Shown here one piece after another: positions 1-64,000 of a DNA stretch of 64,000 bases (positions are counted from its first letter, which is position 1; every line of letters begins with the position of its first letter). Both the position numbers and the translations under genes were made by a program. The DNA comes from Granulicella sp. L46 (lineage in GTDB: Bacteria > Acidobacteriota > Terriglobia > Terriglobales > Acidobacteriaceae), in contig NZ_LMUT01000003.1 of the NCBI RefSeq assembly GCF_009765785.1, forward strand, positions 359,570 through 423,569, read 5' to 3'. The notes below the pieces were generated by a model that worked only from the letters and a program-made list of their open reading frames with translations, did no database searches and had not been told where the DNA came from.

Positions 1-936
1 CATTCCCGGATCGAGAACCAGATCGGGGTTTGGGACATCTACCTCGGTCAGCATCGTGCGGGTGTTGGTATCGAGTGCCCTCGTAAATCGGACGATCTTC
101 CCGGTCAGGAGGCGGCCTGTGGAACTGATCTTCACCTGAACGTCGCCGCCGATCGCGATGTACGGCACGTCGCTTTCAGGCACAGGCATGCGCAACCGAA
201 GCAAATCGCTTTGTGCCACCTGGACCACGGGGAGGGTCTGGGTGTTGGAGTCTTGTCCTGCCTGGATGAGGGACCCGGTATCGGCATAACGCATCGTGAC
301 GACGCCATTGAACGGTGCGACGATTTCTTCATAATTGGTAAGTGTTTGGAAACGGTGGCTAGTAGCGTTCGACACCCCTAGTTCCTGTTGCATCGCCTCG
401 AGCGAAGCCTTCGCAACGCTAATCTGTGCGGAAGCCTGCTGATCTTTGGCGCGCGCATCGTCTAGCTCTTGTTCCGCGATGAGACCAGGCCTTTGTTTGG
501 AGGCTTCGGCTAGACGAGTGTACTCGGCGTGCAGTGCGGAATAGGTGGACTGGGCGCTGAGGACTTCGCTTTGCGCGCGGTTGATTTCCGACTGGGTGTG
601 GCGAACGTCGGCTTGCGCTCCTTGATATTGATCCTGGAGTTCCGGTACTTCGAGTTTAGCTAGAACTTGCCCTTGATGAACTTTGTCGCCGATATCCACT
701 CCAATCCAACGGATAAAGCCAGAAACCTTGGCATGAAGGTCGACCTGCTGATAGGGCTGAAACTGACCGGCGATCGTGAGGGAACTTGCCAGATTGCCGC
801 GCGTCACAGTAACGACTGCCGCAGTGCGGGGTTGCTCAACAGGAGTTTTGGCCGTGCGAAAGAAAGCAAACAGCGCATAGGCTGCAAGAACAAGGACAAC
901 AACTACTGCGATCCACAGGATTCGCTTATGCCGCAT
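1..936 (-). CDS. RND efflux periplasmic adaptor (HlyD/MFP family), 3' end outside window
   Basis: The reading frame is open from the ATG at 936 to the window edge, giving 312 visible residues. An N-terminal membrane anchor lies at about residues 5-24. A lipoyl/biotinyl-like half follows (VSGFIRWIGVDIGDKVHQGQ), then a long alpha-helical hairpin at about 90-165, the second lipoyl half (IVAPFNGVVTMRYADTGSLI) and the start of the beta-barrel domain (VPESDVPYIAIGGDVQVKI). This is the layout of adaptors linking an inner-membrane RND pump to an outer-membrane channel. AGGTGG lies just before the ATG. The pump gene would be expected beyond the left edge. It lies downstream of a LysR gene and a receiver-like gene on the same strand, 165 bp away, so co-regulation is plausible but not shown. 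The substrate is unknown. Confidence 0.9.
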   Translation of the reverse strand, partial: MRHKRILWIAVVVVLVLAAYALFAFFRTAKTPVEQPRTAAVVTVTRGNLASSLTIAGQFQPYQQVDLHAKVSGFIRWIGVDIGDKVHQGQVLAKLEVPELQDQYQGAQADVRHTQSEINRAQSEVLSAQSTYSALHAEYTRLAEASKQRPGLIAEQELDDARAKDQQASAQISVAKASLEAMQQELGVSNATSHRFQTLTNYEEIVAPFNGVVTMRYADTGSLIQAGQDSNTQTLPVVQVAQSDLLRLRMPVPESDVPYIAIGGDVQVKISSTGRLLTGKIVRFTRALDTNTRTMLTEVDVPNPDLVLDPGM

Positions 937-1100
937 GGAACCACCTATCGAAATGTTTTGAGCGAGTGTTGTTCCGCGAAGTAAGCTGTACCGTCGATGA
1001 CGGCTGCAACATCTTCAAGGAAGTTGGTCTGGAAGTTGGAAACTCTGTGCATCGGGTTTCTATGGAACGAGAGGAGTACGACTTCGTCGAGTAACAATGT

Positions 1101-1490
1101 TCACCGTTCACGACGCACCCCCAAGTCAGCACCTGAAGTTCCTAAAAGCCGCTGGCAAGCTTCAACGAGGGCCGATGGATTGAATCTGGCATCCACAATC
1201 TCGTCATATAGAGGATCATCGATCGCTGCAGAAAGCGTACCTAGCAGCAATATTCTCGCGGTGGGCCATCGTCTCCTGACTAATTCAGCCACCTTGGCGG
1301 CCTCGGTCTGACTAGGTGAGAGGCTGATTGTGACCAAACAAAAGCAGCCTGAATCCGACAGACAAACATCTTTGTAATCGCTTGCCACTCGAATGGGAAT
1401 ACCAAGTGTTGAAAGCAGGAGATCGCGCGAATGTCGAAGCGTTGGATCGCCTTCTACCATCAGAATTGTTTTCGTTTCGCGCGGCGTCAT
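1101..1490 (-). CDS. Stand-alone receiver-like (response regulator) protein lacking the phosphoacceptor
   Basis: About 129 residues. The pattern follows a CheY-like receiver: beta-1 with an acidic pocket (TILMVEGDPTLRHSRDLLL), alternating strands and helices, and a C-terminal FNPSALVEACQRLL helix like alpha-5. The strand that should carry the phosphorylated Asp reads CLVTISL, so no acceptor Asp is visible, and the usual Lys of beta-5 is not clear. It is therefore probably a pseudo-receiver. The ATG at 1490 starts 2 nt after the stop of the upstream LysR gene, which suggests translational coupling; a TTG start 9 nt earlier is possible. No output domain is present. Any partner is unknown. Confidence 0.6.
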   Translation of the reverse strand: MTPRETKTILMVEGDPTLRHSRDLLLSTLGIPIRVASDYKDVCLSDSGCFCLVTISLSPSQTEAAKVAELVRRRWPTARILLLGTLSAAIDDPLYDEIVDARFNPSALVEACQRLLGTSGADLGVRRER

Positions 1491-1492
1491 AC

Positions 1493-2479
1493 TCAGCAAG
1501 TGGCACCTGCTTTCGAGGTGGCAATTGGAACGACTCTGGTCAAGGATTCATGTGATCGATTTCTAAGGCTGAGTCGGCTTGGTGCGAGTCGGCTCGCCCT
1601 TACAAGCTCAAGTAATTGCGCAGCGGGTCCCCTGGGCTCAGGTCCATGAAGCAGTGCAATGCTGAGCTCGCGTCGAATCGGACCGTTATCGAGCTGTACG
1701 GTTCGTATGCAACCCAATTCGAGCGTCTTGGTCAAAGCCATCCTAGGAACAAATCCCACGCCCAGGCCTGCTTCAACCGCAGCAATAATCCCTTCATTGG
1801 AGCTTATGTCGATGGAAGTGCGTAGCTGGCTTCGCAGAACGCCGTTACCTTCGAGATACTCTTCGACAAAACGACGCATGCCAGAACCAACCTCTCGAAG
1901 CAAGATGGGTTCTTGGACCAATTCCGCTGCAGTAAGAATGGATCTCTTCGCCCACCGATGGTTCGATGGAACGATGAGCTCCAACTCGTCTTCTCCAAAC
2001 GCTTCGATCTTCATGTCAGGACGGAAGGCCGGTGACTCGATCAAACCGATTTGAATTTGGTGCACGCTAAGAGCGTTCAGGATTTCACTGGTACTCCCCG
2101 CAGTTATGTGCAGCCGCAATTTTGGCCATTCCGACTGGAGCCGCAAAAGGAACTGAGGAAGGAAGTACACAGCAACTGTTTGGGAGGCACCGATACGCAA
2201 GTCCATCCCCTCCTGCCCACCAAAAGGGGCCAATGCTGCCACGGCTTCGTTGGAAATAGACTCAATTTTTCGGACATATTGCAGGAGTGTGGTTCCAGCG
2301 GGTGTCAGACTGATATCGCGGCCTATGCGATCCAGGAGTGCGATACCTAGATTTTCTTCTAATGATTTGATCTGCGCTGTAACGGCGGGTTGAGTCAAAT
2401 GGAGTTCATCTGCTGCCCGGCGGTAGTTCCGGGTGTCAGCAACGACTCGAAACACTCTCAATTTAAAATTCTCAATCAT
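1493..2479 (-). CDS. LysR-family transcriptional regulator
   Basis: About 328 residues. The winged HTH is at residues 1-62, with the typical run RRAADELHLTQPAVTAQIK and the following SLEENLGIALLDR. A periplasmic-binding-protein-like effector domain begins near residue 90 (LRIGASQTVAVYFLP) and includes GLIESPAF and GLGVGFVPRMA. The ATG at 2479 was chosen over an upstream TTG because it starts the family's usual N-terminus (MIENFKLRVFRVV). It is directly followed by the receiver-like gene and then an RND adaptor on the same strand, so it may control that efflux set. The small membrane protein gene 2630-3019 lies upstream on the same strand. A degenerate copy of this N-terminus occurs at 6912-7020. 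Confidence 0.92.
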   Translation of the reverse strand: MIENFKLRVFRVVADTRNYRRAADELHLTQPAVTAQIKSLEENLGIALLDRIGRDISLTPAGTTLLQYVRKIESISNEAVAALAPFGGQEGMDLRIGASQTVAVYFLPQFLLRLQSEWPKLRLHITAGSTSEILNALSVHQIQIGLIESPAFRPDMKIEAFGEDELELIVPSNHRWAKRSILTAAELVQEPILLREVGSGMRRFVEEYLEGNGVLRSQLRTSIDISSNEGIIAAVEAGLGVGFVPRMALTKTLELGCIRTVQLDNGPIRRELSIALLHGPEPRGPAAQLLELVRASRLAPSRLSLRNRSHESLTRVVPIATSKAGATC

Positions 2480-3030
2480 GACGTGCCCCAATGAGCAATC
2501 GGTGAAGGGAGATTTAATATCTCCGGCCTCTGCACGATTTTTCGCGCGGAGGTGCCATCCTTCTGTGCGGTGCGAAGGGGATACCGATGCATATTCGCAT
2601 CGGAACTCTCAGCAGCCGCTAGGGGGGCCTTAGCTGACGATCGGGGGGGGAAGGAAAAAGAAACTGGTAAAACTTGTCGAGCGACGTCGATGCCAGGATA
2701 TGGCAGGCTCAATTCTAGAAAGAACGAAGGTCGACGGGTTCAGCGCGATAGCCGCTAAGCAGAGCGCGATGCAAAATGGCAGCGCTTCTTGAGTCGGCAC
2801 CGGAGGTAAATAGTCTCCGTTTACGTCACTCTTTTTTGTAACAGCGCGCTCGTTTTTTGAAAGAAGCTTAGCCTGAATAATAAGGTGGGCGTTGGATTGA
2901 TGAGGTTTATAGAGAGAGAGCTTATATCCGAGACCCCAACTGAAAACGCAGATCGTCAGCGCGACGAAAACCATCGATGACCAAAATTGTGGACGCCGCG
3001 TTGTCTTCACACAATTCACTCGTATCAACC
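2370..3030 (-). repeat. Inverted segmental duplication, copy A
   Basis: This segment covers the small membrane protein, the gap after it and the start of the LysR gene. Read on the minus strand it aligns with 6362-7020 on the plus strand. Similarity reaches into non-coding sequence: upstream TTGAT-CGAGTGAA-like bases and, in the gap, CAGAAGGATGG followed by CTCC-CGCGAA. The copies are diverged but collinear. Confidence 0.75.
2630..3019 (-). CDS. Small membrane protein, paralogue A of a duplicated module
   Basis: About 129 residues of unknown function. One transmembrane segment is near the N-terminus (SSMVFVALTICVFSWGLGY), followed by KLSLYKPHQSNAHL and AKLLSKNER. A second hydrophobic stretch follows (ALPFCIALCLAAIAL), and the C-terminus is FFFLPPPIVS. 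The protein at 6374-6766 is clearly related along its whole length. The GTG at 3019 is chosen because it aligns with the GTG start of that paralogue; a TTG at 3028 is also possible. Both copies lie upstream of a LysR gene or LysR remnant. No family name is recognised. Confidence 0.65.
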   Translation of the reverse strand: MNCVKTTRRPQFWSSMVFVALTICVFSWGLGYKLSLYKPHQSNAHLIIQAKLLSKNERAVTKKSDVNGDYLPPVPTQEALPFCIALCLAAIALNPSTFVLSRIEPAISWHRRRSTSFTSFFFLPPPIVS

Positions 3031-3536
3031 TTACACTTAGCGTCTAAAAAAGCTCTGCGACTTCGCAGATTACGAATTCGGTCTATTGTCGTCTTCAAAT
3101 CGTTTGATGGCCGATGATATCGAAAGGATAGCCGAAAAGATTTTTATGACTGATCAGACTTTATAGGGTTTCCAATTGGCATCTGGCCCAAACAACATCG
3201 AAGCCTCCTCTGTGAGTTTATTATCATGCACTTGCGAGAATTTTCATGACTCTCAGTCTGCGTCAGAAACCGATGAGCTCAGTACATTTCAAGGATGAAG
3301 TCATCCATTTGTGAAATACGTGCAAAAGGATGATCTAACTCTCGCCTCAACGGGAAAGCCTGATGGCGCATAAAAACTATTGACGTGCGGCATCGCGTCT
3401 CGGCTGACCGAAACGGGTATAAGGAGGAAGAGCGCGAAACGCGCAAAGAAGTCAGTGACGGAGGTTAGTTCTGAAGATATCCTCGAACACCCGGCCGGAA
3501 AGGGACAACAGTAATGTTAAACCCGCGCCTAGATGG
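3020..3536. other. Intergenic region between divergent genes
   Basis: About 517 bp with visibly lower G+C than the neighbours and no convincing ORF. It must hold the promoters of the minus-strand gene ending at 2630 and perhaps of the plus-strand gene at 3537. AAGGAGGAAG at about 3421 looks like a ribosome binding site but no good start codon follows at a normal distance. A short palindrome GCGCGAAACGCGC follows it. Confidence 0.5.
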
Positions 3537-3956
3537 TTGAAAGTGACGAAAAACAAGAAGAAATATAGGTTGCCTGCCCCTGAGTGGCAGACGGACCCAA
3601 CGCCCGCGGCAATCGTTATAGCTGGACTTGGAGCAGCCTGTGGAATTTACAGTGCCCTTATTGTGCAGGATGCTCTCACAAAGTCAGGGACTGTCACACT
3701 GCCCTGGCTCCCCCCCTGGCGGGCTCATATGGCAATCGCTTGCGTTGGAATTACGGCATTTGTCATCAGTCTATTTTTTCTCGAAGTGTTGAACCGACGA
3801 TCAAAATATAAGGCGATGAAGTCGAGCGTACCGTGGCTATCTCTCGTGGTTGTCAGTGCTGTAGCGACTGCCATCCATATCCCGATCTATATTTTGATTG
3901 CTCTGAGCGCTATCTCTTGTTGGTGGGCATATCGTCGAACGCGCGCCATCCGCTGA
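3537..3956 (+). CDS. Hypothetical integral membrane protein
   Basis: About 139 residues of unrecognised family. The N-terminus is basic (KVTKNKKKYR). Four hydrophobic segments follow: AAIVIAGLGAACGIYSALIV, AHMAIACVGITAFVISLFFL, WLSLVVVSAVATAIHI and YILIALSAISCWW. The C-terminus is basic (RRTRAIR). The start is uncertain: a TTG at 3537 or a GTG at 3543, with no strong ribosome binding site. It lies inside the block bounded by the inverted duplicated modules. Confidence 0.5.
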   Translation: MKVTKNKKKYRLPAPEWQTDPTPAAIVIAGLGAACGIYSALIVQDALTKSGTVTLPWLPPWRAHMAIACVGITAFVISLFFLEVLNRRSKYKAMKSSVPWLSLVVVSAVATAIHIPIYILIALSAISCWWAYRRTRAIR

Positions 3957-4200
3957 GGCTTTCAGGCTTGCTGGAGCTGGAGGTTAGGCGCTGAAAGCAT
4001 ATGAGAGCACGTGGCGAAGACAACCGCTTTTCAGCGCTCATAAAGTTCAAATGACAGTCATAGCTGCAATTCTTATCGCAGATAAGGGAATCAGCTATCC
4101 GCAACTCATAGAAAGGCTTCCCCTTCATCGATTCTTTCTATGAGAAGCAAGGGCCACTTCCAGTTATGATTGCGCGTCTAGACAAACTCGAGAGTTCGCT

Positions 4201-5175
4201 GTGAAGCACAAGAAGGGCGGTCAAGTACCTATGAGGAGTGTTTGCGGTATCTGTGCTGCTGGGATGCTGTGCTTGGGACCGGCGCTCAACGCTCAAACCC
4301 AGTCGCCGGCCAGTGCCGCGGTGAACGTATCGATCCCTGTACTGGTAGAGCTGAATTCCGGAGAGGTAGACTTTGGTCTCTCGGCAACCGACTTTTCACT
4401 AAAGGACAACGGAATTGAACAGCAATTCCACCTCGACAAAAAAGCAGAAGCGAAACCTGTCGCGCTCGTTCTGGTGGTTCAGACTGGACGTGACGCGATG
4501 AAGGGATTGAGCCAGATTGCCGAGCTTTCTGACACACTTGACAGTTTCCTAGCGAAACCCGGGAGTCAAATCGCGATTCTGACTTTCGACGGCAGTCCAC
4601 ACTTAGTACAAGAATTCACCTCCGATCCAGAGTTGATCAGGAACACTCTCGGTTCGATTTCCAAGGGAAACTCTCACGCTGCGCTGTTTGACGCGGTGGA
4701 CTTGGCAATTGGGTATTTTCGTAGAGCCCCGGTTGGTGATCAGAAGGAGATATTTCTCATTTCGGGCGAGCACGACCACGGAAGTGTTGAGTACGGTATG
4801 ACGTCAGTGCTCCACGCCGCAAACTCCAGCGATGTATCGATTGATAGCTTCACGTTTAGGTCGGGCGGTGTTGAATTATTCGGCAGACTCCATACCATCA
4901 ATCCGCTCAACATGGCCACAAGCTCGATGGAGAAGAACACGGTTGCCACGTTAGCAGAACTCACAGGCGGAGAATTTTTCCGATTCCGCGGTGAAGCGGA
5001 TCTGCAGAATTGTGCGGACAGGGCTGCGAGCCATCTCCGAAGTCGATATATCTTGACGTTCGAACCAAGTAGCCCGCAACCGGGGTTTCACTCTCTACAA
5101 GTCGCAGTGCTGGCGCCCGGCGCAAAGATTGCTTCGGCACGAGATAGTTATTGGATATCGCAGGAAGCGCCTTGA
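4201..5175 (+). CDS. VWFA-related domain protein, secreted (acidobacterial type)
   Basis: About 324 residues with a GTG start; an ATG at 4231 is the alternative. A signal peptide of the form CGICAAGMLCLGPALNAQ ends near residue 32. A beta-rich segment with LSATDFSLKDNGIEQQF follows, which is the usual lead-in of this family. The von Willebrand A fold starts at PVALVLVVQTGRD (about residue 85). The MIDAS motif is degenerate: VVQTGRD stands where DxSxS is expected. The end RSRYILTFEPSSPQPGFHSLQV resembles the C-terminus of the VWFA-related family that is abundant in Acidobacteria (TIGR03436). It is likely periplasmic or exported. Function is unknown. Confidence 0.8.
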   Translation: MKHKKGGQVPMRSVCGICAAGMLCLGPALNAQTQSPASAAVNVSIPVLVELNSGEVDFGLSATDFSLKDNGIEQQFHLDKKAEAKPVALVLVVQTGRDAMKGLSQIAELSDTLDSFLAKPGSQIAILTFDGSPHLVQEFTSDPELIRNTLGSISKGNSHAALFDAVDLAIGYFRRAPVGDQKEIFLISGEHDHGSVEYGMTSVLHAANSSDVSIDSFTFRSGGVELFGRLHTINPLNMATSSMEKNTVATLAELTGGEFFRFRGEADLQNCADRAASHLRSRYILTFEPSSPQPGFHSLQVAVLAPGAKIASARDSYWISQEAP

Positions 5176-5278
5176 ATAGCGGGGAATTCGCTTCAATGAT
5201 CGAGAGGACAAGCTTCTGTGGCATCGATAGTCTGGTTCGAGCCAGCAGCACAAAAGGCGAAGGGATTCCTTCGGTGAG

Positions 5279-5782
5279 GTGACCGTGTATCCATTTTGGG
5301 TCTTCTGCGCGATACCGTCCGTAGCTCTCTTTTGCAGTGCCTTCCTCATCATGCACGACGAACACGGAGTACTGCGGGCGCAAGCATCCGAGCTACGACC
5401 GTCTGGTCGCGCCCCGATTTTTAGTAATGCATCGGACATGAAAGGACGCCGCGCGATAGAACTTATTTCCACGGAGGAGCTTTACAACTTGTTGCATCAA
5501 TCGGAGGATGTCATCCTCATTGATCTGAGGCCAAGCCGGGAGATGAAGCCAATCACAATTCCGATGGCAAACATGTTACGCGTGGCGCCGAGCGAGTTGC
5601 GGGATCTACTCTTCTGGCTGCCGCCCGCAAGCAGCGTCGTTCTATATGGGTCACTTGACCTTTGTCTTTCAGTAACTCAAGCGGTCCCCCAGTTGCCGGG
5701 CATTGCCCCGGTGTACATGCTGAGAGAACTCGACACATTGGTTGATCGACCGGGCTCCTCGACAGTTGCGAACGAGCCTTAA
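5279..5782 (+). CDS. Membrane-anchored rhodanese-like protein without the catalytic cysteine
   Basis: About 167 residues with a GTG start. A hydrophobic N-terminus (YPFWVFCAIPSVALFCSAFLI) suggests a signal anchor. The rhodanese fold runs from about residue 62: ELISTEELYNLLHQ, then VILIDLRPSREM, then SSVVLYGSLDLCLSV. In active rhodaneses the last strand is followed by Cys in the loop; here the position reads Gly (LYGSLDL), so sulfurtransferase activity is unlikely. It sits 103 bp after the VWA gene on the same strand, possibly in one transcript. The start codon is uncertain. Confidence 0.65.
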   Translation: MTVYPFWVFCAIPSVALFCSAFLIMHDEHGVLRAQASELRPSGRAPIFSNASDMKGRRAIELISTEELYNLLHQSEDVILIDLRPSREMKPITIPMANMLRVAPSELRDLLFWLPPASSVVLYGSLDLCLSVTQAVPQLPGIAPVYMLRELDTLVDRPGSSTVANEP

Positions 5783-5856
5783 GAGGGCAATGCGAACCAA
5801 GCGAGGGAATGATCTTCAAGTAGCTATGCGGCACCACTATAGAGAAAGACTGTCAT

Positions 5857-6042
5857 ATGAAAACAAATCGCATCTCCTCTACAGGACCGAGATCGCCAAG
5901 TTCTTTAGTAGTTACTCTGGTCAAGTTTCTGTTTATCGTGATCTTGGCCTTATTGTTTTTCCTATTAGTCAATACCATGAGACGTCACCACTTCTTCAGT
6001 GGTGGGGGGCGATATAACCAGCACCGTACCAGCGCCCCTTAA
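5857..6042 (+). CDS. Small single-pass membrane protein
   Basis: A 61-residue ORF with one strong membrane segment (VKFLFIVILALLFFLLVNTM) between a polar N-terminus and a short C-terminus containing HHFFSGGGRYNQH. GAGAAAG lies about 10 nt before the ATG. No family is recognised. A longer ORF in another frame (5742-6017) overlaps it but has a less protein-like composition. The call rests on the membrane segment and the ribosome binding site only. Confidence 0.4.
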   Translation: MKTNRISSTGPRSPSSLVVTLVKFLFIVILALLFFLLVNTMRRHHFFSGGGRYNQHRTSAP

Positions 6043-6327
6043 TTCATTGGGACAGCCGGACGAAGCCAAGATAGTGCTGTCACCACTCCGAACAGCGTAC
6101 TCCCAACAACTACACTCATGGCTGCGCGACCGCAACTTGCACCGCTCGATGCCAGCCAGCCGCTCAGCTTCGATAGCAAGACGCGTTGAGCTTCCAAATT
6201 TGGGCAACAGTGTTTCAAGAGTTGGAGTCTGTTGCATGAAATCTGATGGTTCATAGAAACTCTTTTGGCTATCCTTCCGCCCGGATATGCTATCTAAGCC
6301 ATTGAAAGATAAAGTAGAGCTAGACAT
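6039..6327 (-). pseudogene. Possible frameshifted small membrane protein gene
   Basis: In one minus-strand frame a plausible start at 6327 (MSSSTLSFNGLDSISG) runs through LETLLPKFGSSTRLAIEAER. The other frame then carries a single hydrophobic segment (AAMSVVVGSTLFGVVTALSW) and stops at 6039. Joining the two near 6130-6150 would give one protein of about 95 residues with a C-terminal membrane anchor. This is an inference from composition; neither part matches a family I recognise. Confidence 0.3.
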
Positions 6328-6373
6328 TCGAACTGAACGGCGTTAGATGAGATTTGCCCAGGACTTGATCTGA

Positions 6374-6766
6374 GTGAACTTTGTGAACCCAACCCGGCGT
6401 GCACGACTCTGGTTTTCGATTGCCTTCGTTGCGTTGGCGCTTTGTGTCGTCAGTTGGGGTCTTGGGTACAAGCTCTCGCTGTACGCTCCGCCCCAATCCA
6501 ACTCGCATCTGTTGCCCCACGCAAAGCTCCTTTCAAAGAATGAGCGGATCGTCAGAGAGAAAAGTCCGCTGATTGACGATTCAGTGCCGCCTTCGCCCGT
6601 AGCCCGAGGAGTACTTCTCTTGTGGGTTACGTTTCCGTTCGCAGCTCTTCTCCTGAAGACGCCAACGTTCCGCCTATGGGAGCTTGAGGCAAAGAGAGCC
6701 TGGCACCTCCGTCGCCTCTCTTGTCTGAACAGCTTCTTTTTCCGCCCACCCCCAATCCTCGGCTAG
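6374..6766 (+). CDS. Small membrane protein, paralogue B of a duplicated module
   Basis: About 130 residues with a GTG start. It is collinear with the protein encoded at 2630-3019: both share a first membrane segment ending in SWGLGYKLSLY, then an AKLLSKNER motif, a second hydrophobic segment and an FFF-PPPI C-terminus. Upstream bases around the GTG are also alike. Downstream lies a LysR remnant instead of an intact gene. Function unknown; the shared motifs suggest a conserved family that is probably anchored in the inner membrane. Confidence 0.65.
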   Translation: MNFVNPTRRARLWFSIAFVALALCVVSWGLGYKLSLYAPPQSNSHLLPHAKLLSKNERIVREKSPLIDDSVPPSPVARGVLLLWVTFPFAALLLKTPTFRLWELEAKRAWHLRRLSCLNSFFFRPPPILG

Positions 6767-7148
6767 TTTTCCTCGGAGCGGCTGCTGAAACGTCAGATAT
6801 CGATCCCGGTCAGCTGACACAGAACACCGCTCAGAAGGATGGCCCCTCCACGCGAAGACGCTCACGGAGGCGGAGATGCCAAATCTCCCTCCACCTATAG
6901 GAGCACCGCCCTGGATCGAAAACTCGAAACTGAGGTCGTTTCGCGTGGTTGCCGACACCAAGAACCATCACAGAGCGGTTGTCGAACTTCATCTTACGTA
7001 GCCCGCCTGCAAATCAATTGATCCTCAAGCGGGGACTGAGCTGCGGCCGTAATGACACAGAGCCAATGCGGGACCCCATTCGCCAAGGGTTTGAGGCCTG
7101 CGTTCGGCTACAGCGCACAAACGTGACTTTGATACGAGGTGTTTCGGG
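6767..7148. other. Gap holding the LysR remnant and sigma-factor leader
   Basis: Apart from the LysR remnant at 6912-7020, the stretch 7021-7148 shows no protein-like ORF. It probably contains the promoter of the sigma factor gene at 7149. I could not assign clear -35 and -10 boxes. Confidence 0.4.
6912..7020 (+). pseudogene. Remnant of a LysR gene (N-terminal HTH only)
   Basis: Translation from 6915 gives IENSKLRSFRVVADTKNHH, then RAVVELHLT, then a stop (TAG at 6999). This closely follows the intact LysR protein encoded at 1493-2479 (IENFKLRVFRVVADTRNYR, then RAADELHLTQ). The initiator Met codon is replaced by TGG, the Gln codon is a stop, and a short deletion follows before similarity fades near 7020. 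No effector domain remains. It is a decayed duplicate. Confidence 0.8.
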
Positions 7149-7865
7149 ATGTTGGATGCTACACAATCTTTTCCGAGGATGGAACCGCCTCCGAGGACCT
7201 GCGCCTCTGGCTTGGGCGATATCGACGAGCTGGTACGCACGTACAAGTCTTATATCCTGCGATTCGCATTGGTGAGGTTGCGAGATCGAGACCTGGCGGA
7301 GTCGGTCACCCAGGACTGCTTTCTGCGTGCGTTTTATTCGCAATCGCTCTATCGAGGTGAATGCAGCGTTCGTACATGGCTGACAACGATCGCGATTAAC
7401 CTGATTCACGACATCACCCGGTCGAAGCGACGTCAATTCTGGCAGGAAGCAGCCCGTTCCGCCATCGACGTGGGTGATATCCACGATAGGACCCCCAGCC
7501 ATCACTTATCGCCAGAGGCCCACCTGCTGCTGCGGGAACAGCTCGCAGGCATTTGGGACACCGTCGATGGGCTCTCGAAACCACAAAGGGAAGTCTTTCT
7601 CATGCGCTTCGCCTGCGAGATGAAAGTTACCGAGATCGCAGACATCACTGGCATGAACTTGAGTACCGTCAAAAGCAACCTTCATCGCGGGCTCGAAGCC
7701 GTTCGCTCCCAGCCCCGGAGAACTGCTCGGCCGCGCCCACCCCGAAACAAGTTTGCCACTCTGGAAGCAGCAAAGCCCAACCGGCGAAACTGGCGGGTGC
7801 AGATTGTCCCGGCTGGAGGCTCGAAAAGCGAAGACCTGATTGGACAGAAGGAGAAGGCGTCGTGA
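7149..7865 (+). CDS. ECF-type RNA polymerase sigma factor
   Basis: About 238 residues. Sigma region 2 is at about residues 28-98 (YILRFALVRLRDRDLAESVT, then FLRAFYSQSLYRGECSVRTW). Region 4 is at about 140-190 (LSKPQREVFLMRFACEMKVT, then IADITGMNLSTVKSNLHRGL), with the usual HTH. A basic, Pro-rich tail of about 45 residues follows, longer than is usual for ECF factors. The ATG at 7149 could be replaced by the ATG at 7179. Its stop overlaps the GTG start of glycogen phosphorylase by 4 bp (GTGA), so the two are translationally coupled. No anti-sigma gene is adjacent. Confidence 0.9.
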   Translation: MLDATQSFPRMEPPPRTCASGLGDIDELVRTYKSYILRFALVRLRDRDLAESVTQDCFLRAFYSQSLYRGECSVRTWLTTIAINLIHDITRSKRRQFWQEAARSAIDVGDIHDRTPSHHLSPEAHLLLREQLAGIWDTVDGLSKPQREVFLMRFACEMKVTEIADITGMNLSTVKSNLHRGLEAVRSQPRRTARPRPPRNKFATLEAAKPNRRNWRVQIVPAGGSKSEDLIGQKEKAS

Positions 7866-10366
7866 ATTCCCACAACATCAAGGTGAGCGCAAAACGCACA
7901 AAAGAGCTGTCAGCGGCATTTTTGAATCATCTATCGCTGACAGTGGGCCGGGTGCTCGATAATTCCACGCCTCTTGAGCAGTATCGCGCGCTCTCGTACT
8001 TGGTTCGAGACCAAATCATGGGGCACTGGATTGAGACGGTCCAATCCTATCGACAGCGCGACGTGCGAGTGGTTGCGTATCTCTCGGCTGAATATCTGCT
8101 GGGCCCGCACCTCCTCAATGATTTGGAATGCCTGGGCTGTACCAGCCCCGTTGCCGAGGCGCTCCAGGGCCTCGGCATCAGTCTGACCGACTTGGCGGCA
8201 CACGAACCGGAGCCTGGCCTCGGTAATGGTGGCCTCGGACGCCTTGCCGCTTGCTTCATGGACTCGCTGTCGACACTTAATGTCCCCGCAATTGGCTATG
8301 GTTTGCGATATGAGTTCGGAATCTTCCGGCAGGAGATTCAAGACGGCTGGCAGATCGAGAAATCCGACAAATGGTTGCAATACGGCAATCCCTGGGAAAT
8401 TCCAATTTCCGACGCCTCTTTCGAGGTTAAGTTTGGTGGCCATACGGAGACCTGGCGGGACGAAACGGATGGCCTACACTGGCGCTGGGTACCCTCACAA
8501 ATTGTGAAAGGCATTCCCTATGACACTCCCATTCCTGGTTACAGGACGAGTACCGTAAATCGGCTACGTCTCTGGCGAGCCGAGGCGATCGAATCGTTTG
8601 ACCTGGCCGCGTTCAACAGTGGCGATTACATGGGGGCCGTGCAGGAGAAAATGCGCTCGGAGACGATCTCGAAGATCCTTTACCCGAGCGACGAAAAGGA
8701 ATCTGGGAAAGTGCTGCGGCTAGAGCAACAGTACTTCTTCACGTCATGCTCCTTGCAGGACATGATTCGCTTGCATCTGCTGCAGCACAAGACCCTCGAT
8801 GAGTTTGACCGCAAGTGGTCGATCCAGCTGAACGATACGCATCCGTCGATCGGCATCGCTGAACTGATGCGACTGCTTATGGATGAGCATGGCTTTAAAT
8901 GGGAACGGGCGTGGGACATCACGCAAAGCACTTTCGGCTATACGAACCATACGCTTCTGCCTGAGGCCTTGGAGCGATGGTCTCTTCCGCTCTTCCAGGC
9001 GCTGTTACCGCGGCACCTGGAGATCATCTTTGAGATCAACCGACGATTTCTTGACGATATGGGCTCGAAATATCCGGGCGATGATGCGCGGATGCGGCGG
9101 ATGTCGCTGATTGACGAAGAGGGAGGACGCTCGGTCCGCATGGCTCATCTGGCGGTTGTGGGCAGTAAAGCCGTCAATGGCGTAGCCGAACTGCATACCC
9201 AGCTATTGGAAGCGGAGACGCTGCGCGACTTCTACGAGGCGTTCCCCGAGCGGTTCAGCAACAAGACCAATGGCGTTACGCCACGCCGCTGGCTGATGCT
9301 GAGCAATCCCTCCCTGGCCGCACTGATCAACGAGGGCATTGGAACAGCGTGGCACACCGATCTGTACCAACTTCGCGATCTCGAAAGATATGCGGACGAC
9401 ACGGGCTTTCTGGAGCGGTGGCGGCAGGCGCAGGAATCGTCGAAGGCTTCTCTGGCGGAATACATCGACAAAACCATGGGCATCGGCATCGATCCAAAAT
9501 CGATGTTTGATGTTCAGGTGAAACGTATCCATGAGTACAAGCGGCAGCACCTGAACGCGTTGCACATTCTGGGGCTTTACTGTCAGCTCAAGAATGGAGT
9601 ACTTGGAGACATGCAGCCGCGGACTTTTCTTTTCGGCGGAAAGGCGGCGCCGTCGTACACGATGGCGAAATTGATGATCAAGTTGGTATGCAGCGTGGCC
9701 GATCTTGTGAATAGCGATCATGAAGTTCGCGACATCCTGAAGGTCGTGTTTCTGCCGAACTACAACGTATCGCTCGGGCAGCGCATCTATCCGGCAGCAG
9801 ACCTCTCGGAGCAAATTTCTACTGCCGGAAAGGAGGCCTCCGGAACTGGCTGCATGAAGATGCAGATGAACGGAGCCCTCACCATCGGGACATTGGACGG
9901 AGCGAACATCGAAATTCGGCAGGAAGTCGGCGAAGAGAACTTTTTTCTGTTTGGCTTAACGGCCCAGGAGATTGACCAGAAGCGGCACGAAGGATACCGG
10001 CCTGGGGACTACTACGAACGCGATCCTCTGCTCCATGAGGTCATCGATGGTCTCGCCGACGGAAGGTTCAGTCAGGGAGACCGTGAATTGTTCTTACCGC
10101 TCGTCCAGAATCTGATGAACCTCGATCCGTACATGCTCATGGCCGACTTCGCCTCTTACCGCAAGGCGCAGTCCGAAGCATCGATTTTCTATTCCGACGC
10201 AACTCGGTGGAGCCGCATGTCCCTTCTCAATTCGGCACGTTCCGGTAAGTTTTCGTCGGATCGAACGATCCGAGAGTATTGCGAGCAGATCTGGGATGTT
10301 CCTGTGGGTTCTCCACGTACTGTGACTTCCAAGAAGTCCCGCAAGAAGCCAGGAGTCACTAGATGA
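7862..10366 (+). CDS. glgP: Glycogen/starch phosphorylase
   Basis: About 834 residues, the family's usual size. It releases glucose-1-phosphate from alpha-1,4-glucans with a PLP cofactor in the cytoplasm. Visible landmarks are ECLGCTSPVAEALQ and PEPGLGNGGLGRLAACFMDS in the N-terminal half, and HEYKRQHLNALHIL, VFLPNYNVSLGQRIYPAAD and TIGTLDGANIEI in the C-terminal half. The PLP lysine is about K666 in GTGCMKMQMNG; most family members read GTGNMKF here, so the Asn-to-Cys and Phe-to-Met changes are noteworthy. The GTG at 7862 was chosen because it overlaps the sigma factor stop and begins the family N-terminus; the same frame is open to 7553. The overlap ties expression to the sigma gene. Confidence 0.95.
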   Translation: MNSHNIKVSAKRTKELSAAFLNHLSLTVGRVLDNSTPLEQYRALSYLVRDQIMGHWIETVQSYRQRDVRVVAYLSAEYLLGPHLLNDLECLGCTSPVAEALQGLGISLTDLAAHEPEPGLGNGGLGRLAACFMDSLSTLNVPAIGYGLRYEFGIFRQEIQDGWQIEKSDKWLQYGNPWEIPISDASFEVKFGGHTETWRDETDGLHWRWVPSQIVKGIPYDTPIPGYRTSTVNRLRLWRAEAIESFDLAAFNSGDYMGAVQEKMRSETISKILYPSDEKESGKVLRLEQQYFFTSCSLQDMIRLHLLQHKTLDEFDRKWSIQLNDTHPSIGIAELMRLLMDEHGFKWERAWDITQSTFGYTNHTLLPEALERWSLPLFQALLPRHLEIIFEINRRFLDDMGSKYPGDDARMRRMSLIDEEGGRSVRMAHLAVVGSKAVNGVAELHTQLLEAETLRDFYEAFPERFSNKTNGVTPRRWLMLSNPSLAALINEGIGTAWHTDLYQLRDLERYADDTGFLERWRQAQESSKASLAEYIDKTMGIGIDPKSMFDVQVKRIHEYKRQHLNALHILGLYCQLKNGVLGDMQPRTFLFGGKAAPSYTMAKLMIKLVCSVADLVNSDHEVRDILKVVFLPNYNVSLGQRIYPAADLSEQISTAGKEASGTGCMKMQMNGALTIGTLDGANIEIRQEVGEENFFLFGLTAQEIDQKRHEGYRPGDYYERDPLLHEVIDGLADGRFSQGDRELFLPLVQNLMNLDPYMLMADFASYRKAQSEASIFYSDATRWSRMSLLNSARSGKFSSDRTIREYCEQIWDVPVGSPRTVTSKKSRKKPGVTR

Positions 10367-10454
10367 CGGTCCAGCAACAGTATTCGTGGGCCCTGGGCGC
10401 CGTCGAATTGCGCAGGATAATGCGTGGCAAGCTAGCCTCGTATAAAAGGACACC

Positions 10455-11297
10455 ATGAGCCTTGTCGTCTTCACCAGCCTGCTGTTCATCACGTCGGTCA
10501 TCGCTGGGTTTCTGGGGTCTCTGACCGGGCTGGGCGGGGGCGTGGTGATTGTCCCGGTGCTTGCGCTGCTCTTCAAAGTGGACATTCGATATGCCATCGG
10601 TGCTTCGCTCGTCTCTGTGATTGCGACGTCCTCTGGTGCGGCGGTTGCCTACGTTCGGGAGGGCTTATCGAATATCAGGATAGGAATGTTCCTCGAAGTA
10701 GCGACTACTCTTGGGGCGCTGCTCGGCGCGTATCTTACGGCGAAGGTTTCAACTCATTGGATTGCCATGGTTTTCGGAGTTGTGCTGCTCTACTCTGCGG
10801 TGTCATCCTTCCGTCAGAAGTCAGACAACGTTAGCCCAGAGCCGAAGCAAGCGAATGCGCTCGCCGAAAGGCTAGAGTTGAAAGGCTCTTACCCCGGACC
10901 CAATGGCCCCGAGCCCTACATCGCGCAAAGAGTTCCACTGGGCTTTGGAATCATGTTCGGTGCCGGAACGCTATCAGGTCTATTGGGTATCGGCTCGGGT
11001 GCCGTAAAGGTGTTGGCGATGGATCAAGCGATGAAGCTGCCCTTCAAGGTATCCACCACCACCAGTAACTTTATGATCGGCGTCACGGCGGCTGCCAGCG
11101 CGGGCATCTACCTCTCGCGCGGTTATATCGATCCAACCATCGCCATGCCGGTGATGCTCGGCGTGCTTGCTGGGTCGCTCTTCGGCACACATATCCTGGT
11201 CAAGACCAGAGTCAAAACTCTCAAGAATGTATTTGCGTTGGTTATCGTCGCCCTTGGGGTGGAGATGATTTACAGCGGCATCGCGGGGAAGATCTAA
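10455..11297 (+). CDS. TauE/SafE (TSUP) family membrane transporter
   Basis: About 280 residues with multiple membrane segments. Two glycine-rich TSUP signatures are visible: GFLGSLTGLGGGVVIVPVLA near residue 18 and GTLSGLLGIGSGAVKVLAM near residue 175. This fits the inverted-repeat topology of the family, which exports or imports small organosulfur compounds or sulfite. AAAAGGA precedes the ATG. The next gene (DUF1634) starts immediately after the stop codon, a pairing commonly seen for this transporter type. The substrate cannot be told from sequence. Confidence 0.92.
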   Translation: MSLVVFTSLLFITSVIAGFLGSLTGLGGGVVIVPVLALLFKVDIRYAIGASLVSVIATSSGAAVAYVREGLSNIRIGMFLEVATTLGALLGAYLTAKVSTHWIAMVFGVVLLYSAVSSFRQKSDNVSPEPKQANALAERLELKGSYPGPNGPEPYIAQRVPLGFGIMFGAGTLSGLLGIGSGAVKVLAMDQAMKLPFKVSTTTSNFMIGVTAAASAGIYLSRGYIDPTIAMPVMLGVLAGSLFGTHILVKTRVKTLKNVFALVIVALGVEMIYSGIAGKI

Positions 11298-11675
11298 ATG
11301 AGCAAGCCCACCGATCAGGATGTAGACATCTCCGTTGCCGCGATGCTTCGCATCGGCATAACCCTGGCTGCGACCGTTGTGTTTGCAGGCGGCGTGCTGT
11401 ATCTCCGTCACCCGTGGGCGACGACTCCCAATTACTCGCACTTCCAAGGGGCCGGACGCTCGCTCAGCACCGTCTCAGGAATAGGGGGCGGTCTCATTCA
11501 TTTCCATCCACAGAGCGTTATTCAGTTTGGCCTGTTGCTGCTGATTGCGACGCCTGTTGCGCGTGTTGTGCTGTGCATCATCGGGTTTGCCAGGCAGAAA
11601 GATCGCTTGTACGTTCTCGTGAGCTCGGTCGTTCTGCTCGTGCTGATCTATAGCTTGAGCAAGGGTGCTCGATAG
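11298..11675 (+). CDS. DUF1634 membrane protein
   Basis: About 125 residues with three membrane segments (IGITLAATVVFAGGVLYL, IQFGLLLLIATPVARVVLCI, LYVLVSSVVLLVLIYSL). The motif GLLLLIATPVARV is typical of DUF1634 proteins, which are regularly encoded next to TauE/SafE transporters and may assist them. The ATG follows the transporter stop with no gap, so the two form an operon. Confidence 0.88.
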   Translation: MSKPTDQDVDISVAAMLRIGITLAATVVFAGGVLYLRHPWATTPNYSHFQGAGRSLSTVSGIGGGLIHFHPQSVIQFGLLLLIATPVARVVLCIIGFARQKDRLYVLVSSVVLLVLIYSLSKGAR

Positions 11676-12061
11676 AGCACGCTTACAACGCAGTCCAGTA
11701 GTGGCAGCCGTGGAGACCGCCTCTGACGATAATCATGCTCCTCGATAGGATTGAGTCCTTCTAAGTCGGGCAGTGTCCACGAATCTCATTGAGGAGGGAC
11801 CAGATAATCGGACACTGCAGCGTTTCTCGGGACTGACCTACAAGCCAAGTGAGCTGGCTTGTAGATTAGTCCTCGATAAGGTTTGGAAGGGCTAGCCACC
11901 CGCCAAGGGTGAAATCCTAATTCTAGATTATCTGATTTCGACGGGCGTACTCGTCTCTGTCGCAGAAGCAACCACTGTGTTCTGATGATTTGTATCTCCT
12001 GTGGTTTCCTTTGCGATATCGCAACTCCCATGTTGAGTATTTTCAGGAGGAGCACTTCGCT
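11676..12061. other. Intergenic region with a dyad and one small ORF
   Basis: A 9-bp inverted repeat GCAGTGTCC (11770-11778) and GGACACTGC (11810-11818) is present. A GTG-started ORF of 40 codons spans 11773-11895 (STNLIEEGPDNRTLQRFSGL, then TYKPSELACRLVLDKVWKG) and has no recognised homologue. The region precedes the RiPP-like operon and should contain its promoter. The following gene could also start at a TTG at 11990. Confidence 0.4.
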
Positions 12062-13621
12062 GTGTATCAATACGTTCCGCGCCCACAGATTATCGAAGTG
12101 CTCACGCACCTCAGAGACCTGTTTCGACAGATCGAGCTCACCAATGAGCGCGAGCAATTAGCCGCGCAACGGCGCGATATCGTCGCAAAATATCTCATCT
12201 CCAATCTGCGCCGAACGAGTGACCACCCAACACTCCATGCGGTGATGGAAATTGCGGAGACTTTCCTGCTGACCATCGGAGGGGCGCACGGGCTGTTCGG
12301 GTATGATCTGGACGCCATTCGCCAATATGACCTGCAATGGAACGCTGGCCGCACCCACGTCATTGAGGCTTACACTTTCGAGCGGGACCGGTTAGTAGAC
12401 CTTCCTTTGGAACTGGCTCCGGCACCTGCATTCGAATCCGATGCGATGCTAGGTGACTTGGTACGGCTGTGGGAGCCTCCGCTTCCGATTCGGGGTTTGG
12501 ACGCAAGGAGATGGCGTCGGCCAGGAATGTTTTATGTCCATGTCGGAATGGAGGATAGTCAAGGCACAAGCCTGCCACCGGGGTCGATGGCGCTCGTCGA
12601 GCCTATCGACCACGCCGAAGCCCAGCGTCCCAATCCGCGCTTGATTTATCTGCTCCAGTTCGGGAACGGGTATCGCTGTAGTCGATGTGTTGTGACTCGC
12701 GGAAAGCTACAGTTGCTCGCGACGACGCGAATCTACGCCAGGGCGCAGGAGTTCGCCTACCCGGGCGAAGTGCGGGTGGCAGGACGAATTCGCATGTTTG
12801 CCCATGCTCTCCCGCAGCCAGAGCACAAGATACAGGGTTCATTACCGCTACGCCGTTTCGGCGCCGCCCTCATCCTGCCTTGGGAACACAGGACGAGGGA
12901 CCACTTGTTGATGACCAAGTACCGGCGCTTTCAGCGATCCAAGGAGGAAGAAGCGGCGATTCGAGAATTGTTGGAAAACCTGCTTCAATCCCCGTTGAGC
13001 GGAAGAACGGAACGGCGATATCGCAGTCCCGGCTCGTCGGAGCCGCATGTCAGTGCCTTGATCCAGCTCACGCTTGCTCATTTCGCGCGCTACTCCGACT
13101 CGCTCCGGGGTAGTGGTCCTCCGATCAGCGATCGTGGGCACTATTCGCTCGAAACGATGCTCAATGCGCGCCGCTTCTCCGAGCTATCGGCGCACGCAGA
13201 TCAGGCACCTCTGCCGAAGCCGAGCCCGGTCTGGAAGGCGATGGGCCCGGAGTTTGTGGATTGGGCGCCTCTTTTGTCGCTGAAGTTTCCGACGCTGCAC
13301 TTACGCAATTCCCCGGTGGTACGACTGGCGCACCCCTGTGACCTCCAGGGCGTCGAACCTACGATAGCTGCCGGGTCATGGATGCTGCTGGAACCCATTG
13401 TTGCTCCTCCTGAGATAGAGAACGAGCGGAACAAGAGAGGATGGTCCCGACCGTTCTACGTGCTTCGCCGAGGTATGAACATCCTTAGTGGCTATCTTGA
13501 GCAAGAAGGAGCCGGATACGTTCTACTATCCAGCACACAGGGGCTTCCGACAAAAGTGGCGTTCGGTGCGGACGAGGTTGCGGCGTTGAACCGGGTTACG
13601 GGAGTAGCCGTGCCTGTCTAG
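12062..13621 (+). CDS. Protein with two S24/LexA-like domains, probably non-catalytic
   Basis: About 519 residues from the GTG at 12062, chosen because AGGAGG (12045-12050) precedes it at 11 nt; a TTG at 11990 gives a longer form. Residues about 1-100 are alpha-helical (LRDLFRQIELTNEREQLAAQ). A first S24/LexA-like segment has GTSLPPGSMALVEP, IYLLQFGNGYRCSRCVVTRG and EVRVAGRIRMFA. A second one near the C-terminus has GVEPTIAAGSWMLLEPI and FYVLRRGMNILSGYLEQEG. The Lys of the Ser-Lys dyad is not evident in either, so a sensor or binding role is more likely than proteolysis. Similar proteins occur in acidobacterial accessory clusters. Here it heads an operon with PqqD, APH-like and B2-like genes. 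Confidence 0.6.
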   Translation: MYQYVPRPQIIEVLTHLRDLFRQIELTNEREQLAAQRRDIVAKYLISNLRRTSDHPTLHAVMEIAETFLLTIGGAHGLFGYDLDAIRQYDLQWNAGRTHVIEAYTFERDRLVDLPLELAPAPAFESDAMLGDLVRLWEPPLPIRGLDARRWRRPGMFYVHVGMEDSQGTSLPPGSMALVEPIDHAEAQRPNPRLIYLLQFGNGYRCSRCVVTRGKLQLLATTRIYARAQEFAYPGEVRVAGRIRMFAHALPQPEHKIQGSLPLRRFGAALILPWEHRTRDHLLMTKYRRFQRSKEEEAAIRELLENLLQSPLSGRTERRYRSPGSSEPHVSALIQLTLAHFARYSDSLRGSGPPISDRGHYSLETMLNARRFSELSAHADQAPLPKPSPVWKAMGPEFVDWAPLLSLKFPTLHLRNSPVVRLAHPCDLQGVEPTIAAGSWMLLEPIVAPPEIENERNKRGWSRPFYVLRRGMNILSGYLEQEGAGYVLLSSTQGLPTKVAFGADEVAALNRVTGVAVPV

Positions 13622-13750
13622 GTCTCGTGACCATGGCGGAGTAAGTTTGGCCAAACGTACAGGTTCTTTCTCGCTCCTCACAAGTTCCGGAGTACGCTCT
13701 GTTCACTGCCCCGCTGTCTTCGGATGCGATGGCGTGGCGAAAGGGCGCTC

Positions 13751-14005
13751 ATGGTGAACGAACGGACTCCGCTTCGAACTGTAATCAACGAGGATGGCGC
13801 AGCCGTTCTGGACATGCCGTCGGGCACGATCACGACCCTGAATCCCACGGGCGCTTATATCTGGCAGGCGTTGCAGCGCGGGGAGACGGCCGAGACGATT
13901 GCGGCGAATCTTGCCCGCGAGACCAACGAAATCCTTGAGGTGGTGGAGCGCGGCGTGGCCGCCTTTCTAGCCGAATTGAAAGAGCATCGTCTGTTGGCTC
14001 ATTGA
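13751..14005 (+). CDS. PqqD-family peptide-recognition protein (RiPP B1-like)
   Basis: About 84 residues from the ATG at 13751 (ORF open from 13724). The PqqD/RRE fold is seen as AAVLDMPSGTITTLNPTGAY and IWQALQRGETAETIAANLAR, with a helical end FLAELKEHRLL. Proteins of this family bind leader peptides of ribosomally made natural products; in lasso peptide clusters the stand-alone form is B1. A truncated B2-type protease gene lies downstream in the same operon, which supports a RiPP role. No precursor peptide was confidently found. Confidence 0.85.
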   Translation: MVNERTPLRTVINEDGAAVLDMPSGTITTLNPTGAYIWQALQRGETAETIAANLARETNEILEVVERGVAAFLAELKEHRLLAH

Positions 14006-14023
14006 AGTTGCAGAGGGGACGAC

Positions 14024-15415
14024 ATGGCTATACACGCTCCGGCTTTCGAATGTACCGAGTACCGCGTCGTTCTGATCCATCCGGCCTCCCGTATGTTGCT
14101 GGCCGTCGATGGTGCAGGCAAGCATCGGCTCCCGCGTATCAACGTCCCAGCAAACACCCGCGTGGTTCCGAATTTGCATCGGGCGATGGTGACTGGATGG
14201 GGTATCCATGGACTGGTGCTTGATTTTCTCTCGCTGGAGGAAGGAACTTCGCCGTGTGCCGTCGTGGAGTTGATCTCCGAGGATGCACCCAGCGCATTCC
14301 GCGCAGCGTCTGTCGAACAGATTTCGGAAAGCGACCTTTCAGAGCACGAACGCGGCCTGCTGTATGCCCTACTACGGGGAGAGACGGAAAGCCCATTTTC
14401 TCGCTTGGGCTGGATTGCTGAGGCGATCCATTGGGTCGAGCAAGCGACAGGCGCAACGATCACGTCCAGGCTGGACATCGAGCAGTTCAATGCCGGAGGA
14501 GCGTTCGCGCTGCTACGTTTCCCGATGCGGAATGGACGGAGCTACTGGCTGAAGGCAACGGGATGGCCCAACGCACATGAACTACCTGTCACGCTTGTTC
14601 TATCGAAATTTTGTCCTGGCCATCTTCCGGAAATCCTCGATGTAAGACCGGAGTGGAATGCGTGGATCACGCCGGACAAGAGGACCGGCGATCCAATGCT
14701 TCCGGTGGACCCTACTGAGCGCCTCGCACTCCTCGAATGCGCTGTGACGGCGATGGCGGAGCTTCAGCTTCGAACAATTGGGTGCGATACAGAACTACTT
14801 GCTGCGGGCGGGTTCGATCAACGCGTGGGTGTCCTGCGTGCGGACTCGGAGTTGCTGTTCGAGAGAATCCGTGAGGCCATGAGCCTGCAAACGTCCACCA
14901 AGGCACCTCGTATTGAGGGGGAGCGACTGAGGCGGCTTCACCGGACCTTCGACGCGACGTGCGATTTCGTCGAAGAGATGGCGATTCCGGTAACGGTGCT
15001 GCATGGAGACATGAATGCGGGCAACGTGCTGTATGACGATGGCCATTGCCAGTTCATTGACTGGTGCGAAGCATACATCGGATACCCGTTGGTGACGCTG
15101 CAACACCTTCTCCTGCTGAATCAACCTGCGGATGTCGAGCTCAAGACCAGCTGGGATCGAACCTTGATCGACCGCTATCGCGCCGTCATGAGCGAGGTCT
15201 GCGGTCAGGATGCAATGGACCAAGGGATTGCCTGTATGCCAATCATTGCCGCCGCATCCGCTATGTATGGACGGGGTGATTGGCTGCGGTCCTCAATAGC
15301 AATCAACCCCCACCGACAGGGGTATGTCCGCACACTCGCAAGACATATGGACCAGGCTGCGCGGGATACGGCATTGCTGAACGTCGTTCTGGAATCCCGG
15401 GCGTATGGCCGATAA
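14024..15415 (+). CDS. APH-like phosphotransferase
   Basis: About 463 residues. The kinase C-lobe shows a Brenner motif VLHGDMNAGNVLYDDG near residue 327 and the metal-binding Asp in QFIDWCEAYIGYP near 346. The N-terminal 130 residues (YRVVLIHPASRMLLAVDGAG) form an extra domain seen before APH domains in RiPP-like clusters; it has no clear assignment. GAGGGG precedes the ATG. It follows the PqqD gene by 18 bp. It may phosphorylate a peptide or small molecule in this pathway; true aminoglycoside resistance is not indicated. Confidence 0.75.
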   Translation: MAIHAPAFECTEYRVVLIHPASRMLLAVDGAGKHRLPRINVPANTRVVPNLHRAMVTGWGIHGLVLDFLSLEEGTSPCAVVELISEDAPSAFRAASVEQISESDLSEHERGLLYALLRGETESPFSRLGWIAEAIHWVEQATGATITSRLDIEQFNAGGAFALLRFPMRNGRSYWLKATGWPNAHELPVTLVLSKFCPGHLPEILDVRPEWNAWITPDKRTGDPMLPVDPTERLALLECAVTAMAELQLRTIGCDTELLAAGGFDQRVGVLRADSELLFERIREAMSLQTSTKAPRIEGERLRRLHRTFDATCDFVEEMAIPVTVLHGDMNAGNVLYDDGHCQFIDWCEAYIGYPLVTLQHLLLLNQPADVELKTSWDRTLIDRYRAVMSEVCGQDAMDQGIACMPIIAAASAMYGRGDWLRSSIAINPHRQGYVRTLARHMDQAARDTALLNVVLESRAYGR

Positions 15416-15437
15416 GGGCGAAGGAAGGTGAACCAAG

Positions 15438-15827
15438 ATGAGACTGATTCTCGAAAGCTGGGCTTACTTACTTTACTGCGGATGTCTGATGCGCTTCTGC
15501 GGCTTTGAAAAGGTTCACACCGCAGTTCGCAGACGGCCGACTGCGAACAATCCGCCTCATGTCAGCGATACAGCACTCTGCCATGCGATGGATCTCGCCT
15601 GCGTCTTCTGGTTGAAACGGGTGTTGTGCCTGCAGCGCTCGGCGGCCACAACGATTCTGCTCCGCCGTCATGGCTGGAGTGCCGAAATGGTGATCGGAGC
15701 GCAACTGCTCCCGTTCCAATCTCCCCGCTTGGTCATGTCGATGCATCTCCTACATCGACTGTCCGGTCAGGGAGCCAATCCAACCGGCTCCCCAACCGAG
15801 CACTCCGGCACCGAACAGCGCGCCTAA
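15438..15827 (+). pseudogene. Truncated lasso-peptide-type B2 protease (transglutaminase-like)
   Basis: The first 95 residues match the B2 pattern: a helical start, then the catalytic Cys region VLCLQRSAATTILLRRHGWS and AEMVIGAQLLPFQS. At this point family members continue with the HAWVE motif carrying the catalytic His, which is absent. The frame instead runs into sequence that is the end of the oppositely oriented TrbC/VirB2 gene (15750-16133). The break lies between 15721 and 15750. AAGGAAGG precedes the ATG, so the gene start is intact. The product, if made, would be inactive. Confidence 0.75.
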
Positions 15828-16133
15828 GAGCCCTGGGATTGCGTCCTGGAATCTGCCACTCATCATGCGGATTCCAGCGAAGATGAGTCCGCAGAAGCAG
15901 ATGACCGCACCCGCATAGATTGCGAAGGTTTGCACTGTTTGCATGAAGGTTTGAGCGCCGCTGAAGCTGATCGTTCCCTGTGCGTGTGCGACGCCCGCGA
16001 AGGTGAGCGCGACCAGGGTCGGCCACATCACACGCACTGCACGGAGTAGATTTTGTTTCGAGAAGAGTTGTGCCAATCGCTTGGCAAGGTGGGCTGTGCT
16101 GCTTGGGATAACCACACGGTATCTACGGGACAT
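15750..16133 (-). CDS. TrbC/VirB2-type conjugative pilin
   Basis: About 127 residues. A long signal sequence ends in VALTFAGVAHAQ. Two membrane segments follow (FAIYAGAVICFCGLIFAGIR and LLGALFGAGVLGWGAGWIGS), which is the layout of type IV secretion pilins. GGAGGT precedes the ATG at 16133; an ATG at 16145 is less well placed. Downstream genes of a conjugation operon (TrbD and on) are missing because the sequence switches to the truncated B2 gene just past the stop. It is probably an orphan remnant of an integrative conjugative element. Confidence 0.8.
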   Translation of the reverse strand: MSRRYRVVIPSSTAHLAKRLAQLFSKQNLLRAVRVMWPTLVALTFAGVAHAQGTISFSGAQTFMQTVQTFAIYAGAVICFCGLIFAGIRMMSGRFQDAIPGLLGALFGAGVLGWGAGWIGSLTGQSM

Positions 16134-16203
16134 CGGCACCTCCATCGACTGGTCTCAGTCGGGAATATGCCGTGATGATTGGGCCAGCGCTATGCTCGCG
16201 TCC

Positions 16204-16247
16204 AATACGTATTATTTATCGGGTGATAGCTCCGAAGTATCACCTCG
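16204..16247 (+). repeat. 44-bp inverted repeat with internal dyad, left copy
   Basis: It aligns without gaps with the reverse complement of 17460-17503. It contains the dyad GGTGATA-N9-TATCACC (16222-16244) preceded by ATTTATCG. It lies about 70 bp upstream of the pilin start and just past the end of the LysR gene. It could be an operator or the end of a mobile cassette. Confidence 0.75.
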
Positions 16248-16274
16248 TTCTATCTCGCACCAATGCTTCAACTT

Positions 16275-17285
16275 CTAACCGATGAGCGTCATTTGAATCG
16301 GCTCATCTTTCACGCGTTGAGAAGGACGCTTTCCATTGGCGACGGAGGTTTGTGCAGAGATGGATACTTTGTTCGGTGCGGTCTCTTTGCCATGCTGAGG
16401 GAACTGCTTCATGAGCCGCTTGACCAGGATTGGAATGGTCTTCGGATGGCGCACTTTGTGATAGATCAACGCTGTATCCACGGTCCAATCCACGCCGGCA
16501 ATCGGGCGGGTCGTTAGCTCTTCATCGAGGTTTGTTCCCTCCCGGATCAACGCGAAGCCATGTCCTCCTTTGACCAGCGTCTGCACCTCGGAGGGATGCG
16601 AGGCGCAGGAGTGTTCTTCAAGCTGCACACCGGCGTCTGTGAGCAGTTCCAGCAGACGCTCGTGAGCATCCGGATGTCGCTGTGGGTGATAAAGGACCGC
16701 AAGATTGCCCTGCAAATCGGCGGTCTGTAGAGAGGCTTTCGCAGCCAGCGGATTGTCTCGCCGCAAGCAGGCAACGAGCCGGTCTCGCCGCAGTTCTTCG
16801 ATGCATAGATCCGGGTGCCGCAAGGGCAACGTCACAAAGGCGGCATCTACCGTTCCCGACACAACTTCTTCCGCCAGATGCGCCGTGTCTCCATGCGTTG
16901 GCCGCACAGGGCAGCCGGGAAGGATCTCTTTGTGTAGATCGCAGAAGGTTCGAAACAAGCTGTGATCGACCAGCGGAGTGCATCCGAATCGAACGGAGCT
17001 AACCTCGCCGCGCTCAATCGCTATGAGTGCATCGAGCACTTCGTCGCGCGTCTCCAGAAGGAACCGGGCCAAGACCTTGAAGGCAACTCCAGTATCGGTA
17101 GGCCGAATACGCCCTCCCTTCATCTTGCGGAAGAGACGAAGCGAAGCGTTCTCCTGGAACTGTCGAGCCTGAACGCTGAGATTGGGTTGCGCTGTACGCA
17201 ACTCCTCCGCAGCAGCTCGGAATCCCTGTCTGTCCAGGATCGTCAGCAAATACCTGAAATGGCGAAGCTCGGCCCATTCATACAT
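16275..17285 (-). CDS. LysR-family regulator of the island
   Basis: About 336 residues. The HTH is at residues 5-65 (LRHFRYLLTILDRQGFRAAA, then LRTAQPNLSVQARQFQE). The effector domain starts at VSSVRFGCTPLVDHSLFRTF and includes LAVLYHP and FALIREGTNL. A C-terminal tail of about 35 residues is unusually long. GGTGACCT precedes the ATG. Two 44-bp inverted repeats flank the gene, and the pilin gene lies downstream on the same strand. Related LysR proteins occur beside conjugation genes, so it may control transfer functions; this is inference. Confidence 0.9.
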   Translation of the reverse strand: MYEWAELRHFRYLLTILDRQGFRAAAEELRTAQPNLSVQARQFQENASLRLFRKMKGGRIRPTDTGVAFKVLARFLLETRDEVLDALIAIERGEVSSVRFGCTPLVDHSLFRTFCDLHKEILPGCPVRPTHGDTAHLAEEVVSGTVDAAFVTLPLRHPDLCIEELRRDRLVACLRRDNPLAAKASLQTADLQGNLAVLYHPQRHPDAHERLLELLTDAGVQLEEHSCASHPSEVQTLVKGGHGFALIREGTNLDEELTTRPIAGVDWTVDTALIYHKVRHPKTIPILVKRLMKQFPQHGKETAPNKVSISAQTSVANGKRPSQRVKDEPIQMTLIG

Positions 17286-17662
17286 AGGTCACCGCTCGAC
17301 AAGAAGTAGTAGCGCTCTCGACTCAACTCCAAAAGAGCGGGTAACCGCATCTCCGCCTATGGAAATTCTGGCAATCTGAATCCCGGTTATCAACAGAAAA
17401 GTCGATTTTGGCCATAATTACGCCACGCGACTAAATGCCTGTTTTCGACGAAGTTGCTCCGAGGTGATACGTGAAACGTATCACCCGATAAATGAAAAGT
17501 ATTAGACAGGACTCTTCTGTCGAGAGAGGCTAGGCACATTTCCCGGTATCTTCCGATGCCGTCATTCCACGTTTGGAGATGCTGTATGGCTTTCGCGGTA
17601 CGAGGTGATTGGGATTTGACTTGAGTGAGAGCTACAGTTCCTTCACCTAGTGACCGAAGAGG
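17286..17662. promoter_or_regulatory. Divergent regulatory region of LysR and excisionase genes
   Basis: This gap separates the minus-strand LysR start from the plus-strand excisionase gene. It contains the 44-bp repeat with its dyad at 17463-17485. Further on, ACGAGGTGATT at about 17600 resembles half of the same dyad. Promoter boxes could not be fixed. Confidence 0.5.
17460..17503 (-). repeat. 44-bp inverted repeat with internal dyad, right copy
   Basis: Reverse complement of the copy at 16204-16247. The dyad here is better: GGTGATAC-N7-GTATCACC (17463-17485), 8 bp on each arm. It lies about 175 bp upstream of the LysR start and about 180 bp upstream of the excisionase gene, where an autoregulatory operator would be expected. 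Confidence 0.75.
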
Positions 17663-17686
17663 ATGAGCGCGAAATGGAGGGGTTCC

Positions 17687-17950
17687 ATGTTTCCGTCATA
17701 TGCAGTCAGTTCTCAGGAAGGCCCTAGCGGGCTGAAGATGGAGATATTAGACTCAAATGAACTGGCGTTGCGGCTCAAGGTCAAAGAATCCTGGGTCATC
17801 GAGCAGAGTAAGCGATCTCGCACATCCGACCCAATCCCGGTCTTCCGGCTTGGGAAGCACAGGCGCTATCGCTGGGGCTCACCCGAGATGAATGACTGGT
17901 TGTCCCGCCGCGTCAGCTACACAATTACACACAGGGCTGGGGCCCATTGA
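17687..17950 (+). CDS. Excisionase/AlpA-like HTH DNA-binding protein
   Basis: About 87 residues from the ATG at 17687, which has GGAGGGG just upstream; ATGs at 17663 and 17738 are alternatives. The MerR-like HTH pattern is clear: ILDSNELALRLKVKESWVIE, then PVFRLGKHRRYRWGSPEMND and WLSRR. Such small proteins direct excision by tyrosine recombinases or regulate them. The integrase follows after 19 bp. Confidence 0.8.
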   Translation: MFPSYAVSSQEGPSGLKMEILDSNELALRLKVKESWVIEQSKRSRTSDPIPVFRLGKHRRYRWGSPEMNDWLSRRVSYTITHRAGAH

Positions 17951-17969
17951 ATCTCGAAAGGAGATTGGA

Positions 17970-19226
17970 ATGGCCCAGCAAGGAAGTTTGTATATGCATC
18001 ATGGCAGTTGGTATGTCCGCTATTGGGTGACCGTCACGAACGCTGACGGCTCCGTCACGCGGAAAAACCCTGCCCAACGTTTAGCGAGCGTGAAGGATTA
18101 TCCGAAAAGGTCGGAGATCATTCCGCTCAAAAACCGCTTCATCGACGGCTTGAGAGCGGTCGGATTTGTGCCGGAGGCGGGGATATCCCTCGATGACTTC
18201 GTCGAGCGGACGTTCCTTCCAGCTTGCGAAAAGCGGCTTTCAGGCGCGGGAGTCAAGTGCTACCGCGATACTTGGAAGTGCCATCTCAAAGCACCTGCAG
18301 CCGGCTTGCGTTTTCGGGACGTTCGCCCTGTGCATCTCCAGAACCTGCTCAACGCAGTGGAGGAGAAGCACGGGAGGAATCTCGCGCACGCGACATACAG
18401 GACAATGAAGGTTACGCTGAGCGCGATCTTCACTGAGGGTCGCAATCTCGGCCTGTATGACGGTACAAACCCAACCACCGGTGTCAGAATCCCCAAGGGC
18501 AAAAAGCATGGAAGAAAGCGTCTTGCATATAGCCTTGACGAGATCCTGAAGCATCTGGAGGTGTTCTCTCAGGAAGGTCCTCTCGTAATTCCCAAAGCTC
18601 TGCCGCGTAAGCGGAGGGCCGGGATCGGTCGACGAAAGAAGATCGGGGACGGCAATCATCGTCCAGTGGTTAGCGCAAGCGTCATACGCGCCATCATTGG
18701 GGTGACGGGATTTGCAGGATTACGGCAAGGAGAGATTCGAGGACTGTGGTGGGATGACGACCGTGAAAACGTACTCGCCGTCTGCCGCAGTGTTTGGCGC
18801 ACGACGCTGAAGAGCACCAAGACGGAGGAGGACATCGATGAACCGGGGTACGTGCCCATCATCCAGCCTCTCCGCCTACTGCTCGACGCGATCAAGCCGG
18901 AACACGCTGCCGGGTTCATCTTCCCGAATCGCGTGGGAGGGGCGCTGGACCTCGACAATCTCTCGGACCGTGTCATCAAGCCCATATTTGAAGCGCATGG
19001 CTTGGAGTGGAAGGGGTGGCATGCCTATCGTCGCGGTCTCGCAACGAACCTCAAGGAACTGGGAGTGGAAGACACCACGATCCAGTACATTCTGAGGCAC
19101 GAAAACGTGACGACAACGCAGCGTTTCTACATCAAGACGGCGCCGAGAGTGGCGCATGAAGCGATGCAGAAACTGCAAGAAAAAATCAGTGGTACACCAC
19201 TTGTACACCAAGCGATGATCCACTGA
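17970..19226 (+). CDS. Tyrosine recombinase (phage-type integrase)
   Basis: About 418 residues from the ATG at 17970, with AAAGGAGA upstream. The N-terminal part has the Arm-like strand pair (GSLYMHHGSWYVRYW), then a SAM-like core-binding domain (about 80-180). The catalytic domain shows Arg in TGFAGLRQGEIRGLWW, H-x-x-R in WHAYRRGLATNL, the second His in LRHENVTTTQ and the nucleophile Tyr in RFYIKT. Its stop is 19 bp from the 3' end of tRNA-Thr, the normal position of an integrase in a tRNA-targeting island. The island therefore extends leftward. Confidence 0.95.
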   Translation: MAQQGSLYMHHGSWYVRYWVTVTNADGSVTRKNPAQRLASVKDYPKRSEIIPLKNRFIDGLRAVGFVPEAGISLDDFVERTFLPACEKRLSGAGVKCYRDTWKCHLKAPAAGLRFRDVRPVHLQNLLNAVEEKHGRNLAHATYRTMKVTLSAIFTEGRNLGLYDGTNPTTGVRIPKGKKHGRKRLAYSLDEILKHLEVFSQEGPLVIPKALPRKRRAGIGRRKKIGDGNHRPVVSASVIRAIIGVTGFAGLRQGEIRGLWWDDDRENVLAVCRSVWRTTLKSTKTEEDIDEPGYVPIIQPLRLLLDAIKPEHAAGFIFPNRVGGALDLDNLSDRVIKPIFEAHGLEWKGWHAYRRGLATNLKELGVEDTTIQYILRHENVTTTQRFYIKTAPRVAHEAMQKLQEKISGTPLVHQAMIH

Positions 19227-19245
19227 TTGTAAGTTGAAGAAAGTA

Positions 19246-19321
19246 TGGAGCCGACGAACGGACTTGAACCGTTGACCTGCTGATTACGAATCAGCTGCTC
19301 TACCAACTGAGCTACGTCGGC
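19246..19321 (-). tRNA. tRNA-Thr (anticodon CGT)
   Basis: A 76-nt cloverleaf including encoded CCA. The acceptor arms are GCCGACG and CGTCGGC. The D-arm contains AGCTCAGTTGGTAGAGC. The anticodon stem GCTGA/TCAGC encloses the loop TTCGTAA. The T-arm has GGTTCAAGTCC. Its 3' end faces the integrase and is the likely attachment site. Confidence 0.97.
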
Positions 19322-19757
19322 GACTCCTTCGTCATTCTATCGGCAATCACTTCATCCGCAAAATCTCGCGCGCTCGCCGACCAACTCACCCCCACTTCTT
19401 CCTCTCATCCCACCATCAACATCACGTACACACCTCTCTTACCAAAGTTTCTATCCTGTTATCCACAACGCAAAAGGGCCGCCCGGCAACAGGGCGACCC
19501 TTTTCTATGGGAGGCAGTTCCAACGGAGGCAAAGCCATCGAAACTCTCTGAGTGCAAGACTATGTTCGACCTCCGGTGCTGTCAAGAAAGTTTTCCAGCT
19601 TTTATCATCTCCATCAAAATCAACAACTTATACGATTTATCTCCCACTCACTCTGGTTTTCTCCGGTTTTTCCGGGTGACTTCCACAATCCCCCAAAAAC
19701 CACCTCCCCAACCCCCGGAACCTTCCCAAAACCCTTCCCCCTCAACCCGAAGCCCCC
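19322..19757. other. Intergenic region right of the tRNA
   Basis: No gene seen. The stretch 19322-19470 is C/T-rich. One terminator hairpin (19472-19504) is present, and C-rich sequence leads to the convergent gene at 19758. The region marks the change from island to chromosome. Confidence 0.5.
19472..19504 (-). terminator. Bidirectional-looking terminator hairpin
   Basis: Arms AAAAGGGCCGCCC and GGGCGACCCTTTT pair around GGCAACA, with A and T tracts at either end, so it can work on both strands. It is placed to end the minus-strand gene 19758-20942. Confidence 0.7.
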
Positions 19758-20942
19758 CTAAGCTCCCTCAGCCGAGTCCGGCCCCCGAAACACCGCCGGC
19801 TTATTCTGCGGAGCCAGGTGCAAGCTCAAAAACTCCGCCTCCACCGCCGCTGGCTTCCCCCGCAGCACCCGGAACCACGCCCGCCCAAACCCCAGAAACA
19901 GCCCCAGCAGCACCGCCCCCGCTCCCAGCACGCCCGACAGGATCGCAATGTTCTCCAGCAGCGAAAACGTCTGCGCCGCCACCACCTTGAACGCCGGATG
20001 AGCATCCTGGTTGAACGTCATCTGGCTCAAGTGGATACCCGAAATCATCTGCTGCGCAGCATCTCCCGAAAACGTCCCCGTAGCCAGGAGAACCAGCGTC
20101 CCTTCCTGCCGCAGCCACGCCCCGCCGCTCTTCAGCGCCGGCACTTCGCCCTGGACCGTCTTCGCCGCCTCCTGCGCCAGCGTTGGCGTCGGATACATCA
20201 GCATCGTCAGCGTCTCTTGCCCGCGCGCATCGTCATACTGAGCCGTCACCGCCTCCGGCTCCATCTTCCAGTTCAACGACGCAGCCGGCACCACCCCACC
20301 GCCCGCCGCATAGCTCACCTGTCCCAGCGCGTACCGCAAACTCCCCCCCACTAACCCCTTCGCCGGAGTCAGCGTCGGCAGAATCGGCACCGCCCCCGTG
20401 TTCCCGAAGGCCTTCGGCATCAGCTCCACCAGCGGCCGCAGCCCCGCCACATCCTGCGCCGTCGCCGCCCCCGGAAACTCCGCCAGCACCACCGACTTCC
20501 CCCTCATGAACAACACCGCGTTCCCACCCACGGCATCGTATGTCACCAGGTCACCCCCCACCCGCATCCCCGGCCGCTCAGACAACGTAAACGCGCTATA
20601 AGCCCCAGTCCGATCGCCGAACTCCACCGCCTCAACATGCACCGTACGTCCACCCCGCGTGTAGTCCGCCGCCTTCGACCGAATCTCACCACACTCGCCC
20701 AACACATGCGGACCCACACCCAGCAGCGAAGCCCCGGAAGTCGATCCCGCCGTCGCAGCCGGATTCGCACCCGCCGCCGCGTCCACCCGCGTCCACTCCC
20801 CAAACTTCGCCGGCAACAGCGGCGCCGCCGGCTCCATTAACGACACCGAACCCTGCGCCCAACTCACTCCTGCGCTCACTGCCAGCCCAGCCAACATCAC
20901 CGCCAGCGCCACGCACCGTCTTGTCCTGAAAACCAACCCCAT
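19758..20942 (-). CDS. DUF6599-like exported protein with C-terminal membrane anchor
   Basis: About 394 residues from the ATG at 20942 (an upstream ATG at 20951 also fits). A signal peptide ends in LAVSAGVSWAQ. The body has LLPAKFGEWTR, VEAVEFGDRTGAYSAFTLSE and ALGQVSYAAGGGVVP, as in acidobacterial DUF6599 proteins. A membrane helix (ILSGVLGAGAVLLGLFLGFG) lies near residue 345, followed by a basic stretch. Function is unknown; it is probably anchored in the inner membrane with a periplasmic domain. Confidence 0.65.
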   Translation of the reverse strand: MGLVFRTRRCVALAVMLAGLAVSAGVSWAQGSVSLMEPAAPLLPAKFGEWTRVDAAAGANPAATAGSTSGASLLGVGPHVLGECGEIRSKAADYTRGGRTVHVEAVEFGDRTGAYSAFTLSERPGMRVGGDLVTYDAVGGNAVLFMRGKSVVLAEFPGAATAQDVAGLRPLVELMPKAFGNTGAVPILPTLTPAKGLVGGSLRYALGQVSYAAGGGVVPAASLNWKMEPEAVTAQYDDARGQETLTMLMYPTPTLAQEAAKTVQGEVPALKSGGAWLRQEGTLVLLATGTFSGDAAQQMISGIHLSQMTFNQDAHPAFKVVAAQTFSLLENIAILSGVLGAGAVLLGLFLGFGRAWFRVLRGKPAAVEAEFLSLHLAPQNKPAVFRGPDSAEGA

Positions 20943-21356
20943 ACAAGGCAAAGACTACACCAACACCCCAAACGGTAGCATCCTCCCCACTCGCCACGGC
21001 CGCCTCGCCGTTGCGTTTGCGTCAGTCTTTGCTCTTCCCTTTCTTTTCTGTCATTCCCCCTGGAAGTCTGCTCCTTCTTTTGCCTTGCTTTTGCTTTTGC
21101 CTTCGCCTTTCTAACTGTCATTCCCCCTCTGCTTCTTCTTTTGCCTTTGCCTTCGCCTTTCTGGCTGTCATTCCGAGCGCAGCGAGGAACCTGCTTCTCG
21201 CGCAAAGCGCGCCCGTTCTTGATCGCCCACAAATCCGTCATCCCGACCGAAGCGCGCAGCGCGTAGTGGAGAGACCCCTGTATTGCCGTTGCTTTAGCTA
21301 GAAGCTAGCAACTGACAACTAAGAACTAAGAACTAAGAACTGACAACACCCCCACG
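20943..21356. repeat. Intergenic repeat cluster
   Basis: Two degenerate hexamer tracts of the TTGCCTTTGCCTTCGCC type (about 21078-21110 and 21138-21162) come first. Two palindromic family-A repeats follow: 21167-21219 (GTCATTCCGAGCGCAGCGAG onward) and 21237-21288 (GTCATCCCGACCGAAGCG onward). Tandem AGAACTA and ACTGACAAC words lie at 21309-21348. No gene seen. Confidence 0.8.
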
Positions 21357-23846
21357 CTACCGCGCCGCCTGCTCCACCACCCGCGCCCTCCCCCCATTAA
21401 TCCCCTGCGCATACACCGCAATCCCCTTATACAAACTCTCCGCCACGCGTTCCCGATACTCCGGCGTCTCCAGCTTCTCCGCGGTATCCGGATTCGTCAC
21501 AAAACTAATCTCCGCCAAAATCGACGGCATATTCGCCCCAATCAACACCACAAACGGAGCCTTCTTCACCCCGCGATTCCTCAGCTCCGGGTTCCCCTTC
21601 CGCAGCCCCGCATACAACGACGCGTCTACATCCGCGGCCAGCTCCTTGCTCTCATCAATTTTGTCTTTGAGCGCAATCTTCTTCACCAAATCGCTCAACT
21701 CATGCACGCTCTCAGTCGACACGGCGTTCTCGCGCCCCGCGACCGTCATCGCCTCTGGATCGCTGGTGAAGTTCAAGTAATAAACTTCGACGCCCTTAAC
21801 CGAAACATCCGACGAGCTGTTCGCATGCACGCTGATAAACAAATCCGCCTGCGCCTTATTAGCAATCGCCGTTCGAGTCTCCAGCGGCACAAACGTATCG
21901 TCATCGCGCGTATACACCACCTCCGCGCCCAGCCGATCATGCAGAAGCTTACCCAACCTCAGGGCCACATCCAGCACCACATCCTTCTCTTCAATCCCGC
22001 CGGCGCCCAGCGTACCCGAGTCATGCCCACCATGCCCGGCATCAATCACGATCCGCCCAATCTTCAACCCCAGAGCCCGCATCAACGACGTCTCACCATC
22101 CGCCGTAGGAGGCGGCGCCGCAACCGGCTCCCCTTTCACCTCCGCCGAAACAGCCGGGTGCCCCACCTTCGCGACAGTCCCATCGTCGCTAAGGTGGGAC
22201 GAACTCCTCCGCGACCGCGGCACATAATGCTCTCCAGCCGCCGCATCCCCACTAGTCTCAGCAATCGGCTTCGACGTCGGCTTGCGCGTAGCCTCCACCA
22301 TCCCCGGCTGCCTGCTCACCTCGGCAACCTCACTGCTCGTATCCACCGCATTCTTCGTCACGGTATTCGGCACGGGCCTCGCCACCGTAGGCTTCGACGC
22401 GATCACCACCCGTGGCGGCGCGACAGGCTTCCCATCCCCCACCCGATCCGTACTCCGCGCCGGCAACCCAAAGCTCGCACTCCCATCCGTCACCGGCATC
22501 GGCGGCAAACTCGACACCGCCGTCACTCCACCACGCTTTGCAATCACCGCCGGAACCGGCCCCGCCGCAGCAACCTCCACACCATCCGCCGGCGCGCCAT
22601 CTCGCTGCGCCACCGACCCGCTAACTTGCTGACTCGCTACCTCGCTGACTCGCCCCTCACTCCCCCCATGAATATCAATAATCAGCCGCAGCGGATTCGG
22701 CAACAAAAACGCCGAGTACTCCGCCACGTGATGCACATCCAACACCACCCGCGTCACCTCGCCCGAAAACTGCGCTGCCCGCACCCGCGTCAGAAACCCA
22801 TCATCAGTCACATTGAAGCTCTTGCCCGCCAGCTCCGGCGCCAGCCGCGCATGCCCCAAATCAAAGAAGATGCGGTCAGGATTCTCCACCCGCGCCGCCT
22901 CATACTTAATCTCTTCCCCCGGAGCCACATTCAAATCAATCGCCACCCGCGTATAACTAGCCGTCGACCAATGCCGAATCCCCGTCACCACTGCCAGCGG
23001 TCCCGTCGACTTCGCACCCGCATCCGGCGAGCTCCGCCCCAACCCCACATCCTCCCGCACAACCGTCGCCGCTTGCCCCGTCACCGCATTCTCATCGTGA
23101 CGAGCCACAGTAACGGGTGCCCCATTCATGACGGTCTGATCGTCACGAGTGGGATTCGCGGATGCCGGGTGCCCCATCTTCGCAGCAGTCGTATCGTTGC
23201 TAAGGGGTGAGTCGCCAGATTCAATGTGTCCCCCATCTCGCTTCTGAGATATGGGAATATTCGCCGCACCCGAGACCTCCACCCCGGCCGCCCGCGCCTC
23301 CCGCGGATAATCCTGCCAAAGCTGCGCCCTCACCTTCTGCGCCTCATCCGAATCCTGCGCCCCCAGCAACCCCAGCGCCTTCACCAGCGCCTCAGGAGCC
23401 AGCTTGTCCCCCGGATAAGCCTTCGCCAAATACTCGTACTGCCCAGCCGCATCGTGGACGCTCTTCTTATCCCCAAACTCGCGCCCCAACTCATTCAGCA
23501 ACTCAGCCACCTGTGCCACGGCCTCGGCCGCATGCGCATTATCCGGATCCCCATGGTAGATCGCGCGAAACGAATTCATCACCCGCGCATACTCTTCGCG
23601 CGTGTGCGTCCGCCGCGGCTCCGCCTCAAAGTCTGCCCGAGCCACAACCGCCGCATCCCATCCCGCCGCAGGTCCCATAGCTTTACCCGCAGTCTCAGCC
23701 CGCATCCCGAAAGCCGGGTCCGCGCCAACCGTAACCTCGGCCTGCATCCCAACCGCAACCAGGCCACCACAACACAATCCCACCAAAGCCACCGCGCTAA
23801 ACCAGCCGCAGCCCCGACCCACCCCACCCTGATTAAGGAGACCCAT
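21357..23846 (-). CDS. N-acetylmuramoyl-L-alanine amidase with AMIN domain and repeat-expanded linker
   Basis: About 829 residues, much longer than AmiC-type enzymes. A signal peptide (VALVGLCCGGLVAVGMQAEV) is followed by a helical TPR-like part (about 75-185). The AMIN domain is at about 285-395 (VVTGIRHWSTASYTRVAIDL). A low-complexity linker follows. The Amidase_3 domain is at about 595-815, with zinc ligands in DAGHGGHDSG, GIEEKDV and ISVHANSS and the catalytic Glu in ILAEISFVTNP. It cleaves peptide stems from peptidoglycan in the periplasm. Linker segments at about residues 197-244, 397-408 and 549-563 are translations of repeats also found between genes (22156-22200, 22621-22656, 23115-23256). 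Confidence 0.92.
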   Translation of the reverse strand: MGLLNQGGVGRGCGWFSAVALVGLCCGGLVAVGMQAEVTVGADPAFGMRAETAGKAMGPAAGWDAAVVARADFEAEPRRTHTREEYARVMNSFRAIYHGDPDNAHAAEAVAQVAELLNELGREFGDKKSVHDAAGQYEYLAKAYPGDKLAPEALVKALGLLGAQDSDEAQKVRAQLWQDYPREARAAGVEVSGAANIPISQKRDGGHIESGDSPLSNDTTAAKMGHPASANPTRDDQTVMNGAPVTVARHDENAVTGQAATVVREDVGLGRSSPDAGAKSTGPLAVVTGIRHWSTASYTRVAIDLNVAPGEEIKYEAARVENPDRIFFDLGHARLAPELAGKSFNVTDDGFLTRVRAAQFSGEVTRVVLDVHHVAEYSAFLLPNPLRLIIDIHGGSEGRVSEVASQQVSGSVAQRDGAPADGVEVAAAGPVPAVIAKRGGVTAVSSLPPMPVTDGSASFGLPARSTDRVGDGKPVAPPRVVIASKPTVARPVPNTVTKNAVDTSSEVAEVSRQPGMVEATRKPTSKPIAETSGDAAAGEHYVPRSRRSSSHLSDDGTVAKVGHPAVSAEVKGEPVAAPPPTADGETSLMRALGLKIGRIVIDAGHGGHDSGTLGAGGIEEKDVVLDVALRLGKLLHDRLGAEVVYTRDDDTFVPLETRTAIANKAQADLFISVHANSSSDVSVKGVEVYYLNFTSDPEAMTVAGRENAVSTESVHELSDLVKKIALKDKIDESKELAADVDASLYAGLRKGNPELRNRGVKKAPFVVLIGANMPSILAEISFVTNPDTAEKLETPEYRERVAESLYKGIAVYAQGINGGRARVVEQAAR

Positions 23847-23942
23847 ACCAACTTAAGTGTAGGTTCACCCCTCGCCCCCACCCCTGTGAATCCACCAAAG
23901 GTACCCCCGCGAATACCCTCACTCACCATCCAACCACCAGGA

Positions 23943-26804
23943 CTACAACATCTCCCCCACCACATCCTTCGCCGACGCCAACGCCGCATCCAATCCCGCG
24001 ACATCATTCCCGCCAGCCTCCGCCAAATCAGGTCGCCCACCACCCTTCCCGCCAACCTTCGCCGCAATCGCCCCAACAATCTTCCCCGCCTGCACGCGCG
24101 AAGTAAGATCCTTACTAACCCCAACAATCAAGCTCACCTTGCCGTCCGAAGAAGCCGCCCCCAGCACAACAATGCCAGACCCCAACTTCCCCCGCAGCTC
24201 ATCCACCAAATTCCTCATCTGCGATTTATCAAGCGCATCCACGCGCTGACTCAAAACCTTCACGCCCTTAATCTCAACCGCAGAAGAAGCAGCATCCGCA
24301 GTAGCCGCGCTAGCCGACTTCATCCGCAGCCCTTCCAACTCCCGCCGCAACTTCTTCATCTCCTCTTCCTGCGAATCGACGCGAGCCCGCAGCGCCTCCC
24401 CACTCACATCCCCACCGCCCACAAACTGCCCGGCAACCTTAGCCACATCCGCATCCCGCCGAAACACTCCCAGCGAACCCATCCCAGTCACCGCCTCGAC
24501 GCGCCGCACGCCACTAGCCACCGCGCCCTCACCCATCAGCTTCACCAACCCAATCTCGCCCGTCGCCGCGGTATGCGTTCCACCGCACAACTCAGTCGAG
24601 AACTCCCCAATCTTCACCACTCGCACCTTATCGCCATACTTCTCACCAAACAGCGCCATCGCGCCCAGCTCATGCACGGCCACATCAATGGGCACATCCA
24701 CCAGCGTGACAACAGGTGTGTTGGCTAACACCTCCGCATTCACAATCGACTCAATCTCCGCCAACTCCTCCTCGGCCACACCAGCAAAGTGCGAGAAGTC
24801 AAACCTCAATCGCGACCGATCATTCAACGACCCAGCCTGCTTCACATGAGTCCCCAACACCTGCCGCAGCGCCGCATGCAGCAAATGCGTCCCCGTATGA
24901 TTCCGCATCACAGCCGCGCGCACCGCACCATCCACCACCGCATCCACCGTATCCCCAACAGCAATCGTCTGCTTCACCACCACCTGGTGCGCAAACACCC
25001 CCTGCACCGGCTTCTTACACCCGGTCACATCGGCAACCACCGAGTTATGATCCCCCGAATACAACCACCCAACATCCCCCACCTGCCCACCCGAGTCCGC
25101 ATAGAAACTAGTAGCATCCAACACGACTTCGCCGACGTCACCTGCCCGCAACACCTGCACCCCAACGCCATCCTTCACCAGAGCAATCACCTTCGCGCCA
25201 TCGACCCGCAGCGCGGTATACCCCTCAAAATCCGTCTTCTCCAACTCCCGATAAACCGGCGCCGCCGACTTCTGCGACCCACCTTTCCAAGATGCCCTCG
25301 CCCTAGCCTGCTCCTCTTCCTTAGCTGCATCGAATGCCGGCATGTCAACTTCAAGACCCGCATCACGGGCTGCATCGACCATAAAATCCAATGGCAATCC
25401 GAACGTCTCGTAGACATGGAAAGCCTTTCTGCCGTCGACTGTACCGGTCACCGCCGCTCCGAAAGGCCTTTTGCCAGAATCTCGTAAGCTGACCACCTCA
25501 GCGGACACCTCGTCTAGAACGGTTTGAAGTACTGAATCCCACTCCGCTGCACCGCGCGCGATCACCCTCGCAAACTGCTCTTCCTCCGCCAGCACAACCT
25601 TCGCAACTCTCTCGGCAGACTCTTTCAGCTCCGGATACGCCGCCCCCATCTCATCCCGCACCGCCCACACCATCTCATGCATAAACGGCTTCTCTTGCCC
25701 CAACAATCTTCCATGCCGGATCCCCCGCCGCAAAATCTTCCGCAGCACATACCCCCTGCCTTCATTCGACGGCGTCACCCCATCCGAAATTAAGAATGTC
25801 GCAGCCCTCGAATGATCGGCAATGATACGTATCGAAGAATCGGAGCTATGGTCTCCGATTCCGAGTTGTTCAAGACGTCCTTTGCCGAGGGGAGTATCAA
25901 AGCCAGTTAGTTCGGCCGCCGTTGCCAACAGCGGCGTAAACAGATCACTTTCATAATTCGAAAGCTGTCCCTGCAACACGCAAGCTACCCGCTCCAAACC
26001 CATCCCCGTATCAATTGATGGTTTGGGAAGTAAGTCAAGGCGCCACTTTGACGGCTGGAGGATTGTGGTGCATTTCGCACACAAAGCATTAGTTGAACTC
26101 GTAACATTCGGATGATTCTTGCATCGAAACTCATCGATGACGCGATCGAACTGCATAAACACCAAATTCCAAATCTCAACATACCTCTGGTCATCTTCCG
26201 GAAACGGCTTGTCTTCGCCGGTCTCCGAAGCCGCCAACCCGAGGTCATAAAAAATCTCGCTACAAGGCCCACAAGGCCCGGTATCGCCCATCTGCCAGAA
26301 ATTATCTTTCCCCGGCATCCCGAAAATCCGCTCCTTCGGCACGCCCGTCTCAATCCACAACCGCTCGGCCTCGTCGTCTCTCGGAACGGTCTCAGACCCC
26401 TCAAACACCGTCACGTACAGCCGATCCTTATCAATCCCAAACCAATCCGGAGACGTCAGCAGCTCCCACGCAAACGCAATCGCATCCTTCTTGAAGTAAT
26501 CCCCAAACGAAAAATTCCCCAACATCTCAAAGAACGTATGGTGCCGCCGCGTAAACCCAACGTTCTCCAGATCGTTATGCTTGCCCCCCGCTCTCACGCA
26601 CTTCTGCGACGACACCGCCCGCGAATACTCCCGCGTCTCCGCCCCCAAAAACACATCCTTAAACTGATTCATCCCCGCATTCGTAAACAGAAGCGTCGGA
26701 TCATTAGCCGGCACCAGCGAAGACGAGTGCACCCGCCGGTGTCCCTTACCCTCAAAAAACCGCAAAAAATCTTCCCGAATTTGATTTCCTGACAAGTTAC
26801 GCAT
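23943..26804 (-). CDS. alaS: Alanyl-tRNA synthetase
   Basis: About 953 residues, longer than the E. coli enzyme (876). It charges tRNA-Ala. The class II catalytic core begins at [20 protein letters not shown] and includes [14 protein letters not shown]. The editing domain has the zinc motif [11 protein letters not shown] and the Cys/His pair in [13 protein letters not shown]. The C-Ala part ends with a Gly-rich [17 protein letters not shown]. An insertion of roughly 30 residues around [20 protein letters not shown] accounts for part of the extra length. It lies 96 bp downstream of nothing on its strand, so it probably has its own promoter before 26804. Confidence 0.97.
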
Positions 26805-26933
26805 AGATCTTCAAGTTTACCTTCTTTGGCTCCCGCTAATCTTCTCCTCACCCATGCCCAAAGCTCCCGCCGTCCGCGCAGGACAAAAAGTTTTCCCGAA
26901 ACACCCGCGCACCGGCTAACGTCATATCAGCAG

Positions 26934-27659
26934 ATGGGCATCTCCTTCACACCAACGGCCGCGCTCCTCGCCCTCCAGGCAGCCGCCCCCGTGCACGCCG
27001 CCCACCACGGCTTCATCCATTTCTTCCGCCACCTCGGCCTCATCGGCCTGCTCCCCATCTCTGCAGTCGACAGCTCCTTCGTCCCCCTTCCCATCCCCGG
27101 CGTCACCGACATCCTCCTCATCGTCTTCGCCGCCGCCCACTCCAACGTCTTCCTTCTCGTCGCCGTCGCCACTCTCGGCTCCGCCATTGGAGGACTCTTC
27201 TCCCACGCCGTAGGTCAGGCCGGCGGCATGGCCTTCCTCGAAAAGCACGTCCCCAAACGCATCCTTGGTCGCATGACCAACTGGATGGAAGACCACGCCA
27301 TCCTCTCCGTCTCGCTCCCCGCGATCCTTCCCCCGCCCATGCCGCTCTCGCCCTTCGTCCTCGCAGCCGGCGCCGTGCACATGTCGCGCAAAAAGTTCAT
27401 GTGGGCCTTCACCATCAGCCGTTTCATCCGCCACTGCATCGCCGTTTGGATCGGCGTCCGCTACGGCCGCGCCTTCCTCCGCCTCTGGTCGCACTTTTCC
27501 GACAAGTGGGCCACCACCATCCTCATCATCATCTGGACCTCGATCCTGCTCTCCCTCGCCTTCGCCATCTGGAAGCTAGTCCGCACCTCCAAGGATCTCC
27601 ACCTCAACCCTCGCAAGCCCTCCCCCGCCTCCCAGCCCGACGCCACCCCCACCAACTAG
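26934..27659 (+). CDS. VTT/DedA-like (YqaA type) membrane protein
   Basis: About 241 residues from the ATG at 26934; the frame is open further upstream but lacks membrane-protein character. The VTT pattern is seen in LPISAVDSSFVPLPIPGVTD, ATLGSAIGGLFSHAVGQAGG and PPPMPLSPFVLAAGAVHM, with several membrane helices. The family is thought to act in membrane lipid scrambling or homeostasis. It is divergent from alaS. The GCCGTCCGCGCAGGAC repeat word lies in the gap at 26868. Confidence 0.8.
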   Translation: MGISFTPTAALLALQAAAPVHAAHHGFIHFFRHLGLIGLLPISAVDSSFVPLPIPGVTDILLIVFAAAHSNVFLLVAVATLGSAIGGLFSHAVGQAGGMAFLEKHVPKRILGRMTNWMEDHAILSVSLPAILPPPMPLSPFVLAAGAVHMSRKKFMWAFTISRFIRHCIAVWIGVRYGRAFLRLWSHFSDKWATTILIIIWTSILLSLAFAIWKLVRTSKDLHLNPRKPSPASQPDATPTN

Positions 27660-27688
27660 CCCCGCGGATTCAGCACGCCCAAAAATCT

Positions 27689-27719
27689 GTCATCCTGACC
27701 GCAGCCGAAGGACCCGCCA
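27689..27719 (+). repeat. Family-A palindromic repeat
   Basis: A short copy reading GTCATCCTGACCGCAGCCGA then AGGACCC, between the VTT gene and the CpxP-like gene. Confidence 0.6.
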
Positions 27720-27832
27720 CACTCTCCGCATCAGAACGCAGCTCGGACCTTTCGGCCGGTGCTCCTCCACTCACATCCATGCGGAAGGGTAGGAGGCGAC
27801 TCCGCGACCTAAATTACCAACTCAAAGAAAGA

Positions 27833-27858
27833 AAGGGCCGCAGTCTCCCGCGGCCCTT
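27833..27858 (-). terminator. Terminator hairpin of the CpxP-like gene
   Basis: Perfect 9-bp arms AAGGGCCGC and GCGGCCCTT around an 8-nt loop. On the minus strand they are followed by TTCTTTCTTT. It lies 35 bp after the stop at 27893. Confidence 0.75.
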
Positions 27859-27892
27859 CTCCTACCTAGTCCGTCAAATAACAGCGCTCAGT

Positions 27893-28336
27893 TTACTTCT
27901 GCGGCTGAGACTGCGGTTGTGCCGGCGGCGGCGTACCCGGTCCGCCCGGCCCATGCTGAGACATCGCCTCGGCATGCTGCTTCTGTTCAGGCGTCAGCAC
28001 CGCATCGATCTGGTTCCGAACATTCTCGCGAATCGCCTGCGCCTTCACCTGCCGATCAGCCATCGGCGTCGCATTGTCAGCCGCCAACGCCTGCATCTGC
28101 TGTTGCGCCTGCTCCAGCACCGGACGAATCTTCTGCTGCTGTGCCGTCGTTAAATCCAGCGCCTGCGTCAACCGCGCCATCCGCTGGTCCATCGTCATCG
28201 GCGGCGGTTGCTGCGGTTGCCCGCTCTGCGCTTGGCTCTGCGCCGGACTCGACGGATTTTGTGCCACCGCGCCCACGCTCATGCCCAGGAAGAACATCCC
28301 TCCCAGAACAACGCTCAAATAGTTAATTCGTCTCAA
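27893..28336 (-). CDS. Periplasmic Spy/CpxP-like (LTXXQ motif) protein
   Basis: About 147 residues. The signal peptide is RRINYLSVVLGGMFFLGMSV, ending near AVAQ. A Gln/Pro-rich spacer follows, then two helices with LTXXQ-type motifs: RLTQALDLTTAQQQKIRPVL and AVLTPEQKQHAEAMSQ. Proteins of this fold act as periplasmic chaperones or envelope-stress sensors. A His/Gly/Pro-rich tail ends the protein. A terminator follows the gene. Confidence 0.8.
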   Translation of the reverse strand: MRRINYLSVVLGGMFFLGMSVGAVAQNPSSPAQSQAQSGQPQQPPPMTMDQRMARLTQALDLTTAQQQKIRPVLEQAQQQMQALAADNATPMADRQVKAQAIRENVRNQIDAVLTPEQKQHAEAMSQHGPGGPGTPPPAQPQSQPQK

Positions 28337-28513
28337 ATTATTCCTCCCGCCACGCGCTTAGCTCGCAGCTCGGTCCAGCATCGTGGGCTCTCCTGCAACC
28401 CACCCACCCTTAGACGCAATCCCCGCCGTATAAGCCCCCCAAGCTCAGAAGAAAGACGGCCCCCAGAAGCGCCCTTCAGCTAAGAGCTAGATCCTAAAAG
28501 CGAGAGGCGTTGT

Positions 28514-29200
28514 CTACGCCACCACCGCCTTCACCCGCGGCGCAAACTTCCGCTTGTAATAAGCCGTCGTCAACACAATCGCCGGTACCCCCACCGCTGT
28601 CGGCCAAAGCCACAACCACACATGATTCCCCAGCAGCCGAGGCAGCGTCACCACGCTGAACGCCGTCCACGCTGCTATATAGCTGCCAATAAAATTCCCC
28701 AGGTGCGTATACCACCAGAACATCTTCTCTTTAGGCTTCCTTACAAAGCTCAGCAGCTGCACCGAAGCCAGCCGCATCCCAATCAACCCAAACACAATCG
28801 CCACAATCCCAAACCCTTGGATCGCCTTCGGATCAAACGCCCCCAGCAGCGCCAGCAACAAGCTTGAACAGAACGTCAGTAACCCCGCAATCCAATCGAC
28901 AGGCTTTGCGCTCCCACCCCGAGCCAAATCCTTCAGCTTCAGCACCCGATACCCCGAGAACGCCGCATAAAAACTAAACACCGCCACCATTGCCAAAAAC
29001 AGCACCGGCCGATACAACGCCATCGGCAGCGCCGTAACCGCAACCCCACCCATACACCACAGGTAAACCATCCCCCACCGCATATGCTGCTTGCCACCCT
29101 TGGCCGTAGACAACGCCACCGGCGCCAACAGAAACGATCCAAACCCGCACCCAATATGCACAACCAACAACGCCTTCATCCAAACCGGATCAGCACTCAT
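28514..29200 (-). CDS. Integral membrane protein (DUF2306-like)
   Basis: About 228 residues from the ATG at 29200 (an upstream ATG at 29233 is possible). Six to seven membrane segments are visible, the first being ALLVVHIGCGFGSFLLAPVA. The conserved run STAKGGKQHMRWGMVYLW and FSFYAAFSGYRVL fits the DUF2306-type pattern of a histidine after a KGG motif. Function unknown. Confidence 0.6.
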   Translation of the reverse strand: MSADPVWMKALLVVHIGCGFGSFLLAPVALSTAKGGKQHMRWGMVYLWCMGGVAVTALPMALYRPVLFLAMVAVFSFYAAFSGYRVLKLKDLARGGSAKPVDWIAGLLTFCSSLLLALLGAFDPKAIQGFGIVAIVFGLIGMRLASVQLLSFVRKPKEKMFWWYTHLGNFIGSYIAAWTAFSVVTLPRLLGNHVWLWLWPTAVGVPAIVLTTAYYKRKFAPRVKAVVA

Positions 29201-29245
29201 ACCAACCTCCAAAACAACATCCAGCGCGTACATTCCGGGTAGCAG

Positions 29246-29394
29246 TTCTTAGTTCTTTGCTTTTGCTCTTGCTTTTGTCGTTGTTTGTTTTACGCCGTCA
29301 TCCTAGAGCGAAGCGAAGGATCCCTGCATTGGTTCTTGCCCTTGCGGTTGCACGCCTTCGCCTTTCCTGAGAACTGACAACGAAGAACTGACAA
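29246..29394. repeat. Hexamer tract, family-A repeat and ACTGACAAC words
   Basis: TTTGCTTTTGCTCTTGC tract at about 29255-29290. A family-A copy spans 29297-29330 (GTCATCCTAGAGCGAAGCGA then AGGATCC). AACTGACAACGAAGAACTGA lies near 29373-29395, like the words at 21309. Confidence 0.75.
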
Positions 29395-29967
29395 CTAATA
29401 GAACGTAGGCTTACTCACCAACCCGCGCTTCTCCAACTCCGCAAACGTCTCATCGCACCACGCAATCGTCGCCTTCGCATGCGCCATCCCACAGCGCGCC
29501 GCCATCCTCCAGTACGGCATCGCCGGATGCCGCGCATGCTCCATCTCCATCCGCAGAATCGTCGCCTCAAACCGTTCCAGATCGTCCTCGCAACGCTCAC
29601 GCTCGGCCACCACCTGCGCCGCAATCGCTCCGCGCAACGCCTGATCCCCAAAGAACACCTTCAGCAGCAGCTCATTCCGATGCACCTGCGGCTTGCTCTC
29701 CACCCCCAGCCACGCGCGCAGACGTCGTGCCCCTTCACCCGTCAGCCTATAGACCTTCTTCGTCCGACCATCGTTCTGCTGCTCCTCCACCGTCGCCAGC
29801 CCGTCTTTCACCATCCGCTTCAGCGCGGGATAAATCTGCCCATAACTCTCCGACCAGAAATTAGCCGTCGACCGCTCCATCATCTGTCGCATCTCGTAGC
29901 CCGACATCGGCCCAAGACTAAGTAACCCAAGCAGTGACTCAACCGTAGATGTCTTCTCGAGGCTCAT
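29395..29967 (-). CDS. PadR-family transcriptional regulator
   Basis: About 190 residues. The winged HTH is at residues 5-85: SLLGLLSLGPMSGYEMRQMM, then GQIYPALKRMVKDGLATVEE and KKVYRLTGEG. A C-terminal helical dimerisation domain of the Vir_act_alpha_C type follows (ELLLKVFFGDQ). PadR proteins are usually repressors of stress or transport genes. The perfect palindrome at 29979-29992 lies just upstream, so autorepression is likely. No obvious target gene is adjacent. Confidence 0.92.
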   Translation of the reverse strand: MSLEKTSTVESLLGLLSLGPMSGYEMRQMMERSTANFWSESYGQIYPALKRMVKDGLATVEEQQNDGRTKKVYRLTGEGARRLRAWLGVESKPQVHRNELLLKVFFGDQALRGAIAAQVVAERERCEDDLERFEATILRMEMEHARHPAMPYWRMAARCGMAHAKATIAWCDETFAELEKRGLVSKPTFY

Positions 29968-29978
29968 AACGTGACTGA

Positions 29979-29992
29979 AAGATATATATCTT
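29979..29992 (-). promoter_or_regulatory. Palindromic operator upstream of padR
   Basis: Perfect 14-bp palindrome AAGATATATATCTT, 11 bp before the PadR start, in an AT-rich patch. PadR operators are commonly of this AT-rich dyad type, and its position suits autorepression. Confidence 0.6.
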
Positions 29993-30117
29993 ATAGATAG
30001 AAAAATGAACTAATGGACACTTAGCTGTCAACACCTTTTTCATACCGCCCAAACCGAGCTAAGGCAGTCGATTTGGATCCCGAAACCCACCTAAGTCCGC
30101 ATGGTAAACTCAGTCAT

Positions 30118-30215
30118 GTGCCGGGTCCTACGCGATCTATTCCCGCCAACCCCGCCAGGTCCGGAAGGAAGCAACGGTAACGGGTCGATAGGTGCGCAGT
30201 AGGGAAACCCGGTAC
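30118..30215 (+). ncRNA. ffs: Signal recognition particle RNA, small bacterial type
   Basis: It contains the conserved SRP domain IV core CCAGGTCCGGAAGGAAGCAA closed by complementary arms. TGCCGGGTCC at the 5' side pairs with GGGAAACCCGGTA at the 3' side. About 98 nt, the 4.5S form. It pairs functionally with Ffh (not in window) and FtsY (50018-51001). Confidence 0.93.
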
Positions 30216-30335
30216 ACTAACCCCCCTAAATCCCTTATTCCCAATACCTGCGCAGATAGTCGCGCGCCTAACAGACCGCGCGGTAAGATCGCGGTAATAT
30301 GCTGATTGCCGCATGTTTGCATTGGAGGTCGTAGT

Positions 30336-31352
30336 TTGAGTCTCACCCTGAAGCCCCGGAATCCCGTCCGCGCCAAAATCTCATCCGTAGGCTCCTACGT
30401 CCCACCCCGCCTGCTCACTAACGCCGACCTAGAAAAAATGGTCGCCACCAATGACCAATGGATCACAGAGCGCACCGGCATCCGTGAGCGTCACCTCGTC
30501 GACAAAGGCGTCGCCACCAGCGATCTCGCCGCAGAAGCAGCGAAGATCTGCCTCTCCAGGCGCGGTATCGAAGCCTCCGAAGTCGAAGCCATCATCGTCG
30601 CCACCGTCACCCCGGACATGGCCTTCCCTGCCACCGCCTGCCTCGTGCAGGACAAGCTCGGCGCGCCCCACGCCTGGGGCTTCGACCTCTCCGCCGCCTG
30701 CTCCGGCTTCCCCTACGCCCTGCAAATGGGCGCCAAGCTCGTCGAGTCCGGCGCACACAAAAAGGTCCTCGTCATCGGCTCCGACGTCATGAGCTCCATC
30801 ATCGACTACACCGACCGCGCCACCTGCATCATCTTCGGCGATGGCGCCGGCGCAGTCCTCCTCGAGCCCTGCGAAGAAGGCGAAATCGGCCTCATCGACT
30901 TCCACCACGAGATCGACGGCTCCGGTGCCGTCTCCCTCAACATGCCCGCCGGCGGCTCTCGTCTACCCGCCTCGCACGCCACCGTCGACGCGAAGCAACA
31001 CTATGTCCACCAGGATGGCCAGGCCGTCTACAAGTTCGCCGTCCGCAAGATGGCCGAGATCTCTGAAGGTCTACTCACTCGCAACGGCGTCGCCGGCTCC
31101 GAGCTAGGCTGCTTCATCCCGCACCAGGCCAACAAGCGCATCATCCTCTCCACGGCGGAGCGCCTCGGCATGCCCGAAGACCGCGTCATCATCAACATCG
31201 ACCGCTACGGCAACACCACCGCCGGCACCATCCCGATCGCCATGAACACGGCCATCGAGGAAGGCCGCCTCAAAAAGGGTGACCTGGTCCTGCTAGCCAG
31301 CGTAGGAGCAGGCTTCACCGCCGCCGCCACCCTCCTCCGCTGGGAGTTCTAA
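30336..31352 (+). CDS. fabH: 3-oxoacyl-ACP synthase III
   Basis: About 338 residues from the TTG at 30336, chosen because GGAGG lies at 30324-30328; a TTG ten codons upstream lacks this support. It condenses acetyl-CoA with malonyl-ACP to start fatty acid synthesis. The triad is visible: Cys in [12 protein letters not shown], His in [10 protein letters not shown] and Asn in [10 protein letters not shown]. Other landmarks are [14 protein letters not shown] and [12 protein letters not shown]. It ends with [17 protein letters not shown], as in the family. It follows ffs. Confidence 0.96.
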
Positions 31353-31673
31353 AACTAAAACGCGCCCAACTCTGGACGTACCAGCGAATGTTGTCATCCT
31401 TTGCCGCAGGCGGAGGATCCGCTTCTGCACTCGTCTTTGCCCTTGTATTTCTGCTGTCATTCCGAGCGCAGTGAGGAACCTGCTTCTCGCGCGAAGCGCG
31501 CCCATTCTCCTGCACCGCACCTCAACCGTGTCCTCTCGACCGCAGCATTACGCTCTCGCCTTTGTGCAGCGGAGCGGAGAAACATGCATTCGCCTTCGCA
31601 CTTGCCGTTGCCTGTTCCACCGGATTAGCGGCGGCCTTCAGTCCGCTGAAACCACCTCCAACGCAAATGGGCT
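31353..31673. repeat. Intergenic repeat cluster
   Basis: Family-A copies at 31393-31425 (CATCCTTTGCCGCAGGCGGA) and 31456-31506 (CATTCCGAGCGCAGTGAGGA). A family-B element spans about 31620-31680, with CCGGATTAGCGGCGG and TGGGCTTTAGCCC. No gene seen. Confidence 0.8.
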
Positions 31674-33491
31674 TTAGCCCTTGGCCTTACTCAGATCTCC
31701 CATCCCCAGCAACCGCACAATCGCCAACCCATTCATCGTGCGATTCACTCCCGCCTTCAGCAAATAATCGAACCCCAACGGATCGCTCTCATCCGGACTG
31801 GCCATATGCACATTGCGCCCGCCCAGCGCCGCAATCTCTGCCAACTCCGCAAGCGCCAAATCATGCGTCGACAGCGCCCCAATCGCCCCCGCCGCCAATA
31901 GCCCTCGCAACACCGCCTCCGCCGCCACCCGTCTATCCAACGAGTTCGTCCCGCTAAACACTTCGTCGATCAAAAACAAACTCTCCCCCGGTTTATCCCG
32001 AGCCAGCGCCAGCAGATCGCGCAGCCGCTCCACCTCCGCAAGAAACTTCGACTTCCCCTCCGCCAGCGAATCATTAATCGCCAGCGAAGCCCCGATCTGC
32101 AGCGCACTCATGCGCAGCCCGCGCGCCGGAACCGAAGCACCCGCCAGCGCCAGCACCGCGTTCGCCCCTATCGCCCGCAGCAAGGTAGACTTCCCCGCCA
32201 TGTTCGATCCCGAGATCAGCAGAAACTGCACCTCCCCGCCCAGCGCGACATCGTTCGCCACAGCATCCTTCCGCCATAGCAGCGGATGCACCATCCCCTT
32301 CGCCGCAAACAAAGCCGCACCATCCACAATCTCCGGCCAAACATTCTCTTCATGCTCGGCCGCATAGGTCGCCAGCGCCAGCAGCGCCTCAAACTCCCCC
32401 CAAGCATCCAGCCACTGCCGCATCGGCTCTTCGAATCTTTGCTTCCACGCGTCCAGCGAAATTGCCACCTGCGTTCCCATCGCCAGCGTCACCGACACCG
32501 GATACATCCACTCCTTCGACCGATGCTCCACCACCATCAGTGAGCGCTCCAACTGCCGCACCGCGCGATCTTCCCCCGCCACCGCCCGCTGCAGCGCCCT
32601 CAGCCGCTCCGACGCAAACTCACTCGCGCACATCACCCCCAACCCCTCGCGCAATATCGACATCTGCCCAATCAGCAGCTGCGCCGCCTCCAGCTCCGCC
32701 TTCACCTTCGGCATCAACCACGCACAAATCATTCCCTGCGCCAACAGCAAGCTCTCCATCAACCGCAGCAGCCATGCGCGATCCACTGGCACCCGCCAAG
32801 CCGCCACCCCAACCGCAATCCACGCCACGGTCGCCAACCCCAGCGCCCACCGCACCCACCCCGGAAACGCACCCCGCTCACCCTCCAACCAAAGCTCAAA
32901 GCTCTCGACAGGGACATCCTCAAACCTCGACCGCCCCACCATCGCCACGCGTTCGCGCAGGTCCAACATCCCTGCCAACTCCTTCACTGCCGCCTGTCGT
33001 TCTCTCACTGTCGCCGCGTTCGTCGGCTCCAGCAGTACCCTGGCCAGTCCCGACTGCCCCACCACGGTCCGCGTCGTCGCCAGCAGATCAAACAGCGAGT
33101 GCGTTCCCAGCACATCCAGGTCGCGCTCATACAAATGTCCCTCCACCGCAAACGCTTCACCCGTAAGCCCCGACCAGCGCACCTCGCCGCTCAGCCGTTT
33201 CAACCCCTTCTCATAGAGCGCCGCCAGCCGCCACGCCCGAGTCACCTGCCGCCCGATCCGCAGCATCCACACCACCATCCCCGCCAGGATCACAATCACC
33301 ACCGCCACCGTCCAATACCCATGCCCGCGAGTAATCGCCACCCACAAAGTCCTCACCGCAACGCCCACCAGCCCCAGCACCGCCAGCCGATACCCATCCT
33401 GGCTCGACTTCGCCTTCGCATACGCCCCATTGGCCGCAGCCTTCCGCTCTTCATACGCCGCAACCATCGCCTCAGCCATGTTCCCAAGCAT
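31674..33491 (-). CDS. Membrane-associated MutS-like ATPase
   Basis: About 605 residues (an ATG four codons in is an alternative start). Two or three membrane helices lie near the N-terminus (LAVLGLVGVAVRTLWVAI, YWTVAVVIVILAGMVVWML) and more near residues 210-260. A MutS core-like helical region follows. The ATPase has Walker A GSNMAGKSTLLRAIG, Walker B LFLIDEVFSGTNS and the signature SALSTHDLALAELAE-type end (IGALSTHDLALAELAEIA). It lacks the mismatch-recognition domain, so it is not the repair MutS. Proteins of this kind form a separate membrane MutS-like group of unknown role. Confidence 0.85.
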   Translation of the reverse strand: MLGNMAEAMVAAYEERKAAANGAYAKAKSSQDGYRLAVLGLVGVAVRTLWVAITRGHGYWTVAVVIVILAGMVVWMLRIGRQVTRAWRLAALYEKGLKRLSGEVRWSGLTGEAFAVEGHLYERDLDVLGTHSLFDLLATTRTVVGQSGLARVLLEPTNAATVRERQAAVKELAGMLDLRERVAMVGRSRFEDVPVESFELWLEGERGAFPGWVRWALGLATVAWIAVGVAAWRVPVDRAWLLRLMESLLLAQGMICAWLMPKVKAELEAAQLLIGQMSILREGLGVMCASEFASERLRALQRAVAGEDRAVRQLERSLMVVEHRSKEWMYPVSVTLAMGTQVAISLDAWKQRFEEPMRQWLDAWGEFEALLALATYAAEHEENVWPEIVDGAALFAAKGMVHPLLWRKDAVANDVALGGEVQFLLISGSNMAGKSTLLRAIGANAVLALAGASVPARGLRMSALQIGASLAINDSLAEGKSKFLAEVERLRDLLALARDKPGESLFLIDEVFSGTNSLDRRVAAEAVLRGLLAAGAIGALSTHDLALAELAEIAALGGRNVHMASPDESDPLGFDYLLKAGVNRTMNGLAIVRLLGMGDLSKAKG

Positions 33492-33599
33492 ACCCGCGCC
33501 CCCAGCTTGCCCTTACCCCACCCCATGCCGTAGAACAAGTCACAGAGCTTCTACCCCGCAGCGACCAACCGCTAACCCTATCCCCTATCCCCTGTCCCT

Positions 33600-33929
33600 A
33601 TGATCATCGCCGCCATCCGCTCCGGCACCGACCCAGCCGCCCCACTCCCGCCCGCCGCCTTTCATCGCTGGCTGGAGGACCCCATCTACTGCCCCAAGTG
33701 CGAGGCCACCTACATCCTCGTCCTCGACTACGACCACGCCATCAGCCGCCACTTCCCCAACGAATCCCGCCGCCATCTCCAGATGCTCCGCAAGGCCGTC
33801 ATGCTCGGCCACTCCACCGACCACCGCATCTCCCACTTCGAAACCAACGGTGTAGTCGTCACCAGCCACCCCACTCCCAAACCCACCGCCACGATCACCG
33901 CCCCTCCCCTAACCAACCGCATCCAGTAA
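33600..33929 (+). CDS. Hypothetical small protein with a CPKC motif
   Basis: About 109 residues. It contains DPIYCPKCEATYILVLDYDH, which resembles half of a zinc-binding site, and no membrane segment. The C-terminus is Pro/Thr-rich. No family is recognised. It is divergent from the MutS-like gene. Confidence 0.5.
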   Translation: MIIAAIRSGTDPAAPLPPAAFHRWLEDPIYCPKCEATYILVLDYDHAISRHFPNESRRHLQMLRKAVMLGHSTDHRISHFETNGVVVTSHPTPKPTATITAPPLTNRIQ

Positions 33930-33954
33930 CTCCGCTACCTGCATCCGCTGCCCG

Positions 33955-34150
33955 TCCGCGTAGCGACACGGTTTGCCTCTAGGTATCCCAGGGCTTAAGC
34001 CTCGGGTCTCATACCGCCGGCCAAAGGCCTTCCTCGCTGCCGCAGCCCGGAGTGAAGCTGCAGGCGAAACGACTGAATTGCTTTCCTTTGCAGACCCGGC
34101 AACTCCAGAACGAAGCGAGCGAAACCCCTCGCCGTCCGCGCAGGACCTGC
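33955..34150. repeat. Repeat-rich leader of rimO
   Basis: Contains the CCGCCGGCC-type sequence around 34014 and the GCCGTCCGCGCAGGAC word at 34131-34146 that also occurs at 26868 and 42317. The stretch looks like a scaled-down repeat element, not a gene. Confidence 0.5.
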
Positions 34151-34163
34151 TAAAATAGAGCTT

Positions 34164-35858
34164 GTGAGCCTGTCCTCCACTCTCGAAGACGGCGCCGCTC
34201 CCGAGACCCAATCTCCAGAACCCAACCGCCCGACGGTAGGCTTCGTCTCGCTCGGCTGCCCCAAGAACCTCGTCGACTCCGAGGTCATGATGGGCCTGCT
34301 CCATCGCGGCGGCGCCCAACTCACCCCCCACGCCGAAGACGCCGATATTCTGGTCGTCAACACGTGCTCCTTCATCGACTCCGCCAAGCAGGAATCCGTA
34401 GACACCATCCTCGAGATGGTGCAGCACAAGATCGCCAACGGAGGCCGCGCCCAGCGCCTCATCGTAGCCGGCTGCCTCGTAGAGCGCTACCGCGACGAGA
34501 TCCGCGCCAACATCCCCGAAGTCGACGCCGTAGTAGGCACCGGCGAGCTCGAAGCCATCCTGGAAGCCGCCGGCCTCAACCGCCCAGCCACCAACTCCCC
34601 CTTCCAAATCCTCACCACGGCCCAATCCGATGCTGTCCAAATTGCGCGCCACGCCAGCTCGGTAAACCAGCACTCCCGCCCCGAATCCGACGGCCCTCAA
34701 CTCCAGCACGAAGTCCACACCCACTCAAACTCCGTCATCTCGACCGCAGCGCAGCGCAGCGGAGATACCCCGGTATTTGGAACTCCCGCGGCACCCTCGC
34801 ACTCCCGCCCCGAGGGCGACCTCCGCGAGCAGCAAGGTCGCTTCTCCCGCGACACCTGGGACGGCGCCACCGCCACCCTCCCCACCTACCTCTACTCCGA
34901 CGAAACCCCGCGCATCCTCACCACCCCGCGCTCCTCGGCCTACATCAAGATCGCGGAAGGCTGTGACCATCCCTGCAGCTTCTGCATCATCCCGCAGCTA
35001 CGCGGCAAGTTCCGTTCCCGCCCCTTGTCCAGCATCGTAGCCGAAGCCAAATCCCTAATCGCCCAAGGCGTCCGCGAGATCACCCTCATCGGCCAGGACA
35101 CCACCTGCTACGGCGAAGACCTCCTCCCCGACACCACCACAGGCAAGCGCCCCGAACTAGCCGACCTCCTCGACGCCTTAGCCCCCTTGGAAGGCCTGAA
35201 GTGGCTCCGCTTCCTCTACGCCTACCCCAACAAGATCACCCCGCGCCTCCTCCAAACCATCGCGCGCCACGACACCATCGCGAAGTATCTCGACGTCCCG
35301 CTACAGCACGCGAGCGCGAACGTCCTCCGCCGTATGAAGCGCGGAGGCACGGGCGACCGCTTCCTCCAAATCATCGCCGCCGCCCGCAAGGCCATCCCCA
35401 ACCTGGTTCTCCGCACCAGCTTCATCGTAGGCTTCCCCGGCGAAACCGAGCAGGACTTCGAAGAGCTCTGCGCCTTCGTAGAAGCCGCTAAGATCGACTG
35501 GCTAGGAGTCTTCTCCTACTCCGACGAAGAAGGAGCCGGCGCCTTCTCGCTCGACGAAAAAGTCCCCAAGCGCACCATAGAAGCCCGCCGCCGCAAGCTA
35601 ATGAAGCTGCAGCAAAAAATCAGCAAGCGCGCCCGCAAGCAATGGATCGGCCGCGAGCTCGACATCCTCGTAGAAGGCGAATCCGAAGAAACCGACCTCC
35701 TCTGGCAAGGCCGCAGCCTCGACCAGGCACCCGAGATCGACGGCAAGGTCCTCATCAACGACTTCGGCCCCCACGAAGAGCTAGTCCCCGGCACCTTCTA
35801 CCGCGCCCAAATCACCGAGTCCCACGACTACGACGTAGTAGCCCGCATCCTCGACTAG
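34164..35858 (+). CDS. rimO: Ribosomal protein S12 methylthiotransferase with an in-frame insertion
   Basis: About 564 residues from the GTG at 34164; normal RimO has about 440. It adds a methylthio group to an Asp of ribosomal protein S12. The N-terminal Fe-S domain has GFVSLGCPKNLVDSEVMMG, VVNTCSFIDSAKQESVDTIL and AGCLVERY. The radical SAM cluster is C267-x3-C271-x2-C274 in EGCDHPCSFCIIPQLRG. A TRAM domain ends the protein. Between the two cluster domains are about 95 extra residues that include VISTAAQRSGDTPVFG, the translation of a family-A repeat (34734-34790) like the one at 40248. The active-site parts are intact. Confidence 0.95.
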   Translation: MSLSSTLEDGAAPETQSPEPNRPTVGFVSLGCPKNLVDSEVMMGLLHRGGAQLTPHAEDADILVVNTCSFIDSAKQESVDTILEMVQHKIANGGRAQRLIVAGCLVERYRDEIRANIPEVDAVVGTGELEAILEAAGLNRPATNSPFQILTTAQSDAVQIARHASSVNQHSRPESDGPQLQHEVHTHSNSVISTAAQRSGDTPVFGTPAAPSHSRPEGDLREQQGRFSRDTWDGATATLPTYLYSDETPRILTTPRSSAYIKIAEGCDHPCSFCIIPQLRGKFRSRPLSSIVAEAKSLIAQGVREITLIGQDTTCYGEDLLPDTTTGKRPELADLLDALAPLEGLKWLRFLYAYPNKITPRLLQTIARHDTIAKYLDVPLQHASANVLRRMKRGGTGDRFLQIIAAARKAIPNLVLRTSFIVGFPGETEQDFEELCAFVEAAKIDWLGVFSYSDEEGAGAFSLDEKVPKRTIEARRRKLMKLQQKISKRARKQWIGRELDILVEGESEETDLLWQGRSLDQAPEIDGKVLINDFGPHEELVPGTFYRAQITESHDYDVVARILD

Positions 35859-35882
35859 CCCTGCCATCCCACCCCACTAGTT

Positions 35883-36041
35883 GTCATCCTTCGCCGCAGG
35901 CGGAGGATCCGCTTCACTCCGATTCCGGTACCACTCCCCTTAAATTCTCACCCTTCGCCGCAAGCGGAAGATCCGTTTCTTTCCCATTTCTACACCGCTC
36001 TATTTAAATTGTCATCCTTCGCGCAGCGGAGGATCTGCTTT
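35883..36041 (+). repeat. Three family-A palindromic repeats in a row
   Basis: Copies at 35883-35914, 35949-35978 and 36011-36041, all in the same orientation. The core ATCCTTCGCC-GCA-GGCGGAGGAT is a 10-bp hairpin with one mismatch and a 3-nt loop. They lie directly before the GIY-YIG gene. Confidence 0.85.
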
Positions 36042-36058
36042 CCGCCTATGCTGCCACT

Positions 36059-36346
36059 ATGCCCGAGGAGCACCGCTACTTCGTCTACATCCTCTCCAGC
36101 CGTTCGCGCACCCTGTACATCGGTGTCACCAACAACCTCTCCCGCCGCCTTCAAGAACATCGCGACGGCTCACCCACCAGTTTCACCCAGCGCTACCGCA
36201 TCGACCGCCTCGTTTACGTCGAGCGCTTCCAGTACATCGACAACGCCATCGCCCGCGAGAAATATCTCAAACACTTCACCCGCGCAGAAAAGTTAGCCCT
36301 CGTCACCGAATCCAATCCCACCTGGGAGGACCTCGCATCTCGATGA
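36059..36346 (+). CDS. GIY-YIG nuclease superfamily protein
   Basis: About 95 residues. The motif is seen as YFVYILSSRSRTLYIGVTNN, then the Arg in LSRRLQEHRDG and the Glu in AIAREKYLKHF. This is the single-domain YhbQ/UPF0213-like form that may nick DNA. Four family-A repeats surround it (three before, one after at 36365-36398). A link between nuclease and repeats is only suggested by position. Confidence 0.9.
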   Translation: MPEEHRYFVYILSSRSRTLYIGVTNNLSRRLQEHRDGSPTSFTQRYRIDRLVYVERFQYIDNAIAREKYLKHFTRAEKLALVTESNPTWEDLASR

Positions 36347-36364
36347 ACCCCACCACAAAAGCTT

Positions 36365-36398
36365 GTCATCTTTCGCCACAGGCGGAGGATCTGCTTTT
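36365..36398 (+). repeat. Family-A palindromic repeat
   Basis: GTCATCTTTCGCCACAGGCG then GAGGATCTGCTT, 18 bp after the GIY-YIG stop and in the same orientation as the three upstream copies. Confidence 0.85.
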
Positions 36399-36477
36399 CT
36401 GTCCGCTTGTTTAGACGCGTGGGTATGCTCACCTTCGAGACTGAACCACACCCCACCCGATCGCGTATAACTCCCCT

Positions 36478-37713
36478 ATGCGCCTTCCCCTCACCCTAGC
36501 CGCAGCCACCCTCCTCCTCCCCACCATCGCGCACGCCACCGACATCAAGCTAACCCACGCCACCATCTACACCTCGCCCGACGCCCCACCCCTCCACGAC
36601 GCCGCCATCCTCATCCACGACAACCGCATCGTCGCCGTAGGCCCCACCGCCTCCATCCCCTCCCCGCGCAACGCAACCACCTACGACTGCACCGGCCTCA
36701 CCATCACCGCCGGCTTCTGGAACAGCCACGTCCACTTCCTCCCGCCGCAACTCCTGCACGCCGAGCAGCACACCCCCGCCGAGCTCAACGGCATGCTCCA
36801 AACCATGTTCACCAGCTGGGGCTTCACCACCGTATTCGACATCGCCAGCCCACTCGCCAACACCAACCTCATCCGCAAACAAGTCGCCGACGGCACCCTC
36901 ACCGGCCCGCGCATCTTCACCACCGGCGAACCCTTCTGGGCCGAAGTCCCCATCTACGCCCAGCAATTCATCGCCGACAATCACATCTCCATCCCCGTCA
37001 CCACCACCGTCCCCGCCGCCATCGCCCGCGTCGACCAGCAAGTCCACGACGGCGCCGACGCCATCAAGATCTTCGCCGGCTCCATCGAAGATCACAAGGT
37101 CGTCCTCCTCCCCGCCGACATCGCCAAAGCCGTAGTCGACGAAGCCCATCGCAACCACCGCCTCGTCTTCTCCCACCCCACCACCATCAAGGGCGTCGAG
37201 CTCTCACTCGATAGCGGTGTCGACATCCTGGCCCACGTATCCGACTCCGAAGGCCCCTGGTCCCCCGCCCTCATCCAGCGCATGCTCTCTGCGCACATGT
37301 CGCTCATCCCCACCCTCACCCTCTTCGACGTCGAAGCCCACAGGGCCAACCTCTCTCCTCAATCCACGCAGCAGTTACTCGACTTCGTAGTCGACCAACT
37401 CCGCACCTACTCCGCCGCCGGCGGCCAAATCCTCTTCGGCACCGACATCGGCTACATCCCCCAATTCGACACCACCGAAGAGTTCACTCTCATGACCCGC
37501 GCCGGCATGACCTTCCCCCAGATCCTCACCTCTCTAACCACCGCCCCTGCTGCCCGTTTCAGCGCCAGCACCCACAGCGGCCGCATCGCCCCCAACTACG
37601 ACGCCGACCTCGTAGTCCTGGCATCCGACCCCGCCACCAACATCACCGCCCTCTCCCAGGTCCGCTACACCCTCCGAGCCGGCAAAATAATCTACGCAGC
37701 CCCAGCAAAATAG
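36478..37713 (+). CDS. Secreted amidohydrolase family protein
   Basis: About 411 residues. Signal peptide LPLTLAAATLLLPTIAHA. The amidohydrolase fold follows: DAAILIHDNRIVAVGPTA, the metal-binding HxH in NSHVHFLPPQ, a Lys near DAIKIFAGS, His residues in LVFSHPTT and DILAHVSDS, and Asp in ILFGTDIGYIPQ. The C-terminal PNYDADLVVLASDPATN restores the small beta-domain. The first HxH is usually H-V-H in this family, as here. It is probably a periplasmic imidazolonepropionase/prolidase-like hydrolase; the substrate is unknown. Confidence 0.88.
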   Translation: MRLPLTLAAATLLLPTIAHATDIKLTHATIYTSPDAPPLHDAAILIHDNRIVAVGPTASIPSPRNATTYDCTGLTITAGFWNSHVHFLPPQLLHAEQHTPAELNGMLQTMFTSWGFTTVFDIASPLANTNLIRKQVADGTLTGPRIFTTGEPFWAEVPIYAQQFIADNHISIPVTTTVPAAIARVDQQVHDGADAIKIFAGSIEDHKVVLLPADIAKAVVDEAHRNHRLVFSHPTTIKGVELSLDSGVDILAHVSDSEGPWSPALIQRMLSAHMSLIPTLTLFDVEAHRANLSPQSTQQLLDFVVDQLRTYSAAGGQILFGTDIGYIPQFDTTEEFTLMTRAGMTFPQILTSLTTAPAARFSASTHSGRIAPNYDADLVVLASDPATNITALSQVRYTLRAGKIIYAAPAK

Positions 37714-37837
37714 TTCTCGACGACTTCCTCATCGACCACATAAAACGCCCCCACGAAAATCAACCTGAGGCCATGAGAATTACTGCGCTCTCAAGCAGCT
37801 GATCACCCTTGTTCGTATCTTTGCCATCATCCTCCAG

Positions 37838-37873
37838 CGTACCCAGGCGTGTGTTGCAAAGTGCCTGGGTACG
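37838..37873. terminator. Strong hairpin between amidohydrolase and DUF481 genes
   Basis: Perfect 11-bp arms CGTACCCAGGC and GCCTGGGTACG around a 14-nt loop. No T-run follows, so it may be a repeat element or an mRNA end-structure and not a classic terminator. Confidence 0.5.
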
Positions 37874-37999
37874 AGGGGGTGGCGGGCGGGCTTCGGCAAG
37901 TAAGAGGTCCTTGCTGCATGTCGAGCTTCGGATTAGTGTCGACGGGACGGACCTCGAAAGCCAGCGAACACAACTCTCCTATCTCCAAAGGGAAACATC

Positions 38000-39262
38000 A
38001 TGCCTACCTTCAAAAGGCTTCTTGCCAAGCCATCCCATTCAGCCATACGCCCACGCCACCTGTTCATCGTGGCTTTTCTTCTCACGTTCTTCTCTGGAAC
38101 CGCGGCCATCGCGCAAGCGCCCGCCAAATTAAAGAGCGAGCCCCCAGCAATCAAAGAAGAGTTGATCTTCAAGAACGGCGACAGGCTTACAGGCACGCTG
38201 TCAAACTCCACTGGGGAAGCAATCAAGTTCAAGAGCGATCTGGCCGGCGAGGTCACCGTCCTATGGGCCAATGTCAAGGAATTAAAATCTAGCCGCGATT
38301 TCGCAGTCATTCCGAAGGATATTAAGGATTCGAGAAACAGCGCCGCCGTGCCTCAAGGTGCGATCAAGATTGGAGAAAAGAGCATCGCTATCACTCCAAT
38401 CACCACCGCTACATCGACTTCAGACAAGTCATCCGGAAAGCAACCGGAACAAGAAATCGCTGCAGCCAAAGTAGTCTCTCCCGTCGTAATCCCCACATCC
38501 AAAGTCGGATTCGTTGTGGACGACGACTCCTACTTGAAGGAGATCCACAGAAAAATCGATCGGACGTCCGGTTGGGACGGACATCTCGCTACAGGCTCCA
38601 CGGCAATCCTTTCAACGCAGAACAGTTTTACCCTCACCGTAGCCGGTGCGCTCAAGCGCTCAGTCCCCACAGTGAGTTGGTTGAATCCAAAGCTTCGCAC
38701 GATGTTCGACTTCAATCTCAGCGTGGGCAAGACGACGCAACCGGGAGATCCAGACACCTTCACCAACGTCTTTCACGTTGGCGCGGAACGTGACGAATAC
38801 TTCAGCCCTCGCGGCTATTATTTGCAGGTCACCTCGTTCGACCACGATTATTCCCAGGGCCTCACCCTTCAACAGATCTATGGCGGTGGCGTTGGCGCGA
38901 CGTTAGTCAAATCGGTAAAGCGAGAGTTGGATATCACTGCCGATCTGCATTACGAAGGGCAACAATTTAACTCAACCTCGAATGAGCCGGAACTCGACCG
39001 CCACTTAATCGGTTCGTCACTAGCGGAGACGTACTCCAGAAAATGGGGCGAAGTTCACTTCGATGAAAAGCTCTCGGCGAACCTTGCATGGAACGATGAA
39101 AGCGCCTTCTCTGCAACCGGTACCAGCTCCGTCAGAATGCCCGTCTATAAGAAACTTGCATTTTCTCTTTCGGTCATCGATAACTTTCTAAATAGTCCGC
39201 AGATCGGTTATAAGAAAAACTCTCTGCAAGTCTCCACCGGTTTCGCGTTCACCCTGCATTGA
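38000..39262 (+). CDS. DUF481 outer-membrane beta-barrel protein
   Basis: About 420 residues. Signal peptide LFIVAFLLTFFSGTAAIAQ. A small beta domain (FKNGDRLTGTLSNSTGEAIK) precedes a barrel-like region rich in alternating hydrophobic residues (GYYLQVTSFDHDYSQGLTLQ, FAFTLH at the end, with aromatic C-terminal residues). This matches DUF481 salt-induced outer membrane proteins of the YdiY type. AAAGGG lies before the ATG. Codon use is less C-rich than its neighbours. Confidence 0.8.
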   Translation: MPTFKRLLAKPSHSAIRPRHLFIVAFLLTFFSGTAAIAQAPAKLKSEPPAIKEELIFKNGDRLTGTLSNSTGEAIKFKSDLAGEVTVLWANVKELKSSRDFAVIPKDIKDSRNSAAVPQGAIKIGEKSIAITPITTATSTSDKSSGKQPEQEIAAAKVVSPVVIPTSKVGFVVDDDSYLKEIHRKIDRTSGWDGHLATGSTAILSTQNSFTLTVAGALKRSVPTVSWLNPKLRTMFDFNLSVGKTTQPGDPDTFTNVFHVGAERDEYFSPRGYYLQVTSFDHDYSQGLTLQQIYGGGVGATLVKSVKRELDITADLHYEGQQFNSTSNEPELDRHLIGSSLAETYSRKWGEVHFDEKLSANLAWNDESAFSATGTSSVRMPVYKKLAFSLSVIDNFLNSPQIGYKKNSLQVSTGFAFTLH

Positions 39263-39360
39263 GACCGCACTCCCCAAAAGTTCGCATCGCGCCACCGGCC
39301 TGGACCATCTGGAAGCAACGACATCTGCAACGCCTTCGGTCCTTGTAAAATCAACCAAGC

Positions 39361-39597
39361 GTGATCACCATGACCAAACCCCTCCACTGCCCCATCTGCA
39401 AAAAACTCGTCCCCCTCGACTCCGCCGAAGTCCCTTTCTGCTCCGAGCGCTGCCGCACCATCGACCTCGGCAAGTGGGCCTCCGGCGACTACAAAATCTC
39501 CTCCCCCATCCTCGACCCCGACCTACTCGAAGACCTCGAGCACGCCGAACAGCGACACAACCCCACGGGCGACCCGACCAAGCATTGGAAAAATTAG
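39361..39597 (+). CDS. yacG: YacG-type DNA gyrase inhibitor, zinc protein
   Basis: About 78 residues with a GTG start (an ATG at 39370 is equally possible). The four zinc Cys are seen in HCPICKKL and PFCSERCRTIDLGKWASGD. This is the family that binds GyrB and dampens gyrase. The Leu/Asp/Glu-rich C-terminus is typical. Confidence 0.9.
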   Translation: MITMTKPLHCPICKKLVPLDSAEVPFCSERCRTIDLGKWASGDYKISSPILDPDLLEDLEHAEQRHNPTGDPTKHWKN

Positions 39598-39660
39598 TCG
39601 CCGCGTATAGCGACGTCAGTCGCGGCGCATAGCTACCCTCTGCTATCCTTGCCGCACTTT

Positions 39661-40218
39661 ATGTCCCTCACCCCACCAAGCTTTGACCGCGCCGAATACG
39701 TCGACGCCCAGCCGTTAGACCTCGCGCCCGCCGCCATCGACGTCCCGACCCGTCCCGACACTACTCTCTTCGTCCAGGCCATCCTCTGCGGCATCGGCGG
39801 CGCTATCTTCGGCGCGGTCCTCGACGGCGGCTTCATCGCCCTCACCCACATCAACATCGGCTACCTCGCCCTCGTCGTCGCCTGGCTCGTCGCCAAGGCC
39901 ATGACCATCGGTTCGCGCGGCCAGGGCGGCATCGCCTATCAAGTCTCCGCGATCGTCCTCACCTACCTCTCCGTCAGCGCCGCGCACTCCGGCCTCATCT
40001 ATTGGCAAGTACGCACCGAGCAACACCTCTCCATCCCCCTCAACCTGCACAACCTCCTCCTCCTCGCCAAACTCGGCCTCACCTTTCCGATCGCGCGCTT
40101 CCAGGATTCCGTCCCCAGCGCCCTCATCGGCCTCTTCATCCTCTTTATCGGCATGCGAGCCGCCTGGCGCATGACCTCCGGCATCCCCGGCGCCGTCCGC
40201 CACCCCTTCGCCCGCTAG
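39661..40218 (+). CDS. Hypothetical membrane protein
   Basis: About 185 residues from the ATG at 39661. The N-terminal 40 residues are polar. Four membrane segments follow (FVQAILCGIGGAIFGAVLDG, IGYLALVVAWLVAKAMTIGS, VSAIVLTYLSVSAAHSGLIY, PSALIGLFILFIGMRAAW). Gly-rich GIAYQVSAI sits in a loop. No family name recognised; similar proteins are common in Acidobacteria. Confidence 0.65.
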   Translation: MSLTPPSFDRAEYVDAQPLDLAPAAIDVPTRPDTTLFVQAILCGIGGAIFGAVLDGGFIALTHINIGYLALVVAWLVAKAMTIGSRGQGGIAYQVSAIVLTYLSVSAAHSGLIYWQVRTEQHLSIPLNLHNLLLLAKLGLTFPIARFQDSVPSALIGLFILFIGMRAAWRMTSGIPGAVRHPFAR

Positions 40219-40247
40219 CAAGCTCATCTCCTCCTCACACCGACCTC

Positions 40248-40300
40248 GTCATCTCGACCGAAGCGAAGCGCAGTGGAGAGACCCCCGTATTTGCACTCCG
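40248..40300 (+). repeat. Family-A repeat (long form)
   Basis: GTCATCTCGACCGAAGCGAA then GCGCAGTGGAGAGACCCCCG. One frame reads VISTEAKRSGETPVF, nearly the same peptide as the insertion in rimO. Confidence 0.85.
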
Positions 40301-40322
40301 CCGCGCCGCGTAAAATCTCCAA

Positions 40323-40823
40323 GTGACCACACAACCCAAGACCCGCTGGGCCTGGACCCTCTCCACCTTCTTCGGCGCCGGCTACCTCAAGCCTGGCCCC
40401 GGAACCTACGGCAGCATCTTCGCCGTCCTCCTCTGGTACGGCGCCGCCAACCTCTTCACCCCAAGCCGCACAACCCTCGCCCTCGCGACCGCCCTGGCAG
40501 CCATCCTCATCACGCTCTTCGGCATCCCCGCCTCCACCATCACTGCCCGCGAGTCCTCCCGCAAAGACCCCGGCTTCGTAGTCATCGACGAAGTAGCCGG
40601 CCAGCTCTTCGCCCTCATTCTCGCCACCCCCGACTGGCATCACGCCGCCCTCGACCTCTTCCTCTTCCGTCTCTTCGACATCTGGAAACCCTGGCCCATC
40701 CGCCGCCTCGAAGCCCTCCCCACGGGCACCGGCATCATGCTCGACGACGTAGCCGCCGGCCTCCTCGCCCTCCTCACCGGCCTACTCCTCAGCTACCTCC
40801 GCCACCATCTCCTCCACTTTTGA
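40323..40823 (+). CDS. pgpA: Phosphatidylglycerophosphatase A
   Basis: About 166 residues, GTG start. It dephosphorylates phosphatidylglycerophosphate to phosphatidylglycerol in the inner membrane. Signatures are FFGAGYLKPGPGTYGSIFAV, KDPGFVVIDEVAGQLFAL and FRLFDIWKPWPIRRLE, with a C-terminal GIMLDDVAAGL helix. The order of motifs is normal for PgpA. Confidence 0.93.
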   Translation: MTTQPKTRWAWTLSTFFGAGYLKPGPGTYGSIFAVLLWYGAANLFTPSRTTLALATALAAILITLFGIPASTITARESSRKDPGFVVIDEVAGQLFALILATPDWHHAALDLFLFRLFDIWKPWPIRRLEALPTGTGIMLDDVAAGLLALLTGLLLSYLRHHLLHF

Positions 40824-40826
40824 ATT

Positions 40827-40860
40827 GTTATTCTTCGCCGCAGGCGGAGGATCTGCTTTC
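40827..40860 (+). repeat. Family-A palindromic repeat
   Basis: GTTATTCTTCGCCGCAGGCG then GAGGATCTGC, immediately after pgpA. Confidence 0.8.
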
Positions 40861-40993
40861 TTTCGCATTGCCAAATACTCTGTCAGCCGAAGGACCCCGA
40901 TGCGGCGTCCTAGCCCATACCATCAAACCTTTTCAACCAGTGATCAATTCCCAAATTTGCATCGCCAACCCACCGCGCATACCCTAAGCATCA

Positions 40994-42142
40994 ATGCCTC
41001 TGCTCCACCCAACCCGCCCCGACGCCCCGCACCTCGACCGCCTCTATCCCCGTTCCGCAATCCCCGGCGGCAGCTTCGAAGTCCTCGGCACCCAGCTCAT
41101 GTCTCCCGCGCAGCCCACCGCCGCCGACCCCGAGCTCCCCCAAGCCTTCTTCGGCGAAACCCCTGCGCACCTCGACCTCGCCCGCCCCACACGCGCGGTC
41201 ATCCGAGTACCCACCGGCGCCATCTCTTCCGACCTCTCCTTCCGCCGCGACGGCCTCGCCAGCAATCTCCTCCACGCCAACATCGGCGTCCCCATGGTCG
41301 AAGACCTGCACGTCATCTCCAACCCCGCCGTCGACGCGGAAGGCAATCTCTTCGCCATGGTCTCCGGCCCTCGCGGAGAGCAAGTCCCCGTCTCCATCTT
41401 CCGCATCGCCCGCGATCTGCAAGTCACAGCTTTCACCCGCGACATCCTCAACGTCTCCGCGCTCGCCTTCGGTCCAGACGGCAACCTGTACGCCAGCTCC
41501 CGCACCGAAGGCACGATCTACCGCATCACCCCCGCCGGCCTCATCTCCACCTTCGCCGAAGGCATGGGCATTGCCACCGGCATAGCCTTCGACCGCGACG
41601 GCAACCTCTTCGTTGGCGACCGCTCCGGCACCATCTTCAAGATCATCCCCAGCCACAAAACTCCAGAGCCAGACGTCCCCTTCGCCCTCACCCCCAGCTC
41701 TGCCCTCGACCCCCACAACCCCAACCGCTCCGGCGAGATCTTCGTCTTCGCCACCCTCGAACCCTCCACGGCCTTCTACCATCTCTGCTTCCGTCCCGAC
41801 GGCGTCCTCATGGTCACCACCCCCACCATCAGCTCCCACCAGAACATCTACGCCATCGACCCCCACGGCACCACCACCACCTACTACCGAGGCCTAGGCC
41901 GTCCCCAGGGCATGGCCTTCGACGTCGACGGCAACCTCTACGTAGCCGCCTCCCTCCGCGGCCACCGCGGCATCGTCCGCCTCCGCGACACCGCCAATTC
42001 CACCACCCCCGAAGCCGAGCTAATCGTAGCCGGCAACGACCTAATCGGCCTCTGCTTCCTCGACGACGGATGCTGCGCCCTTGCCACCAACAGCACCATC
42101 TTCCACGCCGACCTAGGCATAGAAGGCCTCCCCCTGATCTAG
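40994..42142 (+). CDS. NHL/SMP-30-like beta-propeller protein
   Basis: About 382 residues. Repeated blades follow the pattern fDxxGNLfV: VDAEGNLFAMVSG, GPDGNLYASSRTEGTIYRI, DRDGNLFVGDRSGTIFKI and DVDGNLYVAAS. An N-terminal beta segment (YPRSAIPGGSFEVLGTQL) resembles an IPT/TIG domain. There is no signal peptide, so it may be cytoplasmic. Function unknown. Confidence 0.75.
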   Translation: MPLLHPTRPDAPHLDRLYPRSAIPGGSFEVLGTQLMSPAQPTAADPELPQAFFGETPAHLDLARPTRAVIRVPTGAISSDLSFRRDGLASNLLHANIGVPMVEDLHVISNPAVDAEGNLFAMVSGPRGEQVPVSIFRIARDLQVTAFTRDILNVSALAFGPDGNLYASSRTEGTIYRITPAGLISTFAEGMGIATGIAFDRDGNLFVGDRSGTIFKIIPSHKTPEPDVPFALTPSSALDPHNPNRSGEIFVFATLEPSTAFYHLCFRPDGVLMVTTPTISSHQNIYAIDPHGTTTTYYRGLGRPQGMAFDVDGNLYVAASLRGHRGIVRLRDTANSTTPEAELIVAGNDLIGLCFLDDGCCALATNSTIFHADLGIEGLPLI

Positions 42143-42779
42143 CCCTACTCCCGTCCCACCCAACCGAAACTCTGCTCAGCCCTCTCTCCGCCCCATCCAA
42201 ACTCTGTCATCCTGAGCGAAGCAGCTCGCGCTTTTGCGAGCTGCGCAGCCGAAGGATCCCGAAGCCGCACGCATCACCCATACGTCCGACACCTTTCCGC
42301 CACCGAACCCCACCCTCGCCGTCCGCGCAGGACCTTAAAAGCTTTAGGGCGAATCCTCTCGCGAGAATTCGCCCTTCCGCCGTCCGAATCTTCGAAGATC
42401 TGGTTTCGGCACCAGATCAATCTCCGCTTCCCGTCCTCCCTCCGGTCTGCAGGCAAGCCCGCTGTCCGTTGTTCGTTCGTTCCGCAAATCTTGTGAGCTT
42501 CCTCGTCCTCAGCATGTCTCCGGTTGCCCGAAGTGAGTTTCGTCTCCGATCCCTGTCTTCGGTTGCCCGAAGTGGGTCTCTTCGCCGTCCCTCGCTGCCT
42601 CTGATTCTTTCTCTCTTCTCTGGAAGATCTCTCTTCCGTTGCTGAGAATCATCACACAAAATCCCGAATCCGCAACACCAAAATTTCTGTGCATATCTCG
42701 TCGATTTTGTGCTTAACTTTTCGTCGATTTTGCACTATTTCCTGAGCAAATTCCCGAAAATCTCACTACACACTACTCA
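42143..42779. repeat. Intergenic repeats and direct repeats
   Basis: A family-A copy at 42206-42265 carries a large internal palindrome AGCTCGC-N6-GCGAGCT. The GCCGTCCGCGCAGGAC word is at 42317-42332. Direct repeats CGGTTGCCCGAAGTG occur near 42525 and 42563, and TCGTCGATTTTG near 42700 and 42723. A long ORF in another frame across this region is not protein-like. No gene seen. Confidence 0.65.
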
Positions 42780-43901
42780 TTAATACGTAGGCCCAAACGT
42801 CACGCCGGCCGGCGCATTCAGCGTCGTCGAGCCGCCTACCAAAAACACCGCCGGCGTAAGCGGACTCGCAGGATTCGTCCGCAACTGTCCCGGCCCATAT
42901 CCCGCCATCCCATACGGTGCACCCGAGCTCATCACCGCCAGGTCGCCATAGTTATCGAACGCCAGTCCATTTGGCGCCACCAGCGTCGCATTGTTACTCA
43001 CCGTCGCACTCGCCAGCGTAATATTTGGCGTCGGACTACCCGTCACCGCAAGCTGCGACTTCGCAAACTCCACCACCGTGTTCGGCGCATTCGCGTTACT
43101 CGACCACAGGTCCCCATAGCCATCGACCGCCAGCGCCCACGGCGCCTGGATCGATCCCGACCCGTTATCGCTCAGCGTCGATGTCGGTATCAGTGCCGGC
43201 ACCGTCTGCGCCGCTGTACTCGACGGGTTCACCGCCGGCAGAATCGAAGCGCTGAACCCAACGATCGTGTTCGATCCGTTGTTCGCCACCCAAAGATTCC
43301 CGCGGTAGTCGAACGTAATGCCCAGCGGCCCATTGAACCCCGGCGTCGACGTTATCGTCGCCGCCGGAATCGTCGTCGTCCCTGTCGTATTCAATTGCGC
43401 AGCCGAGAACACGAACACCGCGTTGCTGCCGTTATCACTCACCCATAGATTCCCTCTCCCATCAAACGTCGCCTGCTGCGGAAACACAAAGCTAGCCGAC
43501 GAGATCGTCACCGCCGGTGTAGGCGCAGAGTTGCTCGACAGATTCGACAACTGCTTCGCCGTGAACTCATACAGCGCCGGAGCGACCGTCCCGCCAGTCG
43601 CTACCGTCCCACCATCAATCACCCAGAGGTCGCCGTAGTAATCGAACACCACTGCCTGCGGCGATGCGAACACGCTCGAGCTGATCGTCCTGCGCGGCGT
43701 CGGATCGCTTACCCCGCTCACCTGTTGCGACGGCGAAAACTCCACCACGTTGGTCCCATTCGCCACCCAGAGCGCATTGTTATTGCCGTTCCCGCCACCC
43801 CAGTAATAGTAGTAGTTGCCATAACCCCAATAGCAACCCGACAGCCCCACCATAACCGCCATCGCACCCAGCGCAAGCGAAACCCGAAACCTATTCCGCA
43901 T
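42780..43901 (-). CDS. NHL-repeat lipoprotein
   Basis: About 373 residues from the ATG at 43901, chosen because it gives a lipoprotein signal (VSLALGAMAVMVGLSGC, lipobox LSGC); the ORF is open to 43973. The next part is Tyr/Gly/Asn-rich. NHL-type blades follow (VVFDYYGDLWVIDGG, TFDGRGNLWVSDNGSNAVFV, TFDYRGNLWVANNGSNTIVG, AVDGYGDLWSSNANAPNTVV). Such proteins are anchored in the outer membrane or periplasm; ligand unknown. Confidence 0.85.
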   Translation of the reverse strand: MRNRFRVSLALGAMAVMVGLSGCYWGYGNYYYYWGGGNGNNNALWVANGTNVVEFSPSQQVSGVSDPTPRRTISSSVFASPQAVVFDYYGDLWVIDGGTVATGGTVAPALYEFTAKQLSNLSSNSAPTPAVTISSASFVFPQQATFDGRGNLWVSDNGSNAVFVFSAAQLNTTGTTTIPAATITSTPGFNGPLGITFDYRGNLWVANNGSNTIVGFSASILPAVNPSSTAAQTVPALIPTSTLSDNGSGSIQAPWALAVDGYGDLWSSNANAPNTVVEFAKSQLAVTGSPTPNITLASATVSNNATLVAPNGLAFDNYGDLAVMSSGAPYGMAGYGPGQLRTNPASPLTPAVFLVGGSTTLNAPAGVTFGPTY

Positions 43902-44908
43902 CCCGCTCTTGCACGCTACCGTCTCACACGCACCACAAAACAACCGCCCGACCAACCCTACCCGTGGCATCATGGCAATCTCCCGAAATCAAATGTCTGA
44001 AAGGTGGAGAAACCTCCACGCCCATTGCAGACGTGTTTTCTACAGAAATGTTTCGCTTCCCAGCGCGATATCCAAAACCCTCCCGCCTCCTTGATGCCCC
44101 CAATCAAACTCACCCCTCAACTCGAGCTTCCAGTTCCTCCCGAACCTCCCACCAACGCCCCGTCATCTCGACCGAAGCATCACGCTCCTGTCCTTGTGAT
44201 GCGCAGTGGAGAGATCCCTGCATTGGCGGTTGCTCTTGACCTTGCTCTTGCTCTTGCCTTGCTTTGCTTTTGCCCTCGCCTTTCTTTCTGTCATTCCCTC
44301 TGGGAATATGCTTCATCCTTTGCCTGTGCCCTTGCCTTTGCCCTCGCCTTTGCCTTTGCCGTTGCCTTTCTAGCTGTCATTCCGAAGCGCAGCAGAGGAA
44401 CCCGCTTCTCGCGCGAAGCGCGCCCGTTCTACCGGATTAGCAGGGGGCTTTAGCCCCGGGTTTGACCGCCACACCCAAAATAAATTCATCAAAAACAGCC
44501 CAAAATCCGCGTGTCAACCCCCCACCAACCCCCCAATCTCCCAAAACCCGCGCTCCCATTGCCGATTTCTCTCTATCCCGCTTGGCATAGTTACCCTACC
44601 CACTTCGCTACAATTGAATAAGGCGAACCATTCCGAAACTCCTCGGGGCCAGCCGCCTCCAAAACCTGACTCCTTCCCCGCTAATTGCAATGGATGCACT
44701 ACTTTGTCCGTAAAGTCTCTGCAAGGACTACTTTACAGGCAACGGAAGCCATAACCACGGTTGAATCAGTCACATAGGGCGGAAGTCAATGAAATCGATA
44801 CGTTGCCCTCTAACTCGCCTGCTAGGACTACTTTGCAGGATTAAGGGGTAGGGGGTGGGGGGTAGGGGGTGGGGGGTCCATGGTCGCCAGATATCATCAC
44901 ACTAGCCC
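43902..44908. repeat. 1-kb intergenic region of mixed repeats
   Basis: Family-A copies at 44162-44222 and 44376-44428. Hexamer tracts of TTGCTCTTGCC/TTTGCCTTTGCC type at 44230-44283 and 44318-44370. A family-B element at about 44436-44460 (GGATTAGCAGGGGGCTTTAG). Two copies of AGGACTACTTTRCAGG at about 44725 and 44824. The G-rich block is listed separately. Small ORFs across it are made of repeats. No gene seen. Confidence 0.75.
44846..44878 (+). repeat. G-tract repeat, possible quadruplex
   Basis: Alternating GGGG, GGGGG and GGGGGG runs separated by TA or T (GGGGTAGGGGGTGGGGGG pattern twice), about 30 bp before the next gene. Such runs can fold into G-quadruplexes. Confidence 0.7.
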
Positions 44909-45748
44909 ATGCCCAGACGCGCAGCGATCGCACGCCAGCCCCGACCGGAAGACGCCGAGCTCTTCCGCCGCCGCGCTGAACTCGCCAGCATTCGCTCAAC
45001 GCTGGCCGCCCGCGAAGCCGTCCTCGACCACCTCCGCGCCCAGCTCAACAGCTTCGAGGGCCGCTACATTCGCCAGGTCGGCGTCCTCTACATCCAGCTC
45101 GACGAGTGGGAAGACCGCATCGCCGAACTCAACAACCCAACCCAACCTCAACCCGAGGCCCTCGAACCAGAACCCGGTCCTGAACCAACACCAACCGACG
45201 AACCTGATCCCGCCGCACTCGACCTCAAATCCCTCTTCCGCGAGGTAGCCAAGCGCATCCACCCAGACCGCGCCCGCAGCGCCCACGACGAGCTCCACCG
45301 CAACCACCTCATGTCCCAGGCCAACGCCGCCTTCGACCGCAACGACCGCGACCTCCTGCAGCGCATGCTCAACGGCTACGACCCCTCTACCGACACTGGG
45401 GACGACCAGCCCGCCGCCGCGCAGCTCGCCCGCCTCACGGAACAAATCGCCCAGACCGAGCAGGACATCCTCACCCTCAACGCTGAAATCGAAGCCCTCG
45501 CCGCCTCCGAGATGGCCGACCTCCGCGATCGCACCGCCACCGCCGCGCTCGAAGGCCGAGACCTCCTCGCCGAGCTAGCCGCCCGCGTCAAAGGCAGCAT
45601 CGGCATCGCCATGCGCCGCTACGAGCTCGAACTCGGCCGCATCCGCCGCAGGCAGCCCGCCTTCAACCCAGAACCTCTCCTCACCGCCGAACGCAGCGGG
45701 TCCACAGCCCCACGTGCCGTCAGAAGCAACACCCGTCACAAGAATTAA
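44909..45748 (+). CDS. J-domain-like coiled-coil protein
   Basis: About 279 residues. An N-terminal coiled coil (about 20-75) and a Pro/Glu-rich spacer (QPEALEPEPGPEPTPTDEPD) precede a J-like segment: LKSLFREVAKRIHPDRARSA with the HPD motif, then LMSQANAAFDRNDRDLLQRM. A second coiled coil (ARLTEQIAQTEQDILTLNAE) follows. There is no G/F or zinc-finger region. It may bring DnaK to a specific partner. Confidence 0.7.
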   Translation: MPRRAAIARQPRPEDAELFRRRAELASIRSTLAAREAVLDHLRAQLNSFEGRYIRQVGVLYIQLDEWEDRIAELNNPTQPQPEALEPEPGPEPTPTDEPDPAALDLKSLFREVAKRIHPDRARSAHDELHRNHLMSQANAAFDRNDRDLLQRMLNGYDPSTDTGDDQPAAAQLARLTEQIAQTEQDILTLNAEIEALAASEMADLRDRTATAALEGRDLLAELAARVKGSIGIAMRRYELELGRIRRRQPAFNPEPLLTAERSGSTAPRAVRSNTRHKN

Positions 45749-45775
45749 CCGCCGCTCGCGCTACCATCGAACCAC

Positions 45776-47029
45776 ATGCTAGCTGAGATCATCGCCGTTG
45801 GCTCCGAGATGCTGACCCCGCATCGCCAGGACACCAACTCGCTTTTCCTCACCGCCGGCCTCAACGACCTCGGAGTCACCGTCGCGTTTAAGACCATCGT
45901 CGGTGACAACCGGCAACATCTCCGCTCCGCCATCCACACCGCCATCAGGCGCGCCGACATCGTCCTTCTCTCCGGGGGCCTGGGCCCCACCGAAGACGAC
46001 CTCACCCGCGAGTGCCTCGCCGAAACCCTCAGACTCTCCCTCCACCGCAACGAAGCCGTCCTCGAGTTCCTGCAGAAGCGCTTCGCCGCACGCAACATGG
46101 AAATGCCCGCCAACAACGCCAAGCAGGCCGACCAGATCGAAGGCGCCGAAATCCTGCCCAACCTCAACGGCAGCGCGCCCGGCCAATGGCTCGACTTCGC
46201 GCACCACGGACATCGCAAGCTCGTTGCCCTGCTTCCCGGGCCGCCCAAGGAGCTGCAGCCTCTCTTCGACAGCGAGTGCAAGCCGCGCCTCGCCGCCGCG
46301 CTTCCGCCCTACTATCTCGCTCGCCGCCAACTCCGCATGGCGCTCATTCCCGAGAGCCTCGTCGACGCTCGCACAGCGCCCATCTACAACCAGTTCCCCG
46401 ACGTCCAGACCACAATCCTCGCCGGCTCCGGCGAGATCCAGCTCCACTTCGTCTGCGTCAAGCACACTCTCGCCGCAGCCGAAGCCCGCGTCGAAGCCGT
46501 AGCCGACGCCGTCGCCCGCGAGATGGGCGACGACATCTTCTCCCTCAGTGGAGAATCCCTTGAGGAGGTCGTCCTGCTTATGCTCGGCGTTCGCCGCCGC
46601 ACCCTCGCCGTCGCCGAGAGCTGCACCGGCGGCTTGCTCGGCCAGCGCCTCACCTCCATCCCCGGCAGCTCGCGCGTCTTCCTCGGCGGCGCCATCGCCT
46701 ACTCCGACCGCAGCAAGACCGCCCTCGCCGACGTTCCCTCATACCTCATCGACGAGCACGGCGCAGTCTCTGACACCGTTGCCCGCGCCCTCGCCGAAGG
46801 CATCCGCCGCCGCACCGGCAGCTCCCTCGCCCTCGGCATCACCGGCATCGCCGGCCCCACAGCTCCCCGCGGCCTCGACGCCAACAAGCCCGTCGGCCTG
46901 GTCTACATCGCCCTCACCGACGGCGAAGATACCCAGGTCAAGGAGTTCCTCATTCCCGGAGACCGCGATCGCATCCGCCTCTGGTCCACCCAGCACGCCC
47001 TTGAGATGTTACGTCGCTCCCTGCAGTAA
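45776..47029 (+). CDS. cinA: CinA family protein (competence/damage-inducible, nicotinamide-nucleotide amidase type)
   Basis: About 417 residues. The N-terminal MoCF-like domain has AEIIAVGSEMLTPHRQDTNS and LLSGGLGPTEDDLTRE. The C-terminal domain has LAVAESCTGGLLGQRLTSIP and GITGIAGPTAPRGLDANKPV. The C-terminal domain deamidates NMN in the pyridine-nucleotide cycle. The length fits two-domain CinA. It starts 27 bp after the J-domain gene; plsY follows after 32 bp. Confidence 0.93.
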   Translation: MLAEIIAVGSEMLTPHRQDTNSLFLTAGLNDLGVTVAFKTIVGDNRQHLRSAIHTAIRRADIVLLSGGLGPTEDDLTRECLAETLRLSLHRNEAVLEFLQKRFAARNMEMPANNAKQADQIEGAEILPNLNGSAPGQWLDFAHHGHRKLVALLPGPPKELQPLFDSECKPRLAAALPPYYLARRQLRMALIPESLVDARTAPIYNQFPDVQTTILAGSGEIQLHFVCVKHTLAAAEARVEAVADAVAREMGDDIFSLSGESLEEVVLLMLGVRRRTLAVAESCTGGLLGQRLTSIPGSSRVFLGGAIAYSDRSKTALADVPSYLIDEHGAVSDTVARALAEGIRRRTGSSLALGITGIAGPTAPRGLDANKPVGLVYIALTDGEDTQVKEFLIPGDRDRIRLWSTQHALEMLRRSLQ

Positions 47030-47061
47030 CCGCCCACTGCTAAACTCAACAGCGATAGATT

Positions 47062-47730
47062 ATGATTCTCTGGCTCATTACCCTGACGACGGCATACCTC
47101 CTCGGCTCGATCCCCTTCGGCTACCTCCTCGTCCGCTTCGTCCAACAGGAGGACGTGCGGGACACCGGCAGCGGTAACATCGGCGCCACCAACGTAGCCC
47201 GCGCCGGCGGAGCAACCCTGGGCATCTTCACCCTCGTCCTCGACGCGATGAAGGGCTTCATCGCCGCCTTCCTCGCGATGCAGTTCGCGCCCAACACCGT
47301 GAACGGCCCGTCGACACTCGCCATAGCCGCTGCGGTAGCCGCCGTCATCGGCCACATCTTTCCCGTCTGGCTCCGCTTCCGAGGCGGCAAAGGCATCGCC
47401 ACCGCACTCGGCGTCTTTATCGCCCTCGTGCCCATGGTTGCGCTAGCCTCCGTCGGCGTCTTCGCTCTCATTGTCGCGACCACGCGCCTGGTCTCTCTTG
47501 GCTCGATCCTCGCGGCGGTCTCCATCCCATTCCTTGCGATCCTGCTTGTGCCCCACCGCTCTCCTGCGCTACTGGTCGGCCTCAGCTTCATCTCCTTGCT
47601 CAGCATCATCAAGCACCACGCCAACATCGTTCGCCTGTTACACGGCAAAGAGAGCCGCTTCGGAAGCAGCAAGAATGCTGACTCGACCGACGAGAATTCT
47701 GACTCAACGAACAAGAAGGTCAACGCATGA
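47062..47730 (+). CDS. plsY: Acyl-phosphate glycerol-3-phosphate acyltransferase
   Basis: About 222 residues with five or more membrane helices. The three conserved motifs are visible: GSIPFGYLLVRF, GSGNIGATNVARAGG and FRGGKGIATALG. It makes lysophosphatidate from acyl-phosphate. Its stop overlaps gpsA by 4 bp (ATGA), so substrate supply and use are co-translated. The C-terminal 25 residues are a polar, Ser/Asp-rich tail not typical for the family. Confidence 0.95.
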   Translation: MILWLITLTTAYLLGSIPFGYLLVRFVQQEDVRDTGSGNIGATNVARAGGATLGIFTLVLDAMKGFIAAFLAMQFAPNTVNGPSTLAIAAAVAAVIGHIFPVWLRFRGGKGIATALGVFIALVPMVALASVGVFALIVATTRLVSLGSILAAVSIPFLAILLVPHRSPALLVGLSFISLLSIIKHHANIVRLLHGKESRFGSSKNADSTDENSDSTNKKVNA

Positions 47731-48722
47731 GCCGTATTGCTGTCATCGGCGCCGGTGCCTGGGGAACCGCGCTCACTGTCTCTCTCGCCCGTCGTGGCGG
47801 CCACCGACTCACTCTCTGGGCTCACTCGCCAGACCATGCCGCGCACCTCACCGACACCGGCGAGAACACCCGGTACCTTCCCGGTTTCATCCTCCCTGCC
47901 GACGTCGAAATCACCCACGACCTGAATCTCGCCATCTCTGGCGCCGACATCATCCTCTGCGTCACACCCTCGCAAGCGCTCCGCTCCATCATGGTGCAGA
48001 TCGCTCCCGTCCTCACCGCGCGCCAAGTGCTCCTCTCCGCTAGCAAGGGCATCGAGGAGAAGACCTTCCTGCGCATGTCGCAGATCATGTGCGAATACGC
48101 TCCCGACAACCCCATCGGCACCCTCGGTGGTCCATCCTTCGCTTACGAAGTCGCGGCCGCCATGCCCACGGCCATCACCCTCGCCGTCGATGACCCCATC
48201 CTCGGCAAGACCCTCCAGGACGACTTCAGTTCAGCCTCTCTCCGCACTTATCGCAATGAAGACGTCATAGGCACCGAGCTCGGTGGCGCGCTGAAGAACG
48301 TCATTGCCCTCGCCGCCGGCGTCGTCACCGGCCTCGAGCTCGGCAACAACGCGACCTCCGCGCTCATTACCCGCGGCATCGCCGAGATCACGCGGCTCGC
48401 CATGGCTTGCGGCGGCCGCCGCGAAACCATGTCCGGCCTCTCCGGCATCGGCGACCTCGTCCTCACCTGCACCGGCGGCCTCTCGCGCAACCGCACCGTA
48501 GGCGTCGAGCTCGGCAAAGGTCGCAAGCTCAATGACATCATCGCCGGCCTCAACGGCAAGGTGGCCGAAGGAGTCCTCACCACCACCGCCGCCCTCGGTC
48601 TGGCTCGCCGCTACGGTGTTGAAATGCCCATTACCGAGCAGATGGCCGCCATCCTCCATGAAGAAAAAGCCCCCCTCGACGCCATCGGCGACCTGATGTC
48701 CCGCCCCGGCCGCACCGAGTAG
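47727..48722 (+). CDS. gpsA: NAD(P)-dependent glycerol-3-phosphate dehydrogenase
   Basis: About 331 residues. The Rossmann motif is IAVIGAGAWGTALTVSLARR. Further landmarks are SASKGIEEKTFLRMSQI, LGGPSFAYEVAA and the catalytic Lys in GGALKNVIALAAGVVTGLE with NNATSALITRG. It makes sn-glycerol-3-phosphate for phospholipids, the substrate of PlsY encoded just upstream. Confidence 0.96.
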   Translation: MSRIAVIGAGAWGTALTVSLARRGGHRLTLWAHSPDHAAHLTDTGENTRYLPGFILPADVEITHDLNLAISGADIILCVTPSQALRSIMVQIAPVLTARQVLLSASKGIEEKTFLRMSQIMCEYAPDNPIGTLGGPSFAYEVAAAMPTAITLAVDDPILGKTLQDDFSSASLRTYRNEDVIGTELGGALKNVIALAAGVVTGLELGNNATSALITRGIAEITRLAMACGGRRETMSGLSGIGDLVLTCTGGLSRNRTVGVELGKGRKLNDIIAGLNGKVAEGVLTTTAALGLARRYGVEMPITEQMAAILHEEKAPLDAIGDLMSRPGRTE

Positions 48723-48975
48723 CCTTCCCCCAACCAAGCCCTGCAACTCTGAAAACGAAATTTCCGATAAGAAGACTTTGCAGGTTGTACAGATCGCGTG
48801 TCTCAGACCGGGCTATTACCGCAGCGAAGCGTCTTCTGTACACTCCAGCAGCCAAAAGCCAAGCGCTCTGAACTTAACTGCTGTTAGGTTGTTCCAGTTT
48901 GTCTCATCGTCACCGTTACAAGAGATCCGATGTAGGCTTGGGGGAGTTCTGTTTCCAAGCGATCGAGGAGATTTT

Positions 48976-49659
48976 ATGTTGCCAGCCATCAAACGTGCAG
49001 TCTATTCCGTAGTGAAACCAGAATGGTATTTCACGTTGGGCGCAATCCGCCAAATCCGAGGGGAATATGAGCCAATCTACCAAAAGTTCTTGGAGATGGT
49101 GCCCCGACAGGGAACAATGCTCGATGTTGGAGCAAATATCGGAATCACGTGCGGGATTGCGGGAAAGCGCAGGCCTGACCTTCATCTAATCGCCTTTGAA
49201 CCTGTTCCCCTGAATATCAAGGTCCTTCAGAGGATACGATCGCTCTATTCGATGAAAACCATGGAGGTGCATCCCGTTGCAGTTGGGGATCATGAAGGGA
49301 TCGTTACAATCGCAATTCCGAAAATCGACGGCAGAGAAGGGTTAGCGCTCTGCCACGTCGTTTCCGACGAGTTCAACAATCCCGATGTAGAGCGTTATCC
49401 GTTTGCCACCGTAGATGTCAGAATTTGCACGTTGGACTCATTCCAATTCGGTCGTGTACATGCAATCAAGATCGATGTGGAAGACCACGAATATCATGTT
49501 CTCCAAGGGGCAAGAGCGATGTTGGAGAGATTTCACCCAATTGTGTTCTGCGAGCTATGGGACACGCCCAATCGAGTGAAGTCCATCGATCTAATGAGTT
49601 CATTTGGTTACTCAATCGCCTTCAGGGATGAAATGGGCTTTATATTCGTCGCGTCCTAG
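48976..49659 (+). CDS. FkbM-family methyltransferase
   Basis: About 227 residues from the ATG at 48976; GAGGAG lies just before it, although the frame is open from 48778. The SAM motif is GTMLDVGANIGITCGIAG, followed by LIAFEPVPLNIKVL and, near the end, AIKIDVEDHEYHVLQGARAM, which is the typical FkbM pattern (IKIDVEGxE). The substrate may be a sugar or a lipid-linked glycan. The gene is clearly poorer in G+C and in C-ending codons than gpsA and ftsY on either side, which suggests recent acquisition. Confidence 0.88.
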   Translation: MLPAIKRAVYSVVKPEWYFTLGAIRQIRGEYEPIYQKFLEMVPRQGTMLDVGANIGITCGIAGKRRPDLHLIAFEPVPLNIKVLQRIRSLYSMKTMEVHPVAVGDHEGIVTIAIPKIDGREGLALCHVVSDEFNNPDVERYPFATVDVRICTLDSFQFGRVHAIKIDVEDHEYHVLQGARAMLERFHPIVFCELWDTPNRVKSIDLMSSFGYSIAFRDEMGFIFVAS

Positions 49660-50017
49660 GTTAGTGGTTTGTGACGCGTATCCAACGACCCACGCAATAG
49701 CCTCATCGCGCCGCTTGAATAAGCCGGGCCTTCCAGCTGAAGGCTCATCGCTGACGGACGCCGGACTTTGGGAAGTCAGCAAAATCGATCCTACCGTTGT
49801 TTCAGAAAAAACGGCGTTCCTGGAAAACTTCGGCCTATCGCCGTTGTGCCTAACCCGCGTGTACATGCTACCTTCGGGCTACTCCAAAAATCGCTGCATC
49901 CCTCGCACTTCGATTCAACGAAGACCAAACCTAACCCAGCCTCGGCAAGCTTACCCTGCTCTCCAAGCTCTCATCTACCCAGGGCCTCGACAACTCCATC
50001 CGCTAAACTAGAAGGCG
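49660..50017. other. Intergenic region before ftsY
   Basis: No convincing gene. The first 200 bp keep the low G+C of the FkbM gene; composition changes to chromosomal by about 49900. Overlapping ORFs in this stretch are not protein-like. Confidence 0.5.
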
Positions 50018-51001
50018 ATGGCTTTTTCACTCTTCGGCAAGCGCGAAACCCCAACCCCTGACCCCGAACCACCGGAGCCCTCCGCACCCCGCGGCCTCTT
50101 CGACCGCATGAAGCAGGCGGTCACCCGCACCCGCGAGTCGCTCTCCAACTCCATCTCCTCCGTCGTCGCCCTCACCCGCGAAGTCGACGAAGCCTCGCTC
50201 GACGATCTCGAACTCGCGCTCCTCGCCTGCGACATCGGTTCCACCACCACCAACGAAATCATCACGCGCCTCCGCGATCGCGCCCTGCGCCACGGCATCT
50301 CCGATGGCACCCAGCTCAAGCTCCAGCTCAAGTCCGAGATCCTCCGCATCCTGAACTCCGTCGATGCACCCATCGCACATCCTGCAACCCCGCCCGAAGT
50401 CATCATGATGGTCGGCGTCAACGGCACCGGCAAAACCACCACCAGCGGCAAGCTAGCCGCGCTCTATCGCCGCGAAGGCAAGACAGTCCTGCTCTGCGCC
50501 GCCGACACCTTCCGCGCCGCCGCCATCGAGCAGCTAGAAGTTTGGGCCCAACGCTCGAACGTCGATCTCATCAAGACGCGCCAGGGCGGCGATCCCTCCG
50601 CCGCGCTCTTCGACGCCCTCACCGCCGCCAAAGCCCGCTCCACCGGTATCCTGCTCGTCGACACCGCCGGCCGCCTCCACACCAAGACCGACCTCATGAA
50701 GGAGCTCGACAAGATGCGCCGCACCGCCGAGCGCCTCTTGCCCGGCGCCCCTCACCAAACCCTCCTCGTCATCGACGCCACCACGGGCCAAAATGGCCTC
50801 CAGCAAGCACGCCTCTTCACCGAGGCCGCCCACGTCACCGGCATCGTCCTCACCAAGCTCGACGGCACCGCCAAGGGCGGCATCGTTGTCGCCATCGCGC
50901 ATGAATTGGGCCTTCCCGTCCGCTACGCCGGAGTCGGCGAAAAACTTGAAGATATCATCCCCTTCGACCCCACCGTCTTCGTCGACTCCCTCCTCGACTA
51001 A
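50018..51001 (+). CDS. ftsY: Signal recognition particle receptor
   Basis: About 327 residues. The acidic/Pro-rich A domain is short. The N domain covers about 25-110. The G domain has the P-loop [52 protein letters not shown] and [14 protein letters not shown], ending in [20 protein letters not shown]. It is the GTPase docking SRP-ribosome complexes at the membrane. Confidence 0.96.
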
Positions 51002-51017
51002 ATCCTCCGCAAGAAAT

Positions 51018-51050
51018 CGGGTGCCTCCTATCTAGATTCTGAGATGGGGG
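51018..51050 (+). repeat. Fragment of family-D repeat
   Basis: CGGGTGCCTCCTATCTAGAT then TCTGAGATGGGGG, similar to 23226-23256 inside the amidase gene. Confidence 0.5.
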
Positions 51051-51089
51051 AGCCAATGCTGGAAGTGACTCCGGCTATCCTGATCCTGT

Positions 51090-52280
51090 ATGTCCTTCAC
51101 CTCCCAGGACGAGCTCAACCTCACGCGCGCGCTAACCCTCGCGCGTGAAGCCGCAGCCTTCGCCAGCCCCAACCCAACCGTCGGCTCGGTCCTCACCCGC
51201 GACGACGTCATCCTCGGCGAAGGCGCGCACTTTTACGACGCGCGTGACCACGCCGAGATCTCAGCCCTCAAGCAAGCCGCGGCTCTCGGTAACAATGTTC
51301 ACGGCGCGACATCCTACGTCACCCTCGAACCCTGCGCCCACCACGGCCGCACGGGCCCTTGCGCCGACGCTCTGATCGCTGCTGGCATCGCACGCTGCGT
51401 CGTCGCCACCGTCGATCCGAACCCCCTCGTTAGCGGCCAGGGCCTTGCCAAACTCCGCGCCGCAAACATTGAAGTTGTCCTCCTCGACCCGGCTCATCCC
51501 ATCGCCCAGCAAGCTCGCCACCTCAACGACGCCTTTGCCCACTTCATTCAACACCATCACCCCTTCATCACCCTCAAAGCCGCACTCTCAGTCGACGGCA
51601 AACTAGCTCCGCCACCCTCCACCCGCACCTCCACCACACCTCACTGGGTCACCGGCACCGCCGCCCGCGCTGACGCGCAACTCCTCCGCCAGGCCTCCGA
51701 CGCCATCCTCACCGGCATTGGCACCGTCCTCGCCGACAACCCCTCCCTCACTGATCGCACCGGCCTTCCACGTCGCCGCCCGCTCCTCCGCGTCATCCTC
51801 GACAGCGCCCTCCGCACTCCTCCGGACTCAGCCCTCGTCCGCAACGCCGCGAGCGAACTCTTGATTCTCTGCTCTGACGACACCACCCAAGCTCCCACCG
51901 ACCGCGAGTCCGCCCTCCGCGCCCGCACCGCCGAAGTCCTCCGCATCCCCACGATCCACGGGCACCTCGACCTCAACGCTGCACTCAAAGCACTCGCCGA
52001 GCGCCACATCCTCAGCGTCCTCGTCGAAGCCGGCAGCACCCTGAACGGCAACCTTCTCCGTGCCAATCTAGTCGACCGCCTCGTCCTCTACTACGCCGAA
52101 AGCGAACTCGGCCTCGACGCCCTTCCCTTCGCCACCGGGTTCGATTCCCCGTATGGCCTGCAGCAACGCCTCACCCGCGCCACCCGCGCAACCTTCCCCT
52201 CCCATCTAGCCCCTAACGCCGAAGACGTCCGCATCGCCGGCTACCTCCACGACCCTTGGGCCAACATCTCCAACCCCTGA
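51090..52280 (+). CDS. ribD: Bifunctional riboflavin deaminase/reductase
   Basis: About 396 residues. The deaminase half (1-150) has zinc ligands in HAEISALKQ and EPCAHHGRTGPCADALI. The reductase half has FITLKAALSVDGKLAPP, SDAILTGIGTVLADNPSLT and VLVEAGSTLNGNLLRANLVD. It catalyses the second and third steps of riboflavin synthesis. ribE follows after 18 bp. No FMN riboswitch was seen upstream. Confidence 0.95.
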   Translation: MSFTSQDELNLTRALTLAREAAAFASPNPTVGSVLTRDDVILGEGAHFYDARDHAEISALKQAAALGNNVHGATSYVTLEPCAHHGRTGPCADALIAAGIARCVVATVDPNPLVSGQGLAKLRAANIEVVLLDPAHPIAQQARHLNDAFAHFIQHHHPFITLKAALSVDGKLAPPPSTRTSTTPHWVTGTAARADAQLLRQASDAILTGIGTVLADNPSLTDRTGLPRRRPLLRVILDSALRTPPDSALVRNAASELLILCSDDTTQAPTDRESALRARTAEVLRIPTIHGHLDLNAALKALAERHILSVLVEAGSTLNGNLLRANLVDRLVLYYAESELGLDALPFATGFDSPYGLQQRLTRATRATFPSHLAPNAEDVRIAGYLHDPWANISNP

Positions 52281-52298
52281 TCGCGTTACCCTATACCT

Positions 52299-52952
52299 AT
52301 GTTCACCGGCCTCATCGAAACCACCGGCACCGTCCTCTCCCTCACACCAACCGACGGAGCAACGCGCCTCATCCTCGCCGCCCCCGCACTCGCGGGCCGC
52401 TGGCGCACTGGAGACAGCATCGCCGTCAACGGCGTCTGCCTAACAGCCATCCCCGTGGATGAACCTACACACTTCGCCGCCGACCTCGCCGGAGAAACCC
52501 TCGTCCGCACCACCCTCGGCGCGCTCCCCGCCGGCGCCACCATCAACCTCGAACTCCCCACCCCCGCAGGCTCGCCCCTCGGTGGCCACGTCGTCCAGGG
52601 TCACGTCGACGCGACCGGAAAATTCCTCTCCATCGCCCCGCTACACCCCGACCTCGCCACCACCGACTGGCGTCTCACCCTCGAACTCCCCGACCAGCTC
52701 ACCTCGCAAGTCATCTCACAAGGCTCCATCACCATCGACGGCATCAGTCTCACCGTCGCGCGTGTCGACCTCCCGCGCATCGAAGTCGCCATCATCCCCC
52801 ACACCTACAAATCCACCAACCTCCACACCCTCACCCCCGGCTCTCCCGTCAACATAGAGACCGACGTCCTCGCCAAGTACGCCGCCGCCCAGCGCACCCA
52901 CTCCGAGGAAGACTGGCTCACGCCCGCCTACTTACTTGCCAACGGCTACTGA
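52299..52952 (+). CDS. ribE: Riboflavin synthase, alpha subunit
   Basis: About 217 residues with two lumazine-binding repeats. The start MFTGLIETTGTVLSL and INGVCLT-type motif (AVNGVCLTAIPVDEPT) are typical; the second repeat has GGHVVQGHVDATGKFLS and ITIDGISLTVARV. It dismutates two lumazines to riboflavin. It forms an operon with ribD. Confidence 0.95.
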   Translation: MFTGLIETTGTVLSLTPTDGATRLILAAPALAGRWRTGDSIAVNGVCLTAIPVDEPTHFAADLAGETLVRTTLGALPAGATINLELPTPAGSPLGGHVVQGHVDATGKFLSIAPLHPDLATTDWRLTLELPDQLTSQVISQGSITIDGISLTVARVDLPRIEVAIIPHTYKSTNLHTLTPGSPVNIETDVLAKYAAAQRTHSEEDWLTPAYLLANGY

Positions 52953-52962
52953 GCAACCGCCG

Positions 52963-53277
52963 TCACACCTCCGCGATCTCATCCTGCATCACGCTCATCT
53001 CGCTCGCAGCGTGCGTATTTCCCGTCCGCTCACACGCCGCTAGGCCTTCCTTCAACCGCGCCCGCGCCTCGTCAAACTTCCCCGCCTTCACCAGCGTCTG
53101 TGCCGACATCTGGTACGCCGGCACATAGTCCGGGTTGTACTCCGTCGTGGTCGCAAACTCCCTCAGCGCCTCGTCGGTCTTCCCCTCGGACGCATAGGCC
53201 ATCGCCAGTCCATACCGCGCAAACGCATCCTTCGGATTCTGCTGCAAAATCTCGCTCAACATCCCAATCTTGTCCAT
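52963..53277 (-). CDS. Small TPR-repeat protein
   Basis: About 104 residues from the ATG at 53277 (frame open to 53322). Two to three TPR units: PKDAFARYGLAMAYASEGKT, PDYVPAYQMSAQTLVKAGKF and ARLKEGLAACERTGN. A soluble scaffold of unknown role. It is divergent from the thioesterase gene, with 58 bp between starts. Confidence 0.75.
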   Translation of the reverse strand: MDKIGMLSEILQQNPKDAFARYGLAMAYASEGKTDEALREFATTTEYNPDYVPAYQMSAQTLVKAGKFDEARARLKEGLAACERTGNTHAASEMSVMQDEIAEV

Positions 53278-53335
53278 GCCTCTAGGATGCTGCACGTCCA
53301 CTCCGGATGCAAACCGCAGCAATTACAATGAAAGA

Positions 53336-53857
53336 ATGTCCGATTGCACGAATTCGAGTACCGTCTGCGCCTCCCAATCTGAACGCAGCGAGATCATCTT
53401 TCCCGCCGACAGCAACGCCCTCGGCAACCTCTTCGGAGGTCGGCTCATGCAGTTCATGGATCTCGTCGGCGCCATGGCCGCCAGCCGCCACGCGCGCTCC
53501 TTTGTCGTCACTGCCTCCATGGATCACCTCGATTTCGTCGCGCCCGTCCGCGTCGGCGATCTCCTCATCCTCAAGTCCAGCGTGAACCGTGCCTTCCACA
53601 CCTCCATGGAAATCGGCGTCAAGGCGATGGTCGAAGACGTCCGCGAGCAGAAACTCCGCCACGTCTCCTCCGCCTACCTCACCTTCGTCGCCGTCGACTC
53701 CAGCGGCAGCCGCATCGAAGTCCCCCAAGTCGTCCCCGAAACCGAACACCAGATCCGTCGCTACGAAGATGCCGGCCGCCGCCGCGAGATGCGCTCCGGC
53801 GAAACCCAGCGCAAAAAAGAACTCCGCGCCATCCTCGCCCCCGAGTGGCATCTCTAA
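53336..53857 (+). CDS. Acyl-CoA thioesterase (hotdog fold, YciA/BFIT type)
   Basis: About 173 residues from the ATG at 53336, with AAAGA upstream. The hotdog signature is FPADSNALGNLFGGRLMQFM with the Asp of MDLVGAMAASRHA, then MDHLDFVAPVRVGDLLIL. The C-terminus is basic and helical. It hydrolyses acyl-CoA in the cytoplasm. Confidence 0.9.
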   Translation: MSDCTNSSTVCASQSERSEIIFPADSNALGNLFGGRLMQFMDLVGAMAASRHARSFVVTASMDHLDFVAPVRVGDLLILKSSVNRAFHTSMEIGVKAMVEDVREQKLRHVSSAYLTFVAVDSSGSRIEVPQVVPETEHQIRRYEDAGRRREMRSGETQRKKELRAILAPEWHL

Positions 53858-53910
53858 CCACGCTGAACCCTGGGCCCTGAACCCTGGACCCTGCACTTGA
53901 AAGGCTCCCC

Positions 53911-54744
53911 ATGTCTCACCAGCACGCAGCAGCACCGCAAGGCCCCCAACGCCTACCCGGCATCCAGCACATCGTAGCCATCGGCTCCGGCAAAGGCGGT
54001 GTCGGCAAGACCACTGTCGCCGTCAATCTCGCCGTCTCGCTGGCCAAACTCGGTCACCGCGTCGGCCTAATCGACGCCGACATTTACGGCCCCAACGTCC
54101 CGACCATGCTCGGTTCCACGCGCCAGCCCAGCATCGTCGCCGACAATCTCATGGAGCCCATTACCGCGCACGGCGTCAAGTTCATCTCCATCGGCCTCAT
54201 CTCGCCCGGCGACAAGCCCATGGTGATGCGCGGCCCCATGCTCCACCAGATCATCCGCCAGTTCCTCCAGCAGGTAGCCTGGGGAGAGCTCGACTACCTC
54301 CTCATCGACCTCCCTCCCGGCACCGGCGACGTCGTCATCTCGCTCGTCCAGACCGTTCCTCTCACCGGCGCGCTAGTCGTCAGCACAGGTTCGTCCGTAG
54401 CGTTACAAGACGCCCGCAAGGCCCTCGAAATGTTCCACCAGGTCAACGTCGAAGTCCTCGGCCTCGTCGAAAACATGTCGCAGATGACCCTCCCCGACGG
54501 CACCGTCCTCGACGTCTTCGGAGCCGGCGCCACCCAGCAGACCGCCAAGCAATACAACCTGCCCTTCCTCGGCTCTGTCGATCTCGACCCCCAGGTCCGC
54601 ACCGGAGGCGACAGCGGCCTTCCCGCCGCCCTCGCCGGCGACGCCACCCCACGCGGCCGCGAATTCCTCGCCATCGCCGAAAAAGTAGTCGCCCGCACCC
54701 AGGAGCTCGCCGCCAAATCAGAGGACGTACTCGAGATCAGCTAA
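53911..54744 (+). CDS. mrp: Mrp/NBP35-type P-loop ATPase without the CxxC motif
   Basis: About 277 residues. The deviant Walker A is IGSGKGGVGKTTVAVNLAVS; Walker B-like is LLIDLPPGTGDVVISL. The family carries Fe-S clusters on Cys residues after NMS; here the place reads ENMSQMTLPDGTVLDVFGAG, with no Cys. The N-terminal DUF59 domain is also missing. It is probably a cluster carrier variant or a regulator. Confidence 0.85.
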   Translation: MSHQHAAAPQGPQRLPGIQHIVAIGSGKGGVGKTTVAVNLAVSLAKLGHRVGLIDADIYGPNVPTMLGSTRQPSIVADNLMEPITAHGVKFISIGLISPGDKPMVMRGPMLHQIIRQFLQQVAWGELDYLLIDLPPGTGDVVISLVQTVPLTGALVVSTGSSVALQDARKALEMFHQVNVEVLGLVENMSQMTLPDGTVLDVFGAGATQQTAKQYNLPFLGSVDLDPQVRTGGDSGLPAALAGDATPRGREFLAIAEKVVARTQELAAKSEDVLEIS

Positions 54745-54813
54745 CACGGCATCTACCACTTCCGATGATGCAGAAACCAGCGCTCGCTTGACGACCCGCG
54801 TAAAATCAATCCA

Positions 54814-55878
54814 GTGGCCCGCCTCATCACAACCCGTCAGCGCGAGATCCTCACCGCCATCATCGAGAGCTACATCTCGACCGGCGAGCCCGTCAGCTCG
54901 GGCACCCTCGCGCAATCGGCCTTCGCCAACGCCATGAGCTCCGCCACCATCCGCAACGAGATGGCCGAACTCGCCGACGCGGGCCTGCTCGAACAGCCAC
55001 ACACCTCCGCCGGCCGCATCCCTTCCGCCGAAGCCTTCCGCCTCTATGTCGGCCAACTCACCAGCGCCCCCGCAACACTTCCTAACCTCTCGCGCACCGA
55101 CCTGCAGACACACATCGACACCAGCTTCGCCGGCATCGCCGGAGCCTCCGCCCTCCTCGAACGAACCTCCCACGTACTCGCCGCGCTCTCCAGCGGCGTT
55201 GGCCTCGCCATCGGTGCAGCAGCGTCCACTGACCTGCTCGAGCACATCCACTTCAGCCGCCTCACCCAGCGCCGCGTGCTCGCCGTCGTTGTAACGCGCA
55301 GCGGCATGGTTCGCGACCGCGTCCTCGCCCTCGACCACGACCTCTCCTCCGTCCAACTGGAAACTGCCGCCAACTTTCTCAATCAACACTTCCGCGGCTG
55401 GAACATCGACCGCGTCCGCAACGAACTCGCCCGCCGCGTCGACCACGAGCGCACCGTCTACCAACAACTTTCCGATGCAATCGACCTCTGGACCCGCACC
55501 GTCCCCGCCGACGCCGTCCAGCAACAATCCGTGTACATCGATGGCGTCGTCAATCTCATCGGACTTCCAGCCGACCGCGATCGCCTGCGCGCCATGCTCT
55601 CCGCACTCGAAGAAAAGCAGCGCCTCATCGAGCTCCTCAACGCCTACATCGACACCTCCGAGCAGTCGGTCCGCGTCATCTTCGACCTTGAGCAGCAGGA
55701 CCCCGGCATGGCAGGCCTCGTCCTTATCGCAGCTCCAGTTCAGGTCTCCGGAGACTCTGCCGTAGCCATCCTCGGCCCCAAGCGCATGAACTATGAGAGC
55801 GCCATCAACGCCGTGAGCTACATCGCCCAGCTTCTGCATCGAATAGATACTGGCGAAGTTGCCCCCACCTCCCCTTAA
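54814..55878 (+). CDS. hrcA: Heat-inducible transcription repressor HrcA
   Basis: About 354 residues, GTG start. The winged HTH is in TTRQREILTAIIESYISTGE and SSATIRNEMAELADAGLLEQ, with PHTSAGRIPSAEAFRLYV. The GAF-like dimer region and C-terminal NYESAINAVSYIAQ are present. It represses heat-shock genes. No CIRCE element (TTAGCACTC-N9-GAGTGCTAA) was seen before it. grpE and dnaJ follow. Confidence 0.95.
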   Translation: MARLITTRQREILTAIIESYISTGEPVSSGTLAQSAFANAMSSATIRNEMAELADAGLLEQPHTSAGRIPSAEAFRLYVGQLTSAPATLPNLSRTDLQTHIDTSFAGIAGASALLERTSHVLAALSSGVGLAIGAAASTDLLEHIHFSRLTQRRVLAVVVTRSGMVRDRVLALDHDLSSVQLETAANFLNQHFRGWNIDRVRNELARRVDHERTVYQQLSDAIDLWTRTVPADAVQQQSVYIDGVVNLIGLPADRDRLRAMLSALEEKQRLIELLNAYIDTSEQSVRVIFDLEQQDPGMAGLVLIAAPVQVSGDSAVAILGPKRMNYESAINAVSYIAQLLHRIDTGEVAPTSP

Positions 55879-55960
55879 CGGACAGGATCAACCCATGCCC
55901 CCGACAAAAGATCGCTTCCCCCGCTGGCCGCGAAACTCCCATAGCAAAAAGGAAGATTCT

Positions 55961-56527
55961 ATGAGCACCGAACAGATCGAACAGAACGACCAGACCGAAA
56001 ATGCACACGCCGACATCGAAGCCGGCACCGAAAGTCAGGGGTCTAGCACCGACGTCGAGCAGTTGCGCAACGAGCGCGACCAGCTCGCCCTGCAACTCAC
56101 GCAAGCGCAGGACCGCCTCGCCCGCCTCCAAGCCGAGTTCGACAACACACGCAAGCGCGAAGCCAAAGAGCGCCAGGACGTTCGCGACTACGCCATCCAG
56201 TCCGCCGTCGAACCCTTCCTCGGCGTGCTCGACAATTTCTCTCTCGCCCTCAAAGCCGACGGCGACGTAGACCAGCTCCGCACCGGCGTGCAACTCATTG
56301 TCAAACAGATGGATGACGCTCTCCGCGGCCTCAATGTCCAGCCTGTAGAGTCGGTGGGCTCGCAATTCGACCCGCGAATCCACGAGGCGCTGGGCAGCAT
56401 CGAAACCCTGGAGCATCCAGACCACCAAGTCCTCGAAGAGATTCGCCGCGGCTATAAACTCCGTGACAAGCTTCTTCGCCCTGCCCTGGTTCGTATCGCC
56501 AGTAACTCCGCACAAAAGAGTGAGTAA
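55961..56527 (+). CDS. grpE: GrpE nucleotide-exchange factor
   Basis: About 188 residues from the ATG at 55961, which has AAGGAAG just upstream; ATGs at 55859 and 55895 would extend it. A long coiled coil (LRNERDQLALQLTQAQDRLA) is followed by FDNTRKREAKERQDVRDYAI and the beta domain QFDPRIHEALG, then LRPALVRIA. It drives ADP release from DnaK. Confidence 0.94.
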   Translation: MSTEQIEQNDQTENAHADIEAGTESQGSSTDVEQLRNERDQLALQLTQAQDRLARLQAEFDNTRKREAKERQDVRDYAIQSAVEPFLGVLDNFSLALKADGDVDQLRTGVQLIVKQMDDALRGLNVQPVESVGSQFDPRIHEALGSIETLEHPDHQVLEEIRRGYKLRDKLLRPALVRIASNSAQKSE

Positions 56528-56539
56528 CCAAGGTCTCAA

Positions 56540-56610
56540 CGGATTAACAGCCTGCTTTAGTCCGCGGAAAACATTCAAGTCGCAAGTAGGGCTTTAGCCC
56601 TGGAACACAG
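56540..56610 (+). repeat. Family-B repeat
   Basis: GGATTAACAGCCTGCTTTAG then GGGCTTTAGCCC, like elements at 31620-31680 and 44436-44460. Confidence 0.6.
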
Positions 56611-56646
56611 CGGGGAAACACTGCCCGCATCTACTAGGAATCAGGA

Positions 56647-57777
56647 ATGCCCACAGCCACGATGAAGACCGACTACTACGAGATCCTGAGTATCGAACGC
56701 ACCGCCTCCGACGGCGAAATCAAGACCGCGTATCGCAAACTCGCCATGCAGTTCCACCCCGACCGCAATCCGAATAATCCCGAAGCCGAGGAGAAGTTCA
56801 AGGAGTGCAGCGAGGCCTACCAGATTCTCTCCGATCCCGACAAGCGCGCCGCCTATGACCGCTACGGCCACGCCGGTGTTAACGGCGCCAGCGGCTTTGG
56901 TGGCGGCAGCCCCTTCCAGGGCGGCGACCTCAACGACATCTTCGGCGACCTCTTCGGCGAGATGTTCAACATGGGCGGCGGCAACCGCCGCGCCACCCGT
57001 CAGCAGCGCGGCCGCGACCTCAAGTTCGACATGAAGCTCGAATTCGAAGAGGCCGTCTTCGGCGTAGAGCGCGAAATCACCATCCGTCGCGCCGAGGCCT
57101 GCGAAGACTGCCGCGGCACCGGCTCCGCCGCCGGCAAGCAGCCCGAGACCTGCCAGCAATGCGGCGGCCGCGGCCAGATCCGCTCGCAACAAGGCTTCTT
57201 CTCCGTCGCCCGCACCTGCCCCATCTGCAGCGGCACCGGCTCCGTCATCCGCACGCCCTGCACCACCTGCAAGGGCGACTCCCGCGTTACGCGCGAACAC
57301 AAAATCCTCGTCAAGGTTCCAGCCGGCGTCGAGACCGACACCCGCATCCGCTACTCCGGCGAAGGCGAGGCTGGCCGCTTCGGTGGTCCCGCCGGCGACT
57401 TCTACGTCGTCCTCGACGTCAAGGCCCACAAGTTCTTCGAGCGCGATGGCGACGACCTCCACTGCGTCATCCCCATCAGCTTCCCGCAAGCCGCTCTCGG
57501 CACCGACCTCGAGCTCGAAACCCTCGACGGCGTCGAAACCATCAAGGTTCCCGAAGGCACGCAAAGCGGTCGCGAGATCAAACTGCGCGGCAAGGGCGTC
57601 CCCCACCTAAACTCCCACGGCAAGGGCGACCTCATCGTCGAAGTCCGCGTGCAGACTCCCTCCAAGCTCACCAGGCAACAGAAGGAGCTCCTCAAGCAAC
57701 TCTCCGAAACCATCTCCATCGAAAACACCCCAGCCTCGCGCGGCATCTTCAGCAAGGTCAAGGAGATGTTCAGCTAA
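56647..57777 (+). CDS. dnaJ: Chaperone DnaJ
   Basis: About 376 residues. The J domain has [20 protein letters not shown] and [10 protein letters not shown] Gly/Phe-rich region follows ([20 protein letters not shown]). The zinc domain has four C-x2-C units; the last is CTTCKGDS and lacks the usual Gly. The C-terminal domains run from [20 protein letters not shown]. dnaK is not between grpE and dnaJ; it must be elsewhere. Confidence 0.96.
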
Positions 57778-57847
57778 TCAGATCTCACCACCCACACGAC
57801 AGCGGCCGAGCCCTCGGTCGCTGTTCCTTTTACCCAGCCACGACACC

Positions 57848-57889
57848 GGGTGCCCCATTCATCGCGGCCTCATCGCGACACGAGTGAGC
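57848..57889 (+). repeat. Family-D repeat
   Basis: GGGTGCCCCATTCATCGCGG then CCTCATCGCGACACGAGTG. Related units lie inside the amidase gene (22156, 23115, 23167). Confidence 0.7.
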
Positions 57890-57906
57890 CGCCACGTCAG
57901 CTCGCA

Positions 57907-58626
57907 TTACAGCATCGCCCCACAAACGGCCAGCCCCGCAATCGCTGCCGTCTCCGCCCGCAGAATCCTCGGCCCCAGCGTCACATGCTTCCACCCATTC
58001 TCACTGAACAACCCCATCTCCTCTGCCGTCCATCCACCCTCCGGCCCAATCGCCAATGCGACGCCCGCTAACTCGCTGACTCGCTGACTCGCTAACTCGC
58101 TCCAAAGAGAGTTCTCCTGCTCCGTCTCCGCCAGCAACAACTTCGTCTCTGCGCTCACCATCCCCAACGCCATCTTCACCATCACCGGATCATCCACCTC
58201 CGGCACATCGCTCCTTCGCGACTGCTGTGCCGCTTCACGCACAATCCTTCGCCACCGCTCCACACGCTTCGCCGCCGCTTGCGCCAGGTGCTTCTCCGTC
58301 CTTCGCGCAATCACCGGAGTAATCCGAGCCACACCCAACTCCGTCGCCTTCTCAATCCCCCACTCCATGTGGTCGAACTTAAACACCGCCATCAGCAGAT
58401 GCACCGGCAACGCGCTCTCTGCTTCTAACTCTTCATGCAGCGTGAACACCACCTCATGCTCGGTAGCCGACACAACTTCCGCCCGGTGCAAAAACCCGTC
58501 CGCAACTACATCGAACACCTGCCCCGGCTGCGCCCGCAACACCCGCGCAAGATGCGCCGCCTGCTCCCCCTTCAACGATGCAGTTGTCTCTGTCCACGTA
58601 TCGGCAATCCATCTTCGTCTCGTCAT
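57907..58626 (-). CDS. rsmE: 16S rRNA (uracil-1498-N3)-methyltransferase
   Basis: About 239 residues from the ATG at 58626 (frame open to 58674). A PUA-like N-terminus (HLARVLRAQPGQVFDVVADG) precedes the SPOUT fold: FDHMEWGIEKATELGVARIT, RREAAQQSRRSDVPEV-type helix (VREAAQQSRRSDVPEVDDP), ALAIGPEGGWTAEEMGLF and LGPRILRAETAAI (knot). A run SELASQRVSEL is the translation of a GACTCGCT tandem (58068-58101). Confidence 0.93.
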   Translation of the reverse strand: MTRRRWIADTWTETTASLKGEQAAHLARVLRAQPGQVFDVVADGFLHRAEVVSATEHEVVFTLHEELEAESALPVHLLMAVFKFDHMEWGIEKATELGVARITPVIARRTEKHLAQAAAKRVERWRRIVREAAQQSRRSDVPEVDDPVMVKMALGMVSAETKLLLAETEQENSLWSELASQRVSELAGVALAIGPEGGWTAEEMGLFSENGWKHVTLGPRILRAETAAIAGLAVCGAML

Positions 58627-58688
58627 GCAATCAGCATACTGTTTCTGCCATGCGCGCGAAACACCGATGAACACTGGCGATTAAACAC

Positions 58689-58719
58689 CTCAGGGAACGC
58701 GTTGATCGCGTTCCCTGAG
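58689..58719. terminator. Perfect 13-bp hairpin
   Basis: CTCAGGGAACGCG-TTGAT-CGCGTTCCCTGAG. No T-run follows on either strand, so it may not be a factor-independent terminator. Confidence 0.55.
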
Positions 58720-59019
58720 TGTGTTGCCATTGCTTTGATGCTTTGCCTTGGTTGCGTTTGCCTGCGCTCCCAATCGATGTCGAACATCGACGCTGTTTCA
58801 TCCATATGAAGCAGCTAACGAAGGTATAGTTTTCTCTCGTCAAAGAGTCAAGAAAAAAACGACATTTGTGCATCGATTTTTTTTGTTCGCTTTCTTCCCC
58901 TTGGCGAACGTCGCATCACGTTTTACAACGACCCTCCCTCCTGATCGACACAAACGCAAGCAAGTTTCTCGCGCTGCGAATCACCAACACACGAATCGCA
59001 ACACAACGCTCGATAGTCT

Positions 59020-59045
59020 CGCGATGGAAAATTCTTTCCATCGCG
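59020..59045. other. Perfect 11-bp hairpin
   Basis: CGCGATGGAAA-ATTC-TTTCCATCGCG, about 170 bp before the thiolase start. Confidence 0.55.
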
Positions 59046-59217
59046 CAAGTGTTCATCAGTCCACACGCACCACGCACACCGCATAACGCTTCATCCATTC
59101 CAAGTCCTGCTGCCGCGTCTGCATACGATAGGCCGCGCATCGTATACTTCGATGTTCCCGCGGCGACTCTTTCTATCGCCGCAAAGCTTATCCAGCATTG
59201 GAATCAACGGAGATCTC

Positions 59218-60399
59218 ATGCGTGAAGTCGTCATCGTCAGTGCAGCCCGGACCCCCGTCGGCAAGTTCCTCGGCGCGCTCTCCCATCTCTCCGCGGTCGA
59301 GCTAGGATCCATCGCGGTCCGCGCTGCCGTCGAACGCGCATCCATCAACGCCGCAGACGTCACCGAGTGCATCATGGGCTGTGTTCTTCCCGCCGGCCTC
59401 GGTCAAAATCCCGCGCGCCAGGCAGCCCTGCGCGGCGGTCTCGCCGACACCGTCGCCGCCCTCACCATCAACATGGTCTGCGGCTCCGGTCTCAAGGCCG
59501 TCGGCCTCGCCGCCCAGGCCATCGCCCTCGGCGACTCCGAGATCGCCGTCGCCGGTGGCATGGAGTCCATGTCCAATGCGCCCTATCTTCTTCCCACTGC
59601 GCGTAAAGGATTTCGCATGGGCAACGCGCAGGCCATCGACTCCATGGTCAACGACGGCCTCTGGTGTGCCTGCGACGATCAGCACATGGGGATGACCGGC
59701 GAACTCGTCGCCGAAAAACACTCCATCACCCGCGAGCAGCAGGATGAATATGCGCTCAACTCCCACCGCAAAGCCGCCGCCGCACAACAGGCTGGCCGCT
59801 TCGACGCTGAAATTATCCCCATCCCCCTCACCACAAAAAAAGGCGCACCCCCCACCCTCTTCACCCACGACGAAAGCGTTCGCGCCGACACCTCACTCGA
59901 AGCCCTCGCCGCCCTCAAGCCCGCCTTCAAGAAAGACGGCACCGTCACCGCCGGCAACGCGCCCGGTGTCAACGACGCCGCTGCCGCCGTCGTCCTCATG
60001 TCCGCCGAACGCGCCCGCGATCTCCACCTCAAGCCGCTCGCAACCATCCGTGCCCAGGCCACCAGTGGCGTCGCTCCCCGCTGGGTCATGCTCGCTCCCG
60101 TCACCGGCGTGCAGAAAGTTCTCGCCCGCGCCGGTTGGTCCCTCAATGACGTCAACCTCTTCGAACTCAACGAAGCCTTCGCTGTTCAGGCCCTCGGCGT
60201 CACCAAGGAACTCGGCCTCTCTCTCGACCGAGTCAACGTCAACGGCGGTGCCGTCGCCATCGGTCATCCCATCGGAGCCAGCGGCGCCCGCATCCTCGTC
60301 ACGCTGCTCTATGAGATGCAGCGTCGCGATGCGCACAAGGGCGTCGCCGCACTCTGCCTCGGCGGAGGCAACTCCGTCGCCATGGCTCTCGAACGCTAA
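59218..60399 (+). CDS. Acetyl-CoA C-acetyltransferase (thiolase)
   Basis: About 393 residues from the ATG at 59218, with GGAGA upstream; the frame is open to 59152. It makes or splits acetoacetyl-CoA. The nucleophile Cys is in [13 protein letters not shown]. The His is in [18 protein letters not shown], and the second Cys in [13 protein letters not shown]. Lengths and motifs are those of biosynthetic thiolases. Confidence 0.93.
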
Positions 60400-60424
60400 C
60401 CCACCCCCGGACCCCGCCGCGCAC

Positions 60425-61720
60425 TCACCGCAGCGTCGTCTCGTCCTTCGACCGCGCCAGCGACATCAGCCACCCCATCAATATCAACGCGCCAATGTAT
60501 AGATACGATTGCAAAATATTCCACCCGCGCACATCCCAAAGATAGTTGAACGCCGGGAGAAAATTCAGACACAGAAATACCGCCACCCCCAGCACCCACG
60601 GTTTCTGCTCCATCCAGCAAGCGTGCGCAAACCATGCCCACGCCGCAATCCCCACCACAATTCCGTAATGATGCTCCCACGCCATCGGGCTCGCCGCCAC
60701 CGACGCAATCCCCATCGCTGCAATATCCGCAGTCGACCCACGCAGCTTCCTCCATGGATACAAAAGCACCAACCCCACCAGCACCACCGACGTCACCACC
60801 GTCACCCGATACACCCACGCAATCACCGGCGTGTACACATACGGCGTGTACTCAATATTCTCGCCATTAAAAATCATGCGATTGATCGTGCCGAACATCG
60901 ACTGGTTCGCATAATGCGACTGCGCTTTATGACTCAACCCCGCCAGTACGCCAATGTAATCCAGATTGTTGTGCCACCCAAACACCGCCACCGACGCAAC
61001 CATCAACACCGCACCGCATGCCAGGAACGCCCACGCCGCTCCCCACCGCTTGCGCACCAGCATCCATATCAGCAGCAAAATAAACTGCGGCTTCACCGCC
61101 GTCAAGATCGCCGCAACCACGCCCGCCCATCGCTCCCGCCCCGTCGTCCAAAGCAGCAGCATCACCGTAAATCCGAACGACAAAAACGTCTGCGCGTTGC
61201 CCAGCGAATATCCTTTGATCAGCGGATAGCATCCGAGCGTCGCGAGCACGACTGCGATTGCGGACATCCAAGTCAATTCCGCGCCGCGCCGCCGCAGCAG
61301 CCACCGCCCCATCACCAGCGACACCGCCGCAACGCCCCACACCGCCAGGAACGATAGCACCGCCAACGTGCGCAGCATCCACAGATCGCTCATCCCCACC
61401 TTGCGCATCACCACCAGCGGCAACTCACTCGCCAGCGAATAAATCAGCGTGTCATACAGCTTCGCGTCATAGATAGGCAGCGTTGGATGCGCCTTAAAAT
61501 AATCTAGAGACTTCATCATCGGAAGCCACGAATCCGTCCACTGCCGCACATGAAAAAATTGTCGCAAGTCGGGCACGATGCTGCCGGGATTTCCCAGATG
61601 CAGCTCGCGGCAAACGGCCCATTGCAAAATATTCGCCGTCAACAAACTTACCAATACAAAGATCAGCAGCCGCCGGTCGTGCGAACGCGCCCCTGAGCTC
61701 TGCGATTCCAACGAAGCCAT
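60425..61720 (-). CDS. GT87-like glycosyltransferase, polytopic membrane protein
   Basis: About 431 residues from the ATG at 61720. At least nine membrane helices. An N-terminal loop (HVRQWTDSWLPMMKSLDYFK) holds an acidic residue typical of GT-C enzymes, and AAILTAVKPQFILLLIWMLV with a Lys-Pro motif fits DUF2029/GT87 (polyprenyl-phosphate-mannose dependent). Acceptor unknown. Confidence 0.75.
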   Translation of the reverse strand: MASLESQSSGARSHDRRLLIFVLVSLLTANILQWAVCRELHLGNPGSIVPDLRQFFHVRQWTDSWLPMMKSLDYFKAHPTLPIYDAKLYDTLIYSLASELPLVVMRKVGMSDLWMLRTLAVLSFLAVWGVAAVSLVMGRWLLRRRGAELTWMSAIAVVLATLGCYPLIKGYSLGNAQTFLSFGFTVMLLLWTTGRERWAGVVAAILTAVKPQFILLLIWMLVRKRWGAAWAFLACGAVLMVASVAVFGWHNNLDYIGVLAGLSHKAQSHYANQSMFGTINRMIFNGENIEYTPYVYTPVIAWVYRVTVVTSVVLVGLVLLYPWRKLRGSTADIAAMGIASVAASPMAWEHHYGIVVGIAAWAWFAHACWMEQKPWVLGVAVFLCLNFLPAFNYLWDVRGWNILQSYLYIGALILMGWLMSLARSKDETTLR

Positions 61721-61778
61721 AAGCTCCAGTCTATCAAGCACCTTCTGTCTTCACCGTCGCACAACCTATGATCTAGTA

Positions 61779-62567
61779 ATGGCTCACCAGAACCGAGCGA
61801 CTTTGCCGAACACCGACCGCTTCACCGGCCGCGCCGAAACCTACGACCGTTTCCGCTTACGTTATCCATCCGACACAATTCTTGCCCTGCTTCGCACCTG
61901 GACCGGCCTACAACCCGACTGGCTCATCGGAGACATCGGCGCCGGCACCGGCATGTTCTCCGAAGTCTTCCTCGCCAACGGCAACCCTGTCATCGCCATC
62001 GAACCCAACGATGAGATGCGTTCCCTCTGCAAGCAACTCCTCCCCACCTGGCCCCTCCTCGAAGTCCATAGCGCCATAGCCGAAGCCACCGGGCTCCTCG
62101 ACGCTTCCGTCGACATGGTTGCCGCCGGCCGCGCCTTTCATTGGTTCGATATCCCGCGCGCGCTGACGGAATTCCGCCGCGTCCTCAAGCCCGATGGCTG
62201 GTTAGTCCTCGTCTCACTAGGCCGCGACAAAGGTGAAGACCCGCAGTCACGCGACTTCGAACACTTGCTAACCCATCACGGCATCGATGACCACTACGCT
62301 CGCGCCAGCTTCCGCGTCCACGAAAATCTTCACGAGTTCTTCGCCGCCGACCACCACCACTTCGAGATCGACGGACAACAGCAGCTCAATTGGGAAACAT
62401 TTCTAGGCCAGACGATGTCCCTCTCCATCGTCCCCCAACCCGGCCACCCTCGCTCCGAAGACTTCCACCGCCTCCTGCGCGACTACTTCAACACCCACGC
62501 CTCCAACGGCATCCTCACCGCACCCACCAAATGCTGGATCGACGCCGGCCGCCTCAGCACTCAATAA
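61779..62567 (+). CDS. Class I SAM-dependent methyltransferase
   Basis: About 262 residues from the ATG at 61779; the frame is open from 61578. Motif I is IGDIGAGTGMFSEVFLANG, then VIAIEPNDEMRSL and, at motif IV, DMVAAGRAFHWFD. The post-motif LTEFRRVLKPDGWLVLVSLG is typical of methyltransferase type 11. Substrate unknown. It overlaps the convergent sdaA gene by 14 bp. Confidence 0.88.
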   Translation: MAHQNRATLPNTDRFTGRAETYDRFRLRYPSDTILALLRTWTGLQPDWLIGDIGAGTGMFSEVFLANGNPVIAIEPNDEMRSLCKQLLPTWPLLEVHSAIAEATGLLDASVDMVAAGRAFHWFDIPRALTEFRRVLKPDGWLVLVSLGRDKGEDPQSRDFEHLLTHHGIDDHYARASFRVHENLHEFFAADHHHFEIDGQQQLNWETFLGQTMSLSIVPQPGHPRSEDFHRLLRDYFNTHASNGILTAPTKCWIDAGRLSTQ

Positions 62568-64000
62568 TATTCAGCGCCAACCCCGCCAGACTCGTCTCCT
62601 TATACCGCGACTGCATATCCATCCCCGTCCGGTACATCGTCTCAATCACCTGATCCAGCGACACCTTATGCACGCCCTGGTCATTCATCGCCAGCCGCGC
62701 CGCATTCACCGCCTTCACCGCGCCCATCCCATTCCTCTCGATGCAAGGAATCTGCACCAACCCTCCAATCGGATCGCAGGTCATCCCAAGGTTATGCTCC
62801 ATCGCAATCTCAGCGGCACCCTCGACCGCAGCATTGTCTCCGCCCAGCGCCGCCACTAACCCACCCGCAGCCATCGAGCACGCCACACCCACCTCGCCCT
62901 GGCATCCCACTTCCGCGCCCGAGATGCTCGCATTCTCTTTGTACAAAATCCCAATCGCCGCCGCGGTCAAAAAATACCGCAGCAGCCCCGCCTCGCGTTC
63001 CGCATCCGAAATCTCGCTAGCTGCGTGGTGAACATAGTAATACGCAATCGCCGGAATCACTCCCGCCGCACCATTCGTAGGAGCCGTCACCACCCGCCCC
63101 CCCGCGGCATTCTCCTCATTCACCGCCATCGCCACCAACGTCACAGAATCCAACGGAGCCAGCGGATCTCTCGTCTTCCCATCCGCCTCCATCTTCGCCA
63201 ATCGTCGCGCCAACCCCGGAGCCCGACGCCGCACATTCAATCCTCCCGGCAGCGTTCCTTCGGTCGCGATCCCGCGCTCAATGCAATCCGACATCGCCTG
63301 CCACAACGTAAAAATCGCAGCCTTCACCCGACCCTCGCCCGTCAGCAACGCCTCCATTTGCGTCATCTTATTCCCTGGCCGCAGCGGCGACACAATCCGA
63401 TCGATCCGTCGCACAATCGTCGGGTCAGCGAGCAACGCCACCTCATTCGCCAACACCATCTCGGCAATCGAAAGCCCGCGCGCCTCTCCCAGCTTTAACA
63501 ACTCGTCCCCACTCGAAAACATGTAGGGCACATCGCGCTTCTTCGCGCCGCCATCTGCAGACGCAAACTCCTCCGCCGACAGAATGAATCCGCCGCCCAC
63601 CGAGTAGTACACCTGCGCAAACAAAGCCTTGCCACCCTTATCCAGCAACGTAAACCGCATCCCATTCGGATGCGTCACCACGCCAGCATCTGGATACATC
63701 TGCTCTCGATGAAATCTCAAATCCGCCGCCGGATCGAACCGCACTGCATGCTCGCCCAACAACTTCAACTCACCCGTAGCGCGCAGCCTCTCAATGCGCC
63801 CATCAATCGCATCCAGGTCCACCGTGTCAGGCGACTCCTCCAGCAGCCCCATCATTACCGCCCGGTCTGTCCCATGCCCAATCCCGGTCAGCGCCAGTGA
63901 CCCATACAAGTCGACCGTGATCGCCGCGCCAAACTCCCCCCTCGCCGCCAGCTCCCGCACAAACCGCAGCGAGGCCCGCATCGGTCCCACTGTATGCGAA
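62554..64000 (-). CDS. sdaA: L-serine ammonia-lyase, 5' end outside window
   Basis: At least 482 residues visible. The frame continues through the window end with SHTVGPMRA, the family's N-terminal signature, so only about 15-20 residues are missing. Fe-S ligands are in GAEVGCQGEVGVACSMAAGG and MTCDPIGGLVQIPCIERN. It deaminates serine to pyruvate. Single-chain form with both beta and alpha parts. Confidence 0.95.
   Translation of the reverse strand, partial: SHTVGPMRASLRFVRELAARGEFGAAITVDLYGSLALTGIGHGTDRAVMMGLLEESPDTVDLDAIDGRIERLRATGELKLLGEHAVRFDPAADLRFHREQMYPDAGVVTHPNGMRFTLLDKGGKALFAQVYYSVGGGFILSAEEFASADGGAKKRDVPYMFSSGDELLKLGEARGLSIAEMVLANEVALLADPTIVRRIDRIVSPLRPGNKMTQMEALLTGEGRVKAAIFTLWQAMSDCIERGIATEGTLPGGLNVRRRAPGLARRLAKMEADGKTRDPLAPLDSVTLVAMAVNEENAAGGRVVTAPTNGAAGVIPAIAYYYVHHAASEISDAEREAGLLRYFLTAAAIGILYKENASISGAEVGCQGEVGVACSMAAGGLVAALGGDNAAVEGAAEIAMEHNLGMTCDPIGGLVQIPCIERNGMGAVKAVNAARLAMNDQGVHKVSLDQVIETMYRTGMDMQSRYKETSLAGLALNIIEC

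Follow-up and report, generated by a model that had tools for sequence, protein, structure and literature searches.

The repeats most like those considered here are the CGTC-tagged REPs, which include dRS3, RPE-4, and RPE-6 (Di Nocera 2013, PMC3733652). As described in the portion of that paper on which we draw, these elements have stems of 8-9 bp, loops of 4-5 bases, and a short, mostly CCA tail. They occur in many bacteria, and the same portion reports neither an associated transposase gene nor a mobilizing enzyme as of 2013. Other precedents are the Rickettsia palindromic elements (RPEs), in which a palindrome is read in frame within conserved proteins, and the REPtrons, in which GTAG REPs and a RAYT gene form a repeat-gene-repeat unit accompanied by solitary repeats. 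Moreover, Ssn proteins, the subject of a 2025 Nature Communications report, are said to be site-specific single-strand GIY-YIG nucleases that have a cognate repeat in Neisseria and that reportedly modulate transformation.

We analyzed a stretch of 64,000 nucleotides (the window) whose rimO gene carries a repeat of this general kind. The family resembles the CGTC-tagged REPs in its (C/T)GTC tag, its AT-opening stem, and its many copies, some of them intragenic, and possibly in its CC tail. The rimO copy reads CCGTCAT, with the CGTC/TGTC tag outside the stem, and has AT at stem positions 1-2 (ATCTC...GAGAT). It ends in GAGATACCCC, with the CC one base later; our detector demands a C after the stem in other copies. 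Unlike the published elements, the rimO copy and many copies in Acidobacteria have interrupted stems and loops far longer than 4-5 bases, and we therefore file the repeat as a broader relative, outside the four published families. Several alphaproteobacterial and Neisseria copies located beside the same nuclease family do have the published stem and loop. A second difference is that the repeats flank a dedicated GIY-YIG nuclease gene (68 of 80 loci have a REP within 400 bp), whereas the relevant portion of the 2013 paper associates no gene with them (PMC3733652). Broadly defined, the CGTC-tagged REP superfamily includes the repeat.

In-frame capture of a repeat is a kind of event already known from the RPEs. 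As with those elements, palindromes of this genome are read in frame within conserved proteins (rimO, mnmG, rnr), although here the host is a soil bacterium, the subtypes are others, a single enzyme family has been struck again and again in the same hinge, and the genome has a candidate mobilizing gene. The comparison with RPEs concerns the mode of capture. The repeat-gene-repeat arrangement with additional solitary repeats is shared with REPtrons. However, the gene encodes a GIY-YIG nuclease rather than a Y1 HUH transposase, the tag is YGTC rather than GTAG, and the Y1_Tnp locus of this genome (L039) lacks the repeat. The GIY-YIG domains of UPF0213, Slx1, and UvrC share the fold and catalytic residues, but the Radiobacillus relative adjoins a tRNA methyltransferase gene, yabA, and rsmI and is without strict REPs.

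The nuclease probably belongs to the Ssn family, and thus its pairing with a repeat may already be partly in print. The present analysis is the source of its interpretation as a mobile unit that ends in REPs and of the connection to captured peptides in RimO and MnmG. Among the literature matches listed, none connects GIY-YIG proteins to REPs, and both terms combined return 0.

Repeat sequence within the hinge of RimO

The product of rimO scores 501 bits against TIGR01125 (cut-off 357), and profile searches find the UPF0004, Radical_SAM, and TRAM_2 domains. Between the first two lies a hinge of more than a hundred residues (Table 1) that corresponds to only ~20 residues in the Thermotoga maritima enzyme (4jc0).

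Table 1. Features of the rimO region and of other repeats in the window
Feature	Position	Strand	Remarks
rimO, 30S ribosomal protein S12 methylthiotransferase	34164..35858	+	564 aa, GTG start
RimO hinge, residues 136-249	34569..34910	+	between UPF0004 and radical-SAM domains; alignment gap vs T. maritima RimO 4jc0
REP core GTCATCTCGACC...GCGGAGATACC, in-frame peptide VISTAAQRSGDT	34734..34770	+	absent from same-genus G064
REP, subtype unlike rimO copy	35883..35908	+	~25 bases 3' of rimO stop, 5' of GIY-YIG gene; strict detector
Decayed REP TCTCACCCTTCGCC..GGAAGATCC	35947..35972	+	direct-repeat family D5
REP, subtype as 35883 copy	36011..36034	+	directly 5' of GIY-YIG gene; strict detector
Single-domain GIY-YIG nuclease gene, 95 aa	36059..36346	+	PF01541 E 2.3e-13
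REP GTCATCTTTCGCCACAGGCGGAGGATC	36365..36390	+	just 3' of GIY-YIG gene; stem mismatch, missed by strict detector
Intergenic REP, subtype as rimO copy	40248..40282	+	before pgpA; strict detector
REP, subtype as rimO copy, second hairpin within loop	44162..44215	+	detector

The sequence-only reading had described about 95 extra residues in RimO, part of them derived from a repeat. The figure holds relative to T. maritima RimO but not as one insertion, since comparison of the family sequences reveals an older insertion common to the family, which makes up most of the length, together with newer material. A somewhat variable core (SPFxIL ... SRPEGDxREQQGRFSRxxWDGA ... LPxYLYDETTPR) is common to the 63 family RimOs that were read first. 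From CLVE to AYI, the shorter members have 97-104 residues, a member of the same genus (G064) has 128, and the present RimO has 158. Roughly 28-30 hinge residues are absent from G064, and the repeat proper accounts for ~12-15 of them. Of the ~95 extra residues, only ~28 are genome-specific; the remaining hinge is older and family-wide.

The same reading had matched part of the hinge to a long repeat near 40248-40300 and had proposed that a repeat was captured as coding sequence with the frame intact. The match is confirmed, and the proposal is supported. Positions 34734-34790 translate in frame 0 of rimO to VISTAAQRSGDTPVFGTPA, with the domains on either side present. Likeness to other copies reaches over ~34722-34790, with 83% identity over 58 bases to 40236-40293, and a local alignment with the intergenic 40248 copy has 46 of 53 positions identical. 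The rimO copy is worn and fails the strict detector rule given below. A genome search with the surrounding 101 bases, of the kind the earlier reading had suggested, returns 43 matches at E <= 1e-3 (self included), a number far beyond chance. The superfamily signature YGTCAT occurs 164 times in the genome and its reversed pattern 0 times. Nearest in subtype are the two REPs that bound locus L043, one of five such nuclease genes in the genome (37/44 and 38/49 identical). As the frame is open and the domains are intact, the hinge peptide is presumably made and retained, and the frame predicts SGDTPVFGTPAAPSHSRPEGDLR as a tryptic peptide.

Nor is rimO the sole carrier. In-frame repeats are also present in MnmG (three, all strict hits), RNase R (rnr), and the tail of CcmF (ccmF); of the 42 other genome matches, 7 were opened. 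Eleven MnmGs of the same genus are without these REPs, and a twelfth (G458, locus L310) has two strict REPs of its own, one of which sits near the position of the second MnmG repeat here.

Among relatives, such a repeat is found in 6 of the 90 RimO hinges read (G000, G034, G031, and the trio G303/G411/G425). These represent at least four events in two reading frames; the trio looks like one common event, and the others differ in subtype or frame. In the RimO of G034, the stretch from HHEI to ASRPEG is longer by 93 bases, and the sisters G406, G401, and G441 show the exact empty site. The contrary case raised in the sequence-only reading, that distant Acidobacteria might all share an insertion unrelated to repeats, fails because 84 of the 90 hinges have no such repeat and the other six, the trio apart, differ in subtype or frame. 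Of the 70 loci in the first set, 7 had hinges that could not be read, as did 1 of 28 new loci in the second. Strict hits within hinges were confined to L011 and L018, and the other captures depend on a less stringent pattern and on visual inspection. Five strict hits elsewhere in rimO open frames were set aside, as four resemble ordinary coding sequence and the fifth (L077) precedes the likely start codon.

A small nuclease gene bordered by repeats

The GIY-YIG catalytic set consists of Y, Y-x-G, R, H, E, and N. Across 77 aligned nuclease sequences, Y20, G22, R30, H34, E67, and N86 are invariant and Y10 is nearly so, in agreement with the PF01541 match (Table 1) and with membership in this superfamily. 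The model comes nearest to UPF0213 protein 1zg2, the sole PDB match at E <= 0.001, with Slx1 following at E 0.002 and weaker; the structural kinship is modest. PADLOC gives weak partial matches only (PDC-S14, E 0.003). The nuclease is patchy in distribution (76 of 120 family genomes), several units with differing REP subtypes may share a genome, and 3 of 80 copies contain stops.

For the association with repeats, we used a strict rule (GTCAT xyz N6-45 rc(xyz) A[T/C] C) that was fixed on Acidobacteria before its use on 80 named loci, which span 14 phylum-level groups by our own assignment from record titles. An earlier hairpin detector, too loose and yet blind to long-loop copies, was dropped. 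In 371 kb, the strict rule yields 98 hits, versus 5-29 for nine control tags. The 68 loci with a REP within 400 bp of the nuclease gene include 44 with REPs on both sides, whereas 12 permuted tags score at 0-7 of the 80 loci and never on both sides. REP density is 4.65 per kb within 250 bp of nuclease genes versus ~0.2 past 1 kb. Of 23 new family loci in a second sample, 22 have a REP. A third sample, from plasmid-collection records, has one at 9 of 17 (control tags 0-2 of 17), with no strict REP at the other 8, including both Sinorhizobium records and Novosphingobium. Among the 12 named loci that fail the rule, seven (L136, L150, L170, L189, L195, L214, L215) carry what by eye are variants of the repeat (GTCGT..GGACC, a short loop, or mismatched bases), a post hoc observation left uncounted.

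The best 30 other Pfam GIY-YIG loci of the phylum give strict hits at three, one of them with both sides. This result initially looked unfavorable to the association, but only L094 and L111 exceed 100 bits with the nuclease profile, and both have real REPs, while the other 28 score below 70 bits (27 of them at 31-67) and offer one doubtful, chance-like hit (L101).

Upstream and downstream REP arms of one locus share 0.891 identity, compared with 0.617 for arms of different loci (0 of 5000 permutations). The nearest pairs at the 44 both-sided loci point outward-in (> gene <) in 23 cases, run direct in 15, and are otherwise inverted in 6; the nearest pair around the gene in the window is direct. 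Genomes with the nuclease have a median of 35.5 REPs (n=72) versus 9.5 without it (n=48; p 2.7e-7). There are exceptions, in that 6 of the 48 genomes that lack a strong match to the nuclease exceed 30 REPs (G032 has 150, G079 has 93) and 7 of the 72 with the nuclease have five or fewer. Protein and REP sequences covary weakly (Mantel r 0.20, 0/5000, host kinship not removed), and within the family the covariation is not significant (r 0.11, 629/5000).

Proposed mobility of the unit and competing explanations

We favor the explanation, with a probability of roughly 0.7, that the stretch in rimO is a solitary REP, that repeat, nuclease gene, and repeat together constitute a mobile element, that this element gives rise to solitary REPs as non-autonomous copies, and that protein hinges tolerate them. 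The unit would comprise ~450-490 bases, with a single-domain GIY-YIG gene of ~95-105 codons bounded by matching REPs. Such REPs are palindromes of ~35-40 bases that carry a (C/T)GTC tag, a stem of the form AT...A(T/C), and a CC tail. A solitary copy, now slightly worn, would have entered the RimO hinge, which was long beforehand, together with bases from its flanks and with the frame kept by luck. Its tolerance would be due to the location of the hinge outside both catalytic domains. Most likely, the nuclease that would move the REPs recognizes hairpin and tag in single-stranded or extruded DNA and cuts at the hairpin base, after which new copies of the REP, or of the entire unit, could arise at other sites through repair or replication. 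This scheme derives from the fold of the protein and its relatedness to GIY-YIG nucleases that are structure-selective or act on single strands, and both the movement and the cleavage of REPs by this protein are putative.

Comparisons between units bear on mobility. In G303, and likewise in G031, two units of the genome are homologous up to a limit that falls at or within REPs. Seven pairs are shown in all: similarity ends at or near REPs on both sides in L117/L123, L117/L145, L140/L144, and L120/L131, it begins at a REP in L193/L199, and it is lost within the unit in L041/L142 and L040/L150. The pairs L127/L133, L146/L147, and L149/L165 have flanks in common as well and thus represent the same site. 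Furthermore, G303 and G034 carry a unit at one site where G427, G441, G411, G176, and G416 have none, which may record either its gain or its loss. Visual inspection of same-genome pairs revealed no target-site duplication. For the unit in the window, no empty site was demonstrable in the relatives read, whose gene order past rimO differs.

It is conceivable, if rather unlikely, that a homing-type nuclease gene enters or adjoins pre-existing REPs, and that solitary REPs spread through another enzyme or replication slippage. REPs are reported to serve as insertion targets of insertion sequences (PMC1525189). The REP-rich genomes without a strong nuclease match would also fit, as would the weak matches of 19 of the 77 nucleases to TIGR01453, a group I intron endonuclease model (best E 8.7e-6). 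However, a single REP target would hardly yield REPs of matching subtype on both sides, and the 4 of the 5 vacant sites that were scanned have no REP. We likewise doubt that nuclease and repeats form a domesticated host device, one that tunes DNA uptake for example, whose mobility is old or incidental. The role in DNA uptake reported for Ssn and its Neisseria repeat speaks for such a device, as does the cluster of repeats surrounding the gonococcal member, which resemble dRS3. Patchy presence, varied subtypes per genome, interrupted copies, and the presence/absence site look mobile instead.

Selection of the hinge insertions for some novel benefit to RimO or MnmG seems improbable. Repeats do recur in three RNA-handling enzymes of one genome (RimO, MnmG, RNase R), the MnmG of G458 has two of its own, and RNA-modification and repair genes are also named in the consulted portion of the 2013 paper (PMC3733652). 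Yet the varied subtypes, frames, and positions, the other palindromes in the same hinge, and the lack of the insertions in close relatives agree with neutral tolerance. Very improbable, in our view, is movement by a RAYT (tyrosine HUH transposase), as proposed for GTAG REPs. RAYT/REP pairs do provide a precedent in the cited parts of two papers (PMC3733652; PMC2817692), but the genome has one Y1_Tnp match whose 3.2-kb locus contains no strict REP, and the first of these papers, as far as that part extends, reports that CGTC repeats have no neighboring transposase. An origin by chance or by convergent coding of simple sequence could draw on the poor conservation of the hinge, but it is already refuted by the 43 genome matches, the exact empty site, and the three strict REPs in mnmG.

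We are evenly divided on a wider proposal, namely that single-domain GIY-YIG genes with REPs as ends are a class of minimal mobile element found in many phyla, that this class is the missing mobilizer of CGTC-tagged REPs, dRS3, and probably RPE-4 and RPE-6, and that it continually feeds short peptides into hinges of housekeeping proteins such as RimO and MnmG. Because the nuclease is flanked by REPs across phyla, with homology ending there, testing the question of the mobilizer requires no more than one small protein and a set of oligonucleotides. The hinges of RimO and MnmG would represent the other end of the process, where mobile palindromes have become protein sequence recurrently and between sister species, and they offer a countable system for the growth of protein linkers.

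A different palindrome, GGTGCCCCA..TGGGG, read partly from DNA and partly from translation, is located in the RimO hinges of L010, L018, L246, L252, and L255.

The RimO repeat and its hinge

The repeat inside rimO is real, sharing 83% identity over 58 bases with an intergenic copy at 40236-40293, and the 101 bases around it have 43 genome matches at E <= 1e-3, self included. The sequence-only reading, in which an intergenic repeat was captured in frame as coding sequence, holds with corrections; the repeat is a palindrome, or REP, with a (C/T)GTC tag. Positions 34734-34790 translate in frame 0 of rimO to VISTAAQRSGDTPVFGTPA.

That reading also counted about 95 extra residues between the two Fe-S domains, which stands in part. 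In an alignment with T. maritima RimO (4jc0), residues 25-135 and 250-558 of the window RimO have counterparts, and residues 136-249 have none beyond about 20 residues, so that the inserted stretch is, as judged from this alignment, the linker between the Fe-S domains. Across the 63 hinges readable among 70 loci drawn from 120 family genomes, the hinge core is conserved with some variation, and therefore part of the 95 residues is old and family-wide. The distance from CLVE to AYI is 97-104 residues in shorter members, 128 in G064 (same genus), 158 in the source genome and 221 in G031. The source-genome RimO thus has about 28-30 residues more than that of G064, and the repeat is located in these. 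A SASQ(Q/S/A)LKSG block or close variant also recurs in the RimO hinges of related loci (L034, L037, L038, L050, L053, L060 and L062).

Features of the window and of repeat-bearing genes in the source genome
Feature	Position or locus	Strand	Remarks
rimO, full-length open frame	34164-35858		TIGR01125 501 bits; UPF0004, radical-SAM and TRAM_2 all found
GIY-YIG gene, 95 codons	36059-36346		two hundred bases past rimO; repeats on either side
mnmG repeat	L008		GIDA 537 bits
rnr repeat	L007	antisense	RNB 342 bits
ccmF repeat	L003		in C-terminal tail

Captures in relatives and in other genes

Repeats of the rimO kind occur in six of 90 RimO hinges (the 63 first ones and 27 of 28 new ones from one genus), namely those of the source genome, G034, G031, G303, G411 and G425, with the last three looking like one shared event. 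Only the loci of G034 (L011) and G031 (L018) match our strict detector; the other hinge repeats were recognized with a looser pattern and by eye. The G034 repeat, GTCATCCCGACCG..GGAGGGATC, is read in another frame, as SSRPKRSGVEGS, and the G031 repeat is GTCATTCTGAGC..GAAGAATC. For G034 there is an exact empty site: where the sisters G406, G401 and G441 read HHEI-ASRPEG, it has 93 additional bases that contain the repeat. The rest of the same rimO open frames (51.6 kb) holds five strict matches, four of which resemble ordinary coding sequence and the fifth of which precedes the likely start codon.

A second, unrelated palindrome (GGTGCCCCA..CTCGATTCTGAGATGTGGG, translated GAPHLDSEMW) is apparently present in the RimO hinges of L010, L018, L246, L252 and L255 and seems to have been captured too. 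Because the hinges seem to hold this palindrome as well, the evidence suggests that the hinge tolerates insertions and is not specially targeted. Hairpins like GGGGCTTTAGCCCC are present in L018 and in mnmG.

Of the remaining 42 genome matches (E <= 1e-3) we opened seven, and three of these lie inside conserved, unbroken genes: mnmG, rnr and ccmF. As read, the source-genome MnmG has 873 residues; its three strict repeats, which fall in two frames, are absent from 11 aligned same-genus MnmGs. A twelfth, from G458 (L310), carries its own two strict repeats, and one of them sits close to where the second repeat lies in the source-genome protein. MnmG, too, thus looks like a target that has been hit repeatedly.

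RPE elements are a known case of in-frame palindromes in proteins, and the captured repeat alone belongs to this established kind. The more interesting part is the repeat-nuclease unit that probably moves it. REPs within genes are likewise already on record (PMC3733652).

A GIY-YIG nuclease gene flanked by repeats

In the source genome, each of the five non-UvrC GIY-YIG genes identified has a strict repeat within 400 bp, and none accompanies uvrC. The association was then tested with a detector rule set in advance. Among 20 non-UvrC family loci tested, of 28 listed, 15 have a repeat within this distance and 13 on both sides; three of the five lacking one (L121, L125 and L126) look like a different subfamily. 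A second sample gave a repeat at 22 of 23 new family loci (both sides at 18). Relatives in named genomes were taken from the best 80 of 552 confirmed places. Of these 80 loci, 68 show a repeat no more than 400 bp away and 44 show repeats on both sides, the repeats numbering 212 altogether, and 12 permuted tags gave 0-7 of 80 and never both sides. These loci span 14 phylum-level groups by record title, with at least one flanked locus in each, and the repeats thin out from 4.65 per kb in the nearest 250 bp to about 0.2 per kb at more than 1 kb. Three of 30 further GIY-YIG loci from the phylum gave a repeat; real repeats occur at exactly two, the sole two above 100 bits with the nuclease profile, the other 28 being below 70 bits.

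In a third sample, repeats were found at nine of 17 plasmid-collection loci (taken from 36 records) versus 0-2 of 17 for six control tags; the remaining eight lack a strict repeat, and to them belong both Sinorhizobium records as well as Sphingobium and Novosphingobium. On Azospirillum lipoferum plasmid AZO_p3 (L344, locus 2998-3291), the unit lies within the suf cluster, between sufB and sufC. The unit in a Neisseria gonorrhoeae record sits within a cluster of dRS3-like repeats. In-frame stops occur in the nuclease genes L136, L150 and L175 of named genomes, apparently decaying unit copies.

The nuclease matches in 76 of 120 family genomes at E <= 1e-3 and in 72 at E < 1e-15. Treating genomes as independent, the median repeat count is 35.5 in these 72 and 9.5 in the 48 without such a match (p 2.7e-7), and repeat count follows nuclease copy number with a rank correlation of 0.48. 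Exceptions in both directions include G032 (150 repeats) and G079 (93), which have no strong nuclease match, and G021, which has one and no repeats. Sequence covariation between nuclease and repeat, with host kinship still included, is weak (Mantel r 0.20, 0/5000 permutations; inside the family r 0.11, 629/5000).

The unit and its probable mobility

Repeat, nuclease gene and repeat behave as a unit. The nearest upstream and downstream repeats share 0.891 of arm bases at the same locus versus 0.617 between loci (58 both-sided loci out of 105 tested; 0/5000 permutations reach 0.891). Between related units in one genome, similarity stops at the repeats, as in L117/L123 (G303; 451 bp, 84%) and L120/L131 (G031; 494 bp, 77%; end ...GGATGACG), and L140/L144 behave the same across two other genomes (483 bp, 93%); three of the seven unit pairs shown are less clear. 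The L127 unit occupies a site shared by G303 and G034 and, among 62 genomes searched, is missing in G427, G441, G411, G176 and G416 with both flanks recognizable. The vacant interval contains no repeat in the four of these five genomes scanned. This is a gain or a loss, its direction not proven. Short matches to the end repeats of this unit, at up to 100% identity, are scattered across the genus.

The nuclease keeps the GIY-YIG catalytic residues, and its AlphaFold model (mean pLDDT 79) is nearest UPF0213 (1zg2, E 2.5e-4), followed by Slx1 (E 0.002 and weaker), a branched-DNA nuclease. Probably the enzyme acts on single-stranded or extruded DNA and cuts the REP hairpin at its base; the REP or the entire unit would then be copied to another site. 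Because the rimO REP is nearest to the repeat pair of L043, one of the five such genes of the source genome (37/44 and 38/49 aligned bases identical; next by score 31/39), the L043 nuclease is the first candidate for its mover. Comparable copying, by different chemistry, has been proposed for TnpA-REP and GTAG REPs (PMC8266576).

According to PMC3733652, the CGTC-tagged REP superfamily takes in RPE-4, RPE-6 and dRS3 and lacks a dedicated transposase. The repeat resembles this superfamily in its tag and in a stem that opens with AT, and seems to have the CC tail, which in the rimO copy comes one base later; many copies have longer loops than the four published families. Among the GIY-YIG literature matches listed, none makes a link to CGTC REPs, a repeat-ended unit or captured peptides. 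A 2025 report is said to describe Ssn, widespread single-strand-specific GIY-YIG nucleases with a cognate repeat in Neisseria. We take the window nuclease to be probably of this family, and the nuclease-repeat pairing may be partly covered there.

All 14 strict matches in the window (4057 to 44401) are on the + strand, with those at 4057, 22020 and 30771 looking like chance; over the whole genome the signature occurs 101 times forward and 63 times in reverse. Runs of TTTGCC/CTTGCC-like hexamers follow several REPs (21023-21176, 29247-29351 and 44213-44385; families D2, D6, D7 and D12), as if a simple-sequence tail were joined to the palindrome. Many repeats also have a second hairpin within the loop (42206-42257 and 44162-44215 in the window; also L277, L281 and L303), seemingly one palindrome nested in another.
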